32,325 nt of DNA, taken from positions 1-32,325 of the forward strand of contig QMLQ01000007.1 in assembly GCA_003646815.1 (NCBI GenBank), in the 5' to 3' direction. A program made the position numbers and the translations under genes. This stretch comes from Deltaproteobacteria bacterium (GTDB lineage Bacteria; Desulfobacterota; DSM-4660; Desulfatiglandales; Desulfatiglandaceae). Positions 1 through 32,325 of the stretch are shown piece after piece. The notes beneath the pieces are model-generated. The model had not been told where the DNA came from, searched no databases, and saw nothing but the letters and a program-made list of their open reading frames with translations. Numbering within the stretch: position 1 is the first letter of the stretch; every line of letters starts with the position of its first letter.

Positions 1-80
1 AGCTTAGAACTCGTTACGCATCCTGCAAAAAAAACAGCAACAAAAAGAAACATAACAATGTGAATTTTTTTCAAAAACAT
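1..80 (-). CDS. 5' end of a lipoprotein gene, truncated by the window edge: MFLKKIHIVMFLFVAVFFAGCVTSSK...
   Basis: Reverse complement of 1-80 opens with ATG and encodes K-K, a hydrophobic stretch, then an FAGC lipobox, typical of a type II signal peptide. Not in the ORF track because it is short and cut by the edge. Confidence 0.7.
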   Translation of the reverse strand, partial: MFLKKIHIVMFLFVAVFFAGCVTSSK

Positions 81-205
81 GCCTAGCCTCTTTTCCCGTG
101 GGATAACCCTCTCTTTGATCCGGGAATCCCTGCTCAAAATCGATTCCAAAAGATTGGGTATTAAGCACAGGAGGTGCTCCCAAGTCAAGCCAAAATTTCC
201 CCCAC

Positions 206-1156
206 TCATGAAAAAAAGGTTTCGTGTCGGGGCCTGGTGAGGCAAAGGTTAATCAACTCATCGATAATGGCAGTGCCCATGCAAACGACGGTGTCCGCTC
301 CTCCCCAGTAAATCTTGACGGTGCCGTCCTCTTCGGGCACTGCACCGCAGGTAAATACAACGTTATGCACGTAGCCGGTCACCTCCCACGGATCCTCCGG
401 TTGGACAATCCAGTCGTCCGCGATGCCGAGAACCCTGGCGGGGTCGTCCAGGTCATGAAGGGCCACACCGAGCCGGTATATTGCCCCGTCCATGGTCCTG
501 AAGACACCGTGGAAGATGTTGAGCCAGCCCTTGTCCGTCCTGATGGGCGTGGCACCGGGTCCCACTTTCATCTCGTCCCAGTGGTAGGTTACCGGCTTGA
601 TAAGAACACTGGAATCTCCCCAGTGGATAAGGTCGGGCGAATAGGAAATCCATATGGACCAGGGCAAAATCTCGGAATGGGGCCGGTCCAGCCGGGCATA
701 TCTTCCCCGGAACCGGCCCGGGAAAATAACCACGTTCCGGTAGTCGGCCTGGGTAATCATGGCAATTCGCTCAAGATGCACAAAATCCCTTGTTCGGGCC
801 AGACCAACCCTCACGCCCTGCCGCGAATAAGCGCTGTAGGTAACAAGGTATTCTCCATCCATCGCGCAGATGCGTGGGTCCTCCACGCCGTATTCTTCAG
901 AGGATGCGAACGGTTCTTCCCTAGCGGTAGTAAAAAACGGCTCGGGCCGCACTTTGAAATGGATGCCGTCAATGCTCTCAGCAATCCCGATGATGGAGCG
1001 GCCGTTTCGGAGGTGGGAACGAAAAAGCATCACGTATTGTTCCCCGTGTTTCACTACTCCCGCGTTGTGCACGGTCTCCACCGGGTACGGTACGTCGTGC
1101 TTGGTCAGGATGGGATTTTTTTCATACCTCTTGATAAGAATTTTTCCTGTTTCCAT
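206..1156 (-). CDS. GH130-family glycoside phosphorylase/hydrolase (mannoside phosphorylase-like), copy 1
   Basis: ORF 206..1327; likely start METGKILIKRYEKNPIL (ATG at 1156, upstream AGGAG). GH130-like blocks: NAGVV, GVEDPRI, WISYSPDLIHWG, KVGPGATPIRTDKGWLNIFHGV, YRLGVALHDLDDPARVLG, YWGGADTVVCMGTA. Confidence 0.85.
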   Translation of the reverse strand: METGKILIKRYEKNPILTKHDVPYPVETVHNAGVVKHGEQYVMLFRSHLRNGRSIIGIAESIDGIHFKVRPEPFFTTAREEPFASSEEYGVEDPRICAMDGEYLVTYSAYSRQGVRVGLARTRDFVHLERIAMITQADYRNVVIFPGRFRGRYARLDRPHSEILPWSIWISYSPDLIHWGDSSVLIKPVTYHWDEMKVGPGATPIRTDKGWLNIFHGVFRTMDGAIYRLGVALHDLDDPARVLGIADDWIVQPEDPWEVTGYVHNVVFTCGAVPEEDGTVKIYWGGADTVVCMGTAIIDELINLCLTRPRHETFFS

Positions 1157-2168
1157 TTTCTCCTGCAAGTATCTTTTCATAAACATGGATATAGTCATCC
1201 ACCATCCGTTCCACGGTGAATCTCTTCTCCACCCATCTCCTGCAATCCCTCCTGTCGATTTCCCGCACTCGTGGGATGACCTGTGCCATTTCATCTGCAT
1301 CGGCCACCAGAAATCCCGTGTGGCCATGATTGATCACCTCGGGCATACTGCCGCGGTTCACCGCAAGAACCGGCGTACCGCACGCCATGGCTTCCACCAC
1401 GGAAAGGCCAAAGGGCTCGTCAAAATTGATGGGATGGAGCAGGGCGTATGCCTGGCCGAGAAGATCGTCCCGTTTTTTCGGGCCGGCGCTCCCCACATAC
1501 GTTATATGGTTGTTGTCCAAAAAAGGCTCCACTTCATGCCTGAAATAATCTTCATCCTGGATAATGCCCGCGATGATGAGTTTCATTCCGGTCTTTCGGG
1601 CGATTTCGATGCACTCCTTGGTCCCTTTTTCGTGATGCACACGGCCGAAAAAAAGGAGGTAATCTCCGGATTCGGGTTGAAAGTGAAACTGGGAGAGATT
1701 AATCCCGTGATGAACAGTACCGATGTAATGGAGCTGAGGGTTCCGGTCCGCTTCGCTGATGGCAACATAATAGGCTCGACCGTCATATTTCTTGTACACT
1801 GGCAGGATCCGGAGTGAAGAAAACCCGTGGATCGTGGTAACTACGGGGGTGGCAGTCATGTTCATGTACGTGAGGGGGAGGAAATCAAAATGGTTATGGA
1901 TCAGATCGAATTCATTACCTCGCTCAAAGACTTCCGAGATATGGAGACATTCCCAGACTTTCGGCAGGAGATCCTTGTCCTCCTCGTACCCCCTCGGGCA
2001 GACCCCCACAAGCTTTGCCCTTGTTTTTGAATCTTTGGTGGCGAACAGGGTTACATCCACGCCACGTTGTACCAGCCCCTCGGTCAGGAGTGAAACCACA
2101 TTTTCCCAGGGCCCGTAATGGGTTGGCGGGGTACGCCACGCAATGGGGGAAAGCATGGCTACTTTCAT
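1122..2168 (-). CDS. Glycosyltransferase family 4 (GT-B) protein
   Basis: ORF 1122..2285; likely start MKVAMLSPIAWRTPP at 2168. GT4 features: HNHFDFLPL, FFGRVHHEKGTKECIEIARK, FDEPFGLSVVEAMACGTPVLAVNRGSMPEVI. Confidence 0.88.
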   Translation of the reverse strand: MKVAMLSPIAWRTPPTHYGPWENVVSLLTEGLVQRGVDVTLFATKDSKTRAKLVGVCPRGYEEDKDLLPKVWECLHISEVFERGNEFDLIHNHFDFLPLTYMNMTATPVVTTIHGFSSLRILPVYKKYDGRAYYVAISEADRNPQLHYIGTVHHGINLSQFHFQPESGDYLLFFGRVHHEKGTKECIEIARKTGMKLIIAGIIQDEDYFRHEVEPFLDNNHITYVGSAGPKKRDDLLGQAYALLHPINFDEPFGLSVVEAMACGTPVLAVNRGSMPEVINHGHTGFLVADADEMAQVIPRVREIDRRDCRRWVEKRFTVERMVDDYIHVYEKILAGENGNRKNSYQEV

Positions 2169-2172
2169 CTGT

Positions 2173-3132
2173 TCACTCCAACGCCTTGTGGTTGTGATCA
2201 ACGAGCCAGTCCAGCAGATCGGACACGCGTGCCGTTGCCAGGGCGAGGCATTTATCGGCCCCGCCGTAATAAAGGCGCATCTCATCCCCCTCGGTCACCC
2301 AGCCACATGGAAATACAACCTTGTCCACGTCTCCAGATACCTCGTATTCCGTTTCAGGGGCAAAAACCCATTCATCGGAGCGGGCAAGCAACCTGGCAGG
2401 ATTTTCCAGGTCGAGCAGTGCAAGACCGAGGCGGTAGAGACAGCCGCTCGCTGTGGACCGAACCCCGTGATACAGTATGAGCCAGCCCTTTTCAGTCCGG
2501 ATGGGGGGAGGAGAAAGACCTATTTTGTCCGCGTCCCACCAGCCCCCCCGCCGCGCGGCAATGACAATTTGGTGATCACCCCAGTGTTTCATGTCCGGGC
2601 TGAAAGAAATCCAGATGTGGGAGCCGACCCCGCTAAATCCAGATACAGGGCGATGCAGCATGGCCCACCTGCCGCCGAACCGAACCGGGAAAAGGGCCGC
2701 ATCCTTGTCTTCAGGGGGCATGACAACCCCCTTCCGTTTGAAGGACTTGAAATTGCCGGTCGTGGCCAGGGAAACGAGAGGGCCGCCTTTCGAATAGGAC
2801 ACATAAACCACCGCCCAAAGTTGCAACTCCTCAATGTACGTAATCCGGGGGTCCTCAATGCCCCAAGCGTCCTCGGGATGGTTCGCGGGATCGGGCAGAA
2901 ACGAGGGAACGGCATCTATGGTCCAGTTGCTCACCCCGTCCCGGCTGGTGGCCACTGTGAGGTGCGAAATGCCGCGGCGGTCCTCCACCCGCATGAGAAG
3001 AAGGGTCTTGTTGTCGATCTGTGTCGCCCCGGCATTGAACACGGAATTTGCCTGGTAGGGTATGTCCTTTGCCTGGATGATGGGATTTCCCGGGTATCTC
3101 TTGAAAAGCTCCTGAAATCGGTGATCAGACAT
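2173..3132 (-). CDS. GH130-family glycoside phosphorylase/hydrolase, copy 2
   Basis: ORF 2173..3330; likely start MSDHRFQELFKRYPGNPII at 3132, preceded by a purine-rich GGGGGAGGAAAA RBS. Motifs: NSVFNAGA, GIEDPRITY, WISFSPDMKHWG, KIGLSPPPIRTEKGWLILYHGV, YYGGADKCLALATA. Confidence 0.85.
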   Translation of the reverse strand: MSDHRFQELFKRYPGNPIIQAKDIPYQANSVFNAGATQIDNKTLLLMRVEDRRGISHLTVATSRDGVSNWTIDAVPSFLPDPANHPEDAWGIEDPRITYIEELQLWAVVYVSYSKGGPLVSLATTGNFKSFKRKGVVMPPEDKDAALFPVRFGGRWAMLHRPVSGFSGVGSHIWISFSPDMKHWGDHQIVIAARRGGWWDADKIGLSPPPIRTEKGWLILYHGVRSTASGCLYRLGLALLDLENPARLLARSDEWVFAPETEYEVSGDVDKVVFPCGWVTEGDEMRLYYGGADKCLALATARVSDLLDWLVDHNHKALE

Positions 3133-5509
3133 TTTTCCTCCCCCTGATAGGTACAATTCCCGCAGCAGGGTCGCCGGAGCGAACCGCCTCTTTTTCACAC
3201 GTTTGAAGATCAATATTGCCGGCTGTTTCAGCAGAGACCTGCATGGCTCTGAGCTGGTGGAGATGGAGGAGTGACAGAATCCACGCAAGGGTTGATTCCG
3301 CTCCCTGGTTCCGGTTGGATCCATCTGCATTGAGGCCGTCGCAGCACCCGCCCGTCAGATAATCATACAGCGGCGTCTGCAGGTCGTTCCGGCCGAGGAA
3401 CCAGTCCAGGCAACGCTGAGCATGCGATATCCACTTGTCATCCTTCGTGACATTGTATGCCTCACGGCAGGCCTCGATCATGCCGAGAGCCTCAATGGGC
3501 TGTTGATCGAAGCGGGCCCTTTCCCCGCCCCGGGGGTACCAACCATGGTTTCCGATCGGAACAAAATGGCCCTTGGGATCAGTCTGGATATACATCAGCC
3601 ATTCAAGGGAACGGAGACCTGCGTCCAGCATATCACCTCTCTGCAACCACTGCCCGGACAGAATCAAGGCCTGGGGTATTTTACCGTTTGCATATGTAAG
3701 GGTATCTTCTATCCATGGCCAGTCATCTGTTGCGCAATCCTGGTACAGCGTAAACAAACGATTGGCAAGCTTTTCCCTGGCCCTTCGAACTTCGCTGTCC
3801 CCACTGAACTTCCTGAGATACGCATGGATGCCCACCAGGCCGAACGCCCAGGCCCTCGGGGCCGTAAACTGAAGCAGGGCCGGCAATGCCTTTTCAAAAA
3901 CAGAGAGGGCCGCACCTGTGAGGTGGTCGGATCTCGACAAGGCGATTCCCTCTCCCAACCCCCAGATGGCACGCCCGTGGCTGTCCTGGGAACCCTCTTC
4001 TTCCACCCATCTCCGATCGTAGCCCATGAAATTTCTGAAACGACCCGTGCTCTCATTAAAGGCGTGGTGCAGGAAGCTCACATAGGTACAGGCGAGATCG
4101 GTGATCCTTTCGCTGTCGTGAATAATGTCCTGGGCCATGAGCACTGCAATAAGGGCCCGGGCATTGTCATCAGTACAATATCCATGATGCCGGTCCGGGA
4201 CCATGAACTTTGCATGCTGTAAAATACCCACATCGTCGGTCAGACGGATAAGGTGATCAAGTTTGGGCTGGGGCATTTCCCTGGGCACCGCCTCCATGGT
4301 CTTTGCCTTGAATACGGCTCGGGGCCTGCTCTCCCTCTCCTGCTTTACATTCTTGAATACCTCCAAGTAACTGCGCGCCACTTCTTTCCACACCATCTGT
4401 CTGCAATAGGTGTAGGCCCGTTTCCTCATGGCATGTCTTTCCACCTCATGGGCAAAAAGATCATTTACCTGGGCGGCCAACGCTTCCGGGTCCTCAAAGG
4501 GAACAATCCTTCCCCGACCGTTGCCCAACATTTCTTCCGCGTACCAGTAGGGAGTGGATATGGTGGCTTTTCCGGTTCCCAGGGCATACGCCAGTGTCCC
4601 CGAGACGATCTGCTCTCTTTTCAAGTAAGGGGTGACATAGATGTCAGCTGCGCCAAGAAATTCGCACAATTCCTTCAAGTCCACAAAACGATTATGGAAC
4701 AGCAGATGCTGATCCACTCCGAGTTCCCGCGCGCGCTGCTGCAATGAAAACCGGTAAGCCTCTCCCTGTTCTTTCTTCACATGGGGATGGGTGGCACCCA
4801 GCACGATGTAAACCACTTCCGGGTGATTCTCGACTACATGGGGCAATGCATCAATCATGTATTCAATGCCCTTTCCCGGGGAAAGCAACCCGAACGTGAG
4901 GACGACCTTACGTCCTTCCACTCCGAATTGATCCTTGTAATAATTGGGGTCCACAAAGGGTACATCGGGGATACCGTGATGTATTTTCAGAAGCTTTTCC
5001 TCCTGGATGGAATAGACTTCCCTGAGAATTTCTTTTCCCCGGTCACTCATCACAATCATCCGATCTGAGAGTTGAGCGATCCTCTTCAGAACGGCTGACT
5101 GACCGCGGGTAGGATTTTGAAGCACCGTATGGAGAGTGGTAACCACGGGCATTCGCAGGTTGGACAGGAATTCGATAATATGAGACCCGTTGTCTCCTCC
5201 GAAAATACCGAACTCGTGTTGCAGGCACACGACGTCCACCTGGTTCATGTTCAGGAAATCAGCCGCCAGGCGATAGTCTGACAGTATTTTGTGGTTCAGT
5301 TCAAAACGCACCTGCGCAGGATAACGGTATCCTTCAGGCACATCATTCATTACCACTGCCCAGCATTCCATGTCATGACCTTCTTCTGCCAATGCGTTCA
5401 GAAGATCCGACGTAAAGGTGGCAATACCGCACTGCCGGGGAAGATGATTCCCTACCAGGGCAATCTTGCGGGGACCTGATCTGCACACGGTTGTTTGAAT
5501 CATGATCAT
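3125..5509 (-). CDS. Bimodular protein: N-terminal GT4 glycosyltransferase plus C-terminal (alpha/alpha)6-toroid-like domain
   Basis: 794 aa ORF. GT4 half: GNHLPRQCGIATFTSDLL, VVCLQHEFGIFGG, TFGLLSPGKGIEYMIDALP. C-terminal about 380 aa: GYCTDDNARALIA, DSHGRAIWGLGEG, LTYANGKIPQALIL, QQPIEALGMIEAC. Start is ATG 5509 or 5503. Confidence 0.85.
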   Translation of the reverse strand: MIMIQTTVCRSGPRKIALVGNHLPRQCGIATFTSDLLNALAEEGHDMECWAVVMNDVPEGYRYPAQVRFELNHKILSDYRLAADFLNMNQVDVVCLQHEFGIFGGDNGSHIIEFLSNLRMPVVTTLHTVLQNPTRGQSAVLKRIAQLSDRMIVMSDRGKEILREVYSIQEEKLLKIHHGIPDVPFVDPNYYKDQFGVEGRKVVLTFGLLSPGKGIEYMIDALPHVVENHPEVVYIVLGATHPHVKKEQGEAYRFSLQQRARELGVDQHLLFHNRFVDLKELCEFLGAADIYVTPYLKREQIVSGTLAYALGTGKATISTPYWYAEEMLGNGRGRIVPFEDPEALAAQVNDLFAHEVERHAMRKRAYTYCRQMVWKEVARSYLEVFKNVKQERESRPRAVFKAKTMEAVPREMPQPKLDHLIRLTDDVGILQHAKFMVPDRHHGYCTDDNARALIAVLMAQDIIHDSERITDLACTYVSFLHHAFNESTGRFRNFMGYDRRWVEEEGSQDSHGRAIWGLGEGIALSRSDHLTGAALSVFEKALPALLQFTAPRAWAFGLVGIHAYLRKFSGDSEVRRAREKLANRLFTLYQDCATDDWPWIEDTLTYANGKIPQALILSGQWLQRGDMLDAGLRSLEWLMYIQTDPKGHFVPIGNHGWYPRGGERARFDQQPIEALGMIEACREAYNVTKDDKWISHAQRCLDWFLGRNDLQTPLYDYLTGGCCDGLNADGSNRNQGAESTLAWILSLLHLHQLRAMQVSAETAGNIDLQTCEKEAVRSGDPAAGIVPIRGRKNV

Positions 5510-6936
5510 TTACCTCCCGGACTTTCCAGTTTTTCAGCCCGAAATAGGGTCAAGGCCGCTTTTTCGCTGGGTTGCACACCGATTGCCGAATCGTTTCCTC
5601 CAACAATCTCTACCGTATCTCCGTCCCGAAGCACGCGACCCATATGCGCGATTTCCCCGTTCACCCTTATGACAAACGGCGGGGAAACTTCCGGGTTGGC
5701 CCTCTCCACAAAATCTTGGACCGTGGCATTCTCAGGGAGCCTTAGGATCTGGCCTCCGTTTCCGAAAATCACGAGGCGGTCATGGTATACCTGCCGGTAC
5801 AGAAGCTCCATAAACCCGTCCGAGTCCGGTGCGTTCCTGTGCTGATCCACAAGACTTTCAATCCAGCGGGATTGCTTGTGATTATTGGCCGCCGCCGCTT
5901 CTGCGCTTTTGTAACGCCAGTGGGCTGCCACACCATATTCTGCTTCCATATGCATGAGCACGGTCCGAATCTGGAATTCAATGGGTTTATGGGAAATGTC
6001 ACGTACCGGGTAGACACAAGTGTGGAGTGATTGATACCCATTTTCCTTTGGAAGGCCTATGTAGTCATCAAATGTACCGGGTATAGGCCTGAAGTGGGAA
6101 TGCAGCAATCCGAGGACACTATAGCACTCCGGGACAGAGGAGACGATAATGCGCAGTCCAATACGATCCATGATATCCTGCAGGCTCGCACCGTATCGGG
6201 TCATCTTGGAGTAGATTCCGTAAAGGCTCTTGGTCCGGCCCTGGACTTCACCTTCAATACCATTTTTCTCCAGGAGGCGTTTGACACCGTCCATGAGTAT
6301 TTTGAGACACCGGTCATCTTCGCTCTGAATCGGGGCAACTTGTTGTTTCAAATCCCGGTACGTATCGGGATAAAGGATGCGAAAACTCTTTTCCTCCAGT
6401 TGCTTCCGCAACATACTCAGACCGAGTCGGTCAGCCAACGGTACATAAAGATCCAGGGTCTCCCGGGCCAGATTTCGGCCGCTTTCTTTCGTGGGCTCCG
6501 AGACGTGCTCAAGTTCCATCAACCGGAAGGCGAGCCGCAGGACCACCTTGCGGGGATTGCCGGTGAAGGAGGCAAGAAGCACATGGATATCTTTCCTTCG
6601 ATGGGGTTCCGTGTCGGTGCGAAGTGCGGCGGGGCTGCCGAACTCTGCCAGGGTTGAAGCAACGGTTTCGCCAAAAGCCTCTTTGATTTCGGGAAGTGGG
6701 ATGCCTGCATGCCAGATGGTGGGTGCCAGGAGGGCTGCTGCAAGCGTTACGGCATCGGCTTTTTGATCGAGCAGAAGCCCAGCGACATTGTACAGGGGAT
6801 GCCTTTGTCCCTGCAGTTTTTCCGTTGCAAAGTCGTGAGCCCTGCGGACAAGCTCGGCCTCTTCCGGGCCGAATGCATTTCTTACTTTTTCTAAAAACAG
6901 GCGGCTGTTCGCCCAATTCTGCCAATCTCGTCCCAT
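5506..6936 (-). CDS. relA: RelA-like (p)ppGpp synthetase (degenerate HD hydrolase domain, synthetase domain, TGS domain; no ACT region)
   Basis: GRTKSLYGIYSKM, YSVLGLLHSHFRPIPGTFDDYIGLPKENGYQSLHTCVYP, EFQIRTVLMHMEAEYGVAAHW are RelA/SpoT synthetase motifs. The usual ALLHD of the hydrolase is ALLAP here. TGS-like tail: LPENATVQDFVERANPEV. Confidence 0.88.
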   Translation of the reverse strand: MGRDWQNWANSRLFLEKVRNAFGPEEAELVRRAHDFATEKLQGQRHPLYNVAGLLLDQKADAVTLAAALLAPTIWHAGIPLPEIKEAFGETVASTLAEFGSPAALRTDTEPHRRKDIHVLLASFTGNPRKVVLRLAFRLMELEHVSEPTKESGRNLARETLDLYVPLADRLGLSMLRKQLEEKSFRILYPDTYRDLKQQVAPIQSEDDRCLKILMDGVKRLLEKNGIEGEVQGRTKSLYGIYSKMTRYGASLQDIMDRIGLRIIVSSVPECYSVLGLLHSHFRPIPGTFDDYIGLPKENGYQSLHTCVYPVRDISHKPIEFQIRTVLMHMEAEYGVAAHWRYKSAEAAAANNHKQSRWIESLVDQHRNAPDSDGFMELLYRQVYHDRLVIFGNGGQILRLPENATVQDFVERANPEVSPPFVIRVNGEIAHMGRVLRDGDTVEIVGGNDSAIGVQPSEKAALTLFRAEKLESPGGK

Positions 6937-7116
6937 CTGACCGAAATGTTACATCATTGGTTCAGGGTTCCGGAATGGGACCCTGACAGCCTGAGTATTC
7001 CAAGTCCAGTGTGCATGACCCGTCTTGGGAACAAGCGCACAACTCAGTAATATTTTAAATCATAATTGGGAAAAATCAAGAGGGAGCTCGTGCCTTTTAC
7101 CTGCTGTTCTCCGGCT

Positions 7117-7145
7117 CCCTGGAACAAAGCCGGTAGGGTTTTTTT
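7117..7145 (+). terminator. Possible intrinsic terminator/attenuator in the leader upstream of selB
   Basis: CCGGCT (7111-7116)/AGCCGG (7128-7133) and CCCTGG...CC..AGGG (7117-7138), then T7 (7139-7145). An overlapping alternative hairpin is AGGGAGC (7081-7087)/GCTCCCT (7114-7120). Confidence 0.35.
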
Positions 7146-7255
7146 ATTGAAAGCAATTGCATTGCCTTTCTCTGATGAATACCTTAGTATTTATCAGACA
7201 GCGATTTTTTGGGATTCTACAATAGAGCACCAGTGTAAGGTAAGGACAGCGTTTT

Positions 7256-9160
7256 ATGAAACAGATTATTCTGGGAACAGCAGGCCACATTGATCACGGA
7301 AAAACATCCCTTATCAGGGCACTCACCGGCATCGATACAGATCGCCTGAAAGAGGAAAAGGAACGGGGCATTACCATTGAACTGGGTTTTGCACACCTGG
7401 AGCTGCCGGGGGGCAAACTCCTTGGCATCGTGGATGTCCCTGGTCATGAGAAGTTTGTTAAGAATATGGTGGCCGGCGCCACCGGTATAGACCTGGTAGC
7501 CCTGGTGATCGCCGCGGACGAAGGCGTTATGCCGCAGACCAGGGAACACCTTGAGATCTGCCAACTGCTGGATATTCACCACGGCCTCGTGATTCTCACC
7601 AAGATTGACATGGTGGACGAGGAATGGCTCGAACTTGTGAAGGAAGACGTCCAGGAATATCTCTCCGAGACGTTCCTTGCAGACGCCCCAATCGTTGAAG
7701 TGTCATCCGCCACCGGTGAAGGTATCGACAAACTGATCTCGATCCTGGATGTACTCGCACAGGGAATCCCTGAGAAGGAAGTGGGGCACGTATTCCGGCT
7801 TCCCATCGACCGCGTGTTTTCCATGAAAGGGTTCGGCACGGTCATCACCGGGACGGCCGTGTCCGGGCGGATCAAGACAGGAGAAGAGGTCACCATCTAC
7901 CCCCAGGAAATCCAATCACGGATACGGGGAATACAGGTGCATAACCAGGAAGTCGAAGAGGTCAGGGCCGGTCTTCGCACTGCGGTCAATTTACAGGGTA
8001 TTGAAAAAGCGGTGATTCACCGCGGCCATGTCCTCGCTACGAAGGGTTCCATGAAACCCACATTCATGATGGACGTTATTCTTGACCTTCTTTCCAGCGC
8101 CCCGAGGAAACTCAAAAACCGGGCAAAGGTGCGGTTCCACACCGGCACCTCCGAGATCATCTCAACCGTCGTCCTCCTGGACAGGGATGAACTGGCGCCG
8201 GGACAAACCTGTTTTGCACAAATCCGGCTGGATGAGCCGACCGCTGTGCTCAGAAAGGACCGATACGTGTTGCGCAGTTATTCTCCCGTGCGGACCATCG
8301 GCGGCGGGGAAATTCTCAATGCCCTCCCCCGGAAAAAGAAACGGTTTTCCGATAGCTCTCTCACTGAAATGAAGACCCTTCACCAGGGGGATCCGGCGGA
8401 AATCGTGGAGCTCTTCGTGGGTCAGGGACGTTTCATGGGAATGGAACAGGACCAGTTGCCTTTTCTCACCAATACGAACAAGAAGCGGCTTGAAGATATC
8501 CTGAACGGTCTCATGGCAAAAAACCGAGTAGTCCGGTTTGACAAGGAAAACAGGGTATTGATCCGTGCGGATTTCCTGGAGAAGGCCCGGAACGAGCTCC
8601 TCGACACCATCGCAGAGTATCACCGGAAATTTCCCCTGAAAGTGGGGCTCCCAAAAGAAGAACTCCGGTCAAGGACAACCGGATCAAGAAATCAGAAACT
8701 TTTCAACTTCCTCATCAATCAGCTTACCAAAGAGGGCCGGATCGTGCAGGAAAAGGATCTGGTACGCCTGGTGGATCACCGGGTTACTCTTGCGGCCGAT
8801 CAGCAGGAAGCCCGGAAGAAAATTGAGGAAATATATGTCAAGAGCGGGCTTCAGCCCCCTTATTTCAAGGAGATAAAAGACGAGTTCCCCGGCAATACGG
8901 CCTTTGAGGTCCTTGAGTTGATGCACAAAGAAGGATCACTGATCAAGGTCAAGGAAGACCTCTATTTCCATAAGCAGGCCGTCGAAAAACTGGAAAAAGA
9001 CCTCGTAGGATTTCTCAAGGAGCACAAAGAGATCACGACACCCCAGTTCAAAGAGATGACGGGAACATCACGCAAATACACCATTCCCCTCATTGAATAT
9101 TTTGATCGATCCCAGGTCACCGTGCGGGTCGGGGACAGCCGGGTCCTGAGAAGAAAATGA
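7256..9160 (+). CDS. selB: Selenocysteine-specific translation elongation factor SelB
   Basis: 634 aa: [67 protein letters not shown], followed by the long C-terminal winged-helix region typical of SelB. Confidence 0.97.
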
Positions 9161-9169
9161 GTTTTTTGT

Positions 9170-9958
9170 ATGAAAAAGGCCCCTGGTAATCTTCGCTCAG
9201 CACTGGCATTGGGAGCCAGCGAACATATCGCCATTGTCGGCGGGGGAGGAAAAAGTACGCTCCTTTTCGCCCTGGCAAGGGAGTTGCGCCGCCAAAGCCT
9301 TAAGGTCGTCACCACAACCACCACGAACGTCTGGCTGTGGGAGAGGGACCAGGCCCCGTGGGCCTTGTATCTTTCCGAGGAGGCCTCCTGGGAGAACCTA
9401 CTCAAAGAAGCCGTTGAGAAACAGGGTCACGTGTTCGTAAGCAGGGAAGCCCTCTCTTCAGGAAAAGCGGCGGGGATCTCAAAGGATATGGCTGATGCCC
9501 TGTTTCAGGAACCCTGGGTGGAGTACCTGCTTGTGGAGGCGGACGGTGCTGCCGGACGGCCGGTCAAAGTGCCCATGCCTCATGAACCGGTCATTCCTGA
9601 TTCGGCTACGGCGGTGATTGCTGTTGTGGGACTTGATGCCCTTGGTTCTGCGTGTACCGAAAAAAACGTGTTCCGGATCGATGAATTCAGAAAGATCACC
9701 GGGCTCAAATCCCAAAACAGGATAACACCGGAGGCCCTGGTGAAGATATTTGCGCACCGGAAAGGCATTTTCAAGGAATCACCCGAAAAGGCCCGCCGGA
9801 TAGTCTTTTTGAACAAGAGTGATATCTGCGAAGATCTGGAAGAAGCCCGAATACTGGCGCAGCATATCGTTCAATTGCCTGATGCTGCGGTGGACAGGGT
9901 GGTATTGGGGTCACTCCACAATGAGGAATATAATGTTATTTTGGGAGAAGAGCGGTGA
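9170..9958 (+). CDS. yqeC: YqeC-like putative selenium-dependent hydroxylase accessory protein
   Basis: HIAIVGGGGKSTLLFALARELRRQSLKVVTTTTTNVW; LLVEADGAAGRPVKVPMPHEPVIP; VIAVVGLDALG. Confidence 0.85.
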   Translation: MKKAPGNLRSALALGASEHIAIVGGGGKSTLLFALARELRRQSLKVVTTTTTNVWLWERDQAPWALYLSEEASWENLLKEAVEKQGHVFVSREALSSGKAAGISKDMADALFQEPWVEYLLVEADGAAGRPVKVPMPHEPVIPDSATAVIAVVGLDALGSACTEKNVFRIDEFRKITGLKSQNRITPEALVKIFAHRKGIFKESPEKARRIVFLNKSDICEDLEEARILAQHIVQLPDAAVDRVVLGSLHNEEYNVILGEER

Positions 9959-11019
9959 AAGAAATCTATGATAGAGCGGTTGAAGAATCGAAAAAGGGGA
10001 ATGTTTCCGTCTTGGCGACAATCATCAAGCAGGCTGGTCCATCTCCCCGCGGCATCGGCGCAAAGTGCCTGCTGACGAAAGACGGCACTCTTATTGGAAC
10101 GGTCGGTGGCGGGCGCCTGGAAGCGGAAGTCCTTGGCAAAGCCCCCCAGGTGCTGCAATCCGGCGTACCGGAGGTGCTGAGCTTTCATCTCAAAGGGACC
10201 GATGTTGAGGACACGGATATGCTGTGCGGCGGTGATGTGGAGGTCTTTCTTGCCCCCCTTTCCCCGAAAGACGTGTCTCTCCCTTCCTTTTTAGACGCAG
10301 TCCTGAAAATCCATCGGCGCGGCGGCGAGGGATTGATCGCGACGGTTGTTGACCCTGAAACATGGCAGGGAGAGAAGGCACCCTTGCTCTTTCTTACCAG
10401 GGAAGGCGGACAAACAGGAAGTATGCCGCACTATCACGACCTCGAAATGGAATTGAAAAACAATTTAGAGACACTCCTAAAAGAGCGGCTCCCCAAAATT
10501 TACACCTTTTCCGTAAGTGGAACATCGCTGAACGTCTTTGTGGAGCCGGTCATATCGAACCCGGTTCTGTTTATTTTTGGCGGCGGACATGTGTCCCAGC
10601 AGATTGTACCCCTGGCGGCCCGGGTCGGATTCAACGTGACCGTTATCGACGACCGGGAGGAATTTGCAGATCCTCGTCTTTTCCCGGACGCGAAAGAAGT
10701 CGTAAAACTCGGGTTTGAGGATGTGGTGGATAACCTGCCCGTGAATAAATCCTCCTTCCTTGTAATTGTTACCCGAGGGCACAGTTTTGACAAGGAAGTG
10801 CTGGCCCAGGCCCTGCGGACGAATGCCCGGTACGTGGGAATGATCGGAAGCAGACGAAAGCGGGATATTATTTATCAAAGGCTCCTGGAGGAAGGATTCA
10901 CCCTGGAAGATCTTGCGCGGGTCCATTCGCCCATAGGGCTCAGCATCGGGGCGGAAACCCCTGCGGAGATCGCGGTCAGCATCGTGGCGGAACTCATACA
11001 AGAGAGGGCAGGAGGATAG
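9955..11019 (+). CDS. XdhC/CoxI-family molybdenum hydroxylase maturation factor
   Basis: GTG start overlaps the yqeC stop. QAGPSPRGIGAKCLLTKDGTLIGTVGGGRLEAEV; LFIFGGGHVSQQIVPLAARVGFNVTVIDDREEFA; RYVGMIGSRRKRDII; IGLSIGAETPAEIAVSIVAELI. Confidence 0.88.
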   Translation: MKEIYDRAVEESKKGNVSVLATIIKQAGPSPRGIGAKCLLTKDGTLIGTVGGGRLEAEVLGKAPQVLQSGVPEVLSFHLKGTDVEDTDMLCGGDVEVFLAPLSPKDVSLPSFLDAVLKIHRRGGEGLIATVVDPETWQGEKAPLLFLTREGGQTGSMPHYHDLEMELKNNLETLLKERLPKIYTFSVSGTSLNVFVEPVISNPVLFIFGGGHVSQQIVPLAARVGFNVTVIDDREEFADPRLFPDAKEVVKLGFEDVVDNLPVNKSSFLVIVTRGHSFDKEVLAQALRTNARYVGMIGSRRKRDIIYQRLLEEGFTLEDLARVHSPIGLSIGAETPAEIAVSIVAELIQERAGG

Positions 11020-11116
11020 GAAAAGAAGGATAAAGGACGAATGTGAAGGGCCGTGATTTGTTGGGATTGAAAAGGCATCGATTTGGTCAGAAATGCACCA
11101 AGAGGGAGAAAAGAGC

Positions 11117-11773
11117 ATGAGTTACAAGATTGATGATTCATACCAGGGATGGCTGTGGGAAAAGCTGGGTGAGAAATGTGTTGAAAACCTCAAGAAGCAC
11201 GGGTTTGACGCTCACCTCGTAGAGACGGTTGATAAAGCAAAAGACCTGATCCTGAAAATGATCGGCGACTTCGAAACATTCGGCTTCGGGGGGTCTGATA
11301 CGACCCGCGCGCTCGGGGTCATGGAAGAGCTGAAAGACAAGGGCAAGACCATCCATGACCACTGGCAGGAGGGGCTGAGCAGGAAAGAAGACCTGGAGAT
11401 CCGGCTCCTGCAGGGCCGCTGCGACTGCTTCCTTTGCAGCGCCAATGCGATCGCCGCAACAGGCGAAGTGGTCAACGTGGACGGCATCGGCAACCGTACT
11501 AACGGCATGACCTTCGGGCCGAAAAAGGTGGTAATTGTTGCCGGCATGAACAAGGTGGCTCAGGACCTCCACGGGGCCCTGCGGCGCATCCGGGAAGTGG
11601 CCGCCCCCATGCGGGCGAAAAGCCTCGGTATGCAGACACCCTGCGCGGAGACGGGCTTCTGCACCGACTGCAACGCGCCCCAGCGCATCTGCCGCGTCAC
11701 CACCATCCTTCACCGGAAGCCCATGCTCACGGACGTAAGCGTAATCCTGATCAACAAGCCCCTGGGTTTTTGA
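11117..11773 (+). CDS. LUD-domain (LutC/YkgG-like) protein
   Basis: GFGGSDTTRALGVMEELKDKGKTIHDHW; CFLCSANAIAATGEVVNVDGIGNRTNGMTFGPKKVVIVAGMNKVAQDL. Likely start MSYKIDDSYQG with AGGGAGAAAAGAG upstream. Confidence 0.8.
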   Translation: MSYKIDDSYQGWLWEKLGEKCVENLKKHGFDAHLVETVDKAKDLILKMIGDFETFGFGGSDTTRALGVMEELKDKGKTIHDHWQEGLSRKEDLEIRLLQGRCDCFLCSANAIAATGEVVNVDGIGNRTNGMTFGPKKVVIVAGMNKVAQDLHGALRRIREVAAPMRAKSLGMQTPCAETGFCTDCNAPQRICRVTTILHRKPMLTDVSVILINKPLGF

Positions 11774-11775
11774 TC

Positions 11776-12033
11776 ATGGCCAGGCACAGTCACTCGTTTG
11801 TTGATGAATATGACGGTTTTGTAGGCTTCGGTTTCAACCGCGAAGTGGACGAACACACCCTGACGTACTATCTTCAGAAGTTTTCAGACGATGAATTCAT
11901 TGCGCTCATGAGGACCAGGATGTCCCGGGAAGACATGGAAGCGCTCTTTGACCATCTCAACGAGATCATGAAGCGCTACCTGAAAGATGAGGAATACCAT
12001 CGCTACTTCCTGAAAGACAAAGAGCACGGGTAG
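11776..12033 (+). CDS. Small conserved-looking protein of unknown function (about 85 aa)
   Basis: MARHSHSFVDEYDGFVGFGFNREVDEHTLTYYLQKFSDDEFI...; starts 2 nt after the LUD gene stop, so probably co-transcribed. Confidence 0.65.
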   Translation: MARHSHSFVDEYDGFVGFGFNREVDEHTLTYYLQKFSDDEFIALMRTRMSREDMEALFDHLNEIMKRYLKDEEYHRYFLKDKEHG

Positions 12034-12037
12034 CATA

Positions 12038-12565
12038 TCATTCCGCGCTGTCTGAAAAACGGCCGAGGATCTCCTTGTATGTGTTCAAGGCACGATCCCC
12101 GAAACAGACGAAAATAACCTTTTCAAGGGTCTGGTCACCTTCCAGGAACTTCCTGGTCTCTCTGAGCGCGATCTCAGTGGCCCGCTCCAGGGGGAACCCA
12201 TAGGCCCCGGTGCTGATGGAGGGGAACGCCACGGTCTTCGCCCCCAGGTCAACGGCCGCCTTGAGGCTGTTGCGGTAGCAGGAGGCCAGGAGTTGCTCTT
12301 CGTTCCTGTTCCCCCCGCGCCAGATGGGCCCCACCGTGTGGATCACCCATTTGGCCGGAAGCCGGTACCCCTTGCTGACGCGTGCCTCTCCGGTGGGACA
12401 CCCGCCGATCTGCCGGGTCTCTTCCAGGAGTTCGGGTCCTGCCGCCCGGTGGATGGCGCCGTCAACTCCGCCGCCTCCCAGGAGGGAATTGTTTGCCGCG
12501 TTGACAATGGCGTCCACCTCCTGCTTCGTGATATCCCCTTCAATGATCGTGATCCTTTCTTCCAT
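12038..12565 (-). CDS. Macro-domain protein (O-acetyl-ADP-ribose deacetylase-like)
   Basis: [85 protein letters not shown] upstream of ATG 12565. Confidence 0.95.
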
Positions 12566-12586
12566 CGCAATCACCTCCCAACCCGG

Positions 12587-12608
12587 ATAAAAACCCGCCG
12601 GGGGCGGG
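12587..12608 (-). terminator. GC-rich hairpin plus U-tract on the minus strand, just upstream of the macro-domain RBS
   Basis: CCCGCC (12594-12599) GGG GGCGGG (12603-12608). On the minus strand the hairpin is followed by TTTTTA. It reads as an intrinsic terminator or leader attenuator. Confidence 0.5.
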
Positions 12609-12705
12609 CAAACCGGCAATAACCTAATAAATTATTTTACTCTTCTTTGATAAAATGAATCCAGAAAAAAGTGGAAAAAGGTTGTGTTGGATTTTAAGAC
12701 TGATA

Positions 12706-12722
12706 TGTCGCGAATCGCAACA
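12706..12722. promoter_or_regulatory. Dyad TGTCGCGA-A-TCGCAACA, candidate enhancer (UAS) for an NtrC-type activator
   Basis: 17-nt inverted repeat, 7 of 8 positions symmetrical, about 180 bp upstream of the sigma-54-type -24 element. Confidence 0.4.
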
Positions 12723-12753
12723 GCAAGGTATGTTCTTGATATTGCTCATATAG

Positions 12754-12769
12754 AATGGCGTCAGCCATT
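12754..12769. promoter_or_regulatory. Second dyad AATGGC-GTCA-GCCATT upstream of the GcvH-like pair
   Basis: Perfect 6-bp inverted repeat about 130 bp upstream of the sigma-54-type promoter. Confidence 0.3.
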
Positions 12770-12900
12770 GCAGAGAGCCCAATGATAAGAACACGCCGTC
12801 TTGAAACACATCACAAGGCGGCAAACCTTTTTTCTGGAAGCCAGGCATTGGAGAATGAATAGCGTTTAATATCAATAGGTTATCCTGTTGCCTCCTGTTC

Positions 12901-12916
12901 TGGCATCTATCTTGCT
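12901..12916 (+). promoter_or_regulatory. Sigma-54 (RpoN) promoter: TGGCATCTATCTTGCT
   Basis: GG-N10-GC spacing; matches TGGCAC-N5-TTGCW at all but one defined position. About 45 nt before the ATG at 12962. Confidence 0.75.
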
Positions 12917-12961
12917 CTTTATCGGGGCAAACATACATTCTTGAAAAAAGGAGCGAGGAAA

Positions 12962-13960
12962 ATGGCAAAAAAGATGAAAGAAAATGTGCGGGATCGAATC
13001 GGATATGGCTCTTCCTACAGGAAGGGGGCGTCTCATGACTTGAAGGAAAAAGAAGAAATTGGGGCGGTCTTAGGCGGCCAGGTCTGGATGGTAAGGCCGG
13101 ATAAAAAAGGACAGAGCGCCAATCCCTGTATCTGGATGCAGGCTGGTGTTGTAGCCTTCAAAAATTGCAACAATTTTTATGACTGTACCACCTGTAAATA
13201 CGATCTGGGAATGCGGAAGAAGGCAGCACAGGGGAAACAAATAACCTGGCAGGATGCCATGAGGAGACGATCGGGCCTGGAAAGGGCCTGCCGTCACAGC
13301 CTTACCAACAGAATCGCAAAACGGCAGTGCGCCTATGATTATGAATGCTCCCATTGTGATTTTGACCAGTTTTTTGAGGATGTCTGGACAACCAAAACCA
13401 GGAAACTGCCGACCGAGGTGCACAGGGTCAAAGGCTTTGAAGTTCCTATGGGATACTATTTTCACAACGGGCATGCATGGGCTCGCATTGAAAGTGGCGG
13501 TTATCTCCGGGTAGGAATGGATGATTTTGCCTTGAAGCTGCTTGGAAAAGCAGATGCGCTGGACCTCCCTCTCATGGGAAAAGAGCTGGATCAGGATGCT
13601 CCCGGGTGGGGATTGCGAAGGGGCAACAATGCAGCCGATGTGCTCTCTCCAGCTGGAGGAGTTATCGTCGAGGTGAATTCCAGCGTGAGAGAAGACTCCG
13701 GCCTGACCAACCGGGAACCGTATGGTGAGGGATGGCTCTTTGTACTCCGCAATCCTGATCTCAAGAAGGCCATGAAAAACCTGATGGACGACACAACCGG
13801 TCTTGAGTGGATAAACAGTGAAGTCGGCAAACTGGAAGAGATGATCGAGGATGTGGCGGGTCCACTGGCTGCTGACGGCGGACATCTTGCCAACGACGTT
13901 TTCGGGAACCTGCCGGATCTGGGCTGGGGAAACCTGACCAAAACATTCCTCAAAACCTGA
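12962..13960 (+). CDS. GcvH-like protein with N-terminal duplicated Cys module (paralog 1), lipoyl lysine absent
   Basis: ATG 12962 after GGAGCGAGGAA. Two C-x12-C-x5-C-x2-C-x-[FY]-D modules (CIWMQAGVVAFKNCNNFYDCTTCKYD; CRHSLTNRIAKRQCAYDYECSHCDFD), then a GcvH-like domain (GYYFHNGHAWARIE...LDLPLMGKEL...VLSPAGGVIVEVN...EPYGEGWLFVL). Confidence 0.85.
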   Translation: MAKKMKENVRDRIGYGSSYRKGASHDLKEKEEIGAVLGGQVWMVRPDKKGQSANPCIWMQAGVVAFKNCNNFYDCTTCKYDLGMRKKAAQGKQITWQDAMRRRSGLERACRHSLTNRIAKRQCAYDYECSHCDFDQFFEDVWTTKTRKLPTEVHRVKGFEVPMGYYFHNGHAWARIESGGYLRVGMDDFALKLLGKADALDLPLMGKELDQDAPGWGLRRGNNAADVLSPAGGVIVEVNSSVREDSGLTNREPYGEGWLFVLRNPDLKKAMKNLMDDTTGLEWINSEVGKLEEMIEDVAGPLAADGGHLANDVFGNLPDLGWGNLTKTFLKT

Positions 13961-13982
13961 TCGGATAAAGAAAGCAGGAGCC

Positions 13983-14903
13983 TTGAACCCGAGGGATGAT
14001 CCATGGAAAAGCGCTATGTCTAAAAGAACAAAGGAAAAACAAGCTGCAGGGCAAGAAGACCGGTGCATCTGGATGCATGCGGGGGTCGTCAGCAAAAAAT
14101 ATTGTGAGCGGAACTACCGATGCACCGATTGTGTCTTCGACCAGGCATTGCGACGCGCTGCCGGTAAAAAACGAAGCGGCCTCGTCTCCTGGCAAGACAA
14201 ACTGAGGGAACGGCCCCAGTGGAAGAGACCGTGCATTCATCATATGAAGGGTGCTATTGAATATCGGTCTTGCACCAACGACTACCAGTGTGGCCACTGC
14301 GATTTCGACCAGTATTTTCAGGATCAGTACACCGTTCATGCCGTAGTGAGTCCAGTAGATTCTTTTGAGGTTGGCGGGTTCAAGATCCCCCAGGGCTACT
14401 ATTTTCATGAAGGACATACTTGGGCCAAGCTGGAAGAAGGGCCTTCGGTGAGAATCGGTATTGATGATTTTGTTCTCAGAGTGCTTGGGCCTTTCGACCA
14501 CATTGAATGCCCCCTTTTGGGGAAAGAGGTGAAACAGGGCGAGCAGGCCATTTCCGTCATTCGCGGTGACAAGCGGGCCCGGATGCTTTCACCCGTAAGC
14601 GGTGTTGTGACGGCCCTAAACCCGGGAGTGCGTGAAAGGGGTACGCCGGCTCACGAAGATCCGTATGCCAACGGATGGATCATGACAGTTCATGCTCCTC
14701 ATCTCAGAAAAGAACTGAAAAATCTCACCATTAACAAGGAATCAAGAAATTTTATTGGGAAAGAAGTAGATCGGCTTTTTGAGATCATTGAAGAAGTGGA
14801 AGGGCCGCTTGGTACTGATGGTGGCGCACTGGGCAGTGATCTCCTGGGCACAATACCGAACCTTGGCTGGGAAAGGCTTACTCGCCTCTTCCTTCGCATA
14901 TAA
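13983..14903 (+). CDS. GcvH-like protein with N-terminal duplicated Cys module (paralog 2), lipoyl lysine absent
   Basis: Same layout: CIWMHAGVVSKKYCERNYRCTDCVFD and CIHHMKGAIEYRSCTNDYQCGHCDFD, then GYYFHEGHTWAKLEEG...IECPLLGKEV...MLSPVSGVVTALNPGV...DPYANGWIMTV. Start uncertain (TTG 13983 or an internal ATG). Confidence 0.85.
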   Translation: MNPRDDPWKSAMSKRTKEKQAAGQEDRCIWMHAGVVSKKYCERNYRCTDCVFDQALRRAAGKKRSGLVSWQDKLRERPQWKRPCIHHMKGAIEYRSCTNDYQCGHCDFDQYFQDQYTVHAVVSPVDSFEVGGFKIPQGYYFHEGHTWAKLEEGPSVRIGIDDFVLRVLGPFDHIECPLLGKEVKQGEQAISVIRGDKRARMLSPVSGVVTALNPGVRERGTPAHEDPYANGWIMTVHAPHLRKELKNLTINKESRNFIGKEVDRLFEIIEEVEGPLGTDGGALGSDLLGTIPNLGWERLTRLFLRI

Positions 14904-14929
14904 CCTGAACTGAAGCATTTGCCTCGCAT

Positions 14930-14965
14930 GGCTGATGGGCTATCCGCTCATCAGCCTTTCTTTTT
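14930..14965 (+). terminator. Intrinsic terminator after the GcvH-like pair
   Basis: GGCTGATG (14930-14937)/CATCAGCC (14949-14956), perfect 8-bp stem, then TTTCTTTTT. It overlaps the convergent archaemetzincin stop codon. Confidence 0.8.
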
Positions 14966-15500
14966 CATCCTTGAGCAAGGTACTGCAATATCTGCAGAGG
15001 TGATTGGACTTCCGATCCACATCCGCCACCGAGTGGCAGTAATGCATGATACATCCGGGGTCCTTACAATGACGAAGATTAAATGTATGTCCCAGTTCGT
15101 GGACAGCCTCCTTTACCACCCGTGTATGATACTCCTTCTCCCGTCCCTCTGACCCAAAACCTTCCTTGAGCCGATGCAGGGAAATGATGGATGCCCTGCC
15201 CCCCAACTGGGCTTCACCGTACACATGGGTCAGGATGGGGATGAAGAGATCCTGCCTTGTAACGCCCAATATCTTCAAGGCATCCGACGGAGCTTTCCGA
15301 TCCAGGATCTCCAGTATAAGGGTGGAGTGATACTGCCGCCGTTGCCGGTCAAAAGCAAACGCAAGGTCGTCTATGAGCGGCATGATCTCAACGGGAAAAC
15401 CGAATACCGTAATGAGAGCCCCGATTATCCGGTCCAGGAGTGACGTATCCAGGGCTTCAATGGGGGAAAGAATGATGGTATGTGCCGGTTGGGTATTCAA
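14940..15500 (-). CDS. amzA: Archaemetzincin family (M54) zinc metalloprotease
   Basis: HELGHTFNLRHCKDPGCIMHYCHSVADVDRKSNHLCRYC matches the HExxHxxxxxHC...C...C...CxxC archaemetzincin signature. Confidence 0.9.
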   Translation of the reverse strand: MNTQPAHTIILSPIEALDTSLLDRIIGALITVFGFPVEIMPLIDDLAFAFDRQRRQYHSTLILEILDRKAPSDALKILGVTRQDLFIPILTHVYGEAQLGGRASIISLHRLKEGFGSEGREKEYHTRVVKEAVHELGHTFNLRHCKDPGCIMHYCHSVADVDRKSNHLCRYCSTLLKDEKERLMSG

Positions 15501-16852
15501 TCTGGCCTGCGAATTCCATATCGCTTGATTTTGCTGTACAGGGTGGAACGGTCGATTTGCAGTATGTCAGCACTTTTCTTGATATTCCAATCAGTTTCGC
15601 CCAAAATAGTCATGACATGCGCTTTCTCAATCTCCTGCAAGGATTTGTCGGCGGCTAGGGTCCGATGTTCCGGAGAAAAAATGGGGAGATCCTCAGGTTT
15701 CACGGTCCGCCCCTTGCCCACAACAACGGCCCGCTCTATTGCGTTCTCCAGCTCACGAACATTCCCCGGCCATTCGTAAAGCATCATTTCGTCCATAGCT
15801 TCCCTACTGATTTTGTCTATATCCTTGTTGCTTTCTTGGGAAAACCGGTGCAGGAAATGCTCCGCGAGAATGGGGATATCTTCCTTTCTTTCTCGCAGGG
15901 GTGGCATAGCAAACGAGATCACGTTGAGTCGGTAGAAAAGATCCTGCCTGAACGTCCTGTCCCGGATCGCCTGGGCCAGGTCTTTGTTGGTGGCGGCGAT
16001 GACCCTGAAGTCGGCCTCAATGGGTTGCGTTCCTCCGACCCTGTAGAATACCCGGTCCTCCATGACTCGCAGGAGGTCGATCTGCATCCGCATGCTGATC
16101 TCGCCTATTTCATCCAGGAAAAGGGTCCCGCCGTGTGCCAGTTCCAGCCTGCCTTTCTTGCTCGCCTTGGCATCGGTAAAGGCACCTTTCTGATGCCCGA
16201 AAAGTTCACTTTCAAGGAGATGTTCGGGAAATGCTCCGCAATTCACCGCCACAAATGGACCGTTGCAGCGCGGGCTCTTGCTGTGAATCGCCTTTGCCGC
16301 CAGACCTTTTCCGGTGCCTGTTTCCCCGGTGATCAACACGGTTGAGTCGGTAGCGGCAACATCCTCTATCAACCGGAACACTTCCTGCATCGCCCTGGAT
16401 TGACCAAGCATGCTCTCAAATCTGCTACGTTCCCGGTATTCTTCTTTCAGGAAGAGAGTTTCGCGATCTTGCGCCTGCCGGTCCATGATCTTTTCAATCA
16501 GAAGTCCCAGTTCATTCGGATCAAAGGGCTTCATCAGGTAGTCAAAGGCCCCGTTTTTCATGGCCTCGATGGCCGTGGAAACGGAACCATAAGCCGTGAT
16601 CATGACTATGGCAACATCCGGGTCATTTTCATGCACTCGCTTCAGGACATCCAGGCCGCTCATGCCGTCCATCTTGATATCCAGAAGAAGGATGTCATAC
16701 CGGATATTTTCGAGCATCTCCAGGGCCTCTTCGCCACTGGCGGCCTTGTCTACCTGGTGGCCGTCCCTTTCCAGCCATCCGGCGAGAGATTCCCTCATAA
16801 TCAGCTCGTCATCAACAATAAGAATCTTAGCGGTCCCCATGTAGGCCTCCAT
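15497..16852 (-). CDS. Sigma-54-dependent NtrC-family response regulator (REC-AAA+-Fis HTH)
   Basis: REC: ILIVDDELIMRESLAGWL, DILLLDIKMDGMSGLDVL. AAA+: VLITGETGTGKGLAAKAIH, ESELFGHQKGAFTDAKASKKGRLELAHGGTLFLDEIGE. C-terminal Fis-type HTH. Confidence 0.96.
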   Translation of the reverse strand: MEAYMGTAKILIVDDELIMRESLAGWLERDGHQVDKAASGEEALEMLENIRYDILLLDIKMDGMSGLDVLKRVHENDPDVAIVMITAYGSVSTAIEAMKNGAFDYLMKPFDPNELGLLIEKIMDRQAQDRETLFLKEEYRERSRFESMLGQSRAMQEVFRLIEDVAATDSTVLITGETGTGKGLAAKAIHSKSPRCNGPFVAVNCGAFPEHLLESELFGHQKGAFTDAKASKKGRLELAHGGTLFLDEIGEISMRMQIDLLRVMEDRVFYRVGGTQPIEADFRVIAATNKDLAQAIRDRTFRQDLFYRLNVISFAMPPLRERKEDIPILAEHFLHRFSQESNKDIDKISREAMDEMMLYEWPGNVRELENAIERAVVVGKGRTVKPEDLPIFSPEHRTLAADKSLQEIEKAHVMTILGETDWNIKKSADILQIDRSTLYSKIKRYGIRRPD

Positions 16853-18452
16853 CCCCGGAGGGGACAGGAAGAAGCACGCGAAAAGTCGTGCCCTTTCCCG
16901 GCTTCGATTCGACCTTAATAGTCCCCCCGTGTTCCTCTACTATTCCGTAAGCCACTGAGAGCCCCAAGCCGACCCCCTTACCTTTTTTCTTGGTGGTGAA
17001 AAAAGGTTCAAACAATTTTGAAAGGTTCTCTTCCGGTATCCCAGCTCCCGTATCGGTAAGAGAGATCATGATTATACTGTCTGCCGACAGGGACCTGGTT
17101 TCAATAGTGAGAATACCGCCTTCACCGGCGTCCATTGCCTCGGCAGCGTTTGAGACCAGGTTCATCAAGACCTGTTGGAGCTGATCCTCCGACCCCACGA
17201 TTTCCGGCAGTTCCACATCAAGGCTTTTTTCAACTCTTACCCGGTTAATTTTCAAAAGATTCCCGTTGAGAAGCAGGGTTTTTTCTATTAGACGATTTAT
17301 ATCAACCGGTTTCAATTCGAGCTTTGACTGCCGCGAAAACGCAAGAAGGTTGGAGGCTATTCGGCTCACCCGGCGTGTTTCAGTCTCCATAAGTCCAAGG
17401 TATTGTACAAATCGCTCGGCTGTCCGGGTATCAAGGTCTTTTTCCTCTATAATCCGTTTCATAAGCAGGATAAAATTGAACATACCGGCAACAGGATTGT
17501 TTATCTCATGCACCACAGACGCCGCCAGCTTACCGAGGGACGCCATTTTGTCCTGATGGAGGAGCTTCTCATGGGTTTCCTTGAGCTCCCTGGTACGTTC
17601 CTCAACCATTCTTTCCAGGCGCTGCCGTATTTTTTCCTCCTGTTTTTTCCTGTCTGTTATGTCCCTGCTGATCTCAATAAACTTGGAAATTTTCCCTTTA
17701 TCCCCCCAGATGGGAAACATGGAAACTTCAATATACCGGATTCGTCCCTTATGGTCCACGCGGGTGAGGATTTGCTGGTTCGTCTGCCTGTTTTTGATGA
17801 CTTCCTCGAGCGGGCAGACAAAATCACCTCTCTTGCAGGGTTCAGCGAAATTTTGAAAAATTTCATGACATTTTCGTCCAATCACCTCATCACGTCCGTA
17901 CCCCATGGTATTCAAAAAGGCCTCATTAACCTCCACAATTTCCCGTTCAGGGGTAATGACGACTATAGTGTCCTGAATGGCATTAAAAATAGTCTCAAAT
18001 TCTTCTGTCTGGCTCCTGAGCCTTTTTTCTTCAACGTTGGTTGCCCGCCAGAACATGTCAAAAACATGGTACGCAAGAACCCTGATATGATCGGGCTTTG
18101 TTGCCAGAATCTCTTTAAAAACCTCCCTCTCGGGTGTCAGTACCATGATGAGATGGATATCGAACACAGGAAGGAAAAAATCTCGATAATCTCCGGTAAC
18201 CTTCAGGCCGAGTTCCCTGGCTTTCGCGACCCCGGGACTTGTGAGGTCATTGTCTGCAATGGCAATGATTTTGGCACGCACGTCCTTTTTGCGGTAATCG
18301 GAATAGGTTTTTTCCAAGACGTCTCTGGCCAGCAAACCGCCACCCACAATGCCGATATTGATAATTTTTTCCGCCTCTACATTCATAAAATTGACCCTCG
18401 ACAGAAACCCTTCTTTCCCTGGACCTGACACCTCATTTTTGGAGCTTATCAT
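16827..18452 (-). CDS. PAS-domain sensor histidine kinase with N-terminal Rossmann-like (NAD(P)-binding-like) domain
   Basis: N-terminus INIGIVGGGLLARDVLEKTYSDY...IIAIADND; PAS (FETIFNAIQDTIVVITPEREIVEVNEAFLNTMGY); HisKA (ASVVHEINNPVAGMFNF); HATPase (LMNLVSNAAEAM, DTGAGIPEENLSKLFEPFFTTKKKGKGVGLGLSVAYGIVEEHGG). Start is ATG 18452 or 18386. Confidence 0.9.
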   Translation of the reverse strand: MISSKNEVSGPGKEGFLSRVNFMNVEAEKIINIGIVGGGLLARDVLEKTYSDYRKKDVRAKIIAIADNDLTSPGVAKARELGLKVTGDYRDFFLPVFDIHLIMVLTPEREVFKEILATKPDHIRVLAYHVFDMFWRATNVEEKRLRSQTEEFETIFNAIQDTIVVITPEREIVEVNEAFLNTMGYGRDEVIGRKCHEIFQNFAEPCKRGDFVCPLEEVIKNRQTNQQILTRVDHKGRIRYIEVSMFPIWGDKGKISKFIEISRDITDRKKQEEKIRQRLERMVEERTRELKETHEKLLHQDKMASLGKLAASVVHEINNPVAGMFNFILLMKRIIEEKDLDTRTAERFVQYLGLMETETRRVSRIASNLLAFSRQSKLELKPVDINRLIEKTLLLNGNLLKINRVRVEKSLDVELPEIVGSEDQLQQVLMNLVSNAAEAMDAGEGGILTIETRSLSADSIIMISLTDTGAGIPEENLSKLFEPFFTTKKKGKGVGLGLSVAYGIVEEHGGTIKVESKPGKGTTFRVLLPVPSGDGGLHGDR

Positions 18453-18587
18453 GACCCCATTACCCTTTCAAGAAGATATTCAATCCATTTGAAAAAGTGG
18501 CTTCATCTCTCTCACGGCCGGGGGTGAATCGGGTGCTCGGAATCAGCCTGGACCCCCTTTTCAATAGGCTGTTTATTCGGTTTTTGA

Positions 18588-18617
18588 TTGACAATCTTGT
18601 CCTGCGCGAAATATATT
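18588..18617 (+). promoter_or_regulatory. Sigma-70-type promoter for the hdrA operon: TTGACA-N17-ATATAT (or N18-TATATT)
   Basis: Consensus -35 at 18588-18593 and AT-rich -10 at 18611-18617, about 55 nt upstream of ATG 18670. Confidence 0.65.
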
Positions 18618-18669
18618 TAATGACTTTTTGCGATACAGCCAAGAACTTTCACCCGTAAAGGAGCGTGTC

Positions 18670-21600
18670 ATGCCTGACAAACCCGTGGGATCTGTCATGG
18701 TGGTCGGCGGAGGGATTGCTGGAATGCAGGCATCCCTTGATCTTGCCGATTCCGGGTACCTGGTCCACCTTGTTGAAAAGTCCTCCGCGATCGGCGGGGT
18801 TATGAGTGAGCTGGACAAGACCTTCCCCACCAATGACTGTGCCATGTGAATTATCTCCCCGAAACTGGTCGAGGTCGGCCGGCATCTGAATATCAACCTC
18901 ATTACTTGTGCGGAAGTAGAAAAGATTGAGGGATCGCAAGGTAATTTTAGGGTCACCCTCAACAAGACACCCCGGTATATCGATGAATCCAAATGTACCG
19001 CCTGTGGAGACTGTGCTGAAGTATGTCCAGTAGTCCTGCCCAGCGAATACGATCAGGCACTGGTAACCAGGAAGGCTACTTTCAAAAAATATGCCCAAGC
19101 CATACCGGGATCTTTCTCTATCCAGAAGGCAGACAAAGCCCCTTGCCGTCTCGCGTGCCCTGCCGGTTTGAATGTGCAGGGATACGTTCAAATGGTTAAA
19201 GAAGGGAAGTATAAAGAATCACTTGAAATCATCATGAAGGATCTTCCTCTGCCGGGGGTGCTGGGAAGAATCTGCCCCCACGGATGCGAGGATGCCTGTC
19301 GTCGTGCCCAGGTAGACGACCCGGTGGCTATCCGTGACCTGAAACGACTGGCAGCAGATCAGTTTGATCCGCGTGATATCGAGATAGCATGCGCACCAAA
19401 GCGTGATGAAAAAGTAGCAATCATCGGGTCGGGACCGGCTGGTCTTTCAGCAGCATACCACCTTGCACGCAAGGGCATACAATCGGTGATATACGAGGCC
19501 CTGCCGGAGCCTGGCGGCATGCTTCGGGTTGGCATACCCGACCACCGACTCCCAAGAAAGGTCCTCGACACGGAAATCGAATTGATCCAAAACCTGGGAG
19601 TGGAAATCAAGACAAACGCTCCCCTCGGTCCTGACTTGACGGTAGATGACCTTTTCGAGAAAGGTTTCAAGGCGGTCTATCTCGCGATCGGCGCCCACCG
19701 GGGAATCGATCTCGGCGTCCCCGGAGAAAAGGCAAAAGGGGTGCGCCAGGGGGTCGATTTTCTTCGGGAACTTAATCTTAAAGGCAGCGTTGAGGTCGGG
19801 CAAAAGGTGGCAATCATCGGCGGCGGGAACGTGGCCATTGACGTGGCTCGGTCGGCCGTGCGGATGGGCGCTGAGGATGTCAATATTATCTATCGCCGCA
19901 CCCGGGCTGAAATGCCTGCGTGGGAAGAGGAAATCAGTGCTGCGGAACAAGAAGGAACCCATATCACGTATCTCTCTGCCCCCCAGGAGATTCTGACCAG
20001 GGACGGTGTGGTGGTGGGTGTTCGGTGTATCCGCATGGAACTGGGGGAGCCCGATTCTTCAGGGAGGAGACGACCGGTTCCAATTCCGGGGAGTGAATAC
20101 GAAATAGAAATCGACCAGGTGATTCCAGCCATCGGTCAGCGGGCGGACCTGTCGGCCATTGAGGATATTGCGGGCCTCGATTTCACGCGCTGGGGGACCA
20201 TTGATGTGGATGCAACCACCTATGCAACCGGGCGTGAAGGCGTCTTTGCGGGTGGCGATGCCCAGACAGGCCCCTGGGTCGCCATCGGTGCCATAGCAGC
20301 TGGGCGGGAAGCCGCCGAATCCATTGAGCGATATTTCGACGGAAGAGATCTGGCTGAAGGTCGTGAACCCATCAACAAAGACAATCCTTTGTATCGCCCC
20401 ATCCCACCTGATATTTCTTCCAAGGCCAGGGCCCGGATGCCCGAATTGCCCCCGGAAAAAAGAAAAGGCAATTTCAATGAAGTGGAATTGGGGTATGACG
20501 AGGAAACAGGCCGTGAGGAAGCAGACCGTTGCCTTAACTGCGGTTATTGCTGCGAATGCTTTCAGTGTGTGGATGCGTGCGGCGCACAAGCCGTGACTCT
20601 TGACACCCATGCACAGCAACCTGAAACCGTTGATCTGGAGGTGGGCTCGATTATTCTTGCCCCGGGATTTGAAGCATTTGATCCTTCACAATTTGATACA
20701 TACAACTATGCAAATCACCCAAATGTCATAACTTCCATGGAATTCGAGAGGATCCTTTCTGCATCCGGACCCACCATGGGGCACCTGGTGCGCATGTCGG
20801 ACCACAAAGAAGCGAGAAAAATAGCATGGTTACAGTGTGTGGGTTCTCGAGATATGAATCGCTGCGACAACGCCTACTGCTCCTCGGTCTGCTGCATGTA
20901 TGCAGTAAAAGAGGCGGTTATCGCCAAGGAACACGGCGGAGAGGATCTCGACTGCAGCATATTCTATATGGATATGCGAACCCACGGAAAAGACTTTGAA
21001 CGGTATTATGATGACGCCCGGGAAAAGCACGGGGTTCGTTTCATCCGATCCCGTGTCCACTCTATTACACCCATGCCCGGATCGGACGATCTGATCATCA
21101 AATACGCTGATGAGAATGGGAATTTAAGGGAAGACATTTTTGATATGGTCGTGCTTTCCGTTGGGCTGGAGACACCGCCCGAGACAAAAGAACTGGCTGA
21201 AAGACTGGATATTGATCTGACGGAAGGCAGTTTTTGCCATACGGAGTCCTTTCATCCCGTTGCCACGTCCAGGGACGGCATATACGTCTGCGGGGCCTTC
21301 CAGGGACCTAAGGATATCCCGCAATCCGTGGTTGAAGCCAGTTCAGCCGCGGCGGAAGCAGGGTCCCTTCTGAGCGCCAGCCGTAATACTCTGACAAGGA
21401 CCAGGGAACTTCCGGAAGAAAAAAATATAATAGGAGAACGCCCCAGAATCGGTGTCTTTGTCTGCCATTGCGGGATCAATATCGGAGGCGTCGTAGACGT
21501 TCCGGCCGTCCGGGATTACGCGGCAAACCTCCCTTACGTGACATACGTCACGGACAACCTTTATACCTGTTCCCAGGATACTCAGGACACCATTGCCAAG

Positions 21601-23106
21601 GTCATCAAAGAAGAGGGGCTGAACCGAATCGTAGTTGCCGCGTGTACGCCGAAAACTCACGAACCCCTGTTTCAGGAAACCATGGTCGGCGCGGGTTTGA
21701 ATAAGTATCTCTTTGAGATGACAAACATCCGGAATCAGGATTCCTGGGTGCATAAGGATGACCCCGAAGCCGCTACCGAGAAAGCCAAAGACCTGGTGCG
21801 CATGGCCGTAGCCAAGGTGGCCCTGATGGAACCTCTCAAGGAAACGGAGCTGGGCATCAACCAGAAGGCCCTTGTGGTGGGCGGCGGTATTTCCGGCATG
21901 GTCACCGCAAGGACCCTCAGCAAACAGGGATACCAGGTCGCCTTGGTGGAAAGGAACAACGCCCTGGGCGGCCAGGCCCTGAACCTTTTCAGGACCTGGA
22001 AAGGGGAGAATGTCCGGGAAAACGTCTCGTCTCTGGTGAAGGATGTGGAAAAGGACGGGAACATTGAGGTCCATCTCAATACGGTATTGAGTCATGTTGA
22101 CGGTTTTGTCGGCAATTTCAAGTCGACCCTGAAATCGGGTGACAAGGAAGAGGAGATTGAGCACGGTATCACGGTGATTGCCACCGGGGCCCAGGAGTTC
22201 AAGCCGGACGAATACCTTTACGGAAAAGACCCAAGGGTCATGACCCACCTGGAACTGGATCGAAAATTCATGGATGATCCTGCTTCACTGAAGGCGGCGA
22301 GCACCGCGGTTTTTATCCAGTGTGTCGGTTCCAGGGAACCGGAAAGGCCTTACTGTTCTCGCGTCTGTTGTACCCACTCCATGGAAAGTGCACTCCAGTT
22401 AAAGGAATTGAATCCAGATATGGATGTCTACATCCTGTACCGGGATATCAGGACCTACGGAGAAAGGGAAACCCTTTACAGAAAGGCCCGCGAAGCCGGG
22501 GTTATCTTTGTGCGGTACAGTCTTGATCAAAAACCAGAGGTTAAAAGCACTGAACAGGGCCTGGAAATCCAGGTCAACGACCCGATCCTCCAGCGCCCGC
22601 TGATCATTCGGGCGGACCTGCTTGGACTTGCATCCGCCATCGTGCCTTACAGGGATGAAGAACTTGCCCAGCATTTCAAGATCACCCTGAACGACGACGG
22701 CTTTTTTGTGGAGGCCCACCCGAAACTGGCCCCCTCCGAATTTGCAACGGACGGTGTTTTCCTGTGCGGGATGGCGCATTATCCCAAGCCCATTGACGAG
22801 TCAGTGGCCCAGGCCCAGGCAGCGGCATCACGTGCTGTCACGCTCCTGGCAAGGGAAACCGTCCATGTGAGCGGCACCGTCGCATATGCAAACCCCGCCT
22901 ATTGCAGCAGTTGCGGCGTATGCGTGTCTATCTGCCCCTATTCAGCGCCCTCTTTTATTGAGGAAGGCCCCTTTGCCGGCAAGGCCCAAATTAATGCAGC
23001 CCTGTGCAAGGGTTGTGGCCTTTGCGTTGCATCCTGCCGTTCCGGCGCCCTCAACCTCCGGGGATTTGAGGAAGGGCAGATTATGGCAATGATAAACGAG
23101 ATGTAG
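18670..23106 (+). CDS. hdrA: Selenocysteine-containing HdrA-like subunit; HdrA-GltD/NfnB-like-HdrA fusion (1478 residues, Sec at codon 60)
   Basis: ORFs 18628..18849 and 19168..23106 are in the same frame, separated only by TGA 18847-18849. The intervening sequence is open ([16 protein letters not shown]...[30 protein letters not shown]...). RBS AAAGGAG 18657-18663, ATG 18670. Context TNDCAM-[TGA]-IISPKL matches the HdrA C-x-x-C/U position. Confidence 0.92.
18865..18882 (+). promoter_or_regulatory. SECIS-like stem-loop downstream of the hdrA UGA
   Basis: CUGGUC (18865-18870)-loop GAGGUC-GGCCGG (18877-18882), 6 bp including two G-U pairs. The loop starts 22 nt after the UGA and contains GGU, at the position expected of a bacterial SECIS. 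Confidence 0.6.
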
Positions 23107-23125
23107 CTAATCGAGGAGAATGTAA

Positions 23126-23557
23126 ATGAGCGACTGGGAACCAAAAATCACCACCTTCCTGTGCCACTGGTGCAGTTACGGCGCAGCGGATCTTGCCGGG
23201 GTCAGCCGGCTCCAGTACCCCCCCAATTTTCGGGTCATCAGGGTGCCCTGTTCCGGCAGGGTAAGCCCCAAGTTCATCCTCGCGGCCTTCAGGCACGGTG
23301 CGGATGGTGTATGGGTCTCGGGGTGACACCCCGGAGACTGCCATTACCTGGAAGGTAATTATTACGCAAGACGCAAATTCGTCCTCCTGAAAAACCTCAT
23401 GGAACATGTGGGATTGGAACCGGGTCGGCTGCATTTTTCCTGGATCAGCTCAGCCGAGGCTACCAAGTTTGTTGAAGTAGCCAACGAGGTAAACGCTGCA
23501 GTCGGTGAACTGGGTCCGGCCAAGTACCTGATAAAGAAACGAGCCGAGGTAGCATAA
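23126..23557 (+). CDS. mvhD: Selenocysteine-containing MvhD/VhuD/FlxD-like iron-sulfur subunit (143 residues, Sec at codon 67)
   Basis: ORF 23126..23326 ends at TGA. The same frame continues [55 protein letters not shown]...EVA to TAA 23555-23557. MvhD normally has G-C-HPGDCHY here. RBS GAGGAGAA upstream. Confidence 0.93.
23315..23359 (+). promoter_or_regulatory. Two hairpins at the mvhD UGA: one with the UGA at its apex, one SECIS-like downstream
   Basis: (i) GTCTC GGGGT-GAC-ACCCC (g) GAGAC, 23315-23338, with the UGA at the stem/loop junction. (ii) ATTACC-TGGAA-GGTAAT, 23343-23359, loop starting 23 nt after the UGA. Confidence 0.55.
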
Positions 23558-24507
23558 TGATTGAGTATACGGAAAAGATCAGGGCGATTGCCAGGAGGCT
23601 CCTGGAAGAGGGGACCGTGGATGTGTTTATCGGATACCGAAAAGGCTCGGTGCCCATGATGAATGAGCCCCTCCTGATCAGGGACCCTGGCAAGGTGGAT
23701 CTGCTCTACTGGGACAGCAATTGCGGGTTGAACCTGAGCAACTACCTCCCCGGGAGGACCGAAAAAATCGGCATCCTCGCAACGGGATGTAACTCCAGGA
23801 ACATTGTCACCCATATCATCGAGAACCAGATCAAGCGGGAGCAGCTTCATATCGTGGGTGTCCCCTGCACAGGCATGATCGATCACCGGGCGGTAAAAAG
23901 GGCTGTCGGGCAAAAGGAGATCCTGGAAGTCACAGAGAAGGACGGATCATTTACCGTTCGTGGAAGGGATTTTGAAGAAACCTTCGAGAAAGCCGACTAC
24001 CTCCAGACCAACTGCGCGGTCTGCCGTCACCGGAATCCGGTGGAATACGATGAACTGGTTGCCGATCCGGTAGAAGAGCAGAAGAATGTTGAACCCTACA
24101 ATGATGTCAAAAAAATCGAGACCCTTTCTCCTGATGAAAAAACGGGGTTTTTCCAGCGGCTCATCGCCCGTTGTATCCGCTGCTACGCGTGCAGGAACTC
24201 TTGCCCGCTGTGCTATTGTCCAACCTGTTTCGTGGACGAATCGCGGCCCCAATGGGTGGGCAAAAGCAGTGACCCGACTGATACCATGACGTTCCATTTT
24301 CTCAGGGCCTACCACTGTGCAGGACGCTGCACCGACTGCGGCGCGTGCGAGAGGGTGTGTCCCATGGGGATTTCCATGCGGCAGTTTACCAAGAAGCTCA
24401 ACAAGGACGCGGAGGAGCTTTTTTCCTGGGAGGCGGGCCTCAACCTGGACCAGCGGCCGCCGCTGGATGTGTATCTGCCGGATGACTATAACGATTTCAT
24501 TAAGTAG
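23557..24507 (+). CDS. Fe-S protein of an Hdr/Flx-type complex (FlxC-like / FrhB-related)
   Basis: CIRCYACRNSCPLCYCPTCFVDES and CTDCGACERVCPMGISM ferredoxin motifs; start overlaps the mvhD stop (TAATG). Confidence 0.75.
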   Translation: MIEYTEKIRAIARRLLEEGTVDVFIGYRKGSVPMMNEPLLIRDPGKVDLLYWDSNCGLNLSNYLPGRTEKIGILATGCNSRNIVTHIIENQIKREQLHIVGVPCTGMIDHRAVKRAVGQKEILEVTEKDGSFTVRGRDFEETFEKADYLQTNCAVCRHRNPVEYDELVADPVEEQKNVEPYNDVKKIETLSPDEKTGFFQRLIARCIRCYACRNSCPLCYCPTCFVDESRPQWVGKSSDPTDTMTFHFLRAYHCAGRCTDCGACERVCPMGISMRQFTKKLNKDAEELFSWEAGLNLDQRPPLDVYLPDDYNDFIK

Positions 24508-24509
24508 TG

Positions 24510-24738
24510 CATCCATAAATGGCTATTTTGTCCGATATCTGCGTTATGCTCAAACCGGGGACCCGCCCGAAGGGTGGGGAGTCCAAGCTAAGCGCGGACA
24601 AACCGGGGACCCGCCCGAAGGGTGGGGAGTCCAAGCTAAGCGCGGACAAATTTTAATCCTCGAAATACCGGGAATGTATTCCTGTGGTTAAGATTTTCGC
24701 ATGCCTTGATCTCGAACAAACTATCTTATTTATGGATG
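24510..24738. repeat. MITE-like element with 11-bp terminal inverted repeats
   Basis: CATCCATAAAT (24510-24520) and ATTTATGGATG (24728-24738) are perfect inverted repeats. Adjacent TTTTGTCCGATATC / GATCTCGAACAAAC also match imperfectly as an inverted repeat. Confidence 0.65.
24551..24646. repeat. Perfect tandem duplication of a 48-bp unit (two copies)
   Basis: CAAACCGGGGACCCGCCCGAAGGGTGGGGAGTCCAAGCTAAGCGCGGA at 24551-24598 and 24599-24646. Each copy can fold (GGAC CCGCCC GAA GGGTGG GGA GTCC). Confidence 0.97.
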
Positions 24739-24810
24739 GGCGCTCAGATTCGATATTGATAACTTCTGAATCGTGAACCAGGCACATGGTGCCTAGAAGA
24801 GGTGTTTTCT

Positions 24811-25851
24811 ATGACAGACAAGATATTCGCCAAAGAAGCATGGCAGGAAACCCTTCAGGGGCTGTCCGGGGATTACAGGGTTTTTGTCCCGGTCAAGGAT
24901 GGTGACTTCCATGTGTTTCGGCTTCTGGAAAAGGAAACAAGGCCGGATTTTGAGTATCAGAATACCCGGCTCTCACCAAAGGGCCTTGTCTATCCCCAGT
25001 CCGAAAGGATGTTTGAATATTCCCTGGATGAAAGAGACCCGGAAAGCAACATCCTCAAGGAAGATCCCAAAGACTACAGCCCGCAGGCTGTGGTGGGAAT
25101 CCGGCCCTGTGACGCCCATGCCTTTCAGATTGTGAAACGGAATTTTGACAATCCCGAATATCGCGATCCCTGGTGGGTGCAGCATTTTGAATCAACAACG
25201 CTTGTGGGACTGGGATGCAATGAACCCTGTGCCCAATGTTTCTGCACCGCCATGGGGGGCGGCCCTTTTGATGAAAAGGGGCTGGATGTCCTGCTCTATG
25301 ACCTGGGCGAGACCTATCTCGTGCGGGGCCTTACAGACAAGGGCGAGGATTTTTTGAGCAAGGCCGAAGGTGGAAGCTCTGCCGATGAAGCGGCCCGGAA
25401 GAGTGCCACTGACCTTTCGGCAAAGGCGGTGGAAGGCATGCCCGAACCGAGGAAGGTGGATCCCATACGGGAAAAAGCCATCAACGACTTGTTTGACGCG
25501 CCTTTCTGGGAAGATGTTGCCTTTGCCTGTCTCAACTGCGGTACCTGTACGTTCCTTTGCCCCACTTGCTGGTGTTTTGACATCCAGGACGAGGTGCAGG
25601 GAAAGCAAGGGGACCGAATCAGGAATTGGGATTCCTGCATGTTTCCGCTTTTCACCCTGCATGGTTCCGGCCATAACCCCCGTGACAAAAAATTTCAGCG
25701 GGTGCGCCAGCGTTTCATGCACAAGCTCAAATATTACGTGGACAAATATGATGATGGGTTTCAGTGCTCAGGCTGCGGGCGTTGCGTAGCATTCTGCCCA
25801 GTGAATATTGACATACGAGAAGTCGTTGAATTGATGAGCAATTACGGTTAA
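24811..25851 (+). CDS. 4Fe-4S dicluster protein, FlxB / HydB-AsrA-like electron-transfer subunit
   Basis: GIRPCDAHAF, GLGCNEPCAQCFC, CLNCGTCTFLCPTCWCFDI, CSGCGRCVAFCPVNIDIREV. ATG 24811 with AAGAGG RBS. Confidence 0.82.
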   Translation: MTDKIFAKEAWQETLQGLSGDYRVFVPVKDGDFHVFRLLEKETRPDFEYQNTRLSPKGLVYPQSERMFEYSLDERDPESNILKEDPKDYSPQAVVGIRPCDAHAFQIVKRNFDNPEYRDPWWVQHFESTTLVGLGCNEPCAQCFCTAMGGGPFDEKGLDVLLYDLGETYLVRGLTDKGEDFLSKAEGGSSADEAARKSATDLSAKAVEGMPEPRKVDPIREKAINDLFDAPFWEDVAFACLNCGTCTFLCPTCWCFDIQDEVQGKQGDRIRNWDSCMFPLFTLHGSGHNPRDKKFQRVRQRFMHKLKYYVDKYDDGFQCSGCGRCVAFCPVNIDIREVVELMSNYG

Positions 25852-25920
25852 CCGGTTAGCCGGTTTGGCCAGTTAACCCGTTAACGGTACAACCGGCTCA
25901 ATGGGTTAACGGGCTCAACC
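25846..25920. repeat. GTTAAC-rich palindromic intercistronic region
   Basis: GGTTAAC (25846-25852)/GTTAACC (25872-25878) and CCCGTTAAC (25877-25885)/GTTAACGGG (25905-25913). Four GTTAAC sites within about 70 bp; the first stem includes the upstream TAA stop. Confidence 0.8.
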
Positions 25921-25951
25921 TAGAAACTAAGAATAGTAAGGAGGATGTTCC

Positions 25952-26794
25952 TTGGAAAATCCCTATCTTCCCTATCCGGTTCGCATAGATGGTATTGTTA
26001 CCGAAACTGAAGACCGGAACCTCAAGACATTTAAGTTTGTCTTTCTGAATCCGGAGGACGAGCAAAAGTTTGCATATACTCCCGGCCAGTTCGCAGAGCT
26101 TTCCATACCGGGCAAGGGAGAAATTCCCATCGGTATTGCTTCTTCCCCAACGGAGAAGGGGTTCGTGGCCTTTACGGTCAACAAAGTGGGCCTTGTAAGC
26201 AGCCATCTCCACAACATGAAGGAGGGGGATGTCATGGGGATCCGCGGGCCATTGGGCAACTGGTATCCCTGGAAAGCAATGGAAGGAAAAAACGTAGTCA
26301 TCATCGGGGGCGGATTTGCCTTCACCACCCTTCGATCCAGCATCGTGTACATGATAGAACCGGAAAACCGCCCGAGATTCAAAGACATCCGGGTGGTCTA
26401 CGGTGCGAGAAATCCGGGCATGCTTCTCTACCGTGATGAACTGGCGGCATGGGAGCAGCGGGACGATATGGAGATGCACATCACCGTGGACGGGACCGAC
26501 GATCCTGACTGGAAGTACAATGTTGGGTTTGTGCCCACCATCACCGAGCAGAAAATCACCAGCGCGGATAATGCCATTGCCATCGTGTGCGGTCCCCCTA
26601 TCATGATCAAGTTTACCCAGCCGGTCCTTGAGAAACTGGGCTTCCCGCCGGAACGGATCATCCTCTCTCTTGAAATGCGCATGAAATGCGGGATCGGCAT
26701 CTGCGGCCGATGCAATATCGGCGACAAATATGTGTGCAAGGATGGCCCGGTGTTTTCCCTCGCGGAACTGAAAGAACTACCCCCTGAATACTAG
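25952..26794 (+). CDS. FAD/NAD(P)-binding oxidoreductase subunit, FlxA / HydG-AsrB-like
   Basis: TTG start 7 nt after AAGGAGG. YTPGQFAELSIPGKGEIPIGIAS, GIRGPLGNWYPW, NVVIIGGGFAFTTLRS, VCGPPIMIKFTQPVLEKLGF, MKCGIGICGRCNIGDKYVCKDGPVFS. Confidence 0.88.
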   Translation: MENPYLPYPVRIDGIVTETEDRNLKTFKFVFLNPEDEQKFAYTPGQFAELSIPGKGEIPIGIASSPTEKGFVAFTVNKVGLVSSHLHNMKEGDVMGIRGPLGNWYPWKAMEGKNVVIIGGGFAFTTLRSSIVYMIEPENRPRFKDIRVVYGARNPGMLLYRDELAAWEQRDDMEMHITVDGTDDPDWKYNVGFVPTITEQKITSADNAIAIVCGPPIMIKFTQPVLEKLGFPPERIILSLEMRMKCGIGICGRCNIGDKYVCKDGPVFSLAELKELPPEY

Positions 26795-26960
26795 CCCGCG
26801 AGGGCAGAGGAGTGCAGGGTTCTCGGTTCAACTTCCAGGACGGAATCCCTGGAGAGGCCGGTCCTTGCAACATCATATCGAAATTGTTTGGGATCATTTT
26901 TGTCCAAAAACGATATTTTAGGATATTCACCAAACAATCGAAACTTTGAAAGTAGGCGCC

Positions 26961-27674
26961 ATGCACCTGAAAAGTATCACTCTCTTCCCTGAAAAGTACC
27001 CGACCGGCAAATACTACCCTTTTAATGTCCCGATTTTCAAAGAGACCCGGGAAATCGAATTCCATTCAAACATCACCTTTTTTATCGGGGAAAACGGGAC
27101 CGGTAAGTCCACATTGCTGGAAGCCATTGCCCACAAGTGCGGTATCCACATCTGGAAGGCCGAAGAAAAAACACGCGTCAGGCAAAACCCGTACGCCCAC
27201 ACCCTTTATAAGTATATGGATGTGGACTGGCTGGATGGCTATGTGCCCGGCTCTTTTTTCGGTTCCGACACCTTCCGGTACTTTGCCCAGAGCGTAGAAG
27301 AATGGGCCATTGCAGATCCCGGAATGCTGAACTATTTTGGGGGAAAATCCCTGATTACCCAATCACACGGCCAGTCACTCATGTCCATGTTCAGGACGCG
27401 CTATGAGCTGAAAGGCCTGTATCTCCTTGATGAACCGGAAACCGCCCTCTCTCCGAAAAGCCAGCTTGAATTACTCAAGATCCTGAATAAGCAGGGATCA
27501 AAACAGCATGCCCAGTTCATTGTTGCCAGCCACTCTCCCATCCTCCTGGCCTGTCCGGGCGCAGAGATATATTCTTTCAATCATATTCCTCTCACTCCCG
27601 TCGAATATGAGGATACGGAGTACTACAAGATTTACAAGAGTTTCATGGAAGACCGGACAAAATATTTCCAGTAA
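26961..27674 (+). CDS. AAA-family ATPase (SMC/ABC-like predicted ATPase)
   Basis: Walker A FFIGENGTGKSTLLEAI; signature-like SHGQSLMSMF; Walker B LYLLDEPETALSP; FIVASHSPILLACPGAEIY. Confidence 0.88.
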   Translation: MHLKSITLFPEKYPTGKYYPFNVPIFKETREIEFHSNITFFIGENGTGKSTLLEAIAHKCGIHIWKAEEKTRVRQNPYAHTLYKYMDVDWLDGYVPGSFFGSDTFRYFAQSVEEWAIADPGMLNYFGGKSLITQSHGQSLMSMFRTRYELKGLYLLDEPETALSPKSQLELLKILNKQGSKQHAQFIVASHSPILLACPGAEIYSFNHIPLTPVEYEDTEYYKIYKSFMEDRTKYFQ

Positions 27675-27870
27675 AGGCCAGCGCTCTCGCCCCTAACCCG
27701 CTACAAATGTGATGCCCCACCATGCTCGCAAAAAGATTGCTGTGGCCCTTCCGTCTATTCAAACCTCTGTTTCTCTTCTCCTCTTTTGACAATCCGTGGA
27801 CCGTCTGGTAAGCTTTTATGGATGAGAATCAGTGGGAAAGCCATCAGTACTTAAACGGAGGATACCCCGG

Positions 27871-28551
27871 ATGACCAGATTCTCTTTCCTGAGTGACGGA
27901 AACAGGGAGCGGTACCTGCGACTGATTGAGCCCGTAGCGAATCTGTTTGTCCGCTTCCACGTCCACCCAAACGTGTTGACCCTGCTGGGGCTGATTCTAA
28001 GTGGTGCGGCTGCGGTCCTCTATGGTACCGGAAATTTTTTCTGGGCCGCGTGGGTTGTTGTCCTTGCCGGGACCTGTGATGTTCTGGATGGTTTGCTTGC
28101 CAGAATCACTGGAAAAGCATCCCGGTTCGGCGCATTTTTCGACAGCTCGCTGGATCGTTTCTCAGAAGTGTTTTTGTTCCTGGGGCTCGCGTGGTATTTT
28201 TCCGGCGGTCACCTTGCTGTTGCCGTTGGGGCAGGTAATGTGAGTTCCGTCCGGAGCCCTGTGGCTGTCCTTTTTATTGTCCTTGCCATCGGCGGATCAT
28301 TCATGGTGAGCTACACCAGGGCACGAGCCGAAGGCCTGGGGATTGAGTGCAAAACTGGATTCATGCAGAGACCGGAAAGAATGGTGCTCCTGATCATTGG
28401 GTCCCTGCTGGCTTCCCTCCCCACGGTGGGTCCCTGGATCATGAAAACGTGTCTCTTTTTGCTGGCGCTTCTTTCCAATTTTACGGCGCTCCAGAGAATG
28501 GTCCATGTAAAAAAACAGCTTATCAAGGAGATGGATTCCGGTGAAAGATAG
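27871..28551 (+). CDS. CDP-alcohol phosphatidyltransferase family membrane protein
   Basis: [27 protein letters not shown] matches the DG(x)2AR(x)8G(x)3D(x)3D motif; several hydrophobic helices. RBS GGAGGA before ATG 27871. Confidence 0.92.
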
Positions 28552-28990
28552 TCTTGTCTGCCCCCATTGTGGAAAAGAGGTGGAAAAATACCGCAACCCT
28601 TTTCCTACCGTTGATATCATCATACAAGTGGAAAAAAAAGGCATTGTCCTTATAAATCGGAAGAATCCCCCCTTCGGCTGGGCCCTCCCCGGCGGGTTTG
28701 TTGACTACGGGGAATCCCTGGAAGCAGCCGCCCGGCGTGAAGCAAAAGAGGAAACAGCACTGGATGTTGAACTTCTCTACCAGCTGGGCGCCTATTCAGA
28801 TCCGAAAAGGGACCCACGACACCACACCATTTCTGTTGTGTTTGTGGCTTCCGCCGCCGGGACACCCCGCGGTCATGATGATGCGCGGGAGGCCGGTATC
28901 TTCTATCCTGACTCCCTGCCTGCACCACTCGCTTTTGATCACGCAAGGATCCTCCAGGACTACTTTGAACAATGTCGAAAAAACGAATAA
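28541..28990 (+). CDS. NUDIX hydrolase with N-terminal zinc-ribbon-like CxxC
   Basis: GTG start overlapping the previous gene. Nudix box [27 protein letters not shown]-terminal [11 protein letters not shown]. Confidence 0.93.
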
Positions 28991-31900
28991 AATCTCTTCT
29001 CTTCCCCGGGATCCTCTTGTTTCTTCTTTTCTGCGCCTGTATCCTTTACGCGGAATTCCTTTTGCAAACGCCGTCGATTCAACGGTTTCTCGTAAGAAAA
29101 ATCTCCGCTGCAGTGGGATATGAGGTGAAAGTGAAAGGCTTTCATGTTTACCTCTGGAACGGGCTCCACATAACGGCTCACGAGCTCGCGGTTTCGTCAA
29201 AAGATCAAAAACAGCATTTCGAGGCGACGACCGCCCGCATGGGCCTTGTGTGGACAGCGCTTTTCAAGGGAAATATCATTCCCCGCAGTCTTGATCTGAT
29301 CAACCCGGTCATCAGCATTTCCCTGCCCGCGGGGAGAGAAGGAGAAAAAATATCCCTGGAAGATCGGATCGGCAAGATCGGATTTCTGCAACTCGCAGGA
29401 ATCCATTCGTTCTCAATCCGAGACGGACGGGTAAGAATTAAGGGCTCCCCTTTTTCTCTGAAATCTCTTTTTCTGCGGGTATCCCGGAACAACAAAAAGA
29501 TCCAGGACCAGATGATTCATCTCAAGACCGACCTTGGGTTTCATGGCGAGTATATTCCCCTTCAGCTTCAAGGTAAGTTGCGGTACGGGAAAAAGCAGAC
29601 CACAATAACGCTCGAGCTTTCAGGTGAAGCGCGCAGAATTCCCGTATCATGGGTTCCCTGGCCCCGCTTTGCGCCATTTTCGAAAGGAACTATTGATGCA
29701 GTTTTTCATCTGGCCGGCCCTCTGGGAAATTCCCTTTCAGCCGGGGGAAACCTGGTGGGGCACAACCTGCATTTTGCGATCTGCCGTCAAGACAGGAAGA
29801 AAGAATATGTCCTCCCTTCCATGAGCCTTGACTTCAATGCCCTGCTGGGCAAGGAAATATGCAAGGTCACCATTCCTCGGGCAATAATCCTTGATACGTC
29901 CCTGGGTGCACAGGTTACATTTGAGCCTGCAAACCCATCCCCCCGCCTGGAACTTTCCATCAAAAGCCCGTTCATGTCCTTGCAGACTTTCGAGACTTTA
30001 TTCCCATCCTCCCTTGTTCCTGCCTGGTTAGAAAAGAGTCTTCTCCCCCGCTTGTCAGGGGGAGAGGTGATGGCTGAACATTTTTCTCTTAGGGGAACCC
30101 TCGACCAGATCGCCAACCTGAATCGGCCTGAAAACAAACGTGTGCTGGCCATGAAAGTGACATGGAGAAACCTGAATGTCCTGAAAGAATCATCTCCCCT
30201 GCCCTTTGAAGAGGTTGCGGGACAGATGGAAATCAGGAACAACCGTCTTGATCTCTCCCGCATGCGGGGCCATTTCGGGACGTCCGCCGTCCATGAGGCG
30301 TCTCTTTCCGTCACTCCACTGGTGGGTGGAAACCATCTCTCCACCATCTCCCTTGGAGGAAATTTTGCCGTTCAGGACCTGATTATGATGCGGGAACTTC
30401 CCTGGATTCCGGCGGAACTCAAGGAAAAACTCGCGGAACTCACCGGCTCTTCCGGCCGCCTGAGTGGTCACCTGAAGGCGTCCAGGAAAGGTGGCGTGAT
30501 CATTCCCCGGATCGAAAGCGCGTCCCTGACATTCAAGGAATGCACTTTTGCACATGAGTCCATCCTTTTTCCGGTCAAAGTGGCTGAGGGTGCAATACAG
30601 ATCCCTAACACAGGTCATATCACTTTCAAGGCAGAGGGTTCATGGGGAAAATCCGTTCTGGCAGTCTCCGGTTCAACGGATCGAACATTAACGCATCTCA
30701 AGACAAAGGTTGCGGGGACACTGGATCTTGAAAGCATCGCTGCGAGGTTGTTTCCTGAAAAGACATGGTTTCTCCAGCTGGGAAAACCGGCTGGCTGTAC
30801 CATGCGTGTTTCCAGGAAGGAGGCGGCATGGTCCTTTGCCGGGACCATGGATTTGAATGAGGAACCGGCCCTGAAGATGAGGTCCCTCCACCTGAACCCC
30901 CTGTGCAAAAAAGGCGGAATATGTTTTGAATTTTCCTACACGCCGGGAAAGATCATTCGGGTGAAAAGCCTGGACGGCAGCTTTGGAAAATCCCTGTTCT
31001 CCGCATCCGGCCAGGTAACATTGTCCGGAGATAAACGGGTCACAGCGGAGATAAATATCCCGACGCTTTTCGTCCAAGACCTTGGTGTTCAATACCAGGG
31101 GGATTGCCCGCTCGCCACAGGGCTGGTCAAGGGGCATGTTCAGGGAACGTTCCCGGTCAACGATCCCCTCTCTTTTACTCTCAACGGAAAATTGGAGGCA
31201 ACTGAACTTTGCGTGGGACTCAAAGGGCTCCCCCATCCCGTGGGGGGCGGGTTCACGGCCCTTTTTTCCGGTGATAAACTCACCATTAAGTCTCTGCGTT
31301 TCTCAACAGGGAAAAGCTCTGTTGAAGTCCAAGGGGCCCTTCACGGATGGAAAAAACTCCGGGGAAATCTCCGTGTTCGGGCAAAAAAAATCGACGTGGA
31401 GGATTTTCTGAACGAAAATAAGCCCTCCCCAGAGAAGAAAAAAAATCTCTTTTTTCAACCCCTGCTTGACCATAGTGAGGAACTATCGGTTTCTCTCCGG
31501 GCCTCAAAAGTCATTTGGCGGAAAATGAAAATGGGCCCTTTAACGGGTGAAGCAGTTCTCAAAAAGGGTGTTTTTCATCTCTTGAATTCCTCGCTGAAAT
31601 CGAAACACGGCACCATCACCTTGAAAGGCAATTTTGGGGGAAGCAATAGGGAAAAGATCACATTCTTGAGCCACATACGGTTTCTTGAACAGCCTGTCCA
31701 CGAATTTTTCGATAGCTTCAACGTCCAGAAATACTATATCGAAGGAAATCTGAGCACTGACATCCTTATCTCCGGGCAAGGACATGACCATGCTTCCCTG
31801 ATGAAGGGGCTTCACGGAAATGGAAAAATGCTGGTGGAAAAGGGTGTCATCAAGAAGTCAAATGTGTTGATCCAGATACTGAATTTCTTGAGTATCCAGA

Positions 31901-32325
31901 AAATATTTCGACATCCGCCTCCCAATCTCTCAAAGGAAGGATTTTACTTTGACAAGATCGGCGCAGACTTCGTCATCCGGAAGGGGGTCCTCTCTACCGC
32001 AAACCTCTTAATGAGAAGCCCTGTTTTCAACGCGGCCGCCAAAGGCACCCTGGATCTGGCCAAGTCATTGATAAAGGGTGACTTTGGCATTCAACCCCTG
32101 GTAACGCTTGATTCCCTTGTGAGCAAAATTCCCATCGTGGGATACATCCTGACGGGCAAGAATAAGACCCTCCTGGTCTATTATTTCAAGGTGGAAGGCC
32201 CCCTTTCATCTCCCAAAGTCACCTATGTACCGCTCAAGCACTGGGGGAACAGCATCGTCGGCTATGTTACACGTATCTTCCTCACGCCGCCCCGCCTTTT
32301 CGAAAAACTCATGAAGCTGCGAAAA
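28972..32325 (+). CDS. AsmA/YhdP-like large periplasmic protein (partial, runs off the right edge, at least 1118 residues)
   Basis: Open frame from ATG 28972 to the window end: [57 protein letters not shown]... The distal part ([58 protein letters not shown]) resembles AsmA-like C-terminal domains. Missing from the ORF track because there is no stop. Confidence 0.8.

Follow-up and report, generated by a model that had tools for sequence, protein, structure and literature searches.

GcvH-like proteins with four-cysteine modules and no lipoyl lysine: candidate partners of Hdr- and Nuo-type complexes in Desulfobacterota

The window analysed here, a stretch of 32,325 nucleotides from a Desulfobacterota genome, contains two adjacent genes for GcvH-like proteins, G1 and G2. 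In both proteins the lipoyl lysine is replaced and the N-terminal part carries two four-cysteine modules. The favoured reading, held with moderate confidence, is that they have a GcvH fold without lipoylation, are under redox control and serve Hdr/Nuo-type complexes as subunits or adaptors, and that their Cys modules would bind metal. The kinase, the sigma-54 regulator, the protease, the promoter, the Hdr, Nuo and NrfD neighbours and the fusions described below together suggest that G1 and G2 partner electron-transfer complexes and are regulated. The first-pass annotation of this DNA had described repurposed, non-lipoylated GcvH folds, possibly redox sensors, adaptors or carriers. Its view of the fold stands and its list of functions is too open. 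It had missed the electron-transfer neighbours, the fusions and the surroundings formed by kinase, regulator, protease and promoter, which are conserved across bacteria of the sulfate-reducer type. In routine annotation, genes of this kind (Cys-GcvH) would be named glycine cleavage H-protein and thus overlooked.

Domain structure of G1 and G2

G1 (12962..13960, forward strand) encodes 332 amino acids, comprising a double four-Cys module, a lipoyl-less GcvH domain and a C-terminal tail. Its start is the ATG at 12962, which has a GGAG-type ribosome site ahead of it. The paralogue G2 (14016..14903, forward strand, 295 amino acids) shares 41% identity with G1. It starts either with the ATG at 14016 or with the TTG at 13983, which is preceded by its own AGGAG. 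The two reading frames and their four modules agree in coordinates and spacing exactly with the first-pass annotation.

The pattern C-x12-C-x5-C-x2-C-x-[FY]-D is exact in all four modules, two per protein. In G1 they comprise C56, C69, C75 and C78 (13127..13195) and C110, C123, C129 and C132 (13289..13357), in G2 C17, C30, C36 and C39 (14064..14132) and C73, C86, C92 and C95 (14232..14300; all on the forward strand). Homologues were collected from 29 genome contigs (Desulfobacterales and related MAGs), with the G1 relatives being 52–92% identical. All eight cysteines are invariant in the 31 G1 and 29 G2 homologues. Variable spacing in homologues would have spoken against a genuine module; the spacing is conserved. 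A set of 48 diverse double modules likewise shows all eight cysteines invariant, as well as a Trp two residues past the first Cys, and the modules are therefore not a chance pattern. In 54 diverse full-length members the invariant positions comprise these cysteines, the Trp after the first Cys, framework residues of GcvH and positions of the tail.

The Cys module is unrecognised and has no match among known folds. When it was searched alone, no Pfam family scored above its cut-off (zf-CHY appeared at E 0.018–1.8), no PDB sequence matched and Foldseek returned nothing at E≤10. The AlphaFold model used is reasonably confident, with a mean pLDDT of 82. A search of PHROGs gave no match, and we know of no nameable Fe-S signature that fits the spacing. 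It is plausible from the sequence that the N-terminal modules bind a metal centre or an Fe-S cluster. The balance may tilt slightly towards Fe-S and away from Zn, because the family has Fe-S flavoprotein partners, because an IscU-type gene lies behind a third copy (see below) and because the sampled hosts belong to an anaerobe-rich phylum; this was the one phylum searched, so the host restriction holds within the sample.

The C-terminal part had been assigned to GcvH, and Pfam agrees. PF01597 (GCV_H) covers 13457..13795 of G1 (E 4.7e-21) and 14400..14756 of G2 (E 2.3e-15), both on the forward strand and above the gathering score. The best PDB sequence matches of both proteins are all H-proteins, and Foldseek retrieves H-proteins only at E≤0.001 with the predicted fold (best E 6e-12). 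The NCBIfam gcvH equivalog scores are 69.2 and 52.4 bits and remain far below the cut-off of 115.85. The domain of G1 is followed by a conserved tail (13796..13957, forward strand; DGG..D..W...FL), in which G306, D312, W322 and F329 are invariant in 54 sequences. Pfam has no match for the region 13790–13957.

Sampling of 395 genomes from across the phylum found the Cys module in 82. In the family of the window it is present in 34/46 genomes, or 15/17 of those of good quality. The architectures found are a single module with GcvH, a double module as in G1 and G2, a quadruple module (16 Cys), the module alone and fusions.

Promoter, kinase, regulator and archaemetzincin

A strict and perfect sigma-54 (-24/-12) promoter, TGGCATCTATCTTGC, lies at 12901..12915 (forward strand) ahead of G1. 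The palindrome TGTCGCGAATCGCAACA at 12706..12722 has no second strict copy in the window and may be the upstream activator site to which the response regulator binds. The strict patterns were TGGCAY-N5-TTGC for the promoter and TGTNG-N7-CNACA for the palindrome. Strict sigma-54 sites are found upstream of 23/27 G1-type genes, with a shuffle mean of 0, and upstream of 12/27 other multi-module genes. They are absent upstream of all 29 G2 genes, which are second in the operon, and of all 15 single-module or fused genes. The background was 0 to 0.08 in shuffles and 21/757 for other ORFs.

The palindrome stands upstream of 23/36 (strict) or 29/36 (loose) of the sigma-54 sites of the family, compared with 0.09 and 0.19 in shuffles; this comparison is somewhat optimistic because the palindrome was derived from the same sequences. 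The whole assembly contains 35 palindromes; of its 36 strict sigma-54 sites only one, that at 12901, has a palindrome (12706) within 300 bp upstream. In a single-contig relative (G331), the other genome compared in this way, the sole combination of this kind is located at 2361472/2361691, ahead of its G1; the 16-Cys gene of this relative also has a palindrome upstream, at 3312260. Loci from different families share the palindrome (L086, L089, L094, L096, L101 and L102), and in the last two the same promoter and palindrome precede a Cys-GcvH–hdrA pair. Tested over all families the site is not universal, being absent for instance from L084, L088, L091 and L093. Regulators of families without it may recognise another site. 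As far as sequence can tell, the regulation of G1–G2 is well supported.

Convergent to G1–G2, three genes on the reverse strand form an operon that is transcribed in the order kinase, response regulator, archaemetzincin; the first two overlap by 26 bases and the last two by 4. The histidine kinase (16827..18452) consists of a Rossmann-like N-terminus followed by PAS, HisKA and HATPase domains (Pfam). The NtrC-type sigma-54 response regulator (15497..16852) contains the Pfam domains Response_reg, Sigma54_activat and HTH_8. The third gene (14940..15500) encodes an archaemetzincin (M54) metalloprotease with the HExxHxxxxxH motif (NF033823, 153.6 bits with a cut-off of 145; PF07998). The extended motif HExxHxxGxxHCx4CxM is represented by HELGHTFNLRHCKDPGCIM, with Asn in place of Gly. 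Among the archaemetzincins neighbouring the family, a relaxed pattern of the full motif is found in 40/48 and HExxHxxxxxH in 48/48.

The profile of the kinase N-terminus (A4) matches Gfo/Idh (8e-5), acetaldehyde dehydrogenase (1e-5) and Rex (0.0025). Since these are NAD-binding families, the kinase probably senses NAD(H). The kinases of some loci (L077 and L078) have a membrane domain in place of the Rossmann domain. Two other loci contain an additional kinase–regulator pair adjoining the first, and it too has a Rossmann-type N-terminus (L028, 15548–19026; L029, 15752–19227).

The linkage was assessed in 40 loci that had been selected by the presence of the Cys module and nothing else. Within 6 kb, a regulator is present in 26, an archaemetzincin in 26 and a kinase in 24, and the complete trio also in 24. 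At the genome level, 74/82 genomes with the module and 72/313 without it contain an archaemetzincin (Fisher p 1e-29, a value inflated by genome relatedness). The archaemetzincin was rejected as an invariable part of the system, as genomes without the module hold many lone protease loci (e.g. L106–L109). A third Cys-GcvH gene in the genome of the window (L004/L105, contig C154) has its own regulator, archaemetzincin and sigma-54 site. Behind it come a NifU_N (IscU-type) and an ARMT1-like gene.

In the proposed circuit the kinase, through its probable NAD(H)-binding N-terminus, would sense the redox state and phosphorylate the adjacent response regulator. The regulator would then bind the palindrome at 12706 and turn on the sigma-54 promoter at 12901, leading to production of G1 and G2. 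The archaemetzincin, translationally coupled to the regulator, would be an accessory protease of the same pathway that perhaps trims or removes the Cys-GcvH protein or a partner.

Electron-transfer neighbours and fusions

The next gene beyond the kinase, and divergent from it, encodes an HdrA/GltD-type Fe-S flavoprotein (18670..23106, forward strand). It is not in an operon with G1–G2 and contains an in-frame UGA at 18847–18849 (CAMU, probable Sec). The same ORF break recurs in relatives, where 1418-residue ORFs start at the stop. The window also contains selB (7256–9160). The adjoining block at 9170–12033 comprises YqeC-like, XdhC-like and LUD-domain genes and an 87-residue ORF of no recognised family, and at least some of it recurs upstream in two other loci (L009 and L035). 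Further downstream, genes at 23557..26794 (forward strand) resemble the beta and gamma subunits of sulfhydrogenase/AsrAB, presumably Flx-like, and a 4Fe-4S protein. NCBIfam families match 24802–25851 and 25952–26794; the gene at 23557–24507 has no family match and was read from its Cys motifs.

Similar neighbours are common in the 40 loci. HdrA is encoded in the flanks of 14, HdrB and HdrC of 8 each, a NuoF-type flavoprotein of 8 and NrfD of 4, with at least one of these in 28/40. In about 10 loci the Cys-GcvH gene is located directly 5' of hdrCBA or hdrA on the same strand. Against an electron-transfer role, some loci (L075, L090 and L097) have no electron-transfer genes within 6 kb.

Additionally, two types of fusion to oxidoreductase subunits are present. 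In L066 and L067 an HdrA-like ORF carries a C-terminal GcvH-like domain (Pfam E 2.4e-16 in L066), and the fused gene lies directly 3' of a 16-Cys gene. In L068–L073 a Fer2–Fer4 NuoG-like protein is fused with one Cys module and a GcvH domain; those of L068–L072 adjoin NuoF, IorA and mostly NuoE. GcvH-like proteins also accompany a ferredoxin–NrfD pair in L077–L080 and in four loci from genomes without the module (L110, L111, L113 and L122). Most of these loci also hold the kinase and protease genes, and some of their GcvH-like proteins are membrane-anchored or have a different Cys motif. This second motif, CPFLE-x4-V-x-FCKAFPVKKMIP-x9-C-x6-C, occurs on lipoyl-less GcvH proteins of L110, L111, L113, L122 and L073, in clusters holding ferredoxin, NrfD, kinase and archaemetzincin genes. 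The protein of L073 combines both motif types.

It is mainly because of the two fusion types that an electron-transfer role is preferred to signalling alone. G1 and G2 would then be electron-transferring subunits of oxidoreductase complexes of the Hdr, Nuo or NrfD type, or docking adaptors for them. The strongest competitor, with a modest share of the probability, is a regulatory protein in which zinc or thiol-switch modules sit on a GcvH-fold adaptor. Such a protein would feed back on the kinase or regulator, or present targets to the archaemetzincin, and the electron-transfer genes would merely be what the circuit controls. The near-obligate linkage with the kinase–regulator–protease trio, the genomic co-occurrence with archaemetzincin and the promoter/palindrome pair that this assembly has only ahead of G1–G2 all suit this explanation. 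Fusions to subunits of catalytic complexes (NuoG-like and HdrA) speak against it, as do copies in Nuo-like, Ior and NrfD clusters with neither kinase nor protease nearby (L068–L072 and L079).

LbpA of the Hdr-like sulfur-oxidation pathway is a GcvH-like lipoate-binding protein encoded beside hdr genes; its lipoyl Lys is strictly conserved and it has two isolated cysteines (PMC6067878). By analogy with LbpA and sHdr, the cysteines of the present family could take the place of lipoate and deliver sulfur, as a persulfide or disulfide, to an active site of the Hdr type. The shared position of a GcvH fold beside hdrABC (PMC6067878) favours such a sulfur carrier, but it is unlikely: the fixed four-Cys spacing resembles a metal site and not the two isolated cysteines of LbpA, and the neighbourhood maps, whose annotation is not exhaustive, show no recognisable TusA, DsrE or rhodanese genes.

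The lipoylation site and comparison with known systems

In a gapless alignment the lipoyl-Lys position is occupied by Asn in G1 and Asp in G2, in line with the earlier reading. In one phmmer alignment of G2, an inserted gap sets the Lys at +1 on the lipoyl site. A Lys at the site would have overturned the assignment, and the column was counted in 113 family members with the Lys-bearing GcvH-like proteins of the same genome as reference. Lys is found in only 7, compared with Gly in 29, Asp in 25 and Glu in 21. At +1, Lys occurs in 25/113 and Asn is the commonest residue. Thus, the family as a whole is not built for lipoylation, and from these alignments the loss of lipoylation is well supported.

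Lipoylation of G1 and G2 on a shifted Lys, with a function like that of LbpA or GcvH, is accordingly very improbable. The seven and 25 members with Lys at the site or at +1 and the gapped G2 alignment speak for it; no single position of the hairpin has a conserved Lys, and the genome encodes separate Lys-bearing GcvH-like proteins. Besides the canonical gcvH, these include two (L002 and L003) that keep the Lys (ESGKW and QSRKW). One adjoins a 4Fe-4S/CCG protein (HdrD-like by eye) and one a lipoate-ligase-like gene, and it is possible that they are LbpA-type proteins of this anaerobe. Ordinary or decaying glycine-cleavage H-proteins, suggested by the Pfam score above gathering, are practically ruled out by the conservation of the new domains including the Cys modules, the family-wide loss of Lys, the scores below the equivalog cut-off and the canonical Lys-bearing gcvH (L001) elsewhere in the genome, directly ahead of a gcvPA-like ORF (gcvPA called by eye). 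The window itself lacks gcvP and gcvT, as had been noted.

More speculatively, and with less confidence than in the subunit or adaptor role itself, an undescribed Fe-S module on a lipoate-free GcvH scaffold may act throughout Desulfobacterota as an interchangeable connector that serves Hdr, Nuo-like and NrfD complexes alike. Its control would rest with a dedicated sigma-54 circuit that senses NAD(H) and includes an archaemetzincin. If so, this would be the first bacterial role for archaemetzincins. The findings comprise a cofactor-less GcvH-fold family, an unrecognised Cys module and a defined promoter circuit. They also place bacterial archaemetzincins in a biological setting; how important these proteases are biologically has been described as little known (PMC3427221). 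Direct tests of the regulation and wiring of Hdr-type flavoprotein complexes in anaerobes become accessible. Searches of the open-access literature turned up no description of Cys-GcvH combined with kinase, regulator, protease and electron transfer, LbpA being the sole related idea, and no paper that links archaemetzincin with two-component systems.

G1 and G2 share with GcvH (PF01597, TIGR00527) the fold, many framework residues and the best PDB matches. They differ in the missing lipoyl Lys, the score below the equivalog cut-off, the additional Cys modules and C-terminal tail and the gene context. The NCBIfam families NF045810 (GcvH-related) and TIGR03077 (GcvH-like) are likewise derived from GcvH and outside glycine cleavage, but G1 and G2 score only 25–36 bits against them (cut-offs 150 and 144). 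To our knowledge, Cys modules are not known in either family. Like LbpA, the Cys-GcvH family is linked to hdr genes, with HdrA in the window as well as in the 14/40 loci. Unlike LbpA, it has no lipoyl Lys, which rules out membership, and it has 4–16 cysteines arranged in modules, sigma-54 regulation and linkage to a protease. The protease of the window is a clear member of the archaemetzincins (M54; PMC3427221, PMC4681839) and differs from those known by its placement in a kinase–regulator operon.
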